From Oceaniferula flava (GTDB taxonomy: Bacteria; Verrucomicrobiota; Verrucomicrobiia; Verrucomicrobiales; Akkermansiaceae), in contig NZ_JAFBGL010000010.1 of NCBI RefSeq assembly GCF_016811075.1, forward strand, positions 1 to 64,000: a DNA stretch of 64,000 bases, in the 5' to 3' direction. Position 1 is the stretch's first letter. Every line of letters begins with the position of its first letter. The position numbers and the translations under genes were made by a program. Shown piece by piece: positions 1-64,000 of the stretch. Under the pieces are notes generated by a model. It searched no databases. It saw nothing but the letters and a program-made list of their open reading frames with translations, and was not told where the DNA came from.

Positions 1-75
1 GCCCTCTAAAAAAAGTAACTGTTAGGCTATAGTGAAAATGAATTTTCAACTTTGCTTTTGACATACCTTCTCATG

Positions 76-144
76 GAAGGGTTTGCACCCTTCGTTTGGC
101 TCGAGGTATGCAGCGCGCTACGTGACGAAGGGGGCAAACCCTTC
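76..144. repeat. REP-like inverted hairpin pair downstream of secA
   Basis: Positions 76-95 and 125-144 are inverted copies of one another with a single mismatch. Each copy is itself a hairpin: the first has a 7-bp stem GAAGGGT/ACCCTTC around TTGC, the second a 6-bp stem GAAGGG/CCCTTC. Two facing hairpins about 30 bp apart resemble a BIME-type doublet of repetitive extragenic palindromes. It lies just beyond the secA stop codon, so it could also act in 3'-end formation, but there is no clear T-run. The core shape (stem-TTTGC-stem) recalls the REP units around the RAYT gene near 56 kb. Confidence 0.6.
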
Positions 145-173
145 GCTACGGAAGCTGCACGCTCGTATCAACC

Positions 174-3101
174 CTAGTGCATGGTCTTGATAGCCTTCAC
201 TCCAGCTGCCAGCCGAAATAGGTTGGCGACGGCGTCACGTTTGATCTGCTCCATCAAGATATCGAAGAGTTTGAAGGCTTCGATCTTGTATTCCACCAGC
301 GGATCTTTCTGCCCCTGGCTGCGCAGGTAGACGCCTTCACGCAGTTCATCCATTTCGGCGAGGTGGTCTTGCCATCCTTCATCAATGGAGAAAAGCAGCG
401 CCCTTCTTTCTTCGCGATCCAGCAGTTCAGCGGGGATGTTTTCTAACTGCTTGTTGTAGCTGGTCTGCACCTGCTGGACGACTTCATCGACGATTTCGCT
501 GGGCTGACCGATGGTCAGTTCATTCAGCTCCACGCCAAATGAGGATGCGATCCAGTTCTGCAACGGGGTGAGATCTAGGTCGTGGCGATCGCACTCGCTG
601 AGCTTCTGCTGCACGCCATGGGCGACGATTTCCTCCATCGTCTGCAGCGCCAATTCGCGGATGTTTTCGGTAGCGAGCACATCGTTTCTGAAGTCGTAAA
701 CGATCTCGCGCTGCAGGTTCATCACGTCGTCGAAATCGAGCACTTGCTTGCGGCTCATCGCATCGCGTTGCTCGAGGCGCGTCTGTGCGGTTTCGACAAG
801 TTTGCCGATCGGTGGGATCTTCCGGTCGCCCCGCTGCGCCATATCCACCAAGGCGGCCATCTGGGCTGGGTCGCCGTGGTTGCGCATCAGGTCGTCTTCC
901 AAGGAGATGAAAAACTGGGAGCTGCCAGGGTCGCCTTGGCGCGAGCAACGACCGCGAAGTTGTCGGTCGACCCGCCGAGACGGGTGTCGCTCGGTGGCGA
1001 TCACAAACAGACCACCGAGCTCCGCCACGCCATCGCCCAGTTTAATATCAGTGCCTCGTCCCGCCATGTTGGTGGCCACGGTCACGGCGCCTTTCTGGCC
1101 TGCCTTGGCAACGATGGTGGCTTCCTGTTCGTGATGTTTGGCATTGAGCACAGAGTGAGGGATCTTGGCGAGCTTGAGCATGCGCGAGAGGGTTTCCGAG
1201 GCGTCCACGGAGCCGGTTCCGATGAGCACCGGCTGACCGGTCTGGTGCGCGGCCTCGACGGTGCGGATCACCGCCTGGTATTTATCCCGGCGGGTTTTGA
1301 ACAGCTGGTCGTTGCGGTCGATCCGTTGGTTCGGCAAGTGCGAGGGGATGGGCAGCACATCGAGTTTGTAAATCGCATGGAACTCAGCCGCGGCGGTCTC
1401 TCCGGTGCCGGTCATGCCTGCCAGCTTCTCGTAGAGGCGGAAGTAGTTCTGGATGGTGACCGTGGCGTAGGTCTTGGTCTCTTCCTCAATCTCCACACCT
1501 TCCTTGGCCTCCACCGCCTGGTGCAGTCCATCGGACCAGCGCCGCCCTTCCATCTCGCGGCCGGTGCTTTCATCGATGATGGTCACCTTGCCATCGCGCA
1601 CGACGTAGTGCACATCGCGCTCATGCAGGCAGTAGGCGGTGAGTAGCTGGGAGATGCCGTGGATCGAGGCCGCCCTTGCATTGCGTTCGTCGCGGATGTC
1701 TTGCAGCGCTTCCGCCTTTTGTTGCTCGCTGCGTTCGCTATCGGACTGCACGGCGGCCATTCTTGCTGAGAAATCCGGCAAGGTGAAGCTGTCGGGATCA
1801 TTGGGGGCGAGGAAGAGTCGACCTTTTTCCATCAGGTCGGCATCGCGGCGTTTGTCATCGATGGCAAAATAGAGCTCGGCCTTCAGCTTGTGGATGTCTT
1901 TTTTAGCGGAGCGTTTCTGATACTGCAGCTCCGTCTTTTCTAGCAACCTCCTGAGGTCCGGGTTTTCCATGAAGCGCAGTAGCTGGCGATGCCTCGGGTG
2001 GCCGAGCTTGAGCTTGAGCAGGGAGAGACCGGCGGCCTTGGTGTCGCCTGACTCGAGCTGCTGTTTCACTTCGCTGGCGATCTGATTACACAGCGCGGTT
2101 TGACGTTTCACCAGCTTCTGCACCTTCGGCTTGAGCGCCAGCAGCGGTTGCTCGGTCTGCTCCACCGGGCCTGAAATGATCAGAGGGGTGCGGGCGTCGT
2201 CGATCAGGATCGAGTCGACTTCATCGATGATGGCGAGGTAGTGGCCGCGCTGAACTTGCTCGTCGCGATCCTGAGCCATGCCATTGTCGCGCAGGTAATC
2301 GAAGCCGAATTCCGAGTTGGTGCCGTAGGTGATATCGCATTGATAGGCAACCCGGCGAGGCTGCGGATCCATGTCGCTCTGCAAACATCCGATGCTGAGG
2401 CCCAACGATTCATACAGCGCGCCCATCCATTCGGAGTCACGTTTGGCAAGGTAATCATTCACCGTGACCACGTGCACCCCAAGGCCGGTAAGGGCATTGA
2501 GATAGACCGGCAGGGAGGCCACGAGAGTCTTGCCTTCACCTGTCTGCATTTCAGAAATCAGCCCGCGGTGCAGGGCGATGCCTCCCACCAGCTGTACATC
2601 GTAGTGGACCATCTCCCAGGTCATCGGTTGGCCGCTGACGAGGATCTCGCTGCCACAGAGTCGACGTGCCGCATTTTTCACCACGGCATAGGCCTCGGGG
2701 AGAATCTTGAGCAAATACTTCGCTCGGGCGGCGGCGAATTGAGCTTCGATGTGCTGGAAGGCTGCCTTGGCGCTGGTAATGGATGCGCTGTTGGGCTCGA
2801 CTTTTTTGGGCAATGACGAGAACTCCTTGCGCAGGGTGGCGAAGCGGGTTTCCAACGTCGTGGCCATTGCGCCGAGCTCCTCCGGTCCCATCCGCTCCAG
2901 CTCAAACTGGGTGACGCTTTCTAGCGGGTGGTATTTCGCCAGGTCCTGTTGCCACTGGCGTGTCAGCTCTTGCAAGCGTTCGGCCGGTTGCCGCTGGAGT
3001 TGTTCTTCGTGGGCGTTGATCCGATTCACGATCGGCTGGATCTTCGCGAGCTCACGCTGGTTTTTGTTGCCGAGGATTTTAGGAAATAAGGTGGTAATCA
3101 T
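174..3101 (-). CDS. secA: Preprotein translocase ATPase SecA
   Basis: This is the motor ATPase that drives unfolded preproteins through SecYEG at the inner membrane. The chosen ATG at 3101 gives 975 residues beginning MITTLFPKILG; a longer reading would need an untypical 26-residue extension. Walker A (QTGEGKT) lies near residue 185, the DEVDS Walker B near 292, and the second helicase domain motif GRGTDIKLG near 680. The protein exceeds the usual length of about 850-900 because of a charged, helical insertion (roughly residues 330-480) before the IDESTGR motif. The C-terminal CxCxSxxxxxCC zinc site that binds SecB and lipids in many SecA proteins is absent; the chain ends KAIKTMH. Family assignment is certain; the insertion and missing zinc tail are seen directly. 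Confidence 0.97.
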   Translation of the reverse strand: MITTLFPKILGNKNQRELAKIQPIVNRINAHEEQLQRQPAERLQELTRQWQQDLAKYHPLESVTQFELERMGPEELGAMATTLETRFATLRKEFSSLPKKVEPNSASITSAKAAFQHIEAQFAAARAKYLLKILPEAYAVVKNAARRLCGSEILVSGQPMTWEMVHYDVQLVGGIALHRGLISEMQTGEGKTLVASLPVYLNALTGLGVHVVTVNDYLAKRDSEWMGALYESLGLSIGCLQSDMDPQPRRVAYQCDITYGTNSEFGFDYLRDNGMAQDRDEQVQRGHYLAIIDEVDSILIDDARTPLIISGPVEQTEQPLLALKPKVQKLVKRQTALCNQIASEVKQQLESGDTKAAGLSLLKLKLGHPRHRQLLRFMENPDLRRLLEKTELQYQKRSAKKDIHKLKAELYFAIDDKRRDADLMEKGRLFLAPNDPDSFTLPDFSARMAAVQSDSERSEQQKAEALQDIRDERNARAASIHGISQLLTAYCLHERDVHYVVRDGKVTIIDESTGREMEGRRWSDGLHQAVEAKEGVEIEEETKTYATVTIQNYFRLYEKLAGMTGTGETAAAEFHAIYKLDVLPIPSHLPNQRIDRNDQLFKTRRDKYQAVIRTVEAAHQTGQPVLIGTGSVDASETLSRMLKLAKIPHSVLNAKHHEQEATIVAKAGQKGAVTVATNMAGRGTDIKLGDGVAELGGLFVIATERHPSRRVDRQLRGRCSRQGDPGSSQFFISLEDDLMRNHGDPAQMAALVDMAQRGDRKIPPIGKLVETAQTRLEQRDAMSRKQVLDFDDVMNLQREIVYDFRNDVLATENIRELALQTMEEIVAHGVQQKLSECDRHDLDLTPLQNWIASSFGVELNELTIGQPSEIVDEVVQQVQTSYNKQLENIPAELLDREERRALLFSIDEGWQDHLAEMDELREGVYLRSQGQKDPLVEYKIEAFKLFDILMEQIKRDAVANLFRLAAGVKAIKTMH

Positions 3102-3310
3102 GGAATGAAATAAGTTGTGCGGATGCATGTCGATCCGCAGAAATGTTGTTTTGTTAGAAAAAGGCAGAGCCCTACCCAACAGGCAGGGAGTGGTCCCTCA
3201 CACAAGGAGGGACGTTAGGGGCACACGCCAGCCGAGATAAAAACGATCAAGCCCCCCCGTCTGCGAATAGAACGCGAGGGGCTGGTCAGCTAAAGACGTG
3301 ATGCGTAGGC

Positions 3311-3646
3311 TTAGCCACGCGGCGGTGCGCGACCGTAAACAGCGCTGCCACGACGGGTGACGACAAAGGGGCGCTGGTGGGAGCTCAGATCGGTCCGCTG
3401 AACCACTGGCGCTCTGAGCGAAACGCCACTGGCTGTGCAAGCCATGAGACCGGGGAAATCGCGGTCGGGTGACGTGGACGGAGACTCGTTGGTCGACAGC
3501 TGAGTGACGCTGCCGCCATTCACCTGCGATGATTTACGGAGTGAAACCTTAGTCGATGCCAGCGCGTTACAGCCCAACAAAGCCACCACCGCCAAGACCC
3601 AGGGGATCAATGCGTGAGGGTGAGCTTTCGAGCGTAAGGTGGTCAT
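3311..3646 (-). CDS. Small exported hypothetical protein
   Basis: This 111-residue protein of unknown function has an N-terminal hydrophobic segment (about residues 14-30, VLAVVALLGC followed by NALAST) that could be a lipoprotein signal (LLGC as lipobox) or a signal peptidase I site after ALA. The mature part is short, rich in Ser, Thr and Arg, and lacks a recognisable domain. It starts at an ATG at 3646, and a strong inverted repeat (3663-3694) lies just upstream. It stands alone between the sulfatase and secA, all on the same strand. The gene call rests on the leader and frame only. Confidence 0.45.
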   Translation of the reverse strand: MTTLRSKAHPHALIPWVLAVVALLGCNALASTKVSLRKSSQVNGGSVTQLSTNESPSTSPDRDFPGLMACTASGVSLRAPVVQRTDLSSHQRPFVVTRRGSAVYGRAPPRG

Positions 3647-3662
3647 CGGAGATTCGACTCAA

Positions 3663-3694
3663 GATTCTAGAGGCTGATCGACTCCTCTAGAATC
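3663..3694. repeat. 11-bp perfect inverted repeat (hairpin)
   Basis: The arms GATTCTAGAGG (3663-3673) and CCTCTAGAATC (3684-3694) are perfectly complementary around a 10-nt loop. It lies between the sulfatase gene and the small exported protein. No T-run follows on either strand, so it is not a typical intrinsic terminator. It may be an operator or an RNA stem in the leader of the downstream gene. Confidence 0.55.
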
Positions 3695-3752
3695 GGAGAG
3701 ACCGAAAATTTGTCAAACGGTTTAATGCGGATGACGGAGGGAGCTTTGGAGC

Positions 3753-3851
3753 GCGCCGAGGTATCGGCGCTTATAAGCCGCGGGGATTGCTTGTTGGGTG
3801 AGAGGAGCTGGGAAAGCTTCCTCATGTGCCAAAGCGGCGATACCTCGCCGC
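3753..3851. repeat. REP-like hairpin doublet with compensated stems
   Basis: Two 18-bp hairpins lie about 63 bp apart in opposite orientation: 3753-3770 (stem GCGCCGA/TCGGCGC, loop GGTA) and 3834-3851 (stem GCGGCGA/TCGCCGC, loop TACC). The loops are complementary to each other and the stems differ at a paired position (C-G versus G-C), so pairing is preserved. The second hairpin lies just past the sulfatase stop codon. This architecture is typical of REP doublets rather than of a terminator. Confidence 0.6.
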
Positions 3852-3860
3852 CGTTTATAG

Positions 3861-5891
3861 TTACTTCGCAGTCAGGGCCTCGGCGGGGATGGCGGCGGCT
3901 TCTTGGGTTCCCGGGGTTTTCCACAGCAGGGCGGACTCAACAGCCTGACCTGATGTGCGCACGCTGAGGGTGAAGGGATGAAGGCCTTCTGTCAGGTTGA
4001 GCTTGCCGCCGCGCTGGTTGGATTCGGCGGAATCGGTGTCGGCGACGACGATGCCGTGAATGCGAAGCACTCCGCGAACACCTTTAGGCAGGCTGAACTG
4101 GTAGCGACCTTGCTGGTTCACCTTGATGGCTCCGGTGAACTGGGTATTGCCGGTGATGGCTTTGGTGTTCAGGGTTTTGACCGACTCACTGGGCACGGAT
4201 GGATCTGAAATACGGATGGCGTAGGGGAACTTGCCTTCGATGCTCTGGCGCACCAGTTGCGGTGCTTGGGCGGCATCGATGGCGGGGATGGCCAGGCCGT
4301 CATAGGGGCGCTTGGCAGATTTGTTGGTGCCGTGCAGACGTGCCGATGCGGTGAGCCAGTGGAACTGGGACGGGATCCCTTTTTGACCTGCCAGATTGGT
4401 GCTTTCCTGAGGATCCTTCACCACATCGAAGACCATGAAGGGCGTGCTGGCGGTTTCCACATTGTAGCGGATGGCTTTCAGATTGCCTTCGCGCACGACC
4501 TGCATTTGGCCACGCTTGGCATTGCGGCGAGCGGCTGGGAATTCTGGATACGCCGGAGTTTTCTTGTGCTCGTAGTATTCGACGTAGATGCTCGACGGCT
4601 GTTGTTGGCCCTTACCAGTGAGGGTGGGGAGCAGGGAGACACCGTCGGTAACGGCTGGGGTGGGAGCCTTGGCGATGTCGCAGAGGGTCGCCATCCAATC
4701 GTGCATCTGAGAGGGGCTCTGGGTGATGCTGCCGGCTTTGATCACACCAGGCCAGCGCGCCAGAGCACCAGGACGGATGCCACCTTCCCAGCAATCGCGT
4801 TTGATTCCGGTGAAGGGGCCAAAGCTATCGAAGAAACCAGGTTTCAGTGGTTGCTCGATGTAGGACTCCTTGGACGGGCCGTGATCGCTGCTGAAGATCA
4901 CCACGGTATTTTGATCCACTCCGAGATCCTTGATGGTCTGTAGCAGATCGGCCACGGAGTTATCGATGCGGCGGATCGACGAGGCATAGCGTTTGGCCAC
5001 CTCGGTCCATGGCTGGAGTGGGGTGCTGGGATCGTTATCGTGATCGTATTTGCGCTCGGAGTAATCCGGGTGGATGTAGCTGTCCGGCTTATTGGAGGCG
5101 GTGTTGATCATTTTGCCGTCCTTGCCTAGCCACTGCATGCCGCCTTTGACGCCCAGGCCCTTGGGGTAGGGCATGGTGGCGATCTGCGTGGCGGCGTGCG
5201 GGGTGTCGTAGGACAGGAAAAGGAAAAACGGTTGGTCGGGTGACGTTTGCTGATGTTCGATCAGCCACTTTTTCGAGGCGGCGGTGAACAGATCGGTGGT
5301 GTAGCAACCTTTCAACTTGGCGCCGATCTCTTGGTTTTGTTCCCAGACCTCGGCGCGTTTTTTGAAATGGATCAGGTCGGCCGGGTAGTGCTCGTGGCCA
5401 TCTTTGTGGCGGACTCCGCCGAGAAAGTAATCAAAACCACGCTTGGTGGGGTAGGCTGGCCAGCTCGATGGGTTTTTCCCTTTTCCCTGCAGTCCCCATT
5501 TGCCGATCAGGGCGGTGTGATAGCCTGCCTGCTTGAGGGTGGAGGCGAGCGTTGGCTGGTTTGGCAGTGCCTTGTCGAACTGGTTGTTACGGATGGCGGC
5601 GTTGCCTTGGTGTTGGCCGGCGAAGAGAGAGGCGCGTGATGGCGCACAGACGGGGGCAGCGACGTAATGAGCGCGGAGCTGGATGCCATCGGCCGCCAGC
5701 TGATCGATGTTCGGGGTGGAAAACCACGGTTTGTCCGCTTCATCCGCCTTCTCCCGAGCCTTTTGATTGAACACTCCGATGTCTCCGTAACCAAGGTCAT
5801 CGCAGAGGATGAACAGGATGTTTGGCTTGTCGGCGGCCGTCAGGGGTGAGGCAAGCAGGGTGCAGAGGAAGAACGTTTTGATCGATTTCAT
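3861..5891 (-). CDS. Secreted type I sulfatase (FGly-dependent)
   Basis: This 676-residue arylsulfatase-family enzyme hydrolyses sulfate esters, most likely on algal polysaccharides or other glycans. A cleavable signal peptide covers about residues 1-20 (FFLCTLLASPLTAA), followed by the metal-binding NILFILCDDLGYGD motif. The formylglycine signature C-x-P-S-R appears as VCAPSRASLFAG near residue 82, so activity requires a maturase that is not encoded here. The usual family core is about 450-550 residues; the last 120 or so (about 555-676, with GRYQFSLPKGVRGVLRIHG) look like a PA14/beta-sandwich domain, common in glycan-directed enzymes. It is transcribed alone. The substrate cannot be read from the sequence. 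Confidence 0.92.
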   Translation of the reverse strand: MKSIKTFFLCTLLASPLTAADKPNILFILCDDLGYGDIGVFNQKAREKADEADKPWFSTPNIDQLAADGIQLRAHYVAAPVCAPSRASLFAGQHQGNAAIRNNQFDKALPNQPTLASTLKQAGYHTALIGKWGLQGKGKNPSSWPAYPTKRGFDYFLGGVRHKDGHEHYPADLIHFKKRAEVWEQNQEIGAKLKGCYTTDLFTAASKKWLIEHQQTSPDQPFFLFLSYDTPHAATQIATMPYPKGLGVKGGMQWLGKDGKMINTASNKPDSYIHPDYSERKYDHDNDPSTPLQPWTEVAKRYASSIRRIDNSVADLLQTIKDLGVDQNTVVIFSSDHGPSKESYIEQPLKPGFFDSFGPFTGIKRDCWEGGIRPGALARWPGVIKAGSITQSPSQMHDWMATLCDIAKAPTPAVTDGVSLLPTLTGKGQQQPSSIYVEYYEHKKTPAYPEFPAARRNAKRGQMQVVREGNLKAIRYNVETASTPFMVFDVVKDPQESTNLAGQKGIPSQFHWLTASARLHGTNKSAKRPYDGLAIPAIDAAQAPQLVRQSIEGKFPYAIRISDPSVPSESVKTLNTKAITGNTQFTGAIKVNQQGRYQFSLPKGVRGVLRIHGIVVADTDSAESNQRGGKLNLTEGLHPFTLSVRTSGQAVESALLWKTPGTQEAAAIPAEALTAK

Positions 5892-5928
5892 AAGGTGTGG
5901 GGAATTCGTTGGGAGGAAAGGAGGCTAG

Positions 5929-5962
5929 GAAAAAAATCCCCCTAGACCAGCTGGCTAGAGGG
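5929..5962 (-). terminator. Intrinsic terminator after the DUF3127 gene
   Basis: On the minus strand an imperfect stem CCCTCTAG/CTAGGGGG (5938-5962, one G-U pair) is followed by a run of seven T (the A-run at 5930-5936). It sits just beyond the DUF3127 stop codon and before the sulfatase start, separating the two transcripts. Confidence 0.7.
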
Positions 5963-5982
5963 AGGAGAAATTGGGGGGGAGA

Positions 5983-6342
5983 TTAGAAAGGAATGTCGTC
6001 ACTGGCGAGGTCCTCTGGTGAGGGTTCGACCTCCTGGGACGCTGGTTGAGCGCCTGTGGGTGCCTGATTGCCAGCGCTTTCTCCGCCTTGGATCTTCCAG
6101 CAGTTGAGGTTGACGTAGTATTTGCCCTTATACTCGTTGCCGCGGATATCGAAGTGGACGGTCACGTCTTGGCCGGGCTCAAATTTGTCGAGCCATGCGC
6201 ACTTGTCTTTGACGATCTCAAACTTGATGTCCTGGGGGTAGTTTTCATCGGGGGTGGTGATGACAAACTCGCGTTTGCTGAACCCGCTGGGGAACGTTTG
6301 GGTATCGAGGATGACTTTGATTTTTCCGGTAGCTTCGTACAT
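5983..6342 (-). CDS. DUF3127 OB-fold protein with SSB-like acidic tail
   Basis: This 119-residue protein matches the DUF3127 family, small OB-fold proteins related to single-stranded DNA-binding proteins and typical of Bacteroidota and Verrucomicrobiota. The core (about residues 1-85) shows the family pattern VILDTQTFPSGFSKREFVITT and GQDVTVHFDIRGNEYKGKYYVNLNCWKI. A disordered Pro/Gln/Glu linker follows, ending in an acidic tip DDIPF, which strongly resembles the protein-recruiting C-terminus of bacterial SSB (DDDIPF). The ATG at 6342 is preferred to an upstream TTG at 6348. A role in DNA replication or repair is inferred from the fold and tail. Confidence 0.85.
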   Translation of the reverse strand: MYEATGKIKVILDTQTFPSGFSKREFVITTPDENYPQDIKFEIVKDKCAWLDKFEPGQDVTVHFDIRGNEYKGKYYVNLNCWKIQGGESAGNQAPTGAQPASQEVEPSPEDLASDDIPF

Positions 6343-6550
6343 GCGCAAACTCTATTCAGGATCAGACCCGCAATACCACCGAAAAAATTGTCAACAGGGG
6401 CAGCCGCGCGGATGTTTGACTCTCGAAGGGTGGGCTGTCGCATTGCCGTCAGGTGCTTTGTTGGAGGTCGCGAGAAGACCGGTGATACGCACGAAGAAGG
6501 GGGATTCGGAGGGTAGGTTGAGACGTGTTGATACAACTTTCTCAAAATGA

Positions 6551-6569
6551 AACTTTACACTGTAAAGTT
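6551..6569. promoter_or_regulatory. Palindromic operator upstream of the Fur/PerR-type gene
   Basis: AACTTTACACTGTAAAGTT is a perfect 8-bp inverted repeat (AACTTTAC/GTAAAGTT) with a 3-bp centre, placed 20 bp before the start codon of the Fur-family gene. Position and AT-rich dyad symmetry fit an autoregulatory PerR/Fur box that would also control katG. Binding is inferred; the palindrome is seen. Confidence 0.7.
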
Positions 6570-6588
6570 ATTGTCGTATTAAACTTTC

Positions 6589-7014
6589 ATGCCTGAGCAC
6601 GCAGACTTACTTGAACAGCACCGGATCCCGGTGACCGCCCAGCGTTTAGCGGTGTTACGCGCAGTGGATAAGAAGCCTCATGCCACAGCCGATATTTTGG
6701 CTGAGACCGTGCGACAGGAAATAGGCACCATCTCACGTCAGGCTATCTATAACGTCCTGACGCTGTTTTCGGAAAAAGGCCTGGTGCGCCGCATCCAGCC
6801 AGCGGGCTCTTCGGCGCGTTATGAAAATAGGGTGGGCGATAACCATCATCACCTGGTGTGCCGCGAGTGTGGTCTGACCGTTGATGTCGATTGTGCCACG
6901 GGTGAAACGCCCTGCCTGCACGCGGCGGATGATGCCGGCTTTATCATTGATGAGGCTGAGGTGACTTACTGGGGGCTGTGCCCTGAGTGCCAGGCGTCGA
7001 AGGCCAAGAACTAA
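6589..7014 (+). CDS. Fur/PerR-family metal-dependent repressor
   Basis: This 141-residue regulator has an N-terminal winged helix (about residues 8-80, with [21 protein letters not shown]) and a C-terminal metal-binding dimerisation domain. Metal-site features are [12 protein letters not shown] (about 84-95) and a second CxxC pair in GLCPECQ near the end, together forming the structural Zn(Cys4) site seen in PerR-like members. It directly precedes katG by 56 bp on the same strand, an arrangement familiar from FurA-KatG and PerR-catalase pairs, so peroxide sensing by metal-catalysed oxidation is the likely role. A perfect palindrome upstream is the probable binding site. Whether Fe, Mn or Zn is the effector cannot be read. 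Confidence 0.9.
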
Positions 7015-7058
7015 ACGATTTTCTCTCTACCAAAAACAAACAGAAACTAACAAACTAA

Positions 7059-9323
<2,265 letters not shown>

Positions 9324-9339
9324 CGAAATTCACCCAACA

Positions 9340-9374
9340 AACGCGCTTCACCATCATGTGGAGCGCGTTTTTTT
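9340..9374 (+). terminator. Intrinsic terminator of katG
   Basis: The stem AACGCGCTTCAC (9340-9351) pairs with GTGGAGCGCGTT (9358-9369) with one G-U, around a 6-nt loop CATCAT, and is followed by further T residues (9370-9374). It is placed 17 bp after the katG stop codon. Confidence 0.85.
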
Positions 9375-9403
9375 GATCTCTGAAGTTGACTGTTAGTTAG
9401 AAG

Positions 9404-10906
9404 TTAGGGTGCGTCCTTGTTGACGATGGCACGGAACTCGCCGTCGACGTAGGTGGCCTTACTGACTCCGTAAATGGTCAGCCAGGAGAGCACAAAGCCG
9501 GGGATGATCTCATAGACACCCGGACCGCCGAGGAAGGACTGGTTCCAGTCCAGAGCGATCCATGCGATCACCGTGGCGGCTCCCACCACCATACCGGCAA
9601 GAGCGCCGGAGCCGGATGTCTTTTTCCAGATCAGTGCCAGAATGATCATCGGGCCAAAGGCGGCACCAAAGCCAGCCCAGGCGTTAGCCACCAGACTGAG
9701 CACTTGCGAGTCTGGATTTCCCGAGATCAATGCCGCGACAATGCCCACCGCCAGCACACTGAGCCGACCAATGAAGACCAGTTGTTTATCGCTTGGCTTC
9801 TTGTTAATGAACAGTCGGTAGAAGTCCTCTGTTAGGGATGATGAGGAGACGAGAAGCTGGCTGGAAATGGTCGACATAATCGCTGCCAGCAAAGCGGCGT
9901 AGAGGAAGCCGGTGATCAGCGGGTGGAACAGCAGGTCGGAAAGAATCATAAAGATCGTTTCCGGATCGTCAACGGTGATGCCATTGCGCTCGACGTAGGC
10001 CCGGCCGAAAATCCCCATGCCAACGGCGCCGATCAGGGCGACGAGCATCCAGCTCATGGCGTAGTTGCGCGCTTGGCTGACGTCCTTGACGGAACGCACC
10101 GCCATGAAACGCACGATGATGTGCGGCTGACCAAAATATCCTAATCCCCAGGCAAGTGCCGAGATCAGACCGACCGCTGTGACGCCACTGGTGAGGGACA
10201 GGTAGCTGGGGTCGATCTCGCTGAGTCGCTCGGCGGCGCCCCCGATGCCGTCGCCTTGCCCTGTGGTGAGAATGACGATGGGCATGATCACTAGCGCAAG
10301 CATCATGATGACGCCCTGGCAGAAATCGGTGAGGCTGACGGCGAGGAAGCCTCCCACCACGGTGTAAGCGAGCACCACAATGAGGGTGAACCAGACGCCG
10401 AACATGTAGTCGCTCATGAAGCCGAGGTTGACCATCTCCCCGAAGGCGCTGGCGAAGAGTTTGCCTCCGCCGACAAGACCGGCCGCGGTGTAAACGATGA
10501 AGAATATCACCACAATGATGGCAGAGGTCATCCGCAGAGGCAGGGCACGGGAGGGGAAACGATTGGCCAGGAACTGCGGAACTGTTAGCGCGTTGTCGTA
10601 GCGTTCCGTCTGTTCGCGCAGGCGGGGCGCGACGATGATCCAGTTGCACAAGGCCCCGACAAATAGCCCAATTCCGATCCAGGCTTCAATCAATCCCGCG
10701 GCAAAAAGCGCACCGGGTAAACCTAACAGTAACCAGCCAGACATATCAGAAGCCCCGGCTGAGAGGGCGGCGACGGCAGGGTGAAGGTTGCGCCCGCCGA
10801 GCATGTATTCCTCGGAATTCGAGGTCGATTTTTTCGCCGCGTAAAACCCGATGGCGATCATTAATGCGAAGTAAAGAAAGAGACTGGTCCAGATTCCGAT
10901 GTGCAT
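9404..10906 (-). CDS. putP: Sodium/proline symporter PutP
   Basis: A 500-residue member of the sodium:solute symporter (SSS) family, importing proline with Na+. About 13 hydrophobic segments span the chain. The SSS hallmarks are present: EEYMLGGRNLHPAVAALSAGASDMSGWLLLGLPGALFAAG in the first helices, and DEFT-like positions further on, with a later LISALAWGLGYFGQPHIIVRFMA typical of PutP. It is a single gene, convergent with katG and upstream of a LysR gene on the same strand. In marine bacteria proline is both nutrient and osmolyte. Family certain; proline specificity likely from overall resemblance to PutP. Confidence 0.9.
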   Translation of the reverse strand: MHIGIWTSLFLYFALMIAIGFYAAKKSTSNSEEYMLGGRNLHPAVAALSAGASDMSGWLLLGLPGALFAAGLIEAWIGIGLFVGALCNWIIVAPRLREQTERYDNALTVPQFLANRFPSRALPLRMTSAIIVVIFFIVYTAAGLVGGGKLFASAFGEMVNLGFMSDYMFGVWFTLIVVLAYTVVGGFLAVSLTDFCQGVIMMLALVIMPIVILTTGQGDGIGGAAERLSEIDPSYLSLTSGVTAVGLISALAWGLGYFGQPHIIVRFMAVRSVKDVSQARNYAMSWMLVALIGAVGMGIFGRAYVERNGITVDDPETIFMILSDLLFHPLITGFLYAALLAAIMSTISSQLLVSSSSLTEDFYRLFINKKPSDKQLVFIGRLSVLAVGIVAALISGNPDSQVLSLVANAWAGFGAAFGPMIILALIWKKTSGSGALAGMVVGAATVIAWIALDWNQSFLGGPGVYEIIPGFVLSWLTIYGVSKATYVDGEFRAIVNKDAP

Positions 10907-11077
10907 AAAGAGTTAGGTAGTGGGGTGGTGCCGCGCCTTATGATGGGAAAAGCTCAACCGTTGAGCCACACCGCGCGAGGAACCACAACCTCTCACAGCC
11001 ATGCTGTCTGTCAAGGGAAGCTCTGGAAAGCTGCCGATGTGTTAGGAATGCAGAGGTCTTGTTCCTTAGGGTTTTTG

Positions 11078-11914
11078 TTAGATTGCTTTGAGCTTAACTC
11101 GACGGCTTTCCATAGAAGATTCGTTGACGCAAGACACGAGGAAATCGATGAAACGCTGGGCGTAGGGATGAGTCGTGCCTCGGGCGACGTAACTTGCCAG
11201 TGATGTCTGGGGCAGCTTCGGCAGGGTGTCGTTGATGCGTGGCAGCTTGTCGCCGAGCACGGAGCGGGGCAGGACGCTGATGCCAAGTCCGGCACGGACC
11301 GCCGATTGCACGGCATGGACGGAGTTGGCTTCGATAGCCAATTTCCACGGAGTGCCAATTTTTGTTAGGGTGTCAAAGGCAATCTTGCGATAGCAGCAGG
11401 GGGATGGCATGAGGACGAGATCGAGCGCCTGGGATGGTTGATAGTCGGCTGGCAGAGTCCCGGTCCATACCAGAGGCTCATCCCAGAGAATGTCGCCTTT
11501 GTTTCCCTCCGGGCCGGCGAAGACGAGATCGAGTTCGCCATTTTTGAGCTTAGGGAAAAGGTCCGCTCCCATACCGAGGATCAGGCTGAGATCACAGTTC
11601 GGATGCGCCCGGCGGAATCGTGCCAGCAGGGTGTGCAGGTGCTGGGGCGCGAGGTAATCGGCAAAACCGACACGGAGCAAGGTGGCCTCATCCGGTGCGG
11701 TCACCGCGAGGGCTGCTTCGTCGGCCAGTTCAAGGATGCGGCGGGCGTAGCTGATAAATGTCTCGCCAGCGGCGGTCAGGGCGACTGAGCGAGTGTTGCG
11801 ATCGAGCAGTTTGGCGCCCAGACGGTCTTCGAGTTTGGCGACCTGCAAGCTAATGGCCGACTGGGTGCGGTGAATCCGCTTGGCCGCTGCAGAAAAACCA
11901 CCTTCCTCAACCAC
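11078..11914 (-). CDS. LysR-family regulator with anomalous 5' end
   Basis: The visible chain of 278 residues starts at a GTG inside the N-terminal helix-turn-helix: GFSAAAKRIHRTQSAISLQVAKLEDRLGAKLL is intact, but the first helix lies upstream. The same frame stays open upstream to about 11993 and encodes the missing part (DTDLLSLRSLIAVV), yet offers no ATG, GTG or TTG before the stop; an ATG near 11984 is one base out of frame. Either a CTG start near 11939 is used or a one-base frameshift is present. The effector-binding domain (about residues 75-270) is complete. The gene is divergent from the MDR/cupin operon, the usual place for its regulator. Confidence 0.82.
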   Translation of the reverse strand: MVEEGGFSAAAKRIHRTQSAISLQVAKLEDRLGAKLLDRNTRSVALTAAGETFISYARRILELADEAALAVTAPDEATLLRVGFADYLAPQHLHTLLARFRRAHPNCDLSLILGMGADLFPKLKNGELDLVFAGPEGNKGDILWDEPLVWTGTLPADYQPSQALDLVLMPSPCCYRKIAFDTLTKIGTPWKLAIEANSVHAVQSAVRAGLGISVLPRSVLGDKLPRINDTLPKLPQTSLASYVARGTTHPYAQRFIDFLVSCVNESSMESRRVKLKAI

Positions 11915-12121
11915 CGCAATGAGGCTGCGTAAGGAAAGCAGATCGGTATCGAGGGTGAATTGAGATGTTTGCTCGGAAGCACATGGCTTATTCGATTAAC
12001 TCATAGGTGGTATTAAAACAAGCAATTTCACAAATGAAACGATTGAGTTATGATACTGACATCGATTGGGAGAAAATGCTCCCGCAAACAAACTAACTAC
12101 AAACAAAGAAAGATAAGAACG

Positions 12122-13108
12122 ATGAAAGCAATGCTATTGAAGAGTTACGGTGAAGACGCAAAATTTGAAACTTCTGAAATAGAGAAGCCTCAGGTGCGCG
12201 CAGGTCACCTACTGGTGAAGATCGCCGCGACCAGTGTCAACACGGTGGACACGATGATCCGCACCATGGGCAAGGATCTTCCTCTTTCGCCAGATACCCC
12301 TGCACTGTTAGGTATGGATTTCGCAGGCACCGTGGAGGAAGTTGGCGAGGACGTGACTGATTTCTCCGTAGGCGATGAGGTATATGGTTGTGCAGGAGGT
12401 CTAGCAGATTTACCCGGCACACTGGCAGAATACATTGTCGCGGATGCAGATTTGGTAGCGAAGAAGCCAAGCAACCTATCGATGCGCGAGGCCGCAGCGC
12501 TACCTTTGGTGGCGATCACTGCCTATGAAGGCCTGCAGCGCGCGAATATCAGCAAAGGTCATAAGGTGTTAGTGCACGGCGGTTCCGGCGGCGTGGGACA
12601 CATTGCGATCCAACTAGCCAACTACTGGGGCGGTGATGTGTATTCCACCGGCGGTGGTGATGAACAGCTGGCGTTAATCAATGATCTGGGAGCTAAGCCG
12701 ATTAATTACAAAACGGAATCCGTGGAAGATTACGTGGAGTCTCACACCGATGGCGCAGGCTTTGATCTCGTATTCGACTCCGTGGGTGGTGAAAATTTAC
12801 TGAACTCATTCGAGGCAGCCGCATTGAATGGTCAGATTGCGACCACAGTCTCCATGTGCGAACTCGATCTAACACCAGCCCACATGAAAGGCCTCTCGCT
12901 GCATGTGGTCTTTATGTTGATCCCCATGCTGCATCATCACCAGCGCAGCGAGCACGGCAGAATCCTCGCAGAGCTGGCAAAGATTGCCGAGGCGGGAGCA
13001 TTGAGAGTGGTCCTTGATGAGAACCGTTATTCTCTCGAGCAGGCCAATGAAGCTCATGCACGATTGGAAAGCGGCAAGGGAATGGGTAAGGTCGTGGTGG
13101 ATGTTTAA
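12122..13108 (+). CDS. Zinc-free MDR oxidoreductase (quinone reductase-like)
   Basis: This 328-residue medium-chain dehydrogenase/reductase belongs to the NADPH:quinone oxidoreductase (zeta-crystallin) branch. The start [12 protein letters not shown] at 12122 is chosen over an upstream ATG because it matches the family N-terminus. The GroES-like domain (about 1-120) lacks the catalytic zinc ligands, and the Rossmann nucleotide site is [21 protein letters not shown] (about 150-170). It is the first gene of a three-gene operon divergent from a LysR gene; its stop codon overlaps the next start (TAATG). It probably reduces a quinone or reactive enone with NADPH. The substrate is not identifiable. 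Confidence 0.88.
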
Positions 13109-13128
13109 TGATTAACTCAATAGAAAAT

Positions 13129-13995
13129 ATGAAAAAATTAATAAAGAAAAACGCTCTGATCGGGTTGCCAGTGGTAGCAGTGACAATGTTAAGTAGCTTG
13201 CTATCGAACGTGGCTGCCGAGGAAAAATCAGACGAGGGGGATAGCGCTGTGGTTGCTCTGGCTGATGTGAAGTGGACACCGCTGAATAAGGCGAGGGGTG
13301 ACGCGAGTCCGCAGGCGGCGACCTTGTGGGGCGATCGAGCTGGTGATGCCGCTACCGGATTTCTGGTGAAATTCAAAGATGGCTTTTCCTCTCCACCGCA
13401 CATTCACAACGTGACTTATCGAGGAGTGGTTATTTCCGGATTGATCCACAATGATGATCCAGCAGCCGCTAAGATGTGGATGCCCTCTAGCTCTTACTGG
13501 ACACAGCCTGCAGGAGAAAACCATATCACGGCGGCTAAAGGAGAGAACAATATGGCGCTGATCGAAATCGATAGTGGCCCGTATTTGGTTCTGCCGTCAG
13601 ATAAGGCGACAGATAACGGAGAGCGACCGATCAATGTGCATGAATCTAACATTGTCTGGCAGGATGCAACGGAAACGACACGAATCGAGGTGGGAGCCTC
13701 GCAGAAATCCCCTCAAATGGCCTTGCTCTGGATGAAGGCGGATCAGGCGCGAACCAATGGATCTCTACTGAAGCTACCCGCAGGTTTCCAAGGTGAGTTA
13801 CGCACCGGAAAAGGGCGATTTCGTGCCGTAGTGGTCAATGGACAGGTGGCTATGCAGCAAGATGAAAAATCATCCAAGCTCGTGGCTGGCAGCTATTTCA
13901 CTCACCTGGGAGCGACCGTGTATCGATTGAAGACAGAAAAAGAAACAGTGCTCTACCTACGCCATGCAGGTGGGTATCGGGTCGTGGCGAAGTAG
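13129..13995 (+). CDS. Exported DUF4437 cupin-like protein
   Basis: A 288-residue protein with a signal peptide ([26 protein letters not shown], about residues 5-26), followed by two cupin-like beta-barrel halves of the DUF4437 type. Candidate metal-binding His residues appear in [18 protein letters not shown]. An ATG at 13108 overlaps the upstream stop codon and would add seven residues; 13129 is preferred because it gives a standard leader. Sandwiched between two MDR oxidoreductase genes, it may work on the same pathway in the periplasm. The biochemical role is unknown; the family call rests on the HIHN/GV(V/I)ISG pattern and internal duplication. Confidence 0.75.
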
Positions 13996-14008
13996 CGAAC
14001 AGGAATCT

Positions 14009-15052
14009 ATGTTAGATGTGAATGATACAACGAATCAATTATTAGAAATGAAACAATATATCATGGAGCCAGGGGCGGATGCGATCCGTCTGGTCGATGC
14101 TGAGGTGCCGAAGCTGGGGCCGAAGGACGTTAAAGTGCAGCTGAAAGCCGCGTCGCTGAACTATCGGGATTTCCTGATGAGGCAGTATGCGAAGGAGGCC
14201 ATCGTGCCGTTTTCCGATGGTGCGGGTGTGGTGGTGGAGGTGGGTGCCGAGGTGCAGGATTTCCAAGTGGGAGATCGGGTGCTGGGTTTGTTTTTTCCCA
14301 ACTGGATCGACGGCGAGATCACCCGTGAGATTCATGGAGTGGCGCGCGGCGGTGGCTCGGTGGACGGAATGCTGTCGGAGTTCGTCCTCGGGCACGAGCA
14401 GAGTTTTGTCGCTGTGCCAGAGCATCTTGATTTTGCCGAAGCCGCGACCCTGCCCTGTGCCGGACTGACGGCCTGGCACGCCTTGTTCGAGCACGCACGA
14501 CCCGCGAAGAAGGGCGATACGATTTTGATACAGGGAACGGGAGGCGTGTCGATCTTCGCCCTGCAGCTCGCCGTGGCATTTGGTCTGAAGACGATTGTGC
14601 TTTCGAGTTCTGATGAAAAATTGGCACGTGTGAAGGAAATGGGAGCCACGCATACCATCAATTATCGCGACACCCCGGACTGGGATCAGGAGGTGTGGGA
14701 ACTTACTGGGAAACGCGGCGTGGACCTGGTGGTGGAGGTCGGTGGCGCAGGCACCTTCGAGCGCTCGATGAAGTCGGTGAAATACCACGGCGTGATCAGC
14801 CTGATCGGTGTGCTGACCGGCACGGCGGCGGAGGTGAATCCGTTTATGATCGTCGGCAAGAGCCTGCAAGTGTTCGGCATCTACGTCGGCAGCAAAGCCA
14901 TGCAGCACCGCTTCCACGCAGCATTGGAAGAACACAGTCTCACACCCGTGGTGGACAGCGTCTTTGAGTTCGAAGATGCCGATTCAGCTTATGTTCACCA
15001 AAAGTCTGGTAAGCATTTTGGCAATGTGGTGGTGCGAGGGATGGATGCTTAA
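14009..15052 (+). CDS. Zinc-free MDR oxidoreductase (second copy)
   Basis: A 347-residue medium-chain dehydrogenase/reductase, NAD(P)-dependent and distinct from the paralogue two genes upstream. AGGAA at 14002-14006 precedes the ATG at 14009 and supports this start. The GroES-like domain contains LNYRDFLMRQY and VPFSDGAGVVVEVG; the nucleotide fold is GDTILIQGTGGVSIFALQLA (about 170-190) and the NYRDTPDW loop follows. Structural and catalytic zinc cysteines are missing, as in quinone reductase-like members. It starts 13 bp after the DUF4437 gene, so the three genes are probably one transcript under the divergent LysR protein. Substrate unknown. Confidence 0.88.
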   Translation: MLDVNDTTNQLLEMKQYIMEPGADAIRLVDAEVPKLGPKDVKVQLKAASLNYRDFLMRQYAKEAIVPFSDGAGVVVEVGAEVQDFQVGDRVLGLFFPNWIDGEITREIHGVARGGGSVDGMLSEFVLGHEQSFVAVPEHLDFAEAATLPCAGLTAWHALFEHARPAKKGDTILIQGTGGVSIFALQLAVAFGLKTIVLSSSDEKLARVKEMGATHTINYRDTPDWDQEVWELTGKRGVDLVVEVGGAGTFERSMKSVKYHGVISLIGVLTGTAAEVNPFMIVGKSLQVFGIYVGSKAMQHRFHAALEEHSLTPVVDSVFEFEDADSAYVHQKSGKHFGNVVVRGMDA

Positions 15053-15080
15053 TCGGCTGTGTCAGGGCGTTATTGTCTGA

Positions 15081-15851
15081 CTAGATGGCAGACGTCTGCT
15101 TACAGTCCGGATAGCCGGTGCAGCCCCAGAATTGGGAGCCTTGGTTGGCTCCTGTTTTGGCAGTGCGGATGGCCATGGCTCTGCCGCAGGCTGGGCAGTG
15201 CGGGGCTTTGTGATCAGACGAATCCGTCTGATCGGAGCGATCTTGGTTTCGCTTCGCGATGCGAGCGGTGGCGAGGGTTTCACGGTAGCCACCGCCTTCT
15301 ACGAAGGCCTGTTCCATGGCGATGAGTTGTTTGTCTAACAAGAAGTTCGCTTGGTGAATCAGGCAGAGGATCGCGTTGGCGCGGATGGCGGGGTCTGCAT
15401 GCTCTAACCAAGGGCGGTAGAGCGTATAGCGGGCACGGTCGCCGGCGTCTGTGGGCAGGTTTAGATCCGACTGATCGGTCTGATCTGACGGATCTTGTTT
15501 TTGGCACTGGCGTGCCAGAGCCCGCACTTGAGATGCCTCGGGGGCATCCTTTGGCCAGAGCGGGAGATCGTTCTGGCGGAGGTAGTCTTCGAAATCCAGC
15601 AGCAGCTCTTCTTGAGATGCTCGCGCGACATTGGTGAGTTTCAGTTCGGAGTGGGTGCTGGTAGAACCAGCGCGGTTGCCCTCTGCAATATTCTGCCGAC
15701 CACTACGTGCAGCCTGGACCATCTGGTCAGTGGTGCGGGAGTAGGGATCGATGAATTTTTTGCAGAAGGCTACCGTGGCATCGTAGATCAGGGTGGTTGT
15801 CTGGAATGATGCCAGTTTGCGGTAACCGCCAGTTGGGCGGAGTTTTTTCAT
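15081..15851 (-). CDS. Four-helix-bundle / suffix-domain / C4 zinc-ribbon protein
   Basis: A 256-residue modular protein. Residues about 12-125 form a four-helix bundle of the 23S rRNA intervening-sequence (S23/Avd-like) type, recognisable by MVQAARSGRQNIAEGNRAGS. Residues about 135-205 form the all-helical 'four helix bundle suffix' domain (TIGR04258-like, LEHADPAIRANAILCLIHQANFLLDKQL). Residues about 220-256 are a topoisomerase-type C4 zinc ribbon (CPACGRAM ... FWGCTGYPDCK). The two linkers between domains are built from the peptide period D-x-(S/T): DPSDQTDQSD and DRSDQTDSSD, encoded by 9-bp DNA repeats. The zinc ribbon suggests nucleic-acid binding. Function of the family is not established. 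Confidence 0.85.
   Translation of the reverse strand: MKKLRPTGGYRKLASFQTTTLIYDATVAFCKKFIDPYSRTTDQMVQAARSGRQNIAEGNRAGSTSTHSELKLTNVARASQEELLLDFEDYLRQNDLPLWPKDAPEASQVRALARQCQKQDPSDQTDQSDLNLPTDAGDRARYTLYRPWLEHADPAIRANAILCLIHQANFLLDKQLIAMEQAFVEGGGYRETLATARIAKRNQDRSDQTDSSDHKAPHCPACGRAMAIRTAKTGANQGSQFWGCTGYPDCKQTSAI
15212..15245. repeat. In-frame 9-bp repeat array (copy 1)
   Basis: Tandem units of the form GATCNGNCN occur inside the coding sequence, including the perfect 9-bp inverted repeat GATCAGACG/CGTCTGATC (15212-15220 and 15225-15233) around AATC. It encodes the D-x-S/T linker before the zinc ribbon of the four-helix-bundle protein. Confidence 0.75.
15464..15494. repeat. In-frame 9-bp repeat array (copy 2)
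   Basis: Three 9-bp units (GATCCGACT, GATCGGTCT, GATCTGACG) plus a closing GATC lie in the coding sequence and encode the linker between the four-helix bundle and the suffix domain. The array is in the same reading phase as copy 1. Confidence 0.78.
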
Positions 15852-15864
15852 GGGGTTAGTTTTA

Positions 15865-15900
15865 GATCGGTCTGATCCGTCTGATCAGACCGATCATCAG
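15865..15900. repeat. 9-bp repeat array and hairpin upstream of the four-helix gene (copy 3)
   Basis: Four 9-bp units (GATCGGTCT, GATCCGTCT, GATCAGACC, GATCATCAG) occupy the gap between thiC and the four-helix-bundle gene. They contain a perfect 12-bp inverted repeat (15865-15876 with 15884-15895) around a 7-nt loop, which in RNA would be a strong stem 14 nt before the start codon. It could affect translation of the downstream gene or end the thiC transcript. Confidence 0.78.
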
Positions 15901-15902
15901 AA

Positions 15903-18195
<2,293 letters not shown>

Positions 18196-18338
18196 TCGGA
18201 TTTTAATGACTCGGCCTGAAGTGTCAAGGTGGGGTTTTTACGAGGCGATCTCTGAAAATGGGGAGTAAGAGACAAATAAATAGAAAAAAATAGGCCGCTT
18301 CATCTTAACTAAAGGTTCGCTGTGAGAGGGTGGGCCGC

Positions 18339-19784
18339 ATGAAACGACTCGATATTTCTTGGCTGACCAAGCCCTCTCTGCGGTCCGGCATGGTGCTGCC
18401 CTTGGTGGTGGCCGGGCTTACAGGCTGCCAGACGATGGATTTGAGCAAGCAACCCACTCAGCCGGTGAAGCTGCCGCAAAGCTGGCAACATGGTGCCGAT
18501 TTCCCGCAAACGCAGGTGAACGTGGACCTCGCTCAATGGTGGAGTGAATTCCATGACCCCGTGCTGACCGAGCTGATCCGTGACTCCCTAGCCTCGAATC
18601 CCGACCTGAAATCAGCCTTCTCGGCCGTGCGTGAAGCTAGGGCGCGGAGGTCCATCGAGAAGAGTGGCCTGTTGCCGACGCTTAATGGCGTAGCTTCAGC
18701 CAGTGGCAGCCGCAGCAAAGATTCCAGCTCCAGCTCGACCACCTATTCTAGCACCGAAGTTTACTCGGCAGGTTTACAGGCGTCATGGGAAGTGGATCTC
18801 TTTGGCAAACAACAGGCTGCCGTAGCCGCCGCTCAGGCTGATCTGGCCAGTTCGGTGGCCACTCGGGAATCGGTTCAGGCGTCGCTGACGTCCGAAGTCG
18901 CCCTCGCCTATGTCACGTTGCGCAGCGCGGAAGCACGCATGAAAGTGGTGCAGGAGAACGTCAAAAACTTCGAGCAAACTTACCAGCTGGCGTCGTGGAA
19001 AGAGCAAGCTGGCCAGACTGACTCTCTGGATGCGCAGCAGGCGAAGAGCAATTTGGAGCAACTCCGGTCGACGCTTCCCTCGCTGGAGCAAACCATCGGT
19101 AATGCGAAAAACTCACTGACCTTGATGGCTGGGAAAACGCCGGGAGCGCTTGATAAGCTGCTGGCGAAACGATCGGGCAAAGTGCCTGAGCCACCACGGA
19201 AATTGGCAGTCGGCATCCCCGCAGACACGGTGCGCCAGCGCCCTGACGTGCGTAGCGCAGGTTATTCTTGGCTCGCGGCGGTGTATCGCACCGATGCGGC
19301 AGAGGCGGAGAAAATGCCTTCCTTGACCTTGAGTGGAAGCCTCGGCGTGGACAGCGATGGTCTTTCCAAACTGCTCCGTCCTGAGCAAGCTGCCGCCAGT
19401 GTGATTGCGGGGCTAACAGCTCCTATTTTCGACGGAGGAAAGATTCGCAGCCAGATCGAGGTGCAGAGCGAGCAGGAGGAACAAGCATGGCAGAGCTATA
19501 AATCCAGTGTGCTGACGGCGCTCTCGGAAGTCGAAGACGCATTGATCGCCTGTCAGAAAAACGAACAGCGGGCTGAGATCACCCAACGGGCGCTGCAGGC
19601 GGCGGAAAATGCCGAGCAACTCGCGCGGCAAAGTTATGAGGCTGGGGTGGAGGATATCGATACCGTCCTCAATACCCAGCGGGCATTGCTCAGCATTCAG
19701 GAGCAGGTGGTCACCGTCCAAGGCGATCGCTCAAGCTCCTTCGTGGCCCTTTACAAAGCTCTGGGTGGTGGCTGGCAGCGTTAA
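18339..19784 (+). CDS. Outer-membrane efflux lipoprotein (TolC/OprM family)
   Basis: A 481-residue outer-membrane factor that forms the exit duct of a tripartite exporter. The ATG at 18339 gives a lipoprotein leader ending in the lipobox GLTGC (Cys about residue 31), as in the NodT/OprM subgroup. Two repeated OEP domains follow, with long helices (e.g. ASSVATRESVQASLTSEVALAYVTLRSAEAR) and the family motif DLFGKQQAAVAAA. It starts the cluster with the HlyD-type adaptor, ABC ATPase and MacB-type permease, so it likely serves that pump. A two-component system lies immediately downstream of the cluster. Cargo is unknown. Confidence 0.93.
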   Translation: MKRLDISWLTKPSLRSGMVLPLVVAGLTGCQTMDLSKQPTQPVKLPQSWQHGADFPQTQVNVDLAQWWSEFHDPVLTELIRDSLASNPDLKSAFSAVREARARRSIEKSGLLPTLNGVASASGSRSKDSSSSSTTYSSTEVYSAGLQASWEVDLFGKQQAAVAAAQADLASSVATRESVQASLTSEVALAYVTLRSAEARMKVVQENVKNFEQTYQLASWKEQAGQTDSLDAQQAKSNLEQLRSTLPSLEQTIGNAKNSLTLMAGKTPGALDKLLAKRSGKVPEPPRKLAVGIPADTVRQRPDVRSAGYSWLAAVYRTDAAEAEKMPSLTLSGSLGVDSDGLSKLLRPEQAAASVIAGLTAPIFDGGKIRSQIEVQSEQEEQAWQSYKSSVLTALSEVEDALIACQKNEQRAEITQRALQAAENAEQLARQSYEAGVEDIDTVLNTQRALLSIQEQVVTVQGDRSSSFVALYKALGGGWQR

Positions 19785-19827
19785 CCCAAGAGATCTGAAC
19801 AAGCAAAAAAACGATTCTAACAAGATA

Positions 19828-21186
19828 ATGAAAACACAACAACATGACGACCTCGCGGACAAGATTCGCGCCAACTCACCCTCACGGCGGAAGCGCTTTA
19901 TCACACTGCTGATTCTCTTGCTGTTACTCGCTGGAGCAGCCTTCGCCTTGCAAAAATACTACTATGGAGGTGACGATGGAAAACCGACCTATGTCACCGA
20001 AGCTATCGACCGCGGAAGCATCGCCGTCACAGTGACAGCCACAGGCAATCTGGAGCCCACCAATGAGGTGAGCGTCGGTAGTGAAATCTCCGGCACCATG
20101 GACAAGGTGCTGGTGGATTACAATGACACCGTCGAAGAAGGTCAGGTCATCGCAGTGCTGGATACCACAAAGTTAGAGCAGGAGCTGAACAGCCTGCGGG
20201 CATCGCTCTCCGTGGCCAAGGCTTCGGTGAACCAGGCCAAGGCAACAGTGGCTGAAAGTGAATCGTCGCTCAAGCGGCTGCAAGAGCTGCACCGTATCAG
20301 TGGAGGGAAAACTCCCTCGCAGGCAGACCTCGATACCGCCACGGCCACTCGAGACCGCGCCTTGGCCAGTTTGGAGTCGGCAAAGGCTGCCGTGTTGAAG
20401 GCGGAAGCGGAAGTGAAAGTCACCGAGACCGATCTGGATAAATCCGAAATCAAATCGCCGATCACAGGCATCGTTCTCTCTCGCAGCGTGGAACCTGGAT
20501 CCACTGTGGCGGCGCAGTTTTCAGCCCCCGAGTTGTTCATCGTTGCTGAAACACTCACCAAAATGAAACTGGAAGTCGCCGTGGCTGAGGCTGACATCGG
20601 TCGGATGAAGCCGGGTCAATCGGCCAGCTTCACGGTGGATGCCTGGCCGGACCGGACCTATGAAGCCAAAGTGGTGAAGGTTTCCTACGCTTCCGAGATT
20701 ACCGACAATGTGGTCACCTACGAGGCGGAACTTGAAGTGAAAAATGATGACCTCAGTCTGCGCCCGGGCATGACTGCCACGGCCGACATTCGTGTGGCCG
20801 AAAGCAATAACATCTTGATGGTGTCGAATGCAGTGCTCCGCTACAAGCCTGGTTCCGGCAGCACAGAAACCAAGGAGGCTCCCAAGCAGAGCCTCTTGGA
20901 GAACCTCACGCCTGGACCACCACGCCGGGCGATGCGCGGTGGTGGAGGTGGCCGCTCTGGTAAAGGACGGTCCGGTAAAGGCCAATCAGGTGAGGGTGGC
21001 AGAGCTAATGGCGGTGGAGCTGCAGGCGAAACATCCATGAAATCGATCTGGATCTTAGACAACGGCGAACCGAAACAAATCTCTGTAGCAACAGGTCTTA
21101 CGGATGGTCGGCACACCGAAGTTCTTGGGCCCGAAGTAGAAGAGGGTATGCAGGTCATCATCAGAGAGAAAGTGGACACACCATGA
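19828..21186 (+). CDS. MacA-like periplasmic adaptor (HlyD family)
   Basis: A 452-residue membrane-fusion protein that bridges the inner-membrane ABC transporter and the outer-membrane duct. The ATG at 19828 is chosen because the upstream frame overlaps the efflux gene. A single membrane anchor lies at about residues 24-43 (FITLLILLLLLAGAAFAL), then a lipoyl/barrel core (GNLEPTNEVSVGSEISGTMDKVLVDYNDTVEEGQVIA), a coiled-coil hairpin (about 120-205) and a beta-barrel. Unusually, a Gly/Arg/Lys/Ser-rich low-complexity stretch (about 370-405) interrupts the C-terminal part. Its stop overlaps the start of the ATPase gene by ATGA, implying coupled translation. Confidence 0.93.
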   Translation: MKTQQHDDLADKIRANSPSRRKRFITLLILLLLLAGAAFALQKYYYGGDDGKPTYVTEAIDRGSIAVTVTATGNLEPTNEVSVGSEISGTMDKVLVDYNDTVEEGQVIAVLDTTKLEQELNSLRASLSVAKASVNQAKATVAESESSLKRLQELHRISGGKTPSQADLDTATATRDRALASLESAKAAVLKAEAEVKVTETDLDKSEIKSPITGIVLSRSVEPGSTVAAQFSAPELFIVAETLTKMKLEVAVAEADIGRMKPGQSASFTVDAWPDRTYEAKVVKVSYASEITDNVVTYEAELEVKNDDLSLRPGMTATADIRVAESNNILMVSNAVLRYKPGSGSTETKEAPKQSLLENLTPGPPRRAMRGGGGGRSGKGRSGKGQSGEGGRANGGGAAGETSMKSIWILDNGEPKQISVATGLTDGRHTEVLGPEVEEGMQVIIREKVDTP

Positions 21187-21884
21187 AACAGGACCAACTG
21201 ATTGAGCTCAAAGGAATCACAAAAACCTACGGCCAAGGCGATGCTGCCTTCCAAGCTCTGAAAGGCGTGGACCTCAGCATTGGCGAAGGGGAGTTCGTGG
21301 CTGTGATGGGACCGAGTGGGTCTGGCAAGTCGACTTTGATGAACTTGTTAGGCTGTCTCGACGTTCCATCCGGCGGGCAGTATCACTTCTCGGGCATCGA
21401 TGTGGGAGGACTGAACTCCGACGAACGATCGCTGCTGAGAAGGTATGCTTTGGGTTTTGTCTTCCAAGGTTTCAACCTGTTAGCCAGAACCTCGGCGCGG
21501 GAGAATGTGGAACTGCCTCTGCTCTACCGTGGTGTCACCGCCAAGGAGAGGAGGGAGGCATCGATCGCAGCTCTGGAGTCGGTGGGTATGGGGGATAAGT
21601 TGAAAAACACCTCGGCCGAACTCTCCGGGGGGCAGCAGCAGCGGGTGGCTATTGCACGCGCATTGGTATCGCAACCAAGCATGCTGTTCGCAGATGAGCC
21701 GACCGGTAACCTCGACACTGTCACCAGCATCGAAATCATGAACCTGATGGTGAACCTCAATCAAGAAGCCGGGATCACCATTGTGATGGTGACCCATGAA
21801 GACGATATCGCGAGCTACGCGAAACGTGTGATCCGAGTCAAAGATGGCTTGATCGAATCCGATTACCTGAACCCAACCGACTGA
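21183..21884 (+). CDS. MacB-type ABC transporter ATP-binding subunit
   Basis: A 233-residue ATPase of the LolD/MacB class that powers the tripartite exporter. Walker A is GPSGSGKST (about residues 40-48), the signature [15 protein letters not shown] (about 142-156), and Walker [12 protein letters not shown] (about 163-173), with the H-loop in MVTHEDD. In E. coli MacB the ATPase and permease are fused; here they are separate genes. It overlaps the adaptor gene by 4 bp and the permease gene by 1 bp (TGATG), a tightly coupled operon. Confidence 0.96.
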
Positions 21885-23101
21885 TGTTTTTTAATGCTTT
21901 ATATATCGCCCTCTGTGAAATCCGGCGCAATCTCATGCGTGCGTTTCTCACCGTGTTAGGAATCATCATCGGCGTGGCCGCAGTGATCACCATGGTGACG
22001 CTGGGACAGGGTGCCACCAGCGCAGTGAAGAATCAGATTTCCAACTTGGGAAGTAACCTTCTGGTGCTGCGTCCCGGTCAGGGGTTTGGTCCACGTTCGT
22101 CATCGGCCGGGGTGCCAAATTTCAGTGAGAAAGATGCCCAGGCGGTGGAGGAACAGATCGGTGGTCTGGTCAGTGTGGCTCCCACGAGTTCGACCAATGT
22201 CAGCACCATCTACCTGCAGAACGCCCGCTCTACCGAGGTGACCGGCACCACGCCCGAATACTTCAGTATCGGAAAATGGAGCCTAGAAAGCGGTCGGTTT
22301 TTCGAACGCTCGGACTTGGTTTCTGGTAAGGCTGTCTGTGTGATTGGCGGCACGGTGAAGAAGGAAATGTTTGGCTCGGAAGATCCTATTGGGACGAAAA
22401 TCCGGCTGGGTAAATCCTCCTGTGAAGTCATCGGCGTGTTGAAAACCAAAGGTCAGTCGGGGCAAGGTCGCGACCAAGACGATACCATTGTTGTTCCTCT
22501 AACAACTTTGCAGAGGCGCTTGGTCGGCAAGACTTCGGAGCATGATATTTCTACCATCCTCATCTCCGCGGAAGACGATGCCGACACCACTGCGATCATC
22601 AATGAGATCAGCCTATTGATGCGTGAACGCAGAAACTTGCAGGCGAACGAAGATGATGATTTTACTGTCATCGACACCCGTCAGATTGCCGAGGCCGTGA
22701 GCTCGTCCACCCAGGTGATGACTACTCTGTTAGGAGCAGTGGCTGGAGTGAGTTTGTTAGTGGGCGGTATTGGGATTATGAACATTATGTTGGTATCGGT
22801 AACCGAGCGGACGCGTGAAATCGGTATCCGCCTGGCGGTGGGAGCGAGGGCGCGTGAGGTGCTTCTGCAGTTCTTGGTCGAGGCGGTGACCTTGGCGTGC
22901 ATCGGTGGCCTGATCGGGCTGGCCTTGGCCTTTGGTCTCTGTGTAGTCTTATCCAAGGTCATCGGCGTTCCGTTTCTATTTGATATGAAGATCAATTTAA
23001 TCGCATTCTTATTCTCAGGCGCCGTGGGGGTGTTGTTTGGATTCATGCCGGCGCGTCGTGCCGCGGCCTTGGATCCCATCGATGCCCTCCGTCATGAATA
23101 A
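21884..23101 (+). CDS. MacB-type ABC transporter permease (FtsX domain)
   Basis: A 405-residue permease with the MacB topology: one N-terminal transmembrane helix (about 18-40), a large periplasmic domain (about 45-275), then three helices ending in the FtsX domain. The last part contains the typical GGIGIMNIMLVSVTERTREIGIRLAVGAR segment that couples to the ATPase and ends PARRAAALDPIDALRHE, the classic C-terminus of this family. It mechanically transmits conformational change to the adaptor and outer-membrane duct. The transported compound (antibiotic, peptide or lipid) cannot be predicted. Confidence 0.95.
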   Translation: MFFNALYIALCEIRRNLMRAFLTVLGIIIGVAAVITMVTLGQGATSAVKNQISNLGSNLLVLRPGQGFGPRSSSAGVPNFSEKDAQAVEEQIGGLVSVAPTSSTNVSTIYLQNARSTEVTGTTPEYFSIGKWSLESGRFFERSDLVSGKAVCVIGGTVKKEMFGSEDPIGTKIRLGKSSCEVIGVLKTKGQSGQGRDQDDTIVVPLTTLQRRLVGKTSEHDISTILISAEDDADTTAIINEISLLMRERRNLQANEDDDFTVIDTRQIAEAVSSSTQVMTTLLGAVAGVSLLVGGIGIMNIMLVSVTERTREIGIRLAVGARAREVLLQFLVEAVTLACIGGLIGLALAFGLCVVLSKVIGVPFLFDMKINLIAFLFSGAVGVLFGFMPARRAAALDPIDALRHE

Positions 23102-23116
23102 TGAACTTCACACAGC

Positions 23117-23770
23117 ATGAGATTATTGGTCATCGAGGACGATCCTGATTTGCGCCGTAGTTTGGTCGCCAACCTGCGTGAGGAGACCTACGCGGTGGAT
23201 GAAGCTGAGGACGGCGGCGAGGGGCTGTTCATGGCTCAGGAGACGGATTACGACTGCATTGTGCTCGATGGCATGCTGCCAGTGATGGATGGCTGGACGC
23301 TTCTGGCCACCCTGCGACAGGAAAAGAAAACTCCGGTGCTGATGCTCACCGCGCGAGACGGCTTGGACGATCGCATCCGCGGCCTGGACGGTGGAGCGGA
23401 TGACTATTTGGTGAAACCTTTTGATCTCGAAGAACTGTTAGCCCGTCTGCGCGCATTGATTCGCAGGTCCAGTGGCGAAACGCTTCGGGTCATCGAGATC
23501 GGTGATGTGGCGGTGGATTTGGCCTGCAAGGAAATCCGCCGCGCTGGTGCGGTGGTGGCAGTGACCGCCCGCGAATACGCGCTGGTGGAATATCTCGCCC
23601 TCAAACACGGCCGGGTGGTGAGTCGGACCGAGCTCTACGAGCACCTCTTCGACGCCGATGAAGACACGCTTTCGAACTTACTCGATGTCCACGTTTCCAA
23701 TATTCGTAAAAAACTAGGATCCGGCCTGATTGTCACCCGACGAGGGCTCGGATACATGATCCTCGATTAA
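23117..23770 (+). CDS. OmpR/PhoB-family response regulator
   Basis: A 217-residue two-domain regulator. The receiver domain (about 1-115) has the acidic pair EDDPD at the start, the phosphoacceptor Asp at about residue 51 (IVLDGMLPVMDG) and the conserved Lys in DDYLVKPF. The C-terminal winged helix (about 125-217) ends in SNIRKKLGSGLIVTRRGLGYMI. It lies 15 bp after the exporter permease and 5 bp before its kinase gene, so it probably regulates the exporter operon in response to an envelope signal. Confidence 0.95.
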   Translation: MRLLVIEDDPDLRRSLVANLREETYAVDEAEDGGEGLFMAQETDYDCIVLDGMLPVMDGWTLLATLRQEKKTPVLMLTARDGLDDRIRGLDGGADDYLVKPFDLEELLARLRALIRRSSGETLRVIEIGDVAVDLACKEIRRAGAVVAVTAREYALVEYLALKHGRVVSRTELYEHLFDADEDTLSNLLDVHVSNIRKKLGSGLIVTRRGLGYMILD

Positions 23771-23775
23771 CCGCT

Positions 23776-25233
23776 ATGCGCCCATTTCATTCACTGCGCT
23801 GGAGCTTACAGCTCTGGCATGCCCTGATCCTCTCGGTGGTCATCGCGGCACTCTGTATTCTTTCCTACCGGACGGTGCGCGTGGAGCGGATGACGCAGCT
23901 GGAAGAGGAGCTGGTGGAGTTCGATCGCAATATTGTCGGCAAGGCGGTCTTTGATCGAGATGCACGAGCGGGCAGAGGGAGTCCCTACTCAAACGATGAG
24001 GCGCGTGCCCGGCTGAGTCACCTGGCATCCGAGCCCGGCGTGCCGCTGGCCGTTTCCGGTCATTCCGGGACAGAGAGCAGTGATCACTCCTACTTCGCGG
24101 CCTGGGATGAGCAGAAGAAACCTTTGTTTGTTTCCAAGAATGCACCGCAGGATGTGAAGGTGCTGGACGACGAGCCTGAAGGGGGCGAGCGGCTACTGCA
24201 CCTTGAAGGAGATCATTTGGTCTTCCGCCACCGCACACCGCAGGGTTTTCACACCCTCAGTGGTCTGGATATCCGGGGTGAAATGGAGAAGTTGAATAAA
24301 TTCCGTTTCGTTCTCATCGCGAGCGGCACCGGGCTTTGGTTGGCGGGGCTGGCCGGCGGCTGGTGGCTGGCGGGAAGAGCAATTCGGCCAATCGGAGTGA
24401 TCGCGCAAACCGCCAGTCGTATTGCCGATGGCAACCTGTCCGAAAGGGTGGAAACGATGGAGAATGACGACGAACTCGCGTCCTTGGGTAAGGTCTTGAA
24501 CGGCACCTTCGACCGACTCGAGGTGATGATCCGGCAGCAGAAACAATTTATCGCAGACGCATCACATGAACTTCGCACTCCAGTCACGGTGATCTTGAGC
24601 GAGACCCAACGCGGACTGAAAAAAAACGAGCGCACGGTGGAGGAATACCGCGAGATCCTGCAAACCACCGGTCGGATGAGCGAGCGTATGAAGGGGCTGA
24701 TTGTTTCCCTGTTAGCCTTGGCGCATCAGGACCTCGCGGAGGTCGAAGGGGTGGATGAAGTCTGTGACCTCGGTGCGATTGTGCGCGAGTCCGGCGAGCT
24801 TCTGCAAGCGCTGGCCCAAGAGCGTGCCAGCCAGTTATCGGTGACGGCGCCGGATGTTCCCTATTCAGGAAACCCGCAAGCGCTCTCGATGATGGTGACG
24901 AATTTGGTGTCCAACGCCATCGATCACAACCCCGAGGGAACCGAGGTGGAGGTGAAACTGACGCATGGTGATGAGATTGTGCTGACTGTGGAAGATCATG
25001 GTCAGGGGATTGCGCCCGAGCACTTGCCGCACTTGTTCAATCGGTTTTACCGTGTCGACTCGGCCAGGCATTCAGGCGATCACCGAGGCTTGGGCTTGGC
25101 CATCGTGCAGTCGGCCGCGGTCAATCACGGCGGACGCGTGGATGTCGTGAGCACGGTGGGCGAGGGGACGACATTTACCGTCACGCTGCCGTTGAAAAAC
25201 CCCAAGAAGCAAGCCGGCGAAGTGGGGCGTTGA
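23776..25233 (+). CDS. Membrane sensor histidine kinase (HAMP, HisKA)
   Basis: A 485-residue kinase partner of the preceding response regulator. Two transmembrane helices (about 14-30 and 175-198) enclose a periplasmic sensor domain of about 140 residues. A HAMP linker follows (AIRPIGVIAQTASRIADGNLSERVE), then HisKA with the phosphoacceptor His near residue 264 (DASHELRTPVTV) and the HATPase domain with N-box NLVSNAIDHNPEG, G1 DHGQGI and G2 GLGLAIV. The sensor domain resembles none that I can name, so the signal is unknown. Confidence 0.95.
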   Translation: MRPFHSLRWSLQLWHALILSVVIAALCILSYRTVRVERMTQLEEELVEFDRNIVGKAVFDRDARAGRGSPYSNDEARARLSHLASEPGVPLAVSGHSGTESSDHSYFAAWDEQKKPLFVSKNAPQDVKVLDDEPEGGERLLHLEGDHLVFRHRTPQGFHTLSGLDIRGEMEKLNKFRFVLIASGTGLWLAGLAGGWWLAGRAIRPIGVIAQTASRIADGNLSERVETMENDDELASLGKVLNGTFDRLEVMIRQQKQFIADASHELRTPVTVILSETQRGLKKNERTVEEYREILQTTGRMSERMKGLIVSLLALAHQDLAEVEGVDEVCDLGAIVRESGELLQALAQERASQLSVTAPDVPYSGNPQALSMMVTNLVSNAIDHNPEGTEVEVKLTHGDEIVLTVEDHGQGIAPEHLPHLFNRFYRVDSARHSGDHRGLGLAIVQSAAVNHGGRVDVVSTVGEGTTFTVTLPLKNPKKQAGEVGR

Positions 25234-25296
25234 TGCTGATGCATGCCCCGCGAATCAACGCTCGTCATCAGTGGTTTTGATGATAAAATGAGGGCT

Positions 25297-25911
25297 ATGA
25301 AACCTTGGATTTGTTTGAGTTTATGGCTGCTGGGGAATACGCTTGGGTCGGTATCGGCGCAGCAAGCGGCGGCGCAGATGTCAGATGCGGAGGTCGCTGC
25401 CCAAGTGGGTAAGATCCGCCAGTGGTATTCCCAGATCGAAGGGGCGAAGAAACTGAAGAAAACCACAATCAAGCAGGGAGAGGATGGTGGCCCCGGTGAG
25501 TATCAACTTACGCGCTACACCAGCGCTGATGGAGAGCTCAAAAAACTCCACGAACTGGCATCCGGCGAGCACGGCGTGTCCAATGAGACCTACTACTTTC
25601 ATAACGGGCGCCTGTTTTTCGTCTACAGCGCGAGGGAAGAATGGCGTTTTACAGGAGAGAAAACGCCATCCGGTGAAGACGAAGTCATTGATCTGGCGAG
25701 CCAAGTGAGGCTGTATTTCCACGATGGGCAGTGCATCAAGGCACTGGAAAAACGCATCGCAATCTCGGGAGCTGATGAACTTCGCCAGCTCCTGCAAAAA
25801 ACTCCGAATAAGCCAAAGAAAATCGGTGCAGAAGATCAAGTCTACGCAGCCCGTGCCAAGGCGCTGGCTGCCATCAAAACTCAACAGGACCTAAAAGCTT
25901 ATCTCGAGTAA
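25297..25911 (+). CDS. Secreted hypothetical protein
   Basis: A 204-residue protein with a signal peptide (MKPWICLSLWLLGNTLGSVSAQ, cleavage after SVSA). The mature chain is about half charged and contains alternating strands such as ETYYFHNGRLFFVYSAREEWRF and DLASQVRLYFHDGQCIKALEKR, suggesting repeats of a beta-hairpin unit, followed by a helical C-terminus. I do not recognise a family. The start at 25297 is preferred over an ATG at 25288, since it gives the more standard leader. It lies between the histidine kinase and the PBP2-like gene, all on the plus strand but with large gaps. Confidence 0.7.
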   Translation: MKPWICLSLWLLGNTLGSVSAQQAAAQMSDAEVAAQVGKIRQWYSQIEGAKKLKKTTIKQGEDGGPGEYQLTRYTSADGELKKLHELASGEHGVSNETYYFHNGRLFFVYSAREEWRFTGEKTPSGEDEVIDLASQVRLYFHDGQCIKALEKRIAISGADELRQLLQKTPNKPKKIGAEDQVYAARAKALAAIKTQQDLKAYLE

Positions 25912-26018
25912 GTTGGCATCGCGACCGAACCGCTTAGCCATGAGTGCACAGCCTCTCATTGCCAGACTAAATTCGGAGTAGCGTCTAGGCCTGATCTGTG
26001 TCAGATTCCGGCAGAAAG

Positions 26019-28199
26019 ATGGTGAAGGAATACAGAACTCTCACTGCTCGCCCTAGTGGCTGGCAAACATGGAAGGCGGCACTTTTTTCAGCCTTTGTCT
26101 GCGCTTGCATGGTGTTGCCTGGAGCCGCACAGACGGCGGCAGAGGAAACCAGCGAGGTCCCCACGGTGGCAGCAGCTGTCACTCCGCCGATCGAAGAAGC
26201 CGTCAGCGAACCTCGCTCCGCAGGGCTGGGCGGCTCCCTTCGCGTGCGACCCGATGCCCGCACCATGACGCTGTCCATCCCGGCCCCACGAGGGCTGATT
26301 ACCGATCGGAATGGAGAGCCATTTGCGCAGACCAAGGTGGTTTGGTATCCGGCGCTGAAATTTTCCCAATTTGAAAAAGCCGACCGCGCTTTTGTGGTCG
26401 ACTGGGCACGGAAACGGATCGCCCAGGCCAACGAACTGTTCGACATCGATTGGCAGGTGAAAGATGAAGAACTTTGGCAGCACTATCGCCACCGCCGTTG
26501 GATGGCGATGCCCTACACGCGAGTCGTTTCCGAAAAGGAAAAAGAAAGCCTGGAGAGCGAGCTCATAACGGGGCTGATTTTTCACCCGGTTTATCTGCGC
26601 AGCTACCCTCAACACGATGCGGGGGCACACATGATTGGTTATGTCGGCAGTTCTGGAAAGTTGGAAAAAGGACCGATCAACTACGGCGATCCAATCTTTG
26701 AGCGAAGTGAAGGCCGTGCTGGGCTGGAAAAGATCTACAACGACATCCTCACCGGCAAAGAAGGTTTGCTGCGGATGGACTTTGAAGCAGACGGCACCGA
26801 AGCCTTGAGAAAATACGAGCGTCGCCCACGACCGGGGGGAACCGTGGTGACCACCCTCGATATGGCTTGGCAAAAGGAAGCGGAGAAGGTGCTGAAGAAG
26901 TATTGCTCGCGTGGCGCCTTTGTCGTGATCGATATCCACACGGGCGAAGTTCTGGCCATGGCCTCTCGTCCAGGTTTCGACCTCAACGATTTCATTCCAT
27001 TCATCAGCACGGATCAATATGCGAAGCTCCGCGATGATCCAGGCACGCCGCTTTTTGCCCGCTCTTACCAAGGGGCCTACCCGCCCGCCTCGACCTTTAA
27101 ACCCATCGTGGCGGTCACGGCGCTGACGAATGGTGACGTCAGAGATGACACCTTGATCGACTGTCCGGCTAAAATTAAGATCGGCAACCACTGGTTTCAC
27201 AACTGGAGCAAGGTTCCGGAAGGACGAATCAACGTGAAGCGCGCAATTGCCAGATCTTGCAACCCATGGTTCTACAAAGTGGGTATTCAGACCGGACCCA
27301 CCGCCTTCCTCTCTGTGGCCAGTCGGCTCGGATTTGGTTCAAAAACCGGACTGCCTCTGATCGGTGAGACCGAGGGGCTTATCCCAACGCACCAGTGGAT
27401 GATAAAAAATCACGGCCGTAAATTGATGGACGGCGACACCGCGAACTTATCGATTGGCCAGGGGGTGATGTTAGCCTCACCTCTGCAAGTCGCTCAAGGG
27501 ATGGCAGGCATTGCGAATGGTGGAGCTCTCCCCAAGCTGCGACTTGTCAAACAGGTGCAGGACGTCAGCGGGCGCGTGCTGGTTTCCAACGATCCGGAAC
27601 GCCGCAATTACCTGAATCTCGATCCGGACGCAGTGGCAACCGTGCAAGAGGGAATGATGCAGGTGGTGCACGCCAGCTACGGCACCGGCAAGCGCGCCAG
27701 TCTCAGCTACACGGTGCTCTGCGGCAAAACAGGCACCGCACAGTGGGGCCCACCCAGCAAGGAGCAACGACTGGCCTGGTTTGCCGGATTTTTCCCCATC
27801 GAGAACCCTCGTTATGCCTTTGCCGCTCTCTACGAAGGAAAACCTCACGAAACCTTGAGTGGTGGCCGCAAGGCGGCGCCGATGGTGCGCAGCTTCTTTG
27901 AGCACTTTAAGAAAGACATCAAAAAAGCCATCGCTCCACCACCGAAGGCCATGGTGATCGATGAAGGCGACGATGATGGCGGCGTGGAGGTTGACGATGA
28001 AGGCATGCTGGATACCGATTCCGCGCCGAAGGTGATTCTCGTGGAGGAAGACGAAGGGCTTGTTCCCAGCGAAGCTGAGCCACGCCCGCTGCGCGCTGAA
28101 GTGGTGGAGGAAGACCCTCAGGATACTCCAGCCGTTGAGGACGAACCGACGGTTGAACCGCCGCGGCCACGTGCCATTCCCGTTGAAGAGGATGAGTAG
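26019..28199 (+). CDS. Penicillin-binding protein 2-like transpeptidase
   Basis: A class B penicillin-binding protein that cross-links peptidoglycan, probably during cell elongation (MrdA/PBP2-like). About 726 residues from the ATG at 26019; a GTG at 25998 would add seven. The dimerisation region (about 60-300, with APRGLITDRNGEPFA and YPQHDAGAHMIGYVG) precedes the transpeptidase domain with active-site S-x-x-K (ASTFKP, Ser about 358), S-x-N (SCN) and KTG (CGKTGTA, about 568). The N-terminal hydrophobic segment ends in VLPGAAQ and may be either a membrane anchor or a cleaved signal. The last 90 residues are an acidic Pro-rich tail, unusual for the family. No rodA or mre genes adjoin. Confidence 0.9.
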   Translation: MVKEYRTLTARPSGWQTWKAALFSAFVCACMVLPGAAQTAAEETSEVPTVAAAVTPPIEEAVSEPRSAGLGGSLRVRPDARTMTLSIPAPRGLITDRNGEPFAQTKVVWYPALKFSQFEKADRAFVVDWARKRIAQANELFDIDWQVKDEELWQHYRHRRWMAMPYTRVVSEKEKESLESELITGLIFHPVYLRSYPQHDAGAHMIGYVGSSGKLEKGPINYGDPIFERSEGRAGLEKIYNDILTGKEGLLRMDFEADGTEALRKYERRPRPGGTVVTTLDMAWQKEAEKVLKKYCSRGAFVVIDIHTGEVLAMASRPGFDLNDFIPFISTDQYAKLRDDPGTPLFARSYQGAYPPASTFKPIVAVTALTNGDVRDDTLIDCPAKIKIGNHWFHNWSKVPEGRINVKRAIARSCNPWFYKVGIQTGPTAFLSVASRLGFGSKTGLPLIGETEGLIPTHQWMIKNHGRKLMDGDTANLSIGQGVMLASPLQVAQGMAGIANGGALPKLRLVKQVQDVSGRVLVSNDPERRNYLNLDPDAVATVQEGMMQVVHASYGTGKRASLSYTVLCGKTGTAQWGPPSKEQRLAWFAGFFPIENPRYAFAALYEGKPHETLSGGRKAAPMVRSFFEHFKKDIKKAIAPPPKAMVIDEGDDDGGVEVDDEGMLDTDSAPKVILVEEDEGLVPSEAEPRPLRAEVVEEDPQDTPAVEDEPTVEPPRPRAIPVEEDE

Positions 28200-28236
28200 C
28201 GGCCAATTTCCTGCGCTGATCTTCTTCTCGCCTCAA

Positions 28237-29613
28237 CTAGGGTTGTAGGCTGAACTCCATGCGCATGAATGCATGGTCAGCGGAGAGCTCATCGATGGGG
28301 AGTTGGACTTGGTAGCTGTTACTGCCGAGATCGATCAAGGCTCCACTGGGTAAGCTGTCCCAGTCGACCAGATCCGTGGAGTATTTTACTTCCGCGGTGA
28401 CTAGTCGTTGGGCGTCTTCATTGAGGCTGTAATCCATGGTCAGAAAATCTTCCCCTCCGATATTTCCCAGCGAGGCATAGTGGTCGGTGTTCACCACCAA
28501 GGGATTGAGGTCTAGGAGATATTCACCGATGTTAGGGATGCCGTCACGATCAGCATCGGCATTCATACTGCTGTCCGTCAGCCCTTGTGCGGTAGCCCAG
28601 TCAAGATACAGCTGATCGGGGTCCAAGTCCATGAGATCGGAGAGGATTTCACGGCTTTGTAACGATTCGATACTGCTGCTGGTCGCCGTGTTGATGGCGT
28701 CGATCAGGATATTGGCGATCACCGACTGTCCATTGGTGGAGGGGTGGAGTCCTTTCCAGCAAAATAAATAATGTGGCCGGTTATCCTCATCAGGGTCCTT
28801 GTCTTTGATCATCTGATGAGCTCCAATGTAAATCGGGTCTGATGATAATAGCTGGTCCGTGAGGTCTGATATAGGAGCCAACGTGAGGCCTCGGTTGGCG
28901 GCCAGTGCGGAAACTGCGGCATTGAGGTTGTTGACGATGGCCGACGCATTGGCTCGTTTGGTTGCATCCGGGTGATCCAAGATAATGTCAGGTGTCGCCC
29001 CCAAGTCCGGCACATTGGCGAGGACAATGGGGACGGAGCTGTCGTAGCCTCGGACTTCATCCACCAAGGCGGTCAGGTTCGTGATCACCCCATCGATGAA
29101 GCTCACGGAAAAGGCATCACCTGGCGTAGCGTCATAGAGATCACTGTATTGAAAATTCACATCATTGCCGCCGACCATGATGACCACCACGTCCATATCG
29201 GAGTAGAGGTCGCGCATTGCCACAAGAGTTCGGTAAGAGAGTAGGTAATCGTCAGAGCTAAGAGGGTCTAGCACAGTCATCCACATTTCGGTATCGTAAC
29301 CAGGGATGCCGAAGTTGTATTCGTGTCCGGCCTGTCGCCAATCGGAGTAGCCAAATGGCCACTCGGATTCATAATCGCCAAAGTCAAGGTCTGCAGATCT
29401 TTGCTGGGAGAGGATTTCCACCCAGTTCATGGTGTTCGCAAATCCTAGCAATGGAGTGGAGGAGGGCGCTGAGAATGGGAACTCGTAGTAATACTCTTCC
29501 GTCAAGCTGTCGCCAATGGTCATGATCTTCAGCGGAGCCGCTTGCAGATGAGTCAGCATCATGATGGCAAGGGCGAGTTGAGCCCAGAGCGAGGATTTTT
29601 GCTGTTGAGTCAT
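28237..29613 (-). CDS. Secreted SGNH/GDSL hydrolase with calcium-binding C-terminus
   Basis: A 458-residue exported esterase/lipase-type hydrolase. The leader (WAQLALAIMMLTHLQAA) precedes block I GDSLTE (Ser about residue 34), block III GGND (about 148-151) and the final His in KGLHPS (about 288), giving the SGNH catalytic residues. An N-terminal sub-region between blocks I and III is rich in aromatic and acidic residues. After the catalytic domain, NADADRDGIPNIGEYLLDLNP is a D-x-D-x-D calcium loop of the thrombospondin-3/EF-hand type often seen before beta-sandwich tails in Verrucomicrobiota. It acts outside the cytoplasm, likely deacylating glycans or lipids. Confidence 0.88.
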   Translation of the reverse strand: MTQQQKSSLWAQLALAIMMLTHLQAAPLKIMTIGDSLTEEYYYEFPFSAPSSTPLLGFANTMNWVEILSQQRSADLDFGDYESEWPFGYSDWRQAGHEYNFGIPGYDTEMWMTVLDPLSSDDYLLSYRTLVAMRDLYSDMDVVVIMVGGNDVNFQYSDLYDATPGDAFSVSFIDGVITNLTALVDEVRGYDSSVPIVLANVPDLGATPDIILDHPDATKRANASAIVNNLNAAVSALAANRGLTLAPISDLTDQLLSSDPIYIGAHQMIKDKDPDEDNRPHYLFCWKGLHPSTNGQSVIANILIDAINTATSSSIESLQSREILSDLMDLDPDQLYLDWATAQGLTDSSMNADADRDGIPNIGEYLLDLNPLVVNTDHYASLGNIGGEDFLTMDYSLNEDAQRLVTAEVKYSTDLVDWDSLPSGALIDLGSNSYQVQLPIDELSADHAFMRMEFSLQP

Positions 29614-29734
29614 AGTTCAGTGTAAACTGTATGATCGTGGACGCAAGTCGGGAGCTGGCACTTGGTTAAAAGTGCTCTAGGTAACAGAAATCATTGCAGT
29701 CTGAAAATACCTGCACCATAGTCAGTCAGATCAA

Positions 29735-30463
29735 ATGCCTGAGGAAAGCCAAGAGACACCACCGGAAGATCTTTCTCCCATCGGAGAGATGAAGCCTAGC
29801 AAACATCCTCTCATGCGAAGATGGATGGGCTTGCTTTTGACTGGACTGGCCGCCGTCGTCCCGGTGGTCGGCACCATCTGGCTGCTGGTATTAATTTACA
29901 AAATCCTGCTGAGCGTGGGCGACCACATGATCGGTCTGTCGCTCAAGGCACTGAACTTGCTGCGATCCGGTGAGGACTTGACCTCCGAGCACTTTGCCTT
30001 CTACGGCTCGAACTTCGTGCGTTTCTTGATCCCGGTGATGCTCTTGTTCCTGATTGGCTTTGCCGTGGCGAACACCCCCGGCAGGAGAGTCTTGCACTGG
30101 ATGAACTCGGCGATGGAGCGGATTCCCTATCTTGGCTTTATCTACTCGGCCTTGAAACAATTTGTCGATGCCCTGCGGAACCTCGGTGGCGATCGTAAAT
30201 TCAAAAGTGCGGCGTATGTGGAATACCCCAGCCCAGGCTGCCGGATGTTAGGCTTCGTCACAGGGAATTATCACGATGCGCAAACTGGCAAGGATGTCAC
30301 CACCGTGTTCCTGCCCACCAGCCCCAACCCCATGACCGGGTTTATTGTGATCATTGATGATGACAAGGTGCAGGACAGTGAGATGACTCTGGAAGAGGCC
30401 AGCAAGATGATTCTATCAGCCGGCTTGGTGGCTCCTGCCTCGTTCAATCAGGAGATCAAATAA
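29735..30463 (+). CDS. DUF502 inner-membrane protein
   Basis: A 242-residue protein of the DUF502 family. Two transmembrane helices (about residues 30-55 and 90-110) are followed by a conserved soluble part with LHWMNSAMERIPYLGFIYSALKQFVDALR and VTTVFLPTSPNPMTGFIVIID, the family signature. DUF502 proteins have no settled function in bacteria; plant relatives (COV proteins) affect vascular patterning. It is monocistronic and convergent with dusB. Confidence 0.88.
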   Translation: MPEESQETPPEDLSPIGEMKPSKHPLMRRWMGLLLTGLAAVVPVVGTIWLLVLIYKILLSVGDHMIGLSLKALNLLRSGEDLTSEHFAFYGSNFVRFLIPVMLLFLIGFAVANTPGRRVLHWMNSAMERIPYLGFIYSALKQFVDALRNLGGDRKFKSAAYVEYPSPGCRMLGFVTGNYHDAQTGKDVTTVFLPTSPNPMTGFIVIIDDDKVQDSEMTLEEASKMILSAGLVAPASFNQEIK

Positions 30464-30473
30464 AGCCAGCCTA

Positions 30474-31469
30474 TCAGGCTTCGCAGAGTTCTTGCAAATA
30501 CTCCGCAGCGACGTCCTTGACCTCTTGCAGGGAGGACACGGTGCAGAGCCGCTGACGCAGAGGTTTAGCGCCGGGGAATCCTTTGCAGTAGGTCATCAGG
30601 CGGGAGCGCATGGCCATGATAGTTTGCCGCTCATTGCCGTAGCGATCCGATTCCATGGCCATGCTGCAGTGGCGGATAATCATCTTCCATCGCTCGGTGA
30701 CGGCCACCGGCTCCGGGTGTTCTCCGGTGGTGAGGTAGTGCTTGGCTTCGCGGAAGACCCATGGATTCTGCATCGCGGCGCGACCGATCATCACACCGGA
30801 AACGGCGGTGGTTTCACGGCGTAATTTAACGTCTTCTCCAGAGCAGATGTCGCCATTTCCAACCACCGGGACGGAGACCTCGCGAGCGCAGGCGTCGATG
30901 ACATCCCAGTTCGCCTCGCCGCGGTATCCTTGGGCGCGGGTGCGGCCGTGAATGGAGATCGCCTGCATGCCTTCCTCTTGGAGGATGCGGCAGACTTCAG
31001 GGGCGTTGATGTTTTTTTCATCCCAGCCAATGCGAATCTTGGCGGTGACGGGGACTTGATCGCCTACCGCTTTGGCCACGCCTGAGGCCACGCTGGCGAG
31101 CGAGTCACAGCATTTCAGCAGGGATGAACCACCATTTTTGGCCACCACCTTATTGACGGGGCAGCCGAAGTTGATGTCGATGAAGTCCGGCTGTTTCCAG
31201 TCGATGATTTTCTTAGCAGCCTCGCCCATGCGTTCGCCATCACCGCCGAACAGCTGCACGCCACAGGGGCGTTGACCGTCGGTGAACTCGGTGTATTTCC
31301 GTGTTCGGTCGTCTTGGCGGATGATGCCCTCGGCGGAAACAAATTCCGTCACCATGACATCGGCTCCGAGCTCTTTGCAGATGCTGCGGAACACCACGTC
31401 AGTGACCCCAGCCATCGGGGCGAGGTAGAGGGGAAATTTGTTATCGGAGAACCAAGGGAGGCTGGACAT
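30474..31469 (-). CDS. dusB: tRNA-dihydrouridine synthase
   Basis: A 331-residue FMN enzyme that reduces specific uridines in tRNA to dihydrouridine. The TIM barrel opens with PLYLAPMAGVTDVVFRSICKELGAD, the catalytic Cys lies at about residue 101 in NFGCPVNKVVAKNGGSSLL, and later motifs are SIHGRTRAQGYRGEANW and VPVVGNGDI, with GVMIGRAAMQNPWVF near 235. The helical C-terminal domain is present. The subfamily is most like DusB. It follows an unrelated acidic protein gene on the same strand and is convergent with the DUF502 gene. Confidence 0.92.
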   Translation of the reverse strand: MSSLPWFSDNKFPLYLAPMAGVTDVVFRSICKELGADVMVTEFVSAEGIIRQDDRTRKYTEFTDGQRPCGVQLFGGDGERMGEAAKKIIDWKQPDFIDINFGCPVNKVVAKNGGSSLLKCCDSLASVASGVAKAVGDQVPVTAKIRIGWDEKNINAPEVCRILQEEGMQAISIHGRTRAQGYRGEANWDVIDACAREVSVPVVGNGDICSGEDVKLRRETTAVSGVMIGRAAMQNPWVFREAKHYLTTGEHPEPVAVTERWKMIIRHCSMAMESDRYGNERQTIMAMRSRLMTYCKGFPGAKPLRQRLCTVSSLQEVKDVAAEYLQELCEA

Positions 31470-31520
31470 GGTTAAAGTGGGTGAGTGACTTGAAATGAGG
31501 CGGTGGGCGCGGGGCTTAGC

Positions 31521-32201
31521 CTAGGCGTCGTCCTTTGTCGAGTCCGCGGCGGGCGCTTCGTCCTTGGCTTCGTCGTCGGAGCTCGCAGTGGGTTCGGGGG
31601 ATTTTGCTTCTGTTGGTTCGGAATCGACGTTTTGGTCGCTTTCGTTTTCCTCATGATCGGTCTCCTGCGGCTCTTCCTCTGCTTTTTTTCGCCCTCCACT
31701 TTCCAGTAGATCGGCGATGTCTTGCTGCACGCTGTCGATTTCCGAGAGGGGGATGTTCGGGTCCTTGACGATGAAGACATCGCCGGACTTCCGGTGTTCG
31801 TAAATGCGGAGGATGCCCGTGGGGGTGTGTTGGGAGTCGGCCTCCACCAGTTGTTTCTTCCGTTCTAACATCACCGCGAGAATGTAGCGTACGCTTTCGG
31901 TGTGCTCCTCGTCTTCCTCCACCAGTCGGCGAAGCAGGTCCTCCGGGCTCTCCTCGGTGACTTCGACGGTTTCTTCCTTCACCGGCGCATGGTAGACGCT
32001 GCCCCAGAAGGAAAACGGCTGATCGGCATCGGCTCCCAGGCTGTCCCAGGCGTCCTCGCTGAAGTCCCGGCGGATGTAGCCGCTGGATTCCGGGTCGGGG
32101 TAGAGGGCGGTGTAGAAAGTTTCGCCATCAGTGAACTTCTTCTCCGTCACGCTGCAGGTGTGGGCGCGTGATTTGATCGACCAAGGTTCGTTGAGTGCCA
32201 T
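31521..32201 (-). CDS. Acidic hypothetical protein
   Basis: A 226-residue cytoplasmic protein without a recognised domain. The first 75 residues look conserved and structured (WSIKSRAHTCSVTEKKFTDGETFYTALYPDPE), the next part is a helical segment (ESPEDLLRRLVEEDEEHTESVRYILAVMLERKKQL) and a possible small domain with TPTGILRIYEHRKSGDVFIV. The last 60 residues are a low-complexity Glu/Asp/Ser/Pro/Ala tail, probably disordered. It lies 52 bp upstream of dusB on the same strand. I have seen similar Cys-containing N-termini in hypotheticals from this phylum, but no function is known. Confidence 0.7.
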   Translation of the reverse strand: MALNEPWSIKSRAHTCSVTEKKFTDGETFYTALYPDPESSGYIRRDFSEDAWDSLGADADQPFSFWGSVYHAPVKEETVEVTEESPEDLLRRLVEEDEEHTESVRYILAVMLERKKQLVEADSQHTPTGILRIYEHRKSGDVFIVKDPNIPLSEIDSVQQDIADLLESGGRKKAEEEPQETDHEENESDQNVDSEPTEAKSPEPTASSDDEAKDEAPAADSTKDDA

Positions 32202-32299
32202 GCCTCACTCTCTTGGTTGCGGTTTCAAGTTTCAAGTGGAATGAGTGAGGCCTCGACGTTTTTGTAAGACAAATGCCGCAAATTAGGTAGATTAGCAGC

Positions 32300-32992
32300 A
32301 TGGAAACTGTCGATGAGGCTACGGCCGAAAGCACCCCCCGTGAGGCGACCAAGGACCGCGTGGTGGTGAAAAAATCGCGAGCGTCGTGGATCTGGGCCCT
32401 GTTCGGTGGGCTTTCGCTGCTAACAGTAGCCGGCTTTGCGAGCTTCTACTATTTCGTCTCCAAGCCGACGACAGCCCCGGTCCATCAGCTTGCCGAGGCT
32501 TTGTCCGGCGTTTTTGGCACTGAAGTGACCGTGCACGGCTCCACCGCCGTTTTGGAAAAGTCTGAGATTGGTGAGCTCGCGCTGGTGCAGCGGAAAACCC
32601 AAGCGATCACCAAATTTGAAACCACCTGGATGGGGAGCAACAAGCTGCTGATCGTGCGCGGTGATTTCCTGGTGAAAGCCGGCTTCGACCTGACCGAAGG
32701 TGGCCAGTGGGGGATTCTCGAGGGAAAGGTGGAGGGCGATTTGCCGCAGGGGAAGGTTCTCAGCTGTGAACCGATCGGCGATCTAGAAATCTACTACGCC
32801 GAGAGCGGAACGCTGAATCGGCTCAGCCCCGAGGATCATGCCTCGGCCTTCAATTACTTAAAAAATCAAGCCCGCCGCGATGCCGAGCGCAGCGATATCG
32901 GTAAGGAGGCCGAACAAGTGATGCTGCGCCGGATCAACGATCGCTTAAGCGGGGAGATAAAAGAAGGGCAGTGGAAAAACCAGCTGCCCTAA
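32300..32992 (+). CDS. Membrane-anchored hypothetical protein
   Basis: A 230-residue protein with a short basic cytoplasmic N-terminus, one transmembrane helix (about residues 30-55, ASWIWALFGGLSLLTVAGFASFYYFV) and a periplasmic region of about 170 residues that mixes beta-strands (TTWMGSNKLLIVRGDFLVKAGFDL) with a charged helical end. I recognise no family. It is flanked divergently by the acidic hypothetical and converges with the pilT gene. Confidence 0.65.
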   Translation: METVDEATAESTPREATKDRVVVKKSRASWIWALFGGLSLLTVAGFASFYYFVSKPTTAPVHQLAEALSGVFGTEVTVHGSTAVLEKSEIGELALVQRKTQAITKFETTWMGSNKLLIVRGDFLVKAGFDLTEGGQWGILEGKVEGDLPQGKVLSCEPIGDLEIYYAESGTLNRLSPEDHASAFNYLKNQARRDAERSDIGKEAEQVMLRRINDRLSGEIKEGQWKNQLP

Positions 32993-33008
32993 TGATTTGG
33001 AGCAATGT

Positions 33009-34118
33009 TTAGTGCTCCAGAGGGCTGTCTCCGGAGGCATCTCCGAGGTGGGCAAGATCCTGTGGGAGGAATTTCTTAAAGCGGGTCTTATCGATCGCTT
33101 TCATGTAGGCCTCCTGTGGAGTGACCATACCGGACTGGAGTTTATCCCAGATGGCTTCATCCATGAACTGCATGCCTTCGGCTTTACCACCGATGATGAC
33201 ATCGTAGAGCTTCTGAGTGGCCCCCTCACGGATAATCGCGGAGACGGCAGTGTTGGCGAACATGATTTCATTCACCGCGGCACGGCCAGGTTTGTCACAG
33301 CGCTTCATCAGCAGCTGGGCAACGACACCTCGCAGGGAGGCTGCCAACATGGTGCGGACCTGACTCTGCTGATCGGCAGGGAAGACGTCGACAATACGGT
33401 CGACGGTTTTACGGGCGTTGTTGGTGTGCAGGGTTCCGAAGACTAACAGGCCGGTCTCGGCTGCGGTCAGGGCGAGGGAAATGGTTTCCAGATCCCGCAT
33501 CTCACCCACTAGCACGATATCGGCATCTTCACGCAGCACGGCGCGCAGGCCATCGGCGAATGATGGTGTCTGGATCGGCACCTCACGCTGGGTGATGATG
33601 GATTTCTTGTTGCGGTGCACGAATTCGATCGGCTCCTCAATGGTGACGATGTGGCGGTTGAAGTTCGAGTTAATGTAATCGATCAGCGCGGCCAGGGTGG
33701 TGGATTTTCCTGATCCGGTGGGGCCGGTGACCAGCACCAGGCCTGAGCGCATGTGACCAAACTGCTTGATCACCGCAGGAATGTTGAGGTCTTCCAAGCT
33801 GGCGATCTCCGTAGGGATCAGACGGAACACCGCGGAGAGTCCGTTACGTTGTTTCAGGTAGTTACAGCGGAAGCGGGACTTTTCATCCATGGAGTAGGCA
33901 AAGTCCAGGTCGCCGGTTTCCATGTAGATTTCCCACGCTTTGGGATCGCAGATTTCCTTGAGCAGGCGGTGGATGCGATCGTGAGTGAGCAGCTCCGTGT
34001 CGGGGATGACGGAGACTGCACCGTGCACACGGGTCTTGGGGTATTCGCCTTCGGTGAGGTGAAGGTCAGATCCTCCGGTTTCCACAAGGTTGCTGAATAG
34101 GGCGTCGATTTCGGCCAT
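33009..34118 (-). CDS. pilT: PilT-family twitching-motility ATPase (copy 2)
   Basis: A 369-residue hexameric retraction ATPase of type IV pili. Walker A is GPTGSGKSTT (about residues 135-144), Asp box and Walker B follow in ADIVLVGEMRDLETISLALTAAETG, and the His box is FGTLHTNNA. The PilT-type AIRNLIRE-like motif is seen as SAIIREGATQKLYDVI. It lies 48 bp downstream of a second pilT-like gene; pairs such as pilT-pilU work together in retraction. No pilin or secretin gene lies in this window, so the pilus machinery must be encoded elsewhere. Confidence 0.93.
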   Translation of the reverse strand: MAEIDALFSNLVETGGSDLHLTEGEYPKTRVHGAVSVIPDTELLTHDRIHRLLKEICDPKAWEIYMETGDLDFAYSMDEKSRFRCNYLKQRNGLSAVFRLIPTEIASLEDLNIPAVIKQFGHMRSGLVLVTGPTGSGKSTTLAALIDYINSNFNRHIVTIEEPIEFVHRNKKSIITQREVPIQTPSFADGLRAVLREDADIVLVGEMRDLETISLALTAAETGLLVFGTLHTNNARKTVDRIVDVFPADQQSQVRTMLAASLRGVVAQLLMKRCDKPGRAAVNEIMFANTAVSAIIREGATQKLYDVIIGGKAEGMQFMDEAIWDKLQSGMVTPQEAYMKAIDKTRFKKFLPQDLAHLGDASGDSPLEH

Positions 34119-34166
34119 GACGATAGTTAATTAAAGTGTTGAGATGATAGAAATTGAATGAGGAAA

Positions 34167-35249
34167 TTACATGCTGAAGAACTCACGCATCTGTGATTTG
34201 TCTTCGCTGCGGAAGAGGATTTCTTCCTGGTCCACGGTTCCCTTGACGTAAAGTTGACGCAAGGAGTCGTCCATGGTGATCATGCCGACGTTTTTACCCG
34301 TTTGCATGATGCCGGGCAGCATGTAGGTCTTGCCTTCACGAATACAGTTGGAAACTGCAGCGGTGTTGACTAGCAGCTCGATCGCCAACTCGCGGCCAGT
34401 GCCGTCGGACTTGGGCACGAGCTGTTGGGAAATAATGCCGCGCAAGGACTCGGAAACCATGATCCGGATCTGGTCCCGTTGATCGACAGGGAATACGTCG
34501 AGAATACGGTCGAGCGTCCGCGGGGCGTTGCCGGTGTGCAGGGTGGCGAGCACCAAGTGACCGGTCTCCGCTGCCGTCAGCGCCAGCGAGATCGTCTCCA
34601 GGTCGCGCATTTCCCCCACCACAATCACATCCGGATCCTCACGGAGAGCACCGCGCAGCGCCTTCGGGAAGGAGTCGGTGTGGGTGTGAACTTCGCGTTG
34701 GTTGACGTGGCAGTTTTTCGATTCCAGAACGTATTCAATGGGATCTTCCAGTGTCAGGATGTGGTCTTCGCGATCGGTATTGATGAAATCGGCGATCGAG
34801 GCCAGGGTGGTGGATTTACCCGAGCCCACGGAGCCGGTGACCAGCAGCAGTCCGTTTTGGTAACGTGTCAGCGGCAGCAGCGATTCCACGGGCAGGCCGA
34901 GCTCTTCCATGGTGCGCACTGTGGTGTCGATGATACGGAAACAAATATCGTATCCCAAACGTTGTTTGACCACCGAGGCACGGAAACGTCCTTGCTCATT
35001 CTGATAAGCAAAGTCGACGTCGCCCTTTTCTTGCAGACGGTTCCACTCTTTTTCGGCCAAGAAGGACTTGGTGAGCTGCTCGGTCTGCTCGGAGGTCAGC
35101 GGCTCGGCAGCTTCCCAGATAGGCTGGAGCTGGCCGAATCGGCGCCATGCAGGTGGATAAGCGGTGGGTAGGTGAATATCGGAGCAACCGTATTCGATAC
35201 CTACCGATAAATATTGATCAACGTGGTCGTAGACCGGAATGTCAGACAT
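34167..35249 (-). CDS. pilT: PilT-family twitching-motility ATPase (copy 1)
   Basis: A 360-residue paralogue of the following pilT. Walker A is GSVGSGKSTT (about residues 138-147), with ITLEDPIEYVL, DVIVVGEMRDLETISLALTAAETG and ATLHTGNAPRTLDRI motifs. The retraction-specific motif is SNCIREGKTYMLPGIMQTG. The two ATPases differ in their C-termini (this one ends MREFFSM, similar to PilU-like forms), so a PilT/PilU division of labour is plausible. The pair probably forms one transcript on the minus strand. Confidence 0.92.
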   Translation of the reverse strand: MSDIPVYDHVDQYLSVGIEYGCSDIHLPTAYPPAWRRFGQLQPIWEAAEPLTSEQTEQLTKSFLAEKEWNRLQEKGDVDFAYQNEQGRFRASVVKQRLGYDICFRIIDTTVRTMEELGLPVESLLPLTRYQNGLLLVTGSVGSGKSTTLASIADFINTDREDHILTLEDPIEYVLESKNCHVNQREVHTHTDSFPKALRGALREDPDVIVVGEMRDLETISLALTAAETGHLVLATLHTGNAPRTLDRILDVFPVDQRDQIRIMVSESLRGIISQQLVPKSDGTGRELAIELLVNTAAVSNCIREGKTYMLPGIMQTGKNVGMITMDDSLRQLYVKGTVDQEEILFRSEDKSQMREFFSM

Positions 35250-35380
35250 AATGGTTTAAGGAAGTAAGTTTCTCCCTAAACTGACAGGTTCGCTTATGTT
35301 GGAAAGAGAGAAGTTTAGGAAAATAAACCTATCTTTCTCAAATGGCACGCAGTCAGCGAGTTGCGGCCAATATTTTGTGT

Positions 35381-35878
35381 TTAAAGCCCTAACATGGCAA
35401 CCACTTCGTCGCGAGTGAAGATAGTGGGGTCTTCAGCTGCTGCGTCCAGAGTTTCTACGATCACGAGAGCGGAGAGGTCTGAAACGGCGGAGCTGTCGTT
35501 GCTGGCCAGAGTTGTGTCAAGCTCCACAGGCGCTTGTTGAGCCAGTGAGCCGGCGGGGGCTGCCGGGGTGCTTGATGGATTCATCTGCAGGGCGATGAAT
35601 GCGGCGGCAGCGCAGGCGGCGGCACCGAGAACCAACTTCGGTGGGGTGAAGAAGGCGGCCAAACGGGCTTTCCAGCCGGAGGCATTATTAGCTTCCAGAT
35701 GGCGGACTTCACGCAGCACATTGCGGGCAAAAAAAGCATTCGGCTCCGGTGTGGAGGCTTCATCCATCAGCTTCCAGAGAGGGTCCGTAGAGTTCCACTC
35801 TTCAGCGGCATCAGATGGCACGATGGCGTTTTCTGAGGGCTTTCCGGAGGTGGAGTGATGGGGTGATTGCTGTTTCAT
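35381..35878 (-). CDS. Single-pass membrane hypothetical (anti-sigma-like layout)
   Basis: A 165-residue protein starting at the ATG at 35878. A cytoplasmic N-terminal part (about 1-75) includes DPLWKLMDEASTPEPNAFFARNVLREVR, a pattern common to small membrane proteins located near sigma-factor genes in this phylum; one transmembrane helix (about 80-100, LVLGAAACAAAAFIALQM) and a Ser/Ala-rich periplasmic tail follow. No sigma-factor gene is adjacent here, so an anti-sigma role is only a layout analogy. It lies between pilT and queE, all on the minus strand. Confidence 0.65.
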   Translation of the reverse strand: MKQQSPHHSTSGKPSENAIVPSDAAEEWNSTDPLWKLMDEASTPEPNAFFARNVLREVRHLEANNASGWKARLAAFFTPPKLVLGAAACAAAAFIALQMNPSSTPAAPAGSLAQQAPVELDTTLASNDSSAVSDLSALVIVETLDAAAEDPTIFTRDEVVAMLGL

Positions 35879-35930
35879 GGCGCGTATTGAACCCTTAGGC
35901 GTTGTGATAGTTGCATAAAAGATGAGAAAT

Positions 35931-36698
35931 TCAAACTCCTCTTTTTGCACCCCAGAGTTGGATGTGGAGCCGATCGCTAAAGCGGTAGTTCCGACCGCGG
36001 CAAAGATCGGCGAGCCAGAGGCGCCGTTGCTGTAGGGCTTCCTCGCTGCGTCCTTCCGGCATCAGTAGGATGCGATCGGTCGGCAGCGCATACTCGGCGA
36101 TCAGTTCTTCCACCTCGGCGAGATCGTCTTCGCTGGCGATGACAAATTTGAACCACGCCTTGTTCGACCGAGCAAAGAAGCGCATCGCCTCGCCCCGGCG
36201 GCGGAGCTCCTTGGCATTGCCCGAGTTCGCCAGCTTGGCGGAGACGTTGTATTGATGCACCAGCTGATCGAAGCCCTCGCTGGGGAGCTGGGTGCCATTG
36301 GTCTCGACTTCGAAATAGTAGGCCGGGTTTTCAGCCAGCAGCCGCTGCATCAGTGCCTGCCACGCCTGATCTTGCAAAAGCGGCTCGCCACCGGTCAGGA
36401 TCACCCGTTGGCAGGGGTAGCCGGCGACGATGGCCGCCACGTCCTCGACCGGCAGTTCCGTCAGGTATTCCTCCCTTTTGAATTTCCGGTAGTTGGGGTA
36501 GGCATCGTTTTCGTGCTGCCACGGTGTGCCCTCCCAGTTCCAGGTGTAATCGGTATCGCACCAGATGCAGTGAAGGTTGCACAGCGAGGCACGCACGAAC
36601 ACCGAGGGGCAGCCGGTGCTGACACCTTCGCCCTGGATGCTGTGGAAAATCTCCGCCTGTCCGTTCAGGCAGGCGAGTTTGAGTGTGGCGTCGGCCAT
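35931..36698 (-). CDS. queE: 7-carboxy-7-deazaguanine synthase QueE
   Basis: A 255-residue radical-SAM enzyme that makes 7-carboxy-7-deazaguanine, an early step to queuosine. The cluster-binding CxxxCxxC is CNLHCIWC (about residues 40-47), the QGEG substrate motif is FHSIQGEGVSTGCPSVFVR, and the GGEP SAM site is VILTGGEPLL. The insertion around residues 52-75 (WNWEGTPWQHENDAY) is characteristic of the family's variable region. No queC or queD lies next to it. The start at 36698 fits the conserved N-terminus. Confidence 0.92.
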   Translation of the reverse strand: MADATLKLACLNGQAEIFHSIQGEGVSTGCPSVFVRASLCNLHCIWCDTDYTWNWEGTPWQHENDAYPNYRKFKREEYLTELPVEDVAAIVAGYPCQRVILTGGEPLLQDQAWQALMQRLLAENPAYYFEVETNGTQLPSEGFDQLVHQYNVSAKLANSGNAKELRRRGEAMRFFARSNKAWFKFVIASEDDLAEVEELIAEYALPTDRILLMPEGRSEEALQQRRLWLADLCRGRNYRFSDRLHIQLWGAKRGV

Positions 36699-36745
36699 GA
36701 GTTCATTGGGAGGTGGCGGGTGCCGCTCCGGAACATCGATGCGTG

Positions 36746-37660
36746 TTAAACCTGTGGGAAAACGCGCTCGAGCAGTTTCTTGGTGGCCACGATGCCATCG
36801 TGCTCGGAGAGTGTTTTTCCTTCGTATTCAATCCCGACGTAACCTTCGTAGCCGGCTTCCGCGACGAGTTTCATCGCCTTCAGGTAGTCGGTCTGCACTT
36901 CGTCGCCCTCGGCATTGAACTCGCGGCTTTTGGCGGAGACGCCCTTGGCGTAGGGCATCAGGTCCTTGATGCCCTGATAGCGATCGTATTGGTGGAAGTT
37001 GCCGAAGTCGGGCAGGGCTCCGCAGTTGTCCATGCCGACTGTTTTCAGCACGTCAGCCAGCCATGCTCCGTCCGAGGAGAGACCGCCGTGGTTTTCCACG
37101 ATCACGTTGATGTCGAAGTCCTTGGCGAAGGTGCTGAGTCGAGTCAGACCGTCGATGACTTGTTTGGCCAATTCTTCGCGTGAGCCGGGGCCTCCGGCGT
37201 TGACGCGGATGGAGTGGCAGCCGAGGAATTTTGCCGCTTCCACCCACTTCTTGTGGTTCTCCACAGTTTGCAGGCGGGCTTTTTCCTGCTTGGCGCCCAG
37301 TTGGCCTTCGCCGTCGCACATGATCAGGACGTTGCGGACACCTTCGCTGTCGGCGCGTCCCTTGAGGTCCTTGAGGTAGGCCATGTCCTTGGCCTGTTGT
37401 TTGAAGAAGCTGTTAACGTATTCCACGCCGTGGATGCCGAATTTTTCCTTGGCGTAGCGGGGGAAATCGATGTTTTTCAACTCACCCTTGCGGATGGTGC
37501 GGTGCAGCGACCACTCGGCGAGCGAGAGCTGGAATCGGTCGCCGCCCGGTTTTGTCTCAGCATCCTTCGGGCGATCCGCGCAGCCCGGGAGCTGGCTTCC
37601 GGTGATGGCTGCGGTGGCGGCGAGTGTGGTTTTCAGAAATCCTCTGCGTGAATGGTTCAT
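36746..37660 (-). CDS. TAT-exported sugar isomerase/epimerase-like TIM-barrel
   Basis: A 304-residue protein with a twin-arginine signal (HSRRGFLKTTLAATAAITG, residues about 3-21, followed by a possible lipobox LPGC), then an AP endonuclease 2/xylose isomerase-like TIM barrel with FQLSLAEWSLHRTIRKGELKNIDFPRYAKEKFGIHGVEYVN and the metal-binding VENHGGLSSDGAWLADVLK. This combination is very common in Verrucomicrobiota and Planctomycetota, where it acts on sugars in the periplasm. The true substrate is not known. The ATG at 37660 is chosen; a TTG upstream is less likely. Confidence 0.88.
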   Translation of the reverse strand: MNHSRRGFLKTTLAATAAITGSQLPGCADRPKDAETKPGGDRFQLSLAEWSLHRTIRKGELKNIDFPRYAKEKFGIHGVEYVNSFFKQQAKDMAYLKDLKGRADSEGVRNVLIMCDGEGQLGAKQEKARLQTVENHKKWVEAAKFLGCHSIRVNAGGPGSREELAKQVIDGLTRLSTFAKDFDINVIVENHGGLSSDGAWLADVLKTVGMDNCGALPDFGNFHQYDRYQGIKDLMPYAKGVSAKSREFNAEGDEVQTDYLKAMKLVAEAGYEGYVGIEYEGKTLSEHDGIVATKKLLERVFPQV

Positions 37661-37729
37661 GAGCAAAATGCTAACCAGACACTATTTTCGTGCAAGCCAA
37701 TAGGCAACCAACATGCTAGAGCTGTGCCC

Positions 37730-38254
37730 ATGAGTATTATTACCAAGCGAGGCGACGATGGCTTCACCGATGCAATGTATGGCGGACGATTGCCGAAAGA
37801 TGCCCCGGAGGTGGTGGCCTGCGGTGATGTCGATGAACTCAATGCCGCACTTGGCATGCTGCGGGTTTCAGGCCTGTCGTCGGAGCTGGTGGAGGAGATC
37901 GATACCATTCAGTCCCATTTGGTGGCGCTGATGGGTTTGCTGTCGGTGCCGGCGGCGAAACGGGAGGAGTATCTGGCGGATGGTTTTCCCTCGGTGACTC
38001 AGGCTGAAGTTGATTGGCTGGAAAGCATCGCCGTGGAGATGCCGACGAAGTTCAACGGCTGGGTGCGACCCGGTGCCAGCGGCAGTGTGCCGGCGGCGTG
38101 GATGGACATGGCGCGCACGGTGTGCCGTCGTGCCGAGCGCAGCGCCTGGCAGGTGCCTGAGGTGTCCTCGGAGGCTTGCCAATTTCTCAATCGCCTCTCC
38201 GATATCCTCTGGCTGTGGGCGCGGAAGCTGGAAGCGGCCGCTAGCGGTGAATGA
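37730..38254 (+). CDS. Cob(I)alamin adenosyltransferase (PduO type)
   Basis: A 174-residue ATP:corrinoid adenosyltransferase that makes adenosylcobalamin. Motifs are ITKRGDDGFTDAMYGGRLPKD (ATP-binding N-terminus), VDELNAALGML and a C-terminal R-x3-R-x2-E-like stretch TVCRRAERSAW. It starts at the ATG at 37730, divergent from the TIM-barrel gene. Its last 14 bp overlap the convergent rhomboid gene. The cobalamin-dependent enzyme it serves is not in this window. Confidence 0.9.
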   Translation: MSIITKRGDDGFTDAMYGGRLPKDAPEVVACGDVDELNAALGMLRVSGLSSELVEEIDTIQSHLVALMGLLSVPAAKREEYLADGFPSVTQAEVDWLESIAVEMPTKFNGWVRPGASGSVPAAWMDMARTVCRRAERSAWQVPEVSSEACQFLNRLSDILWLWARKLEAAASGE

Positions 38255-39002
38255 AGAGGAAGATCGGCAGGGGCCAAATGGCGATGACGATGGCGGAAGC
38301 TGCCATGAAAATGGAGGCCGCCAGCCAACCCCAGCCGCGTTTGGTGCCACGACAGGCCCAGAGGCCGACGAGGAAACCGAAGGCCATGCCGGAAATGTGC
38401 GCCGTGTTGCCAATCGGGATGATATTGCCCATCGAGAGGAAGAAACAGAAGATCTGCCAAATCAGGAACCATCGCAGGGTGGAGCCGTTGAAACCTTCGA
38501 GGAAGCCGGTGAACCGGGGCCAAGCGCCCCACATAAAGCCACCCATGGCATAAACTACACCGGAGAATCCAATGCCGCCAGCCGGCGATGCCATGATCTG
38601 CCACGCCGAGCTGACCAAGGCTGCGGCGAGGAAAAAGGCCAGCGTTTTCCAGCTGCCGAGACCTCGCTCCATCAAGGTGCCGAAGCGAACCAGCCAATAC
38701 ATGTTGAAGAACACATGGAACATCTGCTGGTGCACGAAGGCGGAGGTGATCAGGCCCCACCAGCGCCCTTCGTAGAGTTCTTTCAGGCTGATCGCACCCA
38801 GCGAGCGGATCAGGCCTTCCTGGTCGACCATTTCACTGCCGCCACGGTTCAGCAGCAGGAAGACCGAGGCGCACCAGAGCAGCACGCCGTAGGTCACCAC
38901 CGGGAGCAAGTCCGGAAAGCGCTCGTAGAGCCGGGAGCGCATGGCCGGGCCGGCATCGGCGGGGTTTTCAGGCGGGTATTGAAATTTCATCGGTAAGCGC
39001 AT
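38241..39002 (-). CDS. Rhomboid intramembrane serine protease
   Basis: A 253-residue six-helix membrane protease. The serine is in GIGFSGVVYAMGGF (GxSG, about residue 149), the catalytic His in GNTAHISGMAFGFLVG (about 209), and the second-helix HQQMFHVFFNMYWLVRFG resembles the H-x2-H-x3-N motif of rhomboids. A cytoplasmic N-terminus of about 35 residues precedes helix 1. An internal ATG at 38990 is an alternative start. The substrates are unknown. Confidence 0.9.
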   Translation of the reverse strand: MRLPMKFQYPPENPADAGPAMRSRLYERFPDLLPVVTYGVLLWCASVFLLLNRGGSEMVDQEGLIRSLGAISLKELYEGRWWGLITSAFVHQQMFHVFFNMYWLVRFGTLMERGLGSWKTLAFFLAAALVSSAWQIMASPAGGIGFSGVVYAMGGFMWGAWPRFTGFLEGFNGSTLRWFLIWQIFCFFLSMGNIIPIGNTAHISGMAFGFLVGLWACRGTKRGWGWLAASIFMAASAIVIAIWPLPIFLFIHR

Positions 39003-39137
39003 GGTTCACGAAGGGGAATGGCGGGCGCAGCATGTTTCTAAACAGCGATGCGGGCAAGAGGGAAGTGTCGGCGGGCAGAAGATCCATGGCTCGATCAGAG
39101 ATTGCATTGCTCCGAGAGCCTTGCTAGATGTCTCGGC

Positions 39138-39551
39138 ATGAAACCTGGTGGCAGTGAAGGAGGATCCGGCTCATTTTTGATGGGCGGCGGTTTGGTGCTG
39201 ATGGCGCTGGGGATGTATCTTTTTCTCGACTCCGTGCGCGTGCAGTCGGGCCACTTTGGCTGGGTCTCCGGCATGATCGGTCGTGGTCGCCAAGGTATGG
39301 AAACCACATCTATGGGGATCGTGTTTCTGCCCTTCCTGATCGGAGTGGGGGTATTGTTTTTTGACGCGGCAAAGAAGTGGGCCTGGTGGCTTGCTGGGCT
39401 GGGCTTGGCGGTGATTGCCATCGAGATTCTCAGTCGGATCCGCTTTGTGCTCGATATGAAAACCACGCACCTGCTGATGATTTTGTGCATGGTGGCTGCT
39501 GGAGCGGGGATGGCCCTGCGTGCCTTTGCCACCGGATCGAGTGATAAGTAG
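39138..39551 (+). CDS. Small membrane hypothetical
   Basis: A 137-residue protein with four predicted transmembrane stretches (about 17-33, 60-76, 83-101 and 116-131) and little soluble sequence. The start MKPGGSEGGSGSF at 39138 is taken; a longer frame to 39048 lacks coherent character. No family is recognised. The next gene downstream encodes an exported protein, 125 bp away. Confidence 0.6.
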   Translation: MKPGGSEGGSGSFLMGGGLVLMALGMYLFLDSVRVQSGHFGWVSGMIGRGRQGMETTSMGIVFLPFLIGVGVLFFDAAKKWAWWLAGLGLAVIAIEILSRIRFVLDMKTTHLLMILCMVAAGAGMALRAFATGSSDK

Positions 39552-39676
39552 GGGCTGTGGTGTGCGTATTGATCGGGCGATTCCGGTCGGCGATCTCGCT
39601 CGCATTGGCACTTGCACTTACCCCTTATCCCGCTAACTTGCGGCTCCTCTCCACGAGGCAATATCCCATCAAGCTT

Positions 39677-40387
39677 ATGAATTTTCTGAAGATTACCCTG
39701 TCTGCCTGCTTTGCCATGATTTGTGCTGGTTCTGGCCTGACCCACGCAGCTTCCAAATCTCCCGAGTTGCTGGCTCCCTATCTTACCGTGGACAACGCCG
39801 TTAAAGGTGAAGTCGGCGCGATCGTGCCACCGAAGGAGATCAACAAATACATTTCCAAAGTTCAGGCCGCGGCGAAGGCCAATCCTGAATGGCACAAGGA
39901 GTTCGCCAAGGATGCCAAGCCAGGGGTCCCACTGCCATGGCACGAAAACTTGGGGCTGACCAAGGAGGAATATGCCGAATATCTTAAACTCTGGGATGCC
40001 CGCCAATTTAAAGCTGTCCAGCAGGTGGTGATTCGTCTCGAGGAACCCAAGCCCGGCGAGTGGATGATCCGCGTCAGTGGCGTCGGCATGCAGATTTCCC
40101 TGCTGCGTTTCGATCCCAAAACAGACACGTTCAAGTCGCCCAACGGTGAGCTTGAGCGCATCGAGGACATCGATGCCGAACCGCGCAGCATTCTTGGCGC
40201 GTGGGCCGGACACGAGTGGCGCTATGAAAACAGCACCGAATTCATCTCCACCAAGGAAAACTTGGCGATTGGGAAATACAAGGACGGCAAGCACTGCATC
40301 CTGATCTACCGTCTTCAAGAAAGCACTTCCGGTCACCGTTTGGCAGATAAAAGCTTGGTGATCCGCTTTGCCCCACCTAAGAAGTAA
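39677..40387 (+). CDS. Exported hypothetical protein
   Basis: A 236-residue protein with a clear signal peptide (ITLSACFAMICAGSGLTHAA, cleavage about residue 25). The mature part has a helical first half (INKYISKVQAAAKANPEWHKEF and LTKEEYAEYLKLWDARQF) and a strand-rich second half (MIRVSGVGMQISLLRFD, HCILIYRLQESTSGH). I recognise no family. A shorter, more typical leader starts at the ATG at 39677 rather than at upstream codons. Confidence 0.65.
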   Translation: MNFLKITLSACFAMICAGSGLTHAASKSPELLAPYLTVDNAVKGEVGAIVPPKEINKYISKVQAAAKANPEWHKEFAKDAKPGVPLPWHENLGLTKEEYAEYLKLWDARQFKAVQQVVIRLEEPKPGEWMIRVSGVGMQISLLRFDPKTDTFKSPNGELERIEDIDAEPRSILGAWAGHEWRYENSTEFISTKENLAIGKYKDGKHCILIYRLQESTSGHRLADKSLVIRFAPPKK

Positions 40388-40396
40388 GCTTCGATC

Positions 40397-41953
40397 ATGA
40401 GCGAGCCCACGCCACGAGACGAAGGGCGTTCCGCACCGCTCAGACGACGCCGGTTTTTCAAAATCGGCTACTGGCTCCTGCTGCTCACTCTGATTGGCTA
40501 TGCCGCATCAAATCTCTGGTTGAGTTCCCCATGGGGCACCGCCATGGCGGAGAGAAAGCTCAAGGAGCGGACCGGCATGGACTGGGCGGTCGATTCCATG
40601 AGCTGGTCGCCATGGAATGGATTTACTGTCAAAGGGGCCAGCATGCTGCAGCCGGATGCGCTGCGCGAAAAGCTGGACCAACCATTGCTGGAGGTGGAGG
40701 AAATCCAGATCCAGCCACATTGGGGGCCTCTCTTCCGTGGTCATGCCCGACCTCGTGAGGTGACCATGCAGCGTCCCAAGGTGATGCTTTCGGTGGAAAT
40801 GCTTGCGGCGATCGCGTCCCAGTCGAGCCCCCAGGAGGTGGTGCAGGTGCAGCCGAAAACCGAGCCTGCAACCACACCGCCGAAACCGACCGCCAAAACG
40901 CCCTCCCAGCCAAGCTCGTCACCGAAACAGCCGAAGCCGACAGTGGCGAAGAAGCCAAAGTCGAAGGAGACTCAAACGACCGCAGAGCAAGCTCGCCCGC
41001 CTGCCGGATTGCCCATCCGGGTGGTGGTCACCGACGCTCGAGTGGAGTTGGTTTCCCTTGCGAAGGGAATCGAGCTGCTCGATGTCAATGGTCTGGATCT
41101 CGACCTGCCAATTTTCGGTGAAGATGCCGAAGGCCTGGTCCGCATAGCCGAGCTCAAGGTCCCGGGAATCGAGCGTCTTGCTGGAATCGAGCAGAAAGTG
41201 GTTTGGAAGCGTCCCTACTTGGAAATTGAACCCCAAAGCATCGACCTGGGAGGTCTGAAAGTCAAAGGCCTGGCCCAGTTGAACCTGAGCGGAATGCGTC
41301 CGTTTTTGATCGATCTCTCGATGCCCCCCCAAGCCGTGGACCAGCTGCCGTGGCTGGAGCGCTTCGCTGCGGATGTGAAAGCGGAGCAGGCATCGGGTCG
41401 GCTGCAGATCACAGGTTCGGTCACCCATCCCATGTCATGGCGCGCTGGGATGGTGGCGCAGGCGAGCCAGGTGGAGTTGAAAGAACTGCATGGCAACAAT
41501 GTCATCCGCTTCGATGAAGTCTCAGTCCCTGCCATGTTTCAGCAGGGACGGTTCCGCTGGAGCTCGGTGCGTGTGATCGGTGAGGATCTTTCAGTTTTGG
41601 GAAATGGCTCAGTTTCCCTGCACGAGGGCGTGAACTCGGTCACCCGCCTGGTCGCTTCTCCCGAGCTCGCCGTGGTGCTGAAGAATGCCATGATCGGTGC
41701 CGGCATGGTGAGTCGCCGGCGCTGGTGGGAGGATCTCGATACCCCCGATCGGCAATATCGCGATATCTATGTCAGGGGGAGTTTAATCGATCCCCAAGTC
41801 GATCTCAGCGCTCAGCACACCGACGTCCCACTATGGCAGGCGCTGGCCTCCGTGATGCACTTCATCCGTGTGGAGATGAGCGAGGAGGGCGTGGAGCTGA
41901 AACCGCTTCCCAATCAAGAATTACTGAATACACGATACCATGAGAATCATTAG
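40397..41953 (+). CDS. AsmA-like membrane-anchored protein
   Basis: A 518-residue protein with one N-terminal transmembrane helix (about 21-40, YWLLLLTLIGYAASNLWL), then a stretch typical of AsmA/TamB-type envelope proteins (ERTGMDWAVDSMSWSPWNGFTVKGASM). A long Pro/Lys/Gln-rich linker occupies about residues 148-200, followed by an elongated beta-rich domain (ARVELVSLAKGIELLDVNGLDLDLPIFG...). Such proteins help transport lipids across or into the outer membrane. The similarity is by architecture, not a firm family match. Its end overlaps the rsmD start by 14 bp. Confidence 0.7.
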   Translation: MSEPTPRDEGRSAPLRRRRFFKIGYWLLLLTLIGYAASNLWLSSPWGTAMAERKLKERTGMDWAVDSMSWSPWNGFTVKGASMLQPDALREKLDQPLLEVEEIQIQPHWGPLFRGHARPREVTMQRPKVMLSVEMLAAIASQSSPQEVVQVQPKTEPATTPPKPTAKTPSQPSSSPKQPKPTVAKKPKSKETQTTAEQARPPAGLPIRVVVTDARVELVSLAKGIELLDVNGLDLDLPIFGEDAEGLVRIAELKVPGIERLAGIEQKVVWKRPYLEIEPQSIDLGGLKVKGLAQLNLSGMRPFLIDLSMPPQAVDQLPWLERFAADVKAEQASGRLQITGSVTHPMSWRAGMVAQASQVELKELHGNNVIRFDEVSVPAMFQQGRFRWSSVRVIGEDLSVLGNGSVSLHEGVNSVTRLVASPELAVVLKNAMIGAGMVSRRRWWEDLDTPDRQYRDIYVRGSLIDPQVDLSAQHTDVPLWQALASVMHFIRVEMSEEGVELKPLPNQELLNTRYHENH

Positions 41954-42485
41954 TGGCACAGCAGGCAGCCGATCCATCACCGTGCCAGGATCGGTGGCTA
42001 GACCGAGCACCGACAGACTGCGCGAAGCCTTGTTTTCCATCCTGGGGCAGCGTGTTGCAGGTGCCAGGGTCTTGGATCTTTTTGCCGGCTCCGGAGCGCT
42101 TGGGCTGGAGTGCCTGAGTCGCGGTGCCGCCAGCTGTGATTCCGTGGATGCCAGTCGTGAAGCCTTCGCCGTCATTCGGAAAAACCTCACCGCGCTGGGT
42201 CTGAAAAATGGGAAGGCAATTCACCAAGATGTTTCACGTTTCTTGCAAGGGGCAGGGGGGAAATACGATCTCGTTTTTGCCGACCCTCCTTATTACAAGA
42301 ATGCAGCCGACCGGGATTTCGTGTCCGAGCTGCTGCAGGACGAAACGCTGCCGGGGCTGATGGCTGATGACGGGCTGTTAATTGTCGAGGATCCACCTGC
42401 CAATCAGCGGGAGGATGAAAATGGGTGGAAATTGTTGGATTCTCGCCGCTACGGAGGCTGTGGGATTTTGTTTTACCAACGTTAA
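41940..42485 (+). CDS. rsmD: 16S rRNA (guanine966-N2)-methyltransferase RsmD
   Basis: A 181-residue SAM-dependent enzyme that methylates G966 of 16S rRNA. The conserved N-terminus MRIISGTAGSR is followed by RPSTDRLREALFSIL, motif I VLDLFAGSGALGLE (about residues 50-63) and the catalytic DPPY (about 115-118). Length and motif order match RsmD well. It overlaps the upstream gene by 14 bp, suggesting translational coupling. Confidence 0.95.
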   Translation: MRIISGTAGSRSITVPGSVARPSTDRLREALFSILGQRVAGARVLDLFAGSGALGLECLSRGAASCDSVDASREAFAVIRKNLTALGLKNGKAIHQDVSRFLQGAGGKYDLVFADPPYYKNAADRDFVSELLQDETLPGLMADDGLLIVEDPPANQREDENGWKLLDSRRYGGCGILFYQR

Positions 42486-42514
42486 TCATCGTCTAGTTTC
42501 CACCCGTCCTCATC

Positions 42515-43807
42515 ATGTCGCGTTCTACGGTTCTTTTTATTTATAACTGCCTCTTGCCCATTTTCTTCATTGTCGCCTTTCCGGCGTGGTTGTTGAAGAT
42601 GTGGAAGCGCGGAGGCTATGGCACAGGTTTGTTGCAGCGTTTCGGCCGATTCAAAGCCCGCGCCGATTGCGAGCCGAACCATGTGGTCTACATCCATGCC
42701 GTCAGTGTCGGTGAGGTGCTGATCGCGGTGAAGTTGATCGAGTCGTGGCTGGCCAGGCATCCCGACGATAAGCTGCTACTGGCTGCGACCACTTCCACCG
42801 GCTTGGCGGTGGCCAAGGAAAAAGCACCCGACCGCGTCCGAGTGATCTACAGCCCGCTGGACTTTGGTTTCATTCTGCGCTCGGTATTCCGCCGTTTCTC
42901 GCCTCGCCAAATCGTGTTGATCGAGGCCGAGGCTTGGCCGAATTTACTCAACACCGCCAGGCTCGCTGGCATCCCCGTGGCCATGGTGAATGCCCGCTTG
43001 TCGAAGCGATCCGAGGCACGTTTTCACAAAGTCTCAGGCCTTGTTCGTCCGCTCTTCGCGATGATCGATACCTTTGCTGTGCAGAATGAGGGAGATGCCA
43101 AACGCTTTGCTCAACTCGGAATCGATCCGGACAAATTGCATGTCACCGGTAGCATCAAGTTCGACCCCTCGGGAGGCAAAGCTCCACGGCGTCGGTCTGA
43201 ATTCCAGCAAATGCTCGATGACTTTGGCCCCGGTCGACCCGTGGTTCTCGCCGCCAGCACCCATGCGGGTGAGGAGAAATTGATTGGTCAGGCCGTCATG
43301 GAGGCTCAGCCAGACGCTTTGTTCTTGGTGGTGCCTCGGCACGCCGAACGCCGCGCCGCCGTTGCCGCCGATCTCAAATCCATTGGCTACGAGGTAATCC
43401 TGCGCAGTGATTATCATCGGCCTAACCGACCCCACAAAGCCTGCTTAGTGGCCGATACCACAGGCGAGCTTCGCGATTGGACGGCCCACGCCGACATCGT
43501 GGTGATTGGAAAAAGCTGGCTCGGTGAGGGTGGGCAGAACCCAGCCGAGGCGATTATTGCCCAGGTGCCGGTGATTTGTGGGCCCCACATGGGTAACTTT
43601 GAACCTTTGATCTCGATGCTGCGTGAGAGTCAGGGGGTGAAGGTGTTAGGCTCAGCGGATACCTTGGCCGCTGAAGTGAAATCCTTGCTCAACGATTCCG
43701 CCGCCAGAGAAAGACTTACCGGATCGGCCACAGAGGTGCTGGCTGTGCATGAAAATGCAGTGGAAAAAACCATCGATCTGGTGTATTTGAATGCTTCCGT
43801 TAGATGA
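42515..43807 (+). CDS. waaA: 3-deoxy-D-manno-octulosonic acid (Kdo) transferase
   Basis: A 430-residue inner-membrane glycosyltransferase that adds Kdo to lipid A precursor. An N-terminal membrane anchor (about 5-25, LFIYNCLLPIFFIVAFPAWLL) is followed by the glycan-transferase domain with VYIHAVSVGEVLIAVKLIE, PDRVRVIYSPLDF, EAWPNLL, LHVTGSIKFD and the C-terminal donor motif SWLGEGGQNPAEA. Presence of this gene implies an LPS-type outer membrane. Its stop overlaps the next start by ATGA. Confidence 0.94.
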   Translation: MSRSTVLFIYNCLLPIFFIVAFPAWLLKMWKRGGYGTGLLQRFGRFKARADCEPNHVVYIHAVSVGEVLIAVKLIESWLARHPDDKLLLAATTSTGLAVAKEKAPDRVRVIYSPLDFGFILRSVFRRFSPRQIVLIEAEAWPNLLNTARLAGIPVAMVNARLSKRSEARFHKVSGLVRPLFAMIDTFAVQNEGDAKRFAQLGIDPDKLHVTGSIKFDPSGGKAPRRRSEFQQMLDDFGPGRPVVLAASTHAGEEKLIGQAVMEAQPDALFLVVPRHAERRAAVAADLKSIGYEVILRSDYHRPNRPHKACLVADTTGELRDWTAHADIVVIGKSWLGEGGQNPAEAIIAQVPVICGPHMGNFEPLISMLRESQGVKVLGSADTLAAEVKSLLNDSAARERLTGSATEVLAVHENAVEKTIDLVYLNASVR

Positions 43808-45591
43808 CGGATCATGCCACAGTAGCTACGCCCATGAGTGACAACGAATCAGCCCCAGACGCAGAACCCAAAAAGCCCGCAGACACCGGGAGCAAGAAAC
43901 CTGCTAAAAAAGAACAAGCCTTGCCAGATCTCACTGCTCTGAACTTCGGTCCCGCATGGGCGAAGAAAGAGCAACAACCACGTCGTTACGATTCGGCTGA
44001 CAAGGGACAGCGGTCCAAAGGCGGTGGTCGTAAAGAAGGGGGGCGCAGTGGTGACGACCGCAAAGGCGGCGGACGCCGTGAACCTCGTGGGAAACGCGAT
44101 GATCGCCAGCAACGCGGCGGTGACCGCAGACGTGACGCACGTGGTGGCGGCGGACAAGGGCGCGAAAGACGCCAACGTCCACCCCAAGTGCAGGCTCCGG
44201 ACGGCATCAAAGCTCGGATCATGCCCATCGAGGATGGTCTCGACGCCATGGCCAAACAAATTTCCGCTACCGGAAGAACCCACTCGGTCTTCGATCTGGC
44301 CTGGTTGGTGTTAGGTGGCAACGAACGCTACAACGTTATTTTCGAAAGCGAAAAAGAGCCCCTTTACCGCAGCCGCAGTGATCATTCGGTTTGGCTCTAT
44401 CAGAAAGAGTGTCTCGATCATTTTTGGAACCAAGGTGGACTTGCCAAATACTATGAGGAAGAAGTCTCCGAAGTTGAACCACCGTCAGGGAATTTTCAAT
44501 CGGTTGCCCGCTGTGGCATCAGTCGCACCCTGATCGGCCCACCCAACCACCACGCCTATCAGCAGAACATCATGGACCTGCATCGGGAGAAATTCTCGAA
44601 TATGTCCCTTGAGAAATACAAACAACGCATCGTCATCGAGCACGGTGAAGAGGCGGTGCAGGAATGGTTGGATAGCATGACCAAACAACTGCGCTGGCGT
44701 CCGAAGGCAGAACCGACAGAAGCGGCAGCTGTAACAAAAGGTGCCGCAGAGGACACTGCCCAAGCTGAGTCGACTCCCCCCGAAGAAGCTCCTGCCGCCG
44801 AGGAACCTACCGGCGAAAGCAGCGAGAGCGAAACTCCCGCTGAAACTGCAGAAACCCCAACACCAGCCGTGGAAGAAACGGTGGCCATCCTCGACAGCCG
44901 CCGCGATGTGGAAGCGCATTTCCTCGCGCATGGCTTTGAGAAAGAATACGAAACGGGCAAGATCATGTCCGCTTCGGGGAACATTTCCGCGAAGCTGATC
45001 AGCCCCGGCTTGCTCGCCCTGCAGAAGAATACCGTCACCGAAGCCCGTCGCTACCCAGGTGAACTGGCTTCCATCCTCTGTCGCCAAATGAGCGGCAGAC
45101 ACTTGGCCGTTTTCAAATGGAAAAAACGCCTGCACTGTGGCCCGTCACGGCCCAAACAGGTCTCCAAGGATCTGGTCATGGCCGATCGCCCCACTGTTAT
45201 GTTCAAGTGGGTCACCGACACCCCAGGCGGCAATATCGATGCCATGTGGAAGAGCATTCTCCCCGAAGATATCGATGATGAAACGCGCCACCAGTGGTAT
45301 CACGATCTGCACTGGCTGATCAACGAGGGCTTTGTTCTGTTGTTCGCCGATGGCACCTTGCACGCGGCCAAAGAGCTGGACAAGCCGGCGGGTAAAAAAT
45401 CGGCGAAGAAAGCCGCCCAAAAATCCCCGCAAGAAAAGCCGGCAAAGAAAAGCCCGAAGGCAAACGAGCCACCGAAAGAGCTGACCAAAGCGATCGAAAA
45501 CGCTGATGTCGCTCCGGAGAAATCGGAACAGCCAGAAGCTCCGGCTGAACCTGCAAAACCGGACGACGACACAGCTGAGCCGAAGTCGTAA
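43804..45591 (+). CDS. RGG-rich hypothetical protein
   Basis: A 595-residue protein in three parts: an Arg/Gly-rich, basic N-terminal region (about residues 55-135, repeats such as GGRKEGGRSGDDRKGGGRR, RGKRDDRQQRGGDRRR), a conserved central domain (about 140-300, KQISATGRTHSVFDLAWLVLGGNERYNVIFE), a disordered acidic linker, and a second conserved domain (about 355-530, SILCRQMSGRHLAVFKWKKRLHC and FVLLFADGTLHAAKEL) followed by a Lys/Pro/Ala tail. RGG/RG tracts commonly bind RNA in bacterial and eukaryotic proteins, so an RNA-related role is inferred. No domain family is recognised. It overlaps waaA by 4 bp; an internal ATG at 43834 is possible. Confidence 0.75.
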   Translation: MTDHATVATPMSDNESAPDAEPKKPADTGSKKPAKKEQALPDLTALNFGPAWAKKEQQPRRYDSADKGQRSKGGGRKEGGRSGDDRKGGGRREPRGKRDDRQQRGGDRRRDARGGGGQGRERRQRPPQVQAPDGIKARIMPIEDGLDAMAKQISATGRTHSVFDLAWLVLGGNERYNVIFESEKEPLYRSRSDHSVWLYQKECLDHFWNQGGLAKYYEEEVSEVEPPSGNFQSVARCGISRTLIGPPNHHAYQQNIMDLHREKFSNMSLEKYKQRIVIEHGEEAVQEWLDSMTKQLRWRPKAEPTEAAAVTKGAAEDTAQAESTPPEEAPAAEEPTGESSESETPAETAETPTPAVEETVAILDSRRDVEAHFLAHGFEKEYETGKIMSASGNISAKLISPGLLALQKNTVTEARRYPGELASILCRQMSGRHLAVFKWKKRLHCGPSRPKQVSKDLVMADRPTVMFKWVTDTPGGNIDAMWKSILPEDIDDETRHQWYHDLHWLINEGFVLLFADGTLHAAKELDKPAGKKSAKKAAQKSPQEKPAKKSPKANEPPKELTKAIENADVAPEKSEQPEAPAEPAKPDDDTAEPKS

Positions 45592-45641
45592 CCCGGACGG
45601 CTTAGCTCGATCAGATTGACCACCGCTACCATTGATCCAAC

Positions 45642-46259
45642 GTGTCCGAGGGAACAAAGCAGAAAACCAAGCGCTATCCTGCCCGGATTTTCTGCCGGGC
45701 AACGATCGTTTGTCCTTCCTGCTTGAAACGTTTCAAGGAGCGGGCCGAGCAATGCCCCCATTGTGGGTTTGATGCACACAGCACTGTGCGGCAGTTTAAC
45801 TACACGCCACCTGTGCTGGAGTGTCTGATGGATCACGCCGGTGTGACGGATGACCAAACGCGCAGTGCGGTGATCGCAGCCAGCGACCGGGTCTCGGCCA
45901 TGTTTCCCCAGGTGAAACTGTATTTCTGCATGGTGCGCCTGGGCGAAGAAGTGAAGCTGCCAGAGTTTGGCTTCTGGATGATGAATGCCTGCATCCTGCA
46001 AGAGGGACAGACCGAGATCGACCGCGCGTGGAGCATCCTCCTGATTGTCGATGTCGAGCGCGGTATCGCATCGGTGACCCCCGGCTATGCCATCGAGGCC
46101 TTCATGGAGGATAGTGGTTGGGAAAAATTACTGACGGATATCTCCCCCCAACTCAACAACGAAGATTATCGCGAAGCTTTGTTAGGCTATGTGCAGGGAG
46201 TGGAATCATTGCTCAGCAAAGAATCACAGAAGGTCCGCAATATCATCAAGATCAAGTAA
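45642..46259 (+). CDS. Zinc-ribbon plus TPM-domain protein
   Basis: A 205-residue protein with an N-terminal C4 zinc ribbon (VCPSCLKRFKERAEQCPHCG, about residues 23-42) and a TPM (DUF477) domain (about 60-190, with MFPQVKLYFCMVRLGEEVKLPEFGFWMMN). GTG start at 45642. Directly followed, 3 bp later, by another TPM-domain gene, so the two are probably co-translated and may form a complex. TPM domains occur in chloroplast photosystem-II repair and in diverse bacterial envelope proteins; the reaction here is not known. Confidence 0.75.
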   Translation: MSEGTKQKTKRYPARIFCRATIVCPSCLKRFKERAEQCPHCGFDAHSTVRQFNYTPPVLECLMDHAGVTDDQTRSAVIAASDRVSAMFPQVKLYFCMVRLGEEVKLPEFGFWMMNACILQEGQTEIDRAWSILLIVDVERGIASVTPGYAIEAFMEDSGWEKLLTDISPQLNNEDYREALLGYVQGVESLLSKESQKVRNIIKIK

Positions 46260-46262
46260 GTT

Positions 46263-47039
46263 ATGAAACCGAGTGCATCGCGACAGCTAAGCCAGCGACT
46301 TTTCGTCTGTCTGGGGGCTTTGTTGATGCTGTTCGCTTGCGTCTCGGTGATGGCACAAGGTCCAGCCGCCGCCAAAGAGCTGCCATCGCGACCGATGGAT
46401 CATATTTTAGACGACAGCCGTTTACTCAGTGTCGATGAACGGGAGGCGTTGCAGCGCGATCTCGGTCGGCGTTTTATTGAGCAGCAGGTGGATGTTTATC
46501 TGGTTGTCGTCGATCGTGCACCAGCGATGGGCGCAAAGGCTTACGCCCGTGCATTGGGGGAAAAGTGGTCACGTGCGCCGATGTGGTGTGTGGTTTTCTA
46601 TCAGCGCGATTCGGATGCGGGAGTGTTGGCCGAGGCGGGGGGCATTGAGGTGCCGCAACCATCGATCGATCTGGCAATCGCCCAAGCGGTTCGTCGCTCC
46701 CGACGTGAAAGCGGGGAGAAAGAGATCCTTTTCACAGCATGCCGGGAATGTCCGAACGAGCTCCGCTTCCTGTTAGCCACCCATCAACGGTCGGCGGAAA
46801 AGCAAATCGAGAAACGCGGCGAACTTACCGATGCCTACCTTCACAAACGCAAGCTGATGAAACTGCTCGCCGTGGCCGCCGGCATCGGTCTGATCCTCAG
46901 CCTCATTGTGATCGTTTTCATTGTGCGCAAAATCAAATCTCGCCGGCGCAACTTCAGGTTTCCTGAAACGGTGTGGCGTGAGCGCTTTTTGGGACCTCAC
47001 AGCGGTGGCAGCGGTATCGTGGTGCACTACCGTCAATAG
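46263..47039 (+). CDS. Exported TPM-domain membrane protein
   Basis: A 258-residue protein with a signal peptide (about 10-32, RLFVCLGALLMLFACVSVMAQ), a TPM domain (about 45-170, with DDSRLLSVDEREALQRDLGRRFIEQQVDVYLVVVD), then a charged region and one C-terminal transmembrane helix (about 203-223) with a basic tail. It pairs with the preceding TPM gene. The domain probably faces the periplasm. Function unknown. Confidence 0.75.
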   Translation: MKPSASRQLSQRLFVCLGALLMLFACVSVMAQGPAAAKELPSRPMDHILDDSRLLSVDEREALQRDLGRRFIEQQVDVYLVVVDRAPAMGAKAYARALGEKWSRAPMWCVVFYQRDSDAGVLAEAGGIEVPQPSIDLAIAQAVRRSRRESGEKEILFTACRECPNELRFLLATHQRSAEKQIEKRGELTDAYLHKRKLMKLLAVAAGIGLILSLIVIVFIVRKIKSRRRNFRFPETVWRERFLGPHSGGSGIVVHYRQ

Positions 47040-47110
47040 TCCCAAATTTTGAAGTGCTGGCTTTGTGCGGCACAGGCTTCTGTGTAAGTTTGGGGCAAAG
47101 AACCCGAACT

Positions 47111-48496
47111 ATGACCGAAGCACCACTCCCCAAGGAAACCGATCTGCCTGCACGTTGGAAACGATTGGTCGAAGCGATCGAAGCTAGTGATGCCGGGGCG
47201 GCTCACGATATTCTGGCGTCTGCGACCGTCGATGATCAGCGCCGGATTGTTAGCCAGTTGAACCTGGATCGACGCGAACGGCTATGCCGACTGCTCCCCG
47301 TGGACGAGACCGCGGATCTCATCGAGAACCTCGCTGAGCCTCAGGCAGTCGAGATGTTGGAAGAGATGCAGGCCGACCTGGCGGCAGACGTGCTAGAGGA
47401 ACTGCCGGCGGATGTCAGTGGTGATTTACTCCGCGAACTGAATGATCGCAGTTCGGAGGCGATTCTCTCGGAGATCGATGACGCCGATGAGTCCATGGAC
47501 CTTCGTGAGCGTGCTGGTTATGCTAGAGATAGTGCCGGCGGTCTGATGTCGGACCAAGTGGTGTCCTTTCCCCAGGATGCCACCGTGGCGGATGTGCTGG
47601 CGGAACTGGGAAATAATGCAGGGAACTATTCCGATGATGAGGTGCAGTATTTTTATGTCACCGATCACAGCATGCAGCTCACCGGGGTGCTGGCTTTGAG
47701 AAACTTGGTGCTCGGACGCAGAGACCTGTGTATCAGTGAGCTGATGATCCCGTCGCCAGTATGCACTCGGGTGGATACTGAGCTGGAGGAACTTCAGGAT
47801 TTGTTTGAAAACAGAAATTACCTGGCATTCCCCGTGGTGGATGAAAATGGTCGACTGAAAGGTATCGTTTCTCGGGCGGCAGTGAACGAAGCTTTGTCCG
47901 AAACGCAGACAGACGATTACTTGAAGTCCCGGGGGATCGTCGGCGGGGAGGAGCTGCGGAGTATGCCATTGATCGAACGCTGCAGCAGGCGTTTGGCATG
48001 GTTGGGGCCGAACATTCTTTTGAACCTGTTAGCTGCCAGTATCATTGCCAGCTATGAGGACACGCTGCAGTCGGTGATTGCCTTGGCTGTTTTCCTTCCC
48101 ATGGTGTCGGATATGAGCGGTTGCTCGGGGAACCAGGCGGGAGCGGTGACGATCCGGGAGCTCACACTGGGGATCATCCAACCTCGCGATTACCTCCGAG
48201 TTTTCCTGAAGGAGGTCTGGTTGGGCATGAATAATGGAATGGTGTTAGGTTTTGTACTGGGAGCGATCGCTGCGGTCTGGAAAGGCAGCGTCTTTCTCGG
48301 TCTGGTCATTGGCGGAGCCTTGATGCTGAACACCATCTTCTCCGTGACCGTGGGAGGTTTGGTGCCCTTGTTGCTGAAGCGATTTAAAGTGGATCCCGCT
48401 CTGGCATCGGGACCCATCCTGACCACCTGCACCGATATGAGCGGCTTCTTCCTCGTACTCAGCCTCGCCAATCTGGCGATGACCCATCTCGTCTAA
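47111..48496 (+). CDS. mgtE: MgtE-family magnesium transporter
   Basis: A 461-residue Mg2+ channel/transporter. The cytoplasmic N domain (about 15-125, ETADLIENLAEPQAVEMLEEMQADLAADVLEELPADVSGDLLREL) is the MgtE superhelix; two CBS domains follow (about 140-265); five transmembrane helices form the C-terminal pore (about 300-461, with the family motif LPMVSDMSGCSGNQAGAVTIREL). The ATG at 47111 fits the family N-terminus better than an upstream ATG at 47054. Not in an operon; the following terminator belongs to gnd. Confidence 0.95.
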   Translation: MTEAPLPKETDLPARWKRLVEAIEASDAGAAHDILASATVDDQRRIVSQLNLDRRERLCRLLPVDETADLIENLAEPQAVEMLEEMQADLAADVLEELPADVSGDLLRELNDRSSEAILSEIDDADESMDLRERAGYARDSAGGLMSDQVVSFPQDATVADVLAELGNNAGNYSDDEVQYFYVTDHSMQLTGVLALRNLVLGRRDLCISELMIPSPVCTRVDTELEELQDLFENRNYLAFPVVDENGRLKGIVSRAAVNEALSETQTDDYLKSRGIVGGEELRSMPLIERCSRRLAWLGPNILLNLLAASIIASYEDTLQSVIALAVFLPMVSDMSGCSGNQAGAVTIRELTLGIIQPRDYLRVFLKEVWLGMNNGMVLGFVLGAIAAVWKGSVFLGLVIGGALMLNTIFSVTVGGLVPLLLKRFKVDPALASGPILTTCTDMSGFFLVLSLANLAMTHLV

Positions 48497-48534
48497 CCTG
48501 CATTTTTTCCAACGGGGAAGAGCATGACAGGGCA

Positions 48535-48574
48535 CACAAAAAAATGGCGAAGCGGACTAACCACTTCGCCATTT
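48535..48574 (-). terminator. Intrinsic terminator of gnd
   Basis: A perfect 11-bp stem AAATGGCGAAG (48542-48552)/CTTCGCCATTT (48564-48574) is followed, on the minus strand, by a T-run (the A-run at 48535-48541). It lies just past the gnd stop codon. Confidence 0.9.
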
Positions 48575-48596
48575 GTTAGAAGGTTCCTTTTCGGAA

Positions 48597-50027
48597 TTAA
48601 CCGATCAGCTCAGGCCAGTCTTCGGTGTGGAAGAACTCGCCTTCTGGCTTGTCGGTGCGCTCGTAGGTGTGTGCTCCGAAGAAGTCACGCTGGGCTTGCA
48701 GCAGGTTGGCTGGCAGGCGCTCGGCACGGTAGGCATCGTAGTATGCCAGTGATCCACCGAAGGATGGAACAGGGATGCCGTTGGTGGCGGCCAGGGCCAC
48801 TACTTCACGCCAGTCGCTCTGACCTTGGTTGAGGATCTCGGTGAAGAATGGGGCGAGCATCAGGTTGGTTGGAGGAGTGTCGGCAGTGTAGGCCTCGGTG
48901 ATGCGGTTGAGGAAACGTGCACGGATGATGCAGCCACCACGCCAGATCTTAGCGATCTCACCAAGGTTGAGGTCCCAACCTTTGTCGGCGCCGACTTTGG
49001 AAATGAGGTCGAGCCCCTGAGCGTAGGAAACGATCTTGGAAGCGTAGAGCGCGTTGCGCACTTTCTTCACCAGGTCTTCCTTGCTCATTTCGAGGTTGAA
49101 GTCCCAGTTGCTAGGTCCTTCGAGGATGCCGGATGCCACCTTGCGCTGGTCGCGCATGGAGGAGAGAATACGGGCTTCGACTGAACCAGCGATGGTGGAG
49201 AAGGGAACGGCTTGCTCCACGGAGCCCATGACAGTCCAACGGCCGGTGCCTTTTTGGCCCGCTTTGTCGACGATGAGGTCGACGATGTCTTTGCCGGTCT
49301 CAGGGTCTTTTTGTTTGAAGATGTTGGCGGTGATTTCGATCAGGAAGGACTCGAGGTCGCCCTCGTTCCAGTCAGCGAAGATATCAGCCAGTTCCTCGTT
49401 GGAGAAGCCGGCGGCTTTGAAGATGTTGTAAGCTTCGCAGATCAGCTGCATGTCACCGTATTCGATGCCGTTGTGCACCATCTTGACGAAGTGGCCTGCA
49501 CCACCTTCGCCGATGTGAACCACGCATGGTTCGCCGTCGACTTTCGCAGAGATGGATTCGAAGATGGGCTTCATCACTTCCCAGGTGGACTCAGGTCCGC
49601 CGGGCATGATGGATGGGCCTTTGAGAGCACCTTCTTCACCACCGGACACGCCGGCGCCGATGAAACGCATTCCGGCTTCCGCGCAGTATTTGTCGCGACG
49701 CTCGGTATCCGTGTAGAGCGAGTTGCCACCATCGATGATGATGTCACCTTCGTCGAGTAGTGGGATGAGTGACTCGATCACCGCATCGACAGGAGCTCCG
49801 GCCTTCACCATGATCTGGATCTTGCGTGGGCTGGCGAGGCTGTTGACGAATTCTTCGAGTGTTTCGCAGCCGACGAGTTTCTTATCGGGGTTCTCCGCGA
49901 TGAATTCCTCCATCGTGGATGTGGTGCGGTTGTAGACAGACACTTGAAAGCCGCGGCTTTCGACGTTGAGGACAAGGTTTTGTCCCATGACAGCGAGGCC
50001 AATCAGGCCAAAGTCAGATTTTTCCAT
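48597..50027 (-). CDS. gnd: 6-phosphogluconate dehydrogenase (decarboxylating)
   Basis: A 476-residue oxidative pentose-phosphate enzyme that converts 6-phosphogluconate to ribulose 5-phosphate, generating NADPH and CO2. The nucleotide site is FGLIGLAVMGQNLVLNVESRG, the substrate-site motifs GAGVSGGEEGAL and GAGHFVKMVHNGIEYGDMQL include the catalytic Lys-Asn pair, and the C-terminal all-helical tail is intact (e.g. GGCIIRARFLN). The start MEKSDFG at 50027 is preferred to an upstream codon. Full length and typical. Confidence 0.97.
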   Translation of the reverse strand: MEKSDFGLIGLAVMGQNLVLNVESRGFQVSVYNRTTSTMEEFIAENPDKKLVGCETLEEFVNSLASPRKIQIMVKAGAPVDAVIESLIPLLDEGDIIIDGGNSLYTDTERRDKYCAEAGMRFIGAGVSGGEEGALKGPSIMPGGPESTWEVMKPIFESISAKVDGEPCVVHIGEGGAGHFVKMVHNGIEYGDMQLICEAYNIFKAAGFSNEELADIFADWNEGDLESFLIEITANIFKQKDPETGKDIVDLIVDKAGQKGTGRWTVMGSVEQAVPFSTIAGSVEARILSSMRDQRKVASGILEGPSNWDFNLEMSKEDLVKKVRNALYASKIVSYAQGLDLISKVGADKGWDLNLGEIAKIWRGGCIIRARFLNRITEAYTADTPPTNLMLAPFFTEILNQGQSDWREVVALAATNGIPVPSFGGSLAYYDAYRAERLPANLLQAQRDFFGAHTYERTDKPEGEFFHTEDWPELIG

Positions 50028-50174
50028 AAATATTGAGTTGGTTGAGCGCGCATTATCCACGGGCGACGACGCGAAGCAATGCGAACTTGCGACAGATTAG
50101 GCTAGAGATTGCGCGTTTGTGGGCTAAAAAGGACAACCATAAGACCTCACTGGAGCCAAGATTGGTGGAATGTG

Positions 50175-50283
50175 ACATCTCCGATGTAATATTCCGCCTC
50201 TCCGGGGTAACCCCGGGGCACAGGAAAGCTGAGACACGGCGCAGCCAAGGGCTCGTCCCACTGCCATGGGAGAATCCCTTGGC
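50175..50283 (+). ncRNA. Structured leader upstream of the reverse transcriptase (candidate msr/msd)
   Basis: Three hairpins are visible: ACAT/ATGT (50175-50178 with 50184-50187), CCGGGG/CCCCGG with loop TAA (50202-50216), and a nested stem GCCAAGGG/CCCTTGGC (50244-50251 with 50276-50283) enclosing a 4x4 internal loop and a 5-bp TCCCA/TGGGA stem with a 6-nt loop. Structured RNA just before a retron-type reverse transcriptase is where an msr/msd would be expected. The 299-bp stretch before the ATG at 50327 is otherwise free of a convincing gene, although an open frame runs through it, so an N-terminal coding extension cannot be excluded. The hairpins are seen; the RNA role is inferred. Confidence 0.4.
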
Positions 50284-50326
50284 CGTAATGGATAGGTTGG
50301 CTCCAGTGCAGGTTTTTGTTTTTCTC

Positions 50327-51598
50327 ATGAGCAGCGATGAACTAGCGACAATTCTGCTGAGTGGCGCATTTGAGCAAGCCGCTTTCGAGGAACGTTTGGT
50401 GATGGCTGTGGGCGCTCCCAAGTTTTCGCGCAAACTCGCCGGGCGTGTGATCCGGCATTTCGGTAGTGGTAGTCGGCCATCTGTTAGGATGTTGGCCGAA
50501 TGGCTTGAGAGCGATCGGAGATACCAGAAGAAACAGCGCCGTGGAGAACTGCAGCTGAGTGGCCAAATTCTACCAGCTGAAATGGCTCCGGATATGCGGG
50601 TGGCGGCTGATTGGAAAATACCGAGCATCACCACATCCGGAGATCTTGCCCACTGGTTAGACTTGCCTGTTTCCCAAATGGAATGGTTCGCAGGTGATTA
50701 TAACAGCGTGCCGGCTGACACGAAGTTGTCCCATTACACCGTGCAAACGGTGGTTAAAAAATCAGGTGGGTTTCGAGTGTTAGAAAAGCCAAAGTGGCAG
50801 ATGAAACAGGTCCAACGTTATATTCTCCATGGTATCCTCGATCATCTTCCACCCCATCCATGCTCGCACGGGTTTCAGAAGAATCGGTCCATTCTCAGCT
50901 ACGTTCAGCCTCACATTGGGCGCAAGATGTTGATCAAAATGGATCTCAAAGATTACTTTCTAAGTATCGAACGATCACGTGTGCGCGCCTTGTTCCATCT
51001 GCTCGGTTATCCGCCGCTGGTGTCAGTCCAGTTAGCTGGTTGTTGCACGAACCGGCTCAGGCTTGCCGATGTTCCCAGCGGCGTTGCTCAGCGCGATCGC
51101 TACACGGTGTCCCACCTGCCACAGGGCGCGCCAACATCGCCAGCTCTTGCCGACCGCTTACTGTATCGCTTGGATCTTCGTCTGCACGGACTGGCTCAGA
51201 AAATGCACATGGACTACACGCGCTACGCGGATGATTTCGCATTCAGCACAAACGATTCAGTGCGTCGGCCTCAAGTTGAGGCATTTCTTAATCTAGTTGA
51301 CCAAATTGTTAGGGAAGAGGGTTTGCAGCTGCATAAGACGAAAACCAGCGTGATGCATCACTCCCAACGCCAGCGTCTGGCTGGCCTGGTGCTGAATGAA
51401 AAACACAACGTGGCTCGTGGGGAATACGACCGCTTACGAGCGATCCTACACCGCTGTGGTCAAAACGGACTGGATGCGGAAAATAAAAATGATCACCCGA
51501 GCTTTCTTCAACACCTCGAAGGTCGCGTTGAATTTATCCGCCAAACCAATCCTCGCCGTGGGAAGAAATTGCAGGGTATGTTAGATAAATTGGTTTAA
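50327..51598 (+). CDS. Retron-type reverse transcriptase with N-terminal extension
   Basis: A reverse transcriptase of about 423 residues from the ATG at 50327; a longer in-frame reading would start at a TTG at 50033. The polymerase core shows, in order, HYTVQTVVKKSGGFRVLEKP, KQVQRYILHGILDHLPPH, HGFQKNRSI (retron-type), LIKMDLKDYFLSI, LPQGAPTSPALADRL and the catalytic YADD at 51224-51235. The retron NAxxH motif is only partly kept (SYVQPH) and the VTG motif is replaced by LAGLVLN. LPQGAPTSP separates it from DGR enzymes. About 100 residues ahead of the core form an unidentified helical domain. No effector gene is recognisable beside it; gnd and recQ flank it. Confidence 0.85.
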   Translation: MSSDELATILLSGAFEQAAFEERLVMAVGAPKFSRKLAGRVIRHFGSGSRPSVRMLAEWLESDRRYQKKQRRGELQLSGQILPAEMAPDMRVAADWKIPSITTSGDLAHWLDLPVSQMEWFAGDYNSVPADTKLSHYTVQTVVKKSGGFRVLEKPKWQMKQVQRYILHGILDHLPPHPCSHGFQKNRSILSYVQPHIGRKMLIKMDLKDYFLSIERSRVRALFHLLGYPPLVSVQLAGCCTNRLRLADVPSGVAQRDRYTVSHLPQGAPTSPALADRLLYRLDLRLHGLAQKMHMDYTRYADDFAFSTNDSVRRPQVEAFLNLVDQIVREEGLQLHKTKTSVMHHSQRQRLAGLVLNEKHNVARGEYDRLRAILHRCGQNGLDAENKNDHPSFLQHLEGRVEFIRQTNPRRGKKLQGMLDKLV

Positions 51599-51681
51599 GT
51601 GTAGTTAGATCTGCTGGCAGTAGCCTGGAAAAGTTCATCTGATAGAGTCGATGCACTCTGAGCCGCTGCGGGGATTTTCCC

Positions 51682-53889
51682 TTAGCTCGTCGACATGGCT
51701 TCTTCGCGCTGGAGCAGGGCGCGGATGATCTTGGCTTCGCCGTAACCGAGTTTTTCACCTGCAGCCTCTACCACGGGAGCCAGTGCGCTTGCTCCGTGCT
51801 CTGCAAAGAGCTCCTGGCACAGTGCGATTTGTTCATCACTGACGAAGGCTCGGACGTTGAGCTCCTCACCGGTCTCTAGCAGCTTGGCGATGTGGCTTTC
51901 GATGGTTGATCTCGCAAGGTCGCGCTGCGCCGCAATTTCATCGAGGCTGTGCCCTTTTTTTACCAGAGCGAGGGTCACCATTGTGGTGGCTGACGGGCCG
52001 CGTTTGATTGATGACGGTTGGACGGCAGGAGCATCTGGCAGGGTTTGTTTCTCGTTCACCGCATCGGGGTGCTGCTGGAGGTAGTCGGCGATGGCGGAGA
52101 GGAAATCGGCACCATATTTCTCGCATTTATTCTGACCAATCCCATGCAGCAGGAGCAACTCATCCTCGTTCTCTGGCATGGCGGCGGAGATGGCGCGGAG
52201 GGAGCGGTCTGAGAAGACGACGTAAGGTGGCACCTTGGTGGCGTCTGCCACTTCCTTACGCAGGCTGCGCAGATGTTGGAACAAGCCTTCGTGACAGGGC
52301 ATGGGCTCGCCTCCTTGGGCACGGCCACGGCTTACTTTTTCCGGCTCCACCCGAGTGTCCTCGCTCATGCTGAACTTTTCCCGTCCATACAGCACCTCAG
52401 CGCCCGCCTCGGTGAGCTGTGGCACGGGGAACTGCGCTGTGGAGAGCTGGAGCTGACCGCCCGCGATCAGCGCGTCTAACACAGAGCGCCAGTAGGACTT
52501 TGGCCGATCTCTCCCCACGCCATAGGTCGGCAACTGATCGTGTTCAAATTGTTTGATCTTCGCGGTGCTGGCTCCGGCGACAATATCACAGACATGCACG
52601 GCACCGAATTTTCCACCGGTGCGCATCACCGCAGAGAGTAGCATCTGGGCTGGGCGTGAGGCATCCACCTGGATAAATTCCCCCTTGCAGAAATCACAGC
52701 CACCACAGGATTCCTCCTGATACGGTTCGTTGAAGTATTCTAACAATCGCACCCGACGGCAGCCCGGCACCGAGGCGAAGCGTTCCATCGCCTGCAAGAG
52801 ATCCGCCGATCGCTGTCGTTCAGCCTCGTCGCTGATGTCATCGAAGAAGCGGCGGATTTTCATCGAATCGCCCGGAGAGTAAAGCAGCAGGCAGTGGGAG
52901 TCGTCGCCGTCGCGACCGGCCCGGCCGGTTTCCTGGTAGTAGCTCTCGATGTTCTTGGGCAGGTCACCGTGGATGACGTAGCGCACGTCGGCCTTATCCA
53001 CGCCCATGCCAAAGGCGACGGTGGCCACCATGACATCGATATCGTCGCGGATGAATGCGTCCTGGATGCAACTGCGCTGCTCCGCCTCCATGCCGGCATG
53101 GTAGGCGGCGGCATTGATGCCATTGGCTTTGAGTAGGTCCGCGGTGGCTTCCACGCTTTTGCGCGATGTGCGGTAGACGATACCACTTTGGCCACTGCGC
53201 GTTTTGACGAAATCGACCATCTGCCGTTCCCAATCCTTCTTGCTCCGCACTTCATAAAAGAGGTTCTTCCGATCGAATGACGCCCGCACCTTAACCGCCT
53301 CGCCAAGGCTCAGGCGCTGTTCGATATCGGCGGCCACTTTTTCCGTCGCGGTCGCGGTGAACGCCCCCACCGGGGTGTTGGGAAACAGTTTGCGAAGCTG
53401 GCTGAGAAAGAGGTAGTCCGGTCTGAAATCATGACCCCACTCGGAGATGCAGTGAGCCTCGTCGATGGCAAAAAAGCTCGGCGCCTGCTGTTGGTTCTGC
53501 CGCAGGGAGTCGGCAAAGCCCGGCAGTGCCAGTCGTTCCGGTGCGAGATAGAGCATATCCAGTGTTCCAGCACGATACCGGCTCATGACCTCGGTGGCTT
53601 CCTGCTGAGACAGGGTGCTATTTAAAAAGGCCGCGTCGATGCCATTGGCGTTTGCCGCATCCACCTGATCTTTCATCAGGGCGATCAGCGGGCTGATGAC
53701 CACCGCCGTGCCGGCTAACATTTTCGCCGGAAGTTGATAACAGAGCGACTTACCACCACCGGTGGGCATGACACCGAAGGCATCCTTGCCCTCAAGCAAG
53801 GCGCGGACGAGTTTCTCCTGATGCGGGCGAAACTCGCTGAAACCGTAAATCTCACGGAGCACGCTGGAGGGGCTTGTCTTGCTGTTCAT
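51682..53889 (-). CDS. recQ: ATP-dependent DNA helicase RecQ
   Basis: A 735-residue 3'-5' helicase for recombination and fork repair. Motif I is GVMPTGGGKSLCYQLPA (about residues 38-54), Walker B is FAIDEAHCISEWGHDFRPDY, and motif VI is YYQETGRAGRDG. A Zn-binding RQC region (CGGCDFC), winged helix and HRDC domain (about 545-610, LRSLRKEVADATKVPPYVVFSDRSLRAISAAMP) follow. The last 90 residues form a helix-turn-helix_40-like tail (LDEIAAQRDLARSTIESHIAKLLETGEELN) found in some RecQ proteins. It converges with the reverse transcriptase gene. Confidence 0.95.
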   Translation of the reverse strand: MNSKTSPSSVLREIYGFSEFRPHQEKLVRALLEGKDAFGVMPTGGGKSLCYQLPAKMLAGTAVVISPLIALMKDQVDAANANGIDAAFLNSTLSQQEATEVMSRYRAGTLDMLYLAPERLALPGFADSLRQNQQQAPSFFAIDEAHCISEWGHDFRPDYLFLSQLRKLFPNTPVGAFTATATEKVAADIEQRLSLGEAVKVRASFDRKNLFYEVRSKKDWERQMVDFVKTRSGQSGIVYRTSRKSVEATADLLKANGINAAAYHAGMEAEQRSCIQDAFIRDDIDVMVATVAFGMGVDKADVRYVIHGDLPKNIESYYQETGRAGRDGDDSHCLLLYSPGDSMKIRRFFDDISDEAERQRSADLLQAMERFASVPGCRRVRLLEYFNEPYQEESCGGCDFCKGEFIQVDASRPAQMLLSAVMRTGGKFGAVHVCDIVAGASTAKIKQFEHDQLPTYGVGRDRPKSYWRSVLDALIAGGQLQLSTAQFPVPQLTEAGAEVLYGREKFSMSEDTRVEPEKVSRGRAQGGEPMPCHEGLFQHLRSLRKEVADATKVPPYVVFSDRSLRAISAAMPENEDELLLLHGIGQNKCEKYGADFLSAIADYLQQHPDAVNEKQTLPDAPAVQPSSIKRGPSATTMVTLALVKKGHSLDEIAAQRDLARSTIESHIAKLLETGEELNVRAFVSDEQIALCQELFAEHGASALAPVVEAAGEKLGYGEAKIIRALLQREEAMSTS

Positions 53890-53997
53890 GAGAACATTTA
53901 CTGATTTAATGGCGAAAATGTCAACGGGGAAACTGGAATTGTGCCAGATGAAGGCTTGCGACCCTTGTGGGATTGTTTAGAAATGTCGCCGCAGTTT

Positions 53998-54585
53998 ATG
54001 AATTTACCCAATACGATCACCATGTTCCGCCTGGTTCTCACCGCAGTTTTTTGCGCGGCGGCATCTTCCGAAGGGGTGACCGGCTATGCCATTGCCTTGG
54101 CCGCCTTTGTGTTGGGAGCGATTTCCGATTGGCTGGATGGTTACCTCGCACGCAAGCTGAACCTGGTCACCTCCTTGGGAAAACTGCTCGATCCACTGGC
54201 CGATAAGATTCTGGTGTGTTCCGGCTTTGTTTACCTCTCCGCCAAAGGCCTTTGCCCGGTGTGGGTGACGGCACTGATCATTTGTCGCGAGTTTCTGGTC
54301 ACCGGCATTCGCCAGATTGCGGTGGAAAAGGGAACCGTCATCGCAGCGGATGGACTCGGCAAGTGGAAGACTACGTTCCAGCTCACCTTCATCATCACCG
54401 CGCTGGTGTATCTCACTTTTGAAACCATTGTCAGCGACAACGCTGTGGTGACATTTTTGCAGTATTTATCCGATAAAGATCACTGGCTGTTCCCACTCTC
54501 GCTGTGGCCCGCCGTCGCCTTGACCGTGATCTCGGGTGTTTCCTATTTCTGGAAATCAAGGACGATGCTTCTTGATAAAGATTGA
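53998..54585 (+). CDS. pgsA: CDP-diacylglycerol-glycerol-3-phosphate 3-phosphatidyltransferase
   Basis: A 195-residue inner-membrane enzyme that starts phosphatidylglycerol and cardiolipin synthesis. The CDP-alcohol phosphotransferase motif D-G-x2-A-R-x8-G-x3-D-x3-D is present as DWLDGYLARKLNLVTSLGKLLDPLADK (about residues 40-66). Several transmembrane helices follow. The start MNLPNTITMFRL at 53998 matches other PgsA proteins. The next gene, nagA, is unrelated but close on the same strand. Confidence 0.93.
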   Translation: MNLPNTITMFRLVLTAVFCAAASSEGVTGYAIALAAFVLGAISDWLDGYLARKLNLVTSLGKLLDPLADKILVCSGFVYLSAKGLCPVWVTALIICREFLVTGIRQIAVEKGTVIAADGLGKWKTTFQLTFIITALVYLTFETIVSDNAVVTFLQYLSDKDHWLFPLSLWPAVALTVISGVSYFWKSRTMLLDKD

Positions 54586-54621
54586 GCCTTTTGAGGCGTA
54601 TCTGTGAAAAACAAGAGAACG

Positions 54622-55755
54622 ATGAAAACTCTGATTACCAACGCGCATGTGGTATCGCCCGATGTAGAAATTGAGGGCGCTGCTGTTGAAATTACCGACG
54701 GAAAAATTGCTTGGGTCCACCAGCCTGGCGAGCCCCTGCCTGAGGCGGACACTGTGATCGATGCTGGCGGACGTTATGTCATGCCCGGCTTTGTCGATAT
54801 CCACGCGCACGGCGCCGACTACAAGGATGTCTGCGACAACGACCTCGAAAGCATCCGTCACATTGCCAAGAAGAAACTCGGCGAGGGAGTCACCACCTGG
54901 TTGCCGACCACGCTCACCCAGTCTCAGGATTTGTTGGAAGAGATCGCCGGCAAGGTGGTGGAGTATATGGAAAACCAGGAGTTTGCAAAAACTCCCGGCA
55001 TGCACGTCGAAGGACCCTTTATCAATCAAGCCAATGCCGGCGCGCAAAACCCACAATTTGTCCGCGAACCGAACTGGGAAGAGCTGAAGCGACTGCACGA
55101 GCTGGCTCCCGCGAAGGTGTTTTCGATTGCGCCGGATGTTCCCGGCGCCTGTGAATGTATCCGTCAGGCCAAGGCCGCGGGGATCAGTGCTTCCGCCGCC
55201 CACACGTCATCCACTTACCAGCAGGTGATGGATGCCAAGGAGGCCGGACTCACGCACCTTACCCACTATGGCAATGCCATGACCGGACTTCATCACCGCG
55301 AGATCGGTGTGGTCGGTGCTGGATTGTTAGACCCGGATTTGAAGATGGAGTTGATCTGCGATGGCATCCACCTCGCCCCTGATTTTCTCAAGCTGGTTTT
55401 CTCCCTGAAACCCATCGAACAACTGATCATGATCACCGACTCGATGGCCGGCTCATGGATTGGAAAAGGTGAGGTGCAGCTTGGAGGACTGGATGTGATC
55501 GTGGACGATGGTCAAGCCCGACTGAAAGAAGGCGGCGCCCTCGCTGGAAGTATCCTGCTCTACAACGACGGCGTGAAACTGATCGCCGAACTCACCGACC
55601 TGCCGCTGCACCAGATTGTCAAAGCCACGTCTTGGAACCAAGCCCAGTCGTTAGGCCTCGATGACATCGGAAAGATCGAACCCGGCTACTGCGCAGACCT
55701 CGTGATCCTGGAGAAAGATTTCAGTGTCTGGAAGACGCTGGTGGATGGAAAGTAG
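54622..55755 (+). CDS. nagA: N-acetylglucosamine-6-phosphate deacetylase
   Basis: A 377-residue amidohydrolase that removes acetate from GlcNAc-6-P in amino-sugar or peptidoglycan recycling. The start at 54622 (MKTLITNAHVV) is chosen. The metal-binding HxH lies at about residues 60-62 (DIHAHG); further motifs are GMHVEGPFINQANAGAQNP, SAAHTSSTYQQ, LTHYGNAMTGLHHREIG and MITDSMAGSW. Its stop codon lies within the first REP unit (AGTAGGACAAG), implying that the repeat abuts or replaced the original 3' end. Confidence 0.94.
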   Translation: MKTLITNAHVVSPDVEIEGAAVEITDGKIAWVHQPGEPLPEADTVIDAGGRYVMPGFVDIHAHGADYKDVCDNDLESIRHIAKKKLGEGVTTWLPTTLTQSQDLLEEIAGKVVEYMENQEFAKTPGMHVEGPFINQANAGAQNPQFVREPNWEELKRLHELAPAKVFSIAPDVPGACECIRQAKAAGISASAAHTSSTYQQVMDAKEAGLTHLTHYGNAMTGLHHREIGVVGAGLLDPDLKMELICDGIHLAPDFLKLVFSLKPIEQLIMITDSMAGSWIGKGEVQLGGLDVIVDDGQARLKEGGALAGSILLYNDGVKLIAELTDLPLHQIVKATSWNQAQSLGLDDIGKIEPGYCADLVILEKDFSVWKTLVDGK

Positions 55756-55849
55756 GACAAGTTTGCAACTTGTCGGCAAACTTGGGAATCATCATCCCAA
55801 GCACGGCTAGTTCACTAGGCTTGCCGACAACTTACAAAGTTGTCCTACT
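55751..55849. repeat. REP doublet left of the RAYT gene
   Basis: Two 29-bp units in opposite orientation occupy 55751-55779 and 55821-55849. They match in 26 of 29 positions. In each unit a stem forms, GACAAG...CTTGTC in one and GACAAC...GTTGTC in the other; the change is compensated on both sides. Between them a 7-bp hairpin CTTGGGA/TCCCAAG lies at about 55782-55802. The left unit contains the nagA stop and the right unit the end of the RAYT gene. Confidence 0.8.
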
Positions 55850-56473
55850 TTGGTAGAGATACTCGCCTTGTCTTAGGTTTTTGGGATTATTCCGAATGTA
55901 TGCTTCGATTCGCTTCAGCTGCGCTTCATTACGCACGATATGGTCGTAGGATTCGTGCTGCCAGAGCTGGCCGAAGAGTCCCATGCGTTGATTAATCTCT
56001 CTGGCGGTATGGCGTTTCCATGAATGCAGTAGGTCTTTGATGGGCCAATTCTGGAATGGTGTCACTAATACATGCACATGGTTAGGCATGATGATAAAAT
56101 CACCGAGCTGATAGCGTTCTTCGTGGAAGAACACGAGGGCATCGGCTACTATTTGTGCGTTGACGGGATCGCGTAATGGGCAAGATCCGTAACAGGCGTC
56201 CAGCATGGAATGGTAGCCTTTCCAGAAGGTCGCGTAATAGGTTTTTTTTTGCTCAGGGGTGAGCTGTTCCAGAATTTGGTCGAGGGGGAGGTTGCTATCT
56301 AACTTGCGACTTCTTAACCAACGAAGTCGCTCCTCGTTCCATTCGTCGAATTTTCCTTTGGGGATGGAATCGTGAAGGCGGAAGGTGATGAAGTAGGAGC
56401 AGCCGGGCTGTTGCCAGTGGGGGAGCTTTCTCCTTGATGTTTCCGTTTCTTCACCAGGATCGTAGTCTTTCAC
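55832..56473 (-). CDS. REP-associated tyrosine transposase (RAYT, Y1/HUH)
   Basis: A 213-residue single-strand endonuclease related to IS200/IS605 TnpA that binds and cleaves REP hairpins. The HUH motif is MPNHVHVL (about residues 126-133) and the likely nucleophile Tyr is in YIRNNPKNLRQ (about 190). The N-terminus RKLPHWQQPGCSYFITFRLHDSIPKGKF matches RAYT proteins, in which an N-terminal cluster and FIIMPNHVHVL are typical. The gene ends inside a REP unit and is surrounded by its presumed cognate repeats. It may serve the host in repeat maintenance instead of transposing. Confidence 0.88.
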   Translation of the reverse strand: MKDYDPGEETETSRRKLPHWQQPGCSYFITFRLHDSIPKGKFDEWNEERLRWLRSRKLDSNLPLDQILEQLTPEQKKTYYATFWKGYHSMLDACYGSCPLRDPVNAQIVADALVFFHEERYQLGDFIIMPNHVHVLVTPFQNWPIKDLLHSWKRHTAREINQRMGLFGQLWQHESYDHIVRNEAQLKRIEAYIRNNPKNLRQGEYLYQSRTTL

Positions 56474-56482
56474 ATTGGGGGG

Positions 56483-56581
56483 AGGTAGGACGACTTTTTA
56501 AGTTGTCGGCTGGCTTTGTGATGACTGCTGCTTGGGATGACTATTCCTTGGGTTGCCGACAAGTTGCAAACTTGTCCTACT
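56483..56581. repeat. REP doublet right of the RAYT gene
   Basis: Two units in opposite orientation occupy 56483-56510 and 56553-56581; the second is the better match to the left-hand units (TTGCCGACAAG ... CTTGTCCTACT). The first is diverged (GGACGAC...GTTGTCGGC). The stop codon of hemB (56577-56579) lies in the second unit. The gap between hemB and the RAYT gene consists only of this repeat. Confidence 0.78.
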
Positions 56582-57551
56582 TCAGCCAGCTTGCCGCATC
56601 TTTGGCGAAGTAGGTAAGGATGAGGTCGGCTCCGGCGCGTTTGATGCCTGTTAGGGACTCTAACACGATGGCTTTTTCATCGAGCCAGCCGTCTTGGCTG
56701 GCGGATTTGATCATCAGGTATTCGCCGCTGACTTGGTAGGCGGCTACCGGCAGGGTGGTGGTTTCGCGCATCTTGGCGATGATGTCGAGGTAGGGGCCGG
56801 CGGGTTTGACCATCAGGATGTCGGCGCCTTCTTCTTCGTCTAACAGGGTCTCGCGGATCGCCTCGCGGGAGTTGGCGGGGTCCATCTGGTAGGTTTTTTT
56901 GTCGCCAGCCTTGGGTGCGGATTCGAGCGCACCACGGAACGGACCGTAGAAGGCGGAGGCGTATTTGGCGGTGTAGGCCATGATGGAGACATTTTGGAAG
57001 CCTTCGAGGTCGAGGGTTTCACGGATGGCTTCCACACGACCGTCCATCATGTCGCTGGGCGATACCATATCGGCACCGGCGCGGGCGTGGCTGAGGGCTT
57101 GCTGACAGAGGACCTCGACCGTTTCGTCATTGAGGATTTCCAGATCGTCGCCATTTTTGACAACGATACCGTCGTGGCCGTCGGAGTTATAGGGATCGAG
57201 CGCGACGTCGGTGATGACGCAGAGACCAGGGTAGGCGGCTTTCAGCGCTTTGATGGTGCGGGGGACGAGGCCGTCATCGTTGTGGCTTTCCTCGGCCTGG
57301 GGTGTCTTGAGGTTTTCCGCGATGGCGGGAAAGAGCACCACGGCCGGGACTCCGAGCGCGTAGGCTTCACCTGCTTCCTTGACCAATCCATCGATCGACC
57401 AGCGGGTGCAGCCGGGCATGGAGTCGATGGCTTCATCGACGTCTTTATCGTGCACAAAGAGGGGATAGATGAAATCGGAGGCCGAGATGGAATTCTCGCG
57501 AACGAGGGCTCGGACGGCGGGTGACTTGCGGTTGCGGCGTGGGCGGATCAT
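56577..57551 (-). CDS. hemB: Delta-aminolevulinic acid dehydratase (porphobilinogen synthase)
   Basis: A 324-residue enzyme that condenses two 5-aminolevulinate molecules to porphobilinogen, an early tetrapyrrole step. The Schiff-base Lys is in ADILMVKPAGPYLDI (about residue 246); FYGPFRGALESAPK and SDMMDGRVEAIRETL are conserved. The metal-site region reads VITDVALDPYNSDGHDGIV, lacking the three Cys of Zn-type enzymes and therefore resembling the Mg-type. The TIM barrel is full length. The stop lies in a REP unit. Confidence 0.95.
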   Translation of the reverse strand: MIRPRRNRKSPAVRALVRENSISASDFIYPLFVHDKDVDEAIDSMPGCTRWSIDGLVKEAGEAYALGVPAVVLFPAIAENLKTPQAEESHNDDGLVPRTIKALKAAYPGLCVITDVALDPYNSDGHDGIVVKNGDDLEILNDETVEVLCQQALSHARAGADMVSPSDMMDGRVEAIRETLDLEGFQNVSIMAYTAKYASAFYGPFRGALESAPKAGDKKTYQMDPANSREAIRETLLDEEEGADILMVKPAGPYLDIIAKMRETTTLPVAAYQVSGEYLMIKSASQDGWLDEKAIVLESLTGIKRAGADLILTYFAKDAASWLK

Positions 57552-57563
57552 GGGAATGGTGGA

Positions 57564-57950
57564 TTAGGTAAGAATACTTTGGAGACGGACAGTGGTCGTC
57601 TGGCGATTGATTGAGGATGAAGCGACGTCGAGCACGAGCTGTTCCCAGTCGTCGATATCAAGCTCCATGGAGGGCAGCTGTCCATTTTCGCTTAAAACGA
57701 CGAGGCAGGATGCGAGAGCGGTGCGTTTGTTGCCATCGAGGAAGGGGTGATTTTTACAGAGGTAGTAAAGATAGGCGGCACCAATTTCGATGATATCACT
57801 CATGATCGGCTCGCCTCCGAAGGTCGCTTGTGGGGCAGCAATGGCACTTTCGAGCAATGACTCTTCTCTCAAGCCCGGCATGCCACCGTGGGCGGAAAGC
57901 ACGGCATCGTGAATAGCGAGCACGGACTCCAAGGTGAGATGCTTGATCAT
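57564..57950 (-). CDS. Doc/Fic-family toxin
   Basis: A 128-residue Fic-fold protein of the Doc (death-on-curing) class. The core motif H-P-F-x-D-G-N-K-R appears as NHPFLDGNKRTALA (about residues 63-75). Doc-type toxins phosphorylate EF-Tu and block translation. It lies exactly one base after the AbrB-like antitoxin gene on the same strand, a classical toxin-antitoxin pair. The N-terminal IHDAVLSAHGGMPGLREESLLESAIAAPQ is typical of Doc. Confidence 0.88.
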   Translation of the reverse strand: MIKHLTLESVLAIHDAVLSAHGGMPGLREESLLESAIAAPQATFGGEPIMSDIIEIGAAYLYYLCKNHPFLDGNKRTALASCLVVLSENGQLPSMELDIDDWEQLVLDVASSSINRQTTTVRLQSILT

Positions 57951-58181
57951 CTATTTGGACAGACGGTCGAAAAGTTTGTCGTTTTTGGCGATGATGTCTG
58001 TGGCGAGCTGTTTGGCTCGATCAGGATCGACTGTGGCGACTTCAGGAGTCATCGAAATCGTGCCACCTCTGTGCACGGTGATGTTGACCTTGTCGCCTTC
58101 CTTGAGATTGGCGAGCTCGAGCAGAGCGGCATCGAGGATGATGCCACGCGAGTTGCCAATTTTTGTGATGGTCTTGATCAT
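57951..58181 (-). CDS. AbrB/MazE-type antitoxin
   Basis: A 76-residue DNA-binding antitoxin with a swapped-hairpin AbrB fold: MIKTITKIGNSRGIILDAALLELANLKEGDKVNITV (about residues 1-36). The C-terminus (about 45-76) probably wraps around the toxin. The ATG at 58181 is preferred to an upstream codon at 58244. It overlaps the operator palindrome region just upstream and is followed immediately by the Doc-like toxin, so it likely represses the pair's own transcription. Confidence 0.85.
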   Translation of the reverse strand: MIKTITKIGNSRGIILDAALLELANLKEGDKVNITVHRGGTISMTPEVATVDPDRAKQLATDIIAKNDKLFDRLSK

Positions 58182-58183
58182 GT

Positions 58184-58200
58184 TGTAACAATGTATTACA
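58184..58200. promoter_or_regulatory. Likely autoregulatory operator of the toxin-antitoxin pair
   Basis: TGTAA (58184-58188) and TTACA (58196-58200) are inverted around CAATGTA, directly upstream of the antitoxin start. AbrB-type antitoxins commonly bind such AT-rich dyads. The palindrome is short, so confidence is modest. Confidence 0.45.
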
Positions 58201-58252
58201 TCATTGGATTTGTCAAGCTGGCGCTTCCGTCCCTGCGCTGGCAAGGGCTGTG

Positions 58253-59647
58253 CTAGGATGGTGTCAGCTCGTAGCCGTCGGGGCTGTCTTTGATGGTCCA
58301 GCCGAGGGCGGTGATTTCATCGCGGAGCTGATCGGAGGCGGCCCAGTCTTTGTTTTGCTTGGCGGCCAGGCGTTGATCGGCGAGGTCTTTGACTTCGGCG
58401 GGGATGTCGCTGCTTTCATCGTTGGCTACCGGGAGCTCGAGGCCGAGGGCTCTGAGGATGGCGTCGAAGGCGGCCAGGTTGGCGGCGGCTTCTTCACCTT
58501 CCAATTTCTGGGCGGCTTTGAGACCGGAGAAGAGGTGACCAAGCGCGGCCGGGGTGTTGAGATCGCGGTTGAGCGCGTCCCAAGCCGGCTGGAATTCCTT
58601 GAAGTCATCCGAGCTCAGTTTGGCATCTGAGTCTTGGGAATTGGAACTTAACACCTCGCGGCCTTTGGCGAGTTTGGCGAGCGCTTCCTTCGCGGCGTGC
58701 AGTGAGTCCAGGGTAAAGTTCAGCTGTTTGCGGTAGTGGCCGGAGATGAGGACGTAGCGCACTTCCATGGCGGTGTGGCCTTTGGCTTCGAGGTCATCAA
58801 TGGTGTAGAGATTGCCTAACGACTTCGACATCTTACCGCCATCGACCATCAGGTGGGTGATGTGGAACCAGTGGGCTGCGAAGTCGCCACCGCAGGAGCA
58901 TTGGCTCTGGGCGATTTCGTTTTCGTGGTGTGGGAAGACGAGGTCGACACCACCGGAGTGGAGGTCGAAGCTTTCGCCGAGGTATTCCTTGATCATGGCA
59001 GAGCACTCGAGGTGCCAGCCGGGTCGGCCTTCGCCCCATGGGGAGCTCCAGTAGTTCTCGCCGTCTTCCTCTTTTCTCGATTTCCACAGCACGAAGTCGG
59101 CGATGGAGTCTTTCTCATACTCATCGGCATCGGCGCGCTGGTTCTGAGTTTTTCCGAGATCGAGCTCGCGGGTATCGAGGTGGGAGAGCTTTCCGTAGTC
59201 GGGAAACGAGGAGACCTTGAAGTAAACCGAGCCGTCCTCGGAGGCGTAGGCGTGGCCTTTTTCGATCAGCTGCTCGATCATGGCGATCTGCTGGGGAATG
59301 TGCTCGATGGCACTGGGTTCGATGTGTGGTGGCTGGCAACCGAGCGCGGTGCAATCGGCGTGGAATTTCTCGGTCCACCCGGCAGTGAACTCTTTCAGCG
59401 TCTTACCGGCGGCCTGGGAGTCGCGGATGGTTTTATCATCGACATCGGTGATGTTTCTCACATGCAGAGTCTTCATGCCGCCTGTTTCCAAGACACGACG
59501 GAAAACATCGTGCATGACGAAGGTGCGGAAGTTGCCGATGTGGGCCGGGCCATAGACGGTGGGGCCGCAGCAGTAGAAGCGGAAGGTTTCGCCATCGAGG
59601 GGTTTCAGCTCGCGGTTACTGCGTGTCAGGGTGTCGTAGAGATTCAT
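58253..59647 (-). CDS. cysS: Cysteinyl-tRNA synthetase
   Basis: A 464-residue class I aminoacyl-tRNA synthetase. HIGH motif GPAHIGNFRTF (about residues 34-37), KMSKS motif GKMSKSLGNLYT (about 271), zinc ligands FYCCGPTVYG (Cys about 26) and HLECSAMI, HHENEIAQSQ. The start MNLYDTL at 59647 is taken; the longer frame upstream runs into the repeat flanking the neighbouring gene (SQPMPSQSINH) and is not typical of CysS. Full-length and ordinary otherwise. Confidence 0.95.
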   Translation of the reverse strand: MNLYDTLTRSNRELKPLDGETFRFYCCGPTVYGPAHIGNFRTFVMHDVFRRVLETGGMKTLHVRNITDVDDKTIRDSQAAGKTLKEFTAGWTEKFHADCTALGCQPPHIEPSAIEHIPQQIAMIEQLIEKGHAYASEDGSVYFKVSSFPDYGKLSHLDTRELDLGKTQNQRADADEYEKDSIADFVLWKSRKEEDGENYWSSPWGEGRPGWHLECSAMIKEYLGESFDLHSGGVDLVFPHHENEIAQSQCSCGGDFAAHWFHITHLMVDGGKMSKSLGNLYTIDDLEAKGHTAMEVRYVLISGHYRKQLNFTLDSLHAAKEALAKLAKGREVLSSNSQDSDAKLSSDDFKEFQPAWDALNRDLNTPAALGHLFSGLKAAQKLEGEEAAANLAAFDAILRALGLELPVANDESSDIPAEVKDLADQRLAAKQNKDWAASDQLRDEITALGWTIKDSPDGYELTPS

Positions 59648-59662
59648 GGAGTGGTTGATTGA

Positions 59663-59692
59663 TTGACTGGGCATTGGTTGACTAGTCATTGG
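59663..59692. repeat. Tandem 15-bp repeat, left flank of the four-helix gene
   Basis: Two adjacent 15-bp units: TTGACTGGGCATTGG (59663-59677) and TTGACTAGTCATTGG (59678-59692). The stop codon of the four-helix-bundle gene is the TAG within ACTAGT. The same core in inverted orientation lies at 60072-60103. Confidence 0.75.
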
Positions 59693-60053
59693 TTGCGCTC
59701 TTGCGGATCGATGTGATGTAGGCGTTGAGTCGTTTGTGGAGAATTTCGAGTTGTTGGTAAAGCTCTCGACCTTGTTCTTTTGGGATCAGGTTTCTGTGGA
59801 CGGACTTTTCGATCCAGGTCTGGGTTTCGGTCAGTGAACCACGTGAATAATGGCAGAATTTGATGTTCTCCTTGTAGTGATAGCGACCATGGCCCTCGGA
59901 GATATTGGCTGCAATCGAGCCGGCAGAGCGCACGAACTGTAGACCTACCGCATTTTTCGAAAAATGATCCCACTGGGCAACCAACGACCAGACCGTCTCA
60001 CCAATGGTCATGGCTTCGCGGTAAACCTCTAGGTTATTGATCGAATCAGGCAT
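59682..60053 (-). CDS. Four-helix-bundle protein (23S IVS/S23-like)
   Basis: A 123-residue all-helical protein of the S23/23S-rRNA-intervening-sequence family, relatives of the Avd protein of diversity-generating retroelements. The conserved segment is LQFVRSAGSIAANISEGHGRYHYKENIKFCHYSRGSLTETQTWI (about residues 38-81), with the basic pore of the pentameric bundle. No 23S rRNA is near, so it is a stand-alone copy. Inverted tandem repeats flank it on both sides, and its stop codon comes from one repeat. Function unknown; RNA or protein binding is likely. Confidence 0.9.
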   Translation of the reverse strand: MPDSINNLEVYREAMTIGETVWSLVAQWDHFSKNAVGLQFVRSAGSIAANISEGHGRYHYKENIKFCHYSRGSLTETQTWIEKSVHRNLIPKEQGRELYQQLEILHKRLNAYITSIRKSATND

Positions 60054-60071
60054 GGCGTATTAGGATGTGAA

Positions 60072-60103
60072 CCAATTAACTAGTCAACCAGTGAACTAGT
60101 CAA
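60072..60103. repeat. Tandem 16-bp repeat, right flank of the four-helix gene
   Basis: Two adjacent 16-bp units: CCAATTAACTAGTCAA (60072-60087) and CCAGTGAACTAGTCAA (60088-60103), inverted relative to the left-hand units. The C-terminus and stop of the upstream mscS gene (ALTSSLVD then TAG) are encoded by these units. Confidence 0.75.
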
Positions 60104-61369
60104 CGCCGACATCGAGCCGTCTGACGGCGACTGGAAAGCCCTCAGGCCGAACTCGGGGAGGACGGCGAGGAAGTGCTCGAAGATGTCGCTTTGGATGTCT
60201 TCGTAGTGGGCCCAGGCGTTGTCATTGGTGAAGGTGTAGAGTTCGATGGGGACGCCGTGAGCGGTCGGCTGAAGCTGGCGCACGAGCAGGGTTTGGCGCT
60301 GGGCGATCTTCGGGTGTTTTTTCAAATACTCAAGCATGTAGGCGCGGAAGGTGCCGAGGTTGGTGAGTGCGCGGGAGTTGACTGGGCTAGTGAAGTCATC
60401 GCTGGCATGCTCGCTGTTCCACTCGGCGAGTTCTTTTTGTTTCCGGTCGAGATAGGGTTGCAGCAGGCGGATGTTGCGCATTTTTTCCAACATCGCATCG
60501 TCGAGCAGGGTCACGGTCGACATGTCGAGGTTGACCGAGCGTTTGATGCGGCGGACCCCGCTGTTGCTCATGCCGCGCCAGTTTTTGAAGCTGTCGGAGA
60601 TCAGGGCGTAGGTGGGGATGGTGGTGATGGTTTTATCCCAGTTGCGCACCTTGACGGTGGTCAGGGCGACCTCGAGCACTTCGCCATCGGCGCCGAACTT
60701 GTTCATCTCGATCCAGTCCCCCCGCGCGACCATGCGGTTGGCCGAGAGCTGGATGCCGGCGACCAGGCCGAGGATGGAGTCCTTGAAAATCAGCATCATC
60801 ACCGCGGTCATGGCACCGAGACCGGAGAAGATCAGCACGGGGGATTTGCCGATGAGGCTGGAGATGATGAAAATGATCGCCGCCACGATCAGGATGATCT
60901 TGATGACCTGGATGAAGCCCTTGATCGGCAGCTCCTTGGAAACCTCGAAACGGAGGTAGATCCTCTCGATGATATTCAGCACCGAGTTGAACGACAGCAG
61001 GGAGAGGATAATGATGAACACCTGTGCCGAGATGACAATGAGGTGGGAAACCTGAAGCGATCCCTCGTCCAGGGCATTGATCGCCAGAGGGGCTGCCCTG
61101 AGAATGATAGCTGCCGGGATCAACATGGAGATCCAGCTGGATAGCCGACTGTTCAAGATCTCGTCGTCCCAGGAGTTGGCGGTCTTTTTCAAGACCTTGG
61201 TGACGATGCGCATCAGCACCTTGCGGATGACCAGATATGCGAGGTAGGCGACCACGAAAACGGCGGCCAGTAGGATAAGATCCACCAAGACGCGTAGCAT
61301 CCAGTTGACGTCTGCCTTGACGGCATCGCCAGAAAGTAAGTTAGTGAGCTTGTCGTGCCAAGATTGCAT
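60080..61369 (-). CDS. MscS-family mechanosensitive channel
   Basis: A 429-residue small-conductance mechanosensitive channel homologue. Start MQSWHDKL at 61369; the longer frame to 61561 has no membrane character and a typical N-terminus begins here. Four or five N-terminal transmembrane helices (about 25-180) lead to the pore helix and MscS beta domain, marked by LVAGIQLSANRMVARGDWIEMNKFGADGEV and VRNWDKTITTIPTYALISDSFKNWRGM. A long C-terminal region follows. The final residues are encoded by the repeat array around the four-helix gene, suggesting that the array changed its end. It relieves osmotic shock. Confidence 0.92.
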   Translation of the reverse strand: MQSWHDKLTNLLSGDAVKADVNWMLRVLVDLILLAAVFVVAYLAYLVIRKVLMRIVTKVLKKTANSWDDEILNSRLSSWISMLIPAAIILRAAPLAINALDEGSLQVSHLIVISAQVFIIILSLLSFNSVLNIIERIYLRFEVSKELPIKGFIQVIKIILIVAAIIFIISSLIGKSPVLIFSGLGAMTAVMMLIFKDSILGLVAGIQLSANRMVARGDWIEMNKFGADGEVLEVALTTVKVRNWDKTITTIPTYALISDSFKNWRGMSNSGVRRIKRSVNLDMSTVTLLDDAMLEKMRNIRLLQPYLDRKQKELAEWNSEHASDDFTSPVNSRALTNLGTFRAYMLEYLKKHPKIAQRQTLLVRQLQPTAHGVPIELYTFTNDNAWAHYEDIQSDIFEHFLAVLPEFGLRAFQSPSDGSMSALTSSLVD

Positions 61370-61474
61370 CGCGCAAATCCCTGCCACAGCTAGGCCTTGC
61401 ACGCAAGGGGAATGCTGAGAGGTTGGGTTTTCAACGTTGCAGATCGGCCCCTGCCTGTGCAAGCTGCGTGTTAG

Positions 61475-62203
61475 ATGAAACAAGCCATTCTCACCCTGCT
61501 CACCTTTGCGTTGCTCCTGTTGAACTCCTGCATTGATGGTGAAGAGGAGATCTTTCTGCATTCGGATGGCTCGGCCCGACTGAAAGCGGTCTACACCGTG
61601 CCGGTGTTGATTTTTTCAGATGAAGATGCGGCGGAGTTGGAGGCGATCATTGCGAAAGAAATCGGGGATGAGAAAGATCTCGAGTTGGTCACCAACACGG
61701 TGGCGAAGGTGAATGGTAAGCAGGTGATCACTATTGAGCTGAAAACGGATAACGTGGTCGATTTGGAAGGTTTGTTAGACGATCACGATGATCCGGGTGA
61801 AGGAGAGAGCGAGAGTAAATCCGATAAGATGCTACATGCTCTGGTGGGCAAGTTTGTGATCGAGCGCGAGGGGCTTCAGGCAGATATTCACAGGAAAGTC
61901 GACCTCGCACCGCTGTTGGAGCAATACATGGGAAAACGAGGTGTCTCCTTGCTCGGCGACTCCGAGTTCCGCTACACTATCCATTTCCCCCATGCCGTGG
62001 ATTACAGCAATGCGCATGAGGTGCTCAACGAGGGCAAGACGCTGAAGTGGAGATACAAGCTGGCCGAGAGTAAAACCAAGCCGATTGAGCTGGTGATGGT
62101 GGCGACGGTGCCGCTGCCGTGGTGGCTCTACGCTGCGGCGGGTTCCGTGCTGGTGGTCTTGCTCCTGCTGCTGTGGTCCCTGATTCGCAGGCTCAGAGCT
62201 TGA
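61475..62203 (+). CDS. Putative lipoprotein with C-terminal transmembrane helix
   Basis: A 242-residue protein with a lipoprotein leader (LLTFALLLLNSC, lipobox LNSC near residue 19), a mixed beta/alpha periplasmic region (HSDGSARLKAVYTVPVLIF, VITIELKTDNVVDL) with an acidic disordered stretch (DDHDDPGEGESESK) and one C-terminal transmembrane helix (about 215-237). Having both a lipid anchor and a C-terminal helix is unusual. I recognise no family. It is divergent from the mscS gene. Confidence 0.65.
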   Translation: MKQAILTLLTFALLLLNSCIDGEEEIFLHSDGSARLKAVYTVPVLIFSDEDAAELEAIIAKEIGDEKDLELVTNTVAKVNGKQVITIELKTDNVVDLEGLLDDHDDPGEGESESKSDKMLHALVGKFVIEREGLQADIHRKVDLAPLLEQYMGKRGVSLLGDSEFRYTIHFPHAVDYSNAHEVLNEGKTLKWRYKLAESKTKPIELVMVATVPLPWWLYAAAGSVLVVLLLLLWSLIRRLRA

Positions 62204-62239
62204 TCGGGGAGCTGTCGACGAAGGCTAGAGTCGCAGACA

Positions 62240-62272
62240 GAAAAAAACCTGCACCGAACGAACGGAGCAGGC
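62240..62272 (-). terminator. Intrinsic terminator of rpmJ
   Basis: Stem CCTGCACCG (62248-62256)/CGGAGCAGG (62263-62271) with one internal A-A mismatch and loop AACGAA, followed on the minus strand by a T-run (the A-run at 62241-62247). It lies about 70 bp past rpmJ and converges with the lipoprotein gene. Confidence 0.75.
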
Positions 62273-62340
62273 TTTTGAAAAATATTTAAGTCAATTGGGG
62301 AAGTAATGACGAGTAACGGTCGGAAACCGTGACTGCGGGA

Positions 62341-62505
62341 TTACTTCACGCCTTTTTTGCTCAGGCGAGTTCCCTTGGTAGCACCTTGACGGGCTTTGAA
62401 CTTAGGGTTGCTCTTGCAGATCACGTAGAGCGTGCCTTTACGCTTCACCACCTGGCAATCAGTGTGGCGCTTTTTCATGGAGAGAAGTGAGGAAAGAACT
62501 TTCAT
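62341..62505 (-). CDS. rpmJ: 50S ribosomal protein L36
   Basis: A 54-residue ribosomal protein with the L36 core [23 protein letters not shown] and an unusual C-terminal extension ([13 protein letters not shown]). The start [14 protein letters not shown] at 62505 is standard. The usual zinc ligands C-C-C-H are H, C, C and F here, so zinc is probably not bound (a C-minus type L36 used under zinc limitation in other bacteria). It is a single gene with its own terminator. Confidence 0.93.
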
Positions 62506-62636
62506 GGTAGAGGTGGTGTTGGAAAACGGTTGACGCATCCGATTTTAAACCCTGATTTTCGGGCTGGGATGCAGGTCGGGGCGGGGAAAATACCCAGATT
62601 GGATACTGTGTAAAGCCTATTTCTGGGAAAATCCGG

Positions 62637-64000
62637 TTAAATTTCAATTGCAGTGACCGAGAGGACGCCCGGTGCGTCGGATAAGCTGGCGACGATTTCA
62701 GCGCTTGGGCTGGTGTCGAGCTCGATGACATTGAGGGCATTGCCTTCGGACTTGTTCCGTGCCAGCGAGAGGTTGGCAATGTTCAAGCCGGCGGAGCCGA
62801 GGGCACTACCGACAAGGCCAACGATGCCTGGGCGATCGTCATTGCGCACGATGAGGAAGTTCCCCTTGATGTTGGTATCGACGAACAGGTGATCGATTTC
62901 CACGATCCGTGGCGACTGACCGATGATGGTGCCGGCGACGCGGAATTTCTTACCATCCTTGCGCAGCTCGGCGACGATGAGTTCGGCGTATTCGGTCTGG
63001 GCGGTGATGGTGGACTCGACGGTTTCCAGCCCCATGTCGCGGGCGACTGCCGGTGAGTTCACGATGTTGACCTGGCCGTCCGGACGGGCGGCTTCAAGGT
63101 AACCGGTGAGCACAGTGCGGGAAATCAGGGATGTGTCCTTTTCCGCAAGTTCTCCGTGGTAGGAAACGCGGATGGAGTCCGGATTGGCTGGGCCGAGTTT
63201 GGCGAGGAACTTGCCGAGTGAGGTGGCGAGATCGAGGTAGCCGCCGATTTCGCTGAGTGCCGCGGCATCGAGCGATGGCATGTTGATCGCATTGCGGATC
63301 TCCCCGGTGGTGAGGAAGTCGCGCAGCTGCTCGGCCACTTGGATACCGACGTTTTCCTGAGCTTCATTGGTAGATGCTCCGAGGTGCGGCGTGAAGGAGA
63401 CATGTTTTGGCAGGTTGAATAGCGGGTGGTCGGCTGATGGTGGCTCGTCTTCGTAAACGTCCAGTCCGCAGCCGGCGATGTGGCCGGATTCGATGGCGGC
63501 TTTCAGTGCGGCTTCATCGATGAGGCCACCGCGAGCGCAGTTGACCACCAAGGCTCCCTTGTTCATCAGGGCGAGGCGATCGGCGTTGATGATGTGCTTG
63601 GTGTCATCGGTCATTGGCACGTGCAGAGTCACCACGTCGGCGCCGGTGAGGGCTGCGTCAGGGCTCTCGGCGAGCTCGACCTTGAGTTGGTCGGCGCGGG
63701 CTTGAGTCAGGAAGGGGTCGTAGGCCACGACGGTCATGCCAAATGCTTGGGCGCGCTTGGCGAACTCTGCGCCGATGCGGCCCATGCCGATGACGGCGAG
63801 CCGCTTGTTGTTGATTTCGATCCCTTTGTAAGCCTTGCGTGCAGCAGGGAAGTCGCCAGCCAGCACTCCCGCGTGGGCGGGACCGATGTTGCGGGCTGCG
63901 GAGAGCATCAGGGTGAAGGCTAGCTCGGCGGTGGAGATGGTGTTCCCGGTGGGGGTGTTCATCACGATCACACCGTGGTTGGTAGCCGCATCACGATCGA
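62637..64000 (-). CDS. serA: D-3-phosphoglycerate dehydrogenase, 5' end outside window
   Basis: This enzyme oxidises 3-phosphoglycerate in the first step of serine synthesis. At least 454 residues are visible and the start lies beyond position 64000. The nucleotide domain shows LAVIGMGRIGAEFAKRAQAFGM and the catalytic region VNCARGGLIDEAALKAAIESGHIAGCGLDVYEDEPP, with the His in FTPHLGASTNEAQENVG. An intervening (ASB) domain and a C-terminal ACT domain (about the last 75 residues, FLIVRNDDRPGIVGLVGSALG) mark the long, serine-regulated type. Gene edge only; the rest is typical. Confidence 0.95.
   Translation of the reverse strand, partial: DRDAATNHGVIVMNTPTGNTISTAELAFTLMLSAARNIGPAHAGVLAGDFPAARKAYKGIEINNKRLAVIGMGRIGAEFAKRAQAFGMTVVAYDPFLTQARADQLKVELAESPDAALTGADVVTLHVPMTDDTKHIINADRLALMNKGALVVNCARGGLIDEAALKAAIESGHIAGCGLDVYEDEPPSADHPLFNLPKHVSFTPHLGASTNEAQENVGIQVAEQLRDFLTTGEIRNAINMPSLDAAALSEIGGYLDLATSLGKFLAKLGPANPDSIRVSYHGELAEKDTSLISRTVLTGYLEAARPDGQVNIVNSPAVARDMGLETVESTITAQTEYAELIVAELRKDGKKFRVAGTIIGQSPRIVEIDHLFVDTNIKGNFLIVRNDDRPGIVGLVGSALGSAGLNIANLSLARNKSEGNALNVIELDTSPSAEIVASLSDAPGVLSVTAIEI

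Follow-up and report, generated by a model that had tools for sequence, protein, structure and literature searches.

Background

The protein family described by TIGR02436 and PF05635 (23S rRNA IVP, or S23p) is the one encoded by 23S rRNA intervening sequences (IVSs). Its members are common in Verrucomicrobiota and occur also in Bacteroidota, Chloroflexota and other phyla, and we know of no function for PF05635 proteins. REPIN-RAYT systems pair a gene flanked by inverted short repeats with gene-less inverted-pair copies in the same genome. In Coxiella, the 23S rRNA IVS has a 28-bp terminal stem, contains an S23p ORF and is excised by RNase III (PMC4990558). S23p and the Avd proteins of diversity-generating retroelements are homologous four-helix proteins (PMC10053308), and degenerate complementary heptanucleotide repeats occur in the P6b stem of the Nostoc trnL group I intron (PMC4476775).

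An IVP gene between two protein-coding genes

The locus described here lies in a 64,000-nucleotide stretch of the Oceaniferula flava genome (the window; contig NZ_JAFBGL010000010.1, positions 1 to 64,000). In the sense direction the order is mscS, IVP gene, cysS, with these features:

60080..61369, minus strand: mscS-type mechanosensitive channel, the upstream neighbour (PF00924, PF21082; start kept in relatives)
60072..60103, minus strand: 5' (upstream) repeat arm of four ~8-nt units (from the sequence and its complementarity to the other arm)
59682..60053, minus strand: IVP/S23p-family four-helix-bundle gene, 123 aa (PF05635 and TIGR02436 over cut-off; relative 2gsc)
59663..59692, minus strand: 3' (downstream) repeat arm of two 15-nt units (complementary to the 5' arm; pairs in folds)
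58253..59647, minus strand: cysS, cysteinyl-tRNA synthetase, the downstream neighbour (TIGR00435, 461 bits; conserved start MNLYDTL)

Profile searches place the protein in the IVS-encoded family, in line with the initial annotation's comparison of the layout with a 23S rRNA IVS: it scores 93.6 bits against PF05635 (cut-off 33.8, E 1e-26) and 93.1 bits against TIGR02436 (cut-off 24, E 1.1e-26), and models of this type are its sole matches in Pfam and NCBIfam. The Xanthomonas campestris protein 2gsc is a solved relative (E 4.4e-8).

The left array consists of TTGACTGG-GCATTGG (59663-59677) followed by TTGACTAG-TCATTGG (59678-59692), and the right array of CCAATTAA-CTAGTCAA (60072-60087) followed by CCAGTGAA-CTAGTCAA (60088-60103). 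Read in the sense direction, the upstream arm is GTTGACTA-GTTCACTG-GTTGACTA-GTTAATTG-GTTCAC and the downstream arm is approximately its reverse complement; the two ends of the element can thus pair into a stem that encloses a sense ORF. The bracketing inverted arrays are real and were correctly placed by the initial annotation: their complementarity gives a local alignment score of 34, whereas 300 dinucleotide shuffles reach 24 at most and the 99th percentile over 583 other positions of the window is 22. The 15-16-bp units that it reported are present as described, but each is a pair of units, and the true period is ~8 nt.

The arms also overlap gene ends, another point on which the initial annotation holds. 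The IVP stop codon (59682-59684) is the TAG of a CTAG within a repeat unit of the downstream arm, the mscS stop codon (60080-60082) is likewise the TAG of a CTAG in the upstream arm, and the last 8 codons of mscS (60080-60103) fall inside that arm. An ORF listing puts the beginning of cysS at 59689, whereas the relatives share a start at 59647, and the left array is therefore intergenic except for the end of the IVP gene. No Rfam match was found in 59300-60500, and the element, with mscS and cysS as its neighbours, is not inside a 23S rRNA helix.

Just downstream of cysS is a Doc/Fic-type toxin gene with an AbrB/MazE-like partner (57564-58244, minus strand), and a separate gene for a REP-associated tyrosine transposase (RAYT-like; 55832-56473, minus strand) lies 3 kb from the IVP locus. 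A second four-helix protein, with a TIGR04258 'suffix' domain and a topoisomerase-like zinc segment, is encoded at 15081-15851 (minus strand); units of the GATCAGACGGATCAGACCGATC type precede its start codon and recur within its coding linker.

Complementary arms are general in the family

Genomes related to that of the window, together with GTDB contigs from several phyla, yielded 174 non-identical IVP genes; both flanks were readable in 170. Each upstream flank was aligned locally with the reverse complement of the downstream flank, with a threshold score of at least 24. This score is reached by 71.8% of the 170 IVP loci, compared with 4.1% when flanks are swapped between loci (Mann-Whitney p 8e-63) and 2.1% of 287 control genes taken from stretches sampled in five of these genomes (p 2e-48), the survey loci including orthologues and thus not all being independent. 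About a quarter of IVP loci lack strong complementarity, which counts against a cassette reading. No rRNA was found in the 20 related loci searched. The complementary-arm layout is thus general for the IVP family outside rRNA, which extends the IVS-like design that the initial annotation had recognised at a single locus.

Widening the flank slightly gives 132 loci whose arms score at least 26; the median arm length is 33 nt, at 86% identity. Arm autocorrelation peaks at lag 7 (0.49 versus 0.29 in shuffled arms) and next at lag 8; the units are mostly 7-8 nt long, and their words vary from locus to locus. The in-register match between arms exceeds the match between units within an arm (mean 42 versus 24-26; higher in 82% of loci), so the arms are more than two arrays of one word. 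At one junction in different species, the repeat words are distinct and each is self-complementary. The arms stay complementary in register while their sequence shifts between lineages.

Neighbouring genes were called with a six-frame codon model that recovered the window genes correctly; orientation calls by longest ORF or amino-acid composition were dropped because antisense ORFs confounded them. Among IVP genes with close neighbours, 127 of 141 (90%) are co-oriented with both, compared with 111 of 220 control gene triples (50%). From names read off the translations, we take the recurrent junctions to be sdhA-sdhB, metK-ahcY, nuoI-nuoJ and serC-serA, and further gyrB-gyrA, ilvB-ilvN, cysD-cysN and dnaK-groES. 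The window element is one member of a family of IVS-like cassettes that occupy operon junctions in several phyla, with inverted heptad arms matched to the protein and gene-less derivatives.

Very long arrays occur in polysaccharide operons of two genomes of the window's genus (L147, L148, L023 and L176, in G009 and G013). They invade adjoining coding sequence, where they are read as low-complexity protein, even within an rfbB-like gene.

The cassette is an insertion

mscS was searched for in 39 relatives, and mscS and cysS were both readable at 12 loci. At all 12 the two genes are adjacent, 10-97 nt apart, with no IVP gene between them. Given these empty junctions, the window cassette is an insertion between mscS and cysS, and the initial annotation's suggestion of insertion at gene ends is borne out. 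The pattern is the opposite of a conserved cysS-IVP-mscS synteny with incidental repeats, which would have spoken against its reading. In one relative (L111, G013) the mscS-cysS spacer is itself a 7-8-nt array, TAACTGATAACCGATAACTCATAACT, and looks like a solo arm.

The nuoI-nuoJ junction is filled in 6 of 30 genomes, with IVP-type arms at both ends in five and also in L241. Some of the empty sites are clean and others retain solo arms (L235, L256). Comparison of filled and empty nuoI-nuoJ junctions within a genus gave no clear target-site duplication. At two loci of this junction (L019, L249), the arms continue inward as a non-repetitive complementary stretch holding a small palindrome. Arm-like sequence without a gene also occupies cysD-cysN spacers (L275, L276, L263, L274), the two-armed hairpin being clearest in L275. 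Two other genomes (G021 and G033; L271, L272) have an insertion of ~1.3 kb between cysD and cysN, which exceeds the size of an IVP cassette.

Arm sequence follows the protein

Arm sequence tracks the IVP clade and not the host site. Among pairs of loci with unrelated flanking genes, similar arms are found in 1% of those with <30% IVP identity, 17% at 50-60%, 32% at 60-70%, and 93% at 70% or more (14 pairs). Pairs from the same site show the same relationship of arm similarity to protein identity. A similar word was found in none of 68 same-genome arm pairs, upstream arms being compared with upstream arms. Sixty-two pairs have at least 70% protein identity but four-fold degenerate sites that are on average only 0.35 identical, near saturation, and 52 of these 62 share arms; conservation of the arm sequence therefore goes far past that of neutral sites. 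Among pairs at 70-80% identity, only 7% have a similar spacer between arm and ORF, and 18% a similar outer flank. The median dN/dS of close IVP pairs is 0.085, so the protein is under purifying selection. Taken together, these results are what a protein's recognition of its own repeats would give, and from these alignments we infer that IVPs may bind their arms.

Possible mobility and gene-less copies

On the IVP tree, proteins from one site group strongly together (26 changes versus 66.8 when shuffled), but some junctions have been colonised more than once. The loci L033 and L037, from two genomes of the window's genus, encode 87% identical IVPs in different operons, with similar ACAGACA-type arms.

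The arms of some elements are dispersed. The arm AGTTTTCAGTGTTCAGTTTTCAG has 59 matches in G046, 71 in G025 and 120 in G026, all of which carry IVPs with that arm, 27 in G067, where a near relative is present, and 0-2 in G022 and G097. Its backward control yields no match other than 3 in G067. Two other arms were found in genomes with the cognate IVP clade, one with 9 matches in G085 and 23 in G094, the other with 6 each in G019 and G022, and were absent from the other genomes tested, apart from a weak match in G072 that was outscored by its control. Dispersed cognate arms thus occur essentially only in genomes with that IVP clade. The raw counts for G046 overstate mini-elements, since many are single matches within a ~210-bp dispersed repeat, and we reject the notion that all matches there are mini-elements. 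This separate repeat (at L329, L332, L339, L345 and others) has GTAAGGAGGGAGGACACTCCTGTCC termini and one internal IVP-type arm.

Clear gene-less inverted arm pairs, 45-140 nt apart, are present all the same, G046 included. Dispersed pairs were found for related elements in G025, G046, G085 and G094, and in four cases (L349, L350, L351, L359) the pair exactly fills the gap between two co-oriented genes. Gene-less hairpins with cognate arms therefore sit at intercistronic junctions of genomes with the cognate IVP. The window arms have no such pairs. In the window's genome, the exact motif has 5 matches, as does its backward control, and a genome-wide repeat as its source was rejected; the lack of further copies of its own arm counts against the cassette reading. 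Of the further copies that the initial annotation had thought worth seeking, those of the window repeat are missing, and those of related elements are present in other genomes.

Mechanism and alternatives

So, what is the window element? We think it probable that it is an insertion cassette of the IVS kind, that the four-helix protein recognises the arms beside its own gene, and that the cassette has MITE- or REPIN-like derivatives. Such a cassette would comprise an IVP gene with its own inverted 7-8-nt arrays, placed sense-wise between two co-oriented genes. It has inserted into a junction that relatives keep without it, and across the family the arms remain complementary as their words drift by lineage, following the protein clade over the host site. 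The IVP would recognise the units of its arms, as DNA or as a transcript hairpin, and protein and arm would co-evolve. Recognition could aid copying or insertion of the cassette at intercistronic junctions, as RAYT does for REPINs, and gene-less two-armed derivatives could likewise be helped in trans. In mRNA, the arms may pair into a long stem that encloses the cistron, and RNase III might cut this stem as it does that of 23S rRNA IVSs; such cutting would render the insertion nearly harmless, and dependence on host transcription would explain the sense orientation. The S23p/IVP fold has, to our knowledge, no nuclease, recombinase or transposase motif, which counts against this cassette reading. 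Also weighing against it are the failure to define a target-site duplication, the G046 arm matches that belong to the ~210-bp repeat, and mismatches between arms that do not favour G-U.

A broader proposal is possible, and we put it forward tentatively, with less confidence than we would give an even chance. The cassettes might be a distinct class of mobile element, spread over several phyla. A nuclease-less protein of the S23p/Avd fold would recognise self-matched, fast-evolving 7-8-nt arrays and drive both its own insertion and that of gene-less hairpins at intercistronic junctions; 23S rRNA IVSs would be the rRNA-dwelling branch.

Alternatively, the element could act in RNA processing without active mobility, as an RNase III-cleavable, IVP-bound mRNA stem inherited mostly vertically with rare transfer. 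Minimum free energy folds join the flanks by at least 12 bp in 90% of IVP loci versus 43% of control genes, and the window arms pair in both MFE and centroid folds. The sense orientation, the clustering of IVPs by site on the tree, and the excision of the Coxiella IVS by RNase III at its terminal stem (PMC4990558) fit as well. However, the window element folds with an ordinary total energy (z -0.33), and among the mismatches between arms G-U is not in excess over A-C (37 versus 28 by strict counting, 217 versus 291 by loose), so that RNA pairing is not demonstrated and the mismatch counts do not support RNA-level constraint through G-U tolerance. An RNA stem as the target of selection is possible according to these folding models, but like arms and proteins at unrelated sites, together with gene-less hairpins, need some mobility, and we regard this explanation as unlikely.

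The arms could instead be regulatory sites, with the IVP as an (auto)regulator or post-transcriptional factor that targets its own transcript as well as hairpins scattered through other operons. This would accommodate arms conserved beyond synonymous sites and tied to a protein clade, cognate hairpins at intercistronic junctions, and a protein under purifying selection. A regulon, however, sits poorly with elements that are patchily present, missing from their sites in close relatives and housed in unrelated operons, and the window arms have no other target in the genome; we judge it improbable. More improbable still is a by-product of replication, in which slippage and template-switch correction of quasi-palindromes at insertion scars would build the arrays with no recognition by protein. 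The tandem period of 7-8, in-register arm matching and a mismatch spectrum lacking an RNA signature would all follow, but arm conservation above four-fold sites, the link to protein clade at unrelated sites and the near absence of such arrays around other genes would be left unexplained. Finally, one look at the window alone might suggest that the repeats stand beside an ordinary gene by coincidence, or that they form an intrinsic terminator, but chance is refuted by the shuffle scores and the family-wide controls, and the arms are not GC-rich, have no T-run and sit close before start codons, which leaves these readings with next to no probability.

Significance and comparison with known systems

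Under the cassette reading, these comparisons tie PF05635 proteins to a candidate nucleic-acid partner in the repeats that flank their genes, and also to gene-less hairpins. With this link to the arms, the function of the PF05635 family can be put directly to the test, as can that of the long-puzzling 23S rRNA IVS ORFs. The cassettes account for one class of repeat arrays in bacterial intergenic regions, and with their gene-less copies they point to a little-noticed family of tiny mobile elements, selfish-looking yet settled at housekeeping operon junctions such as nuoI-nuoJ, sdhA-sdhB, gyrB-gyrA, metK-ahcY and cysD-cysN.

A search of open-access papers turned up no published description of non-rRNA IVP genes with such flanks, and the combination of features is matched by none of the systems compared here. 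The 23S rRNA IVSs of Coxiella, Leptospira and others share the ~430-nt insert, the sense S23p/PF05635 ORF, the complementary stem-forming ends, the sporadic distribution and the tolerated site in a transcript (PMC4990558). Unlike them, the cassette lies between protein-coding genes, has tandem 7-8-nt arms and has gene-less derivatives. Correia/NEMIS-type miniature elements are also ~100-nt hairpin insertions near genes that can enter mRNA, where they are processed by RNase III, but they have other termini and no associated gene of the IVP family (PMC2649163). The Nostoc trnL P6b stem likewise has degenerate 7-nt repeats on both sides, whose class changes while complementarity persists, but it lies within a group I intron, has no ORF and is cyanobacterial (PMC4476775). 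Avd of diversity-generating retroelements belongs to a homologous four-helix family (PMC10053308), but unlike in those elements, no reverse transcriptase was found among the six genes of 55.8-61.6 kb in a Pfam/NCBIfam scan. In population behaviour, REPIN-RAYT appears closest, with inverted short repeats at the gene and, for related elements, gene-less inverted pairs. The IVP differs in being a four-helix bundle and not a Y1 transposase, since it matches PF05635/TIGR02436-type models only, and each protein clade has arms of its own, made up of degenerate heptad arrays.
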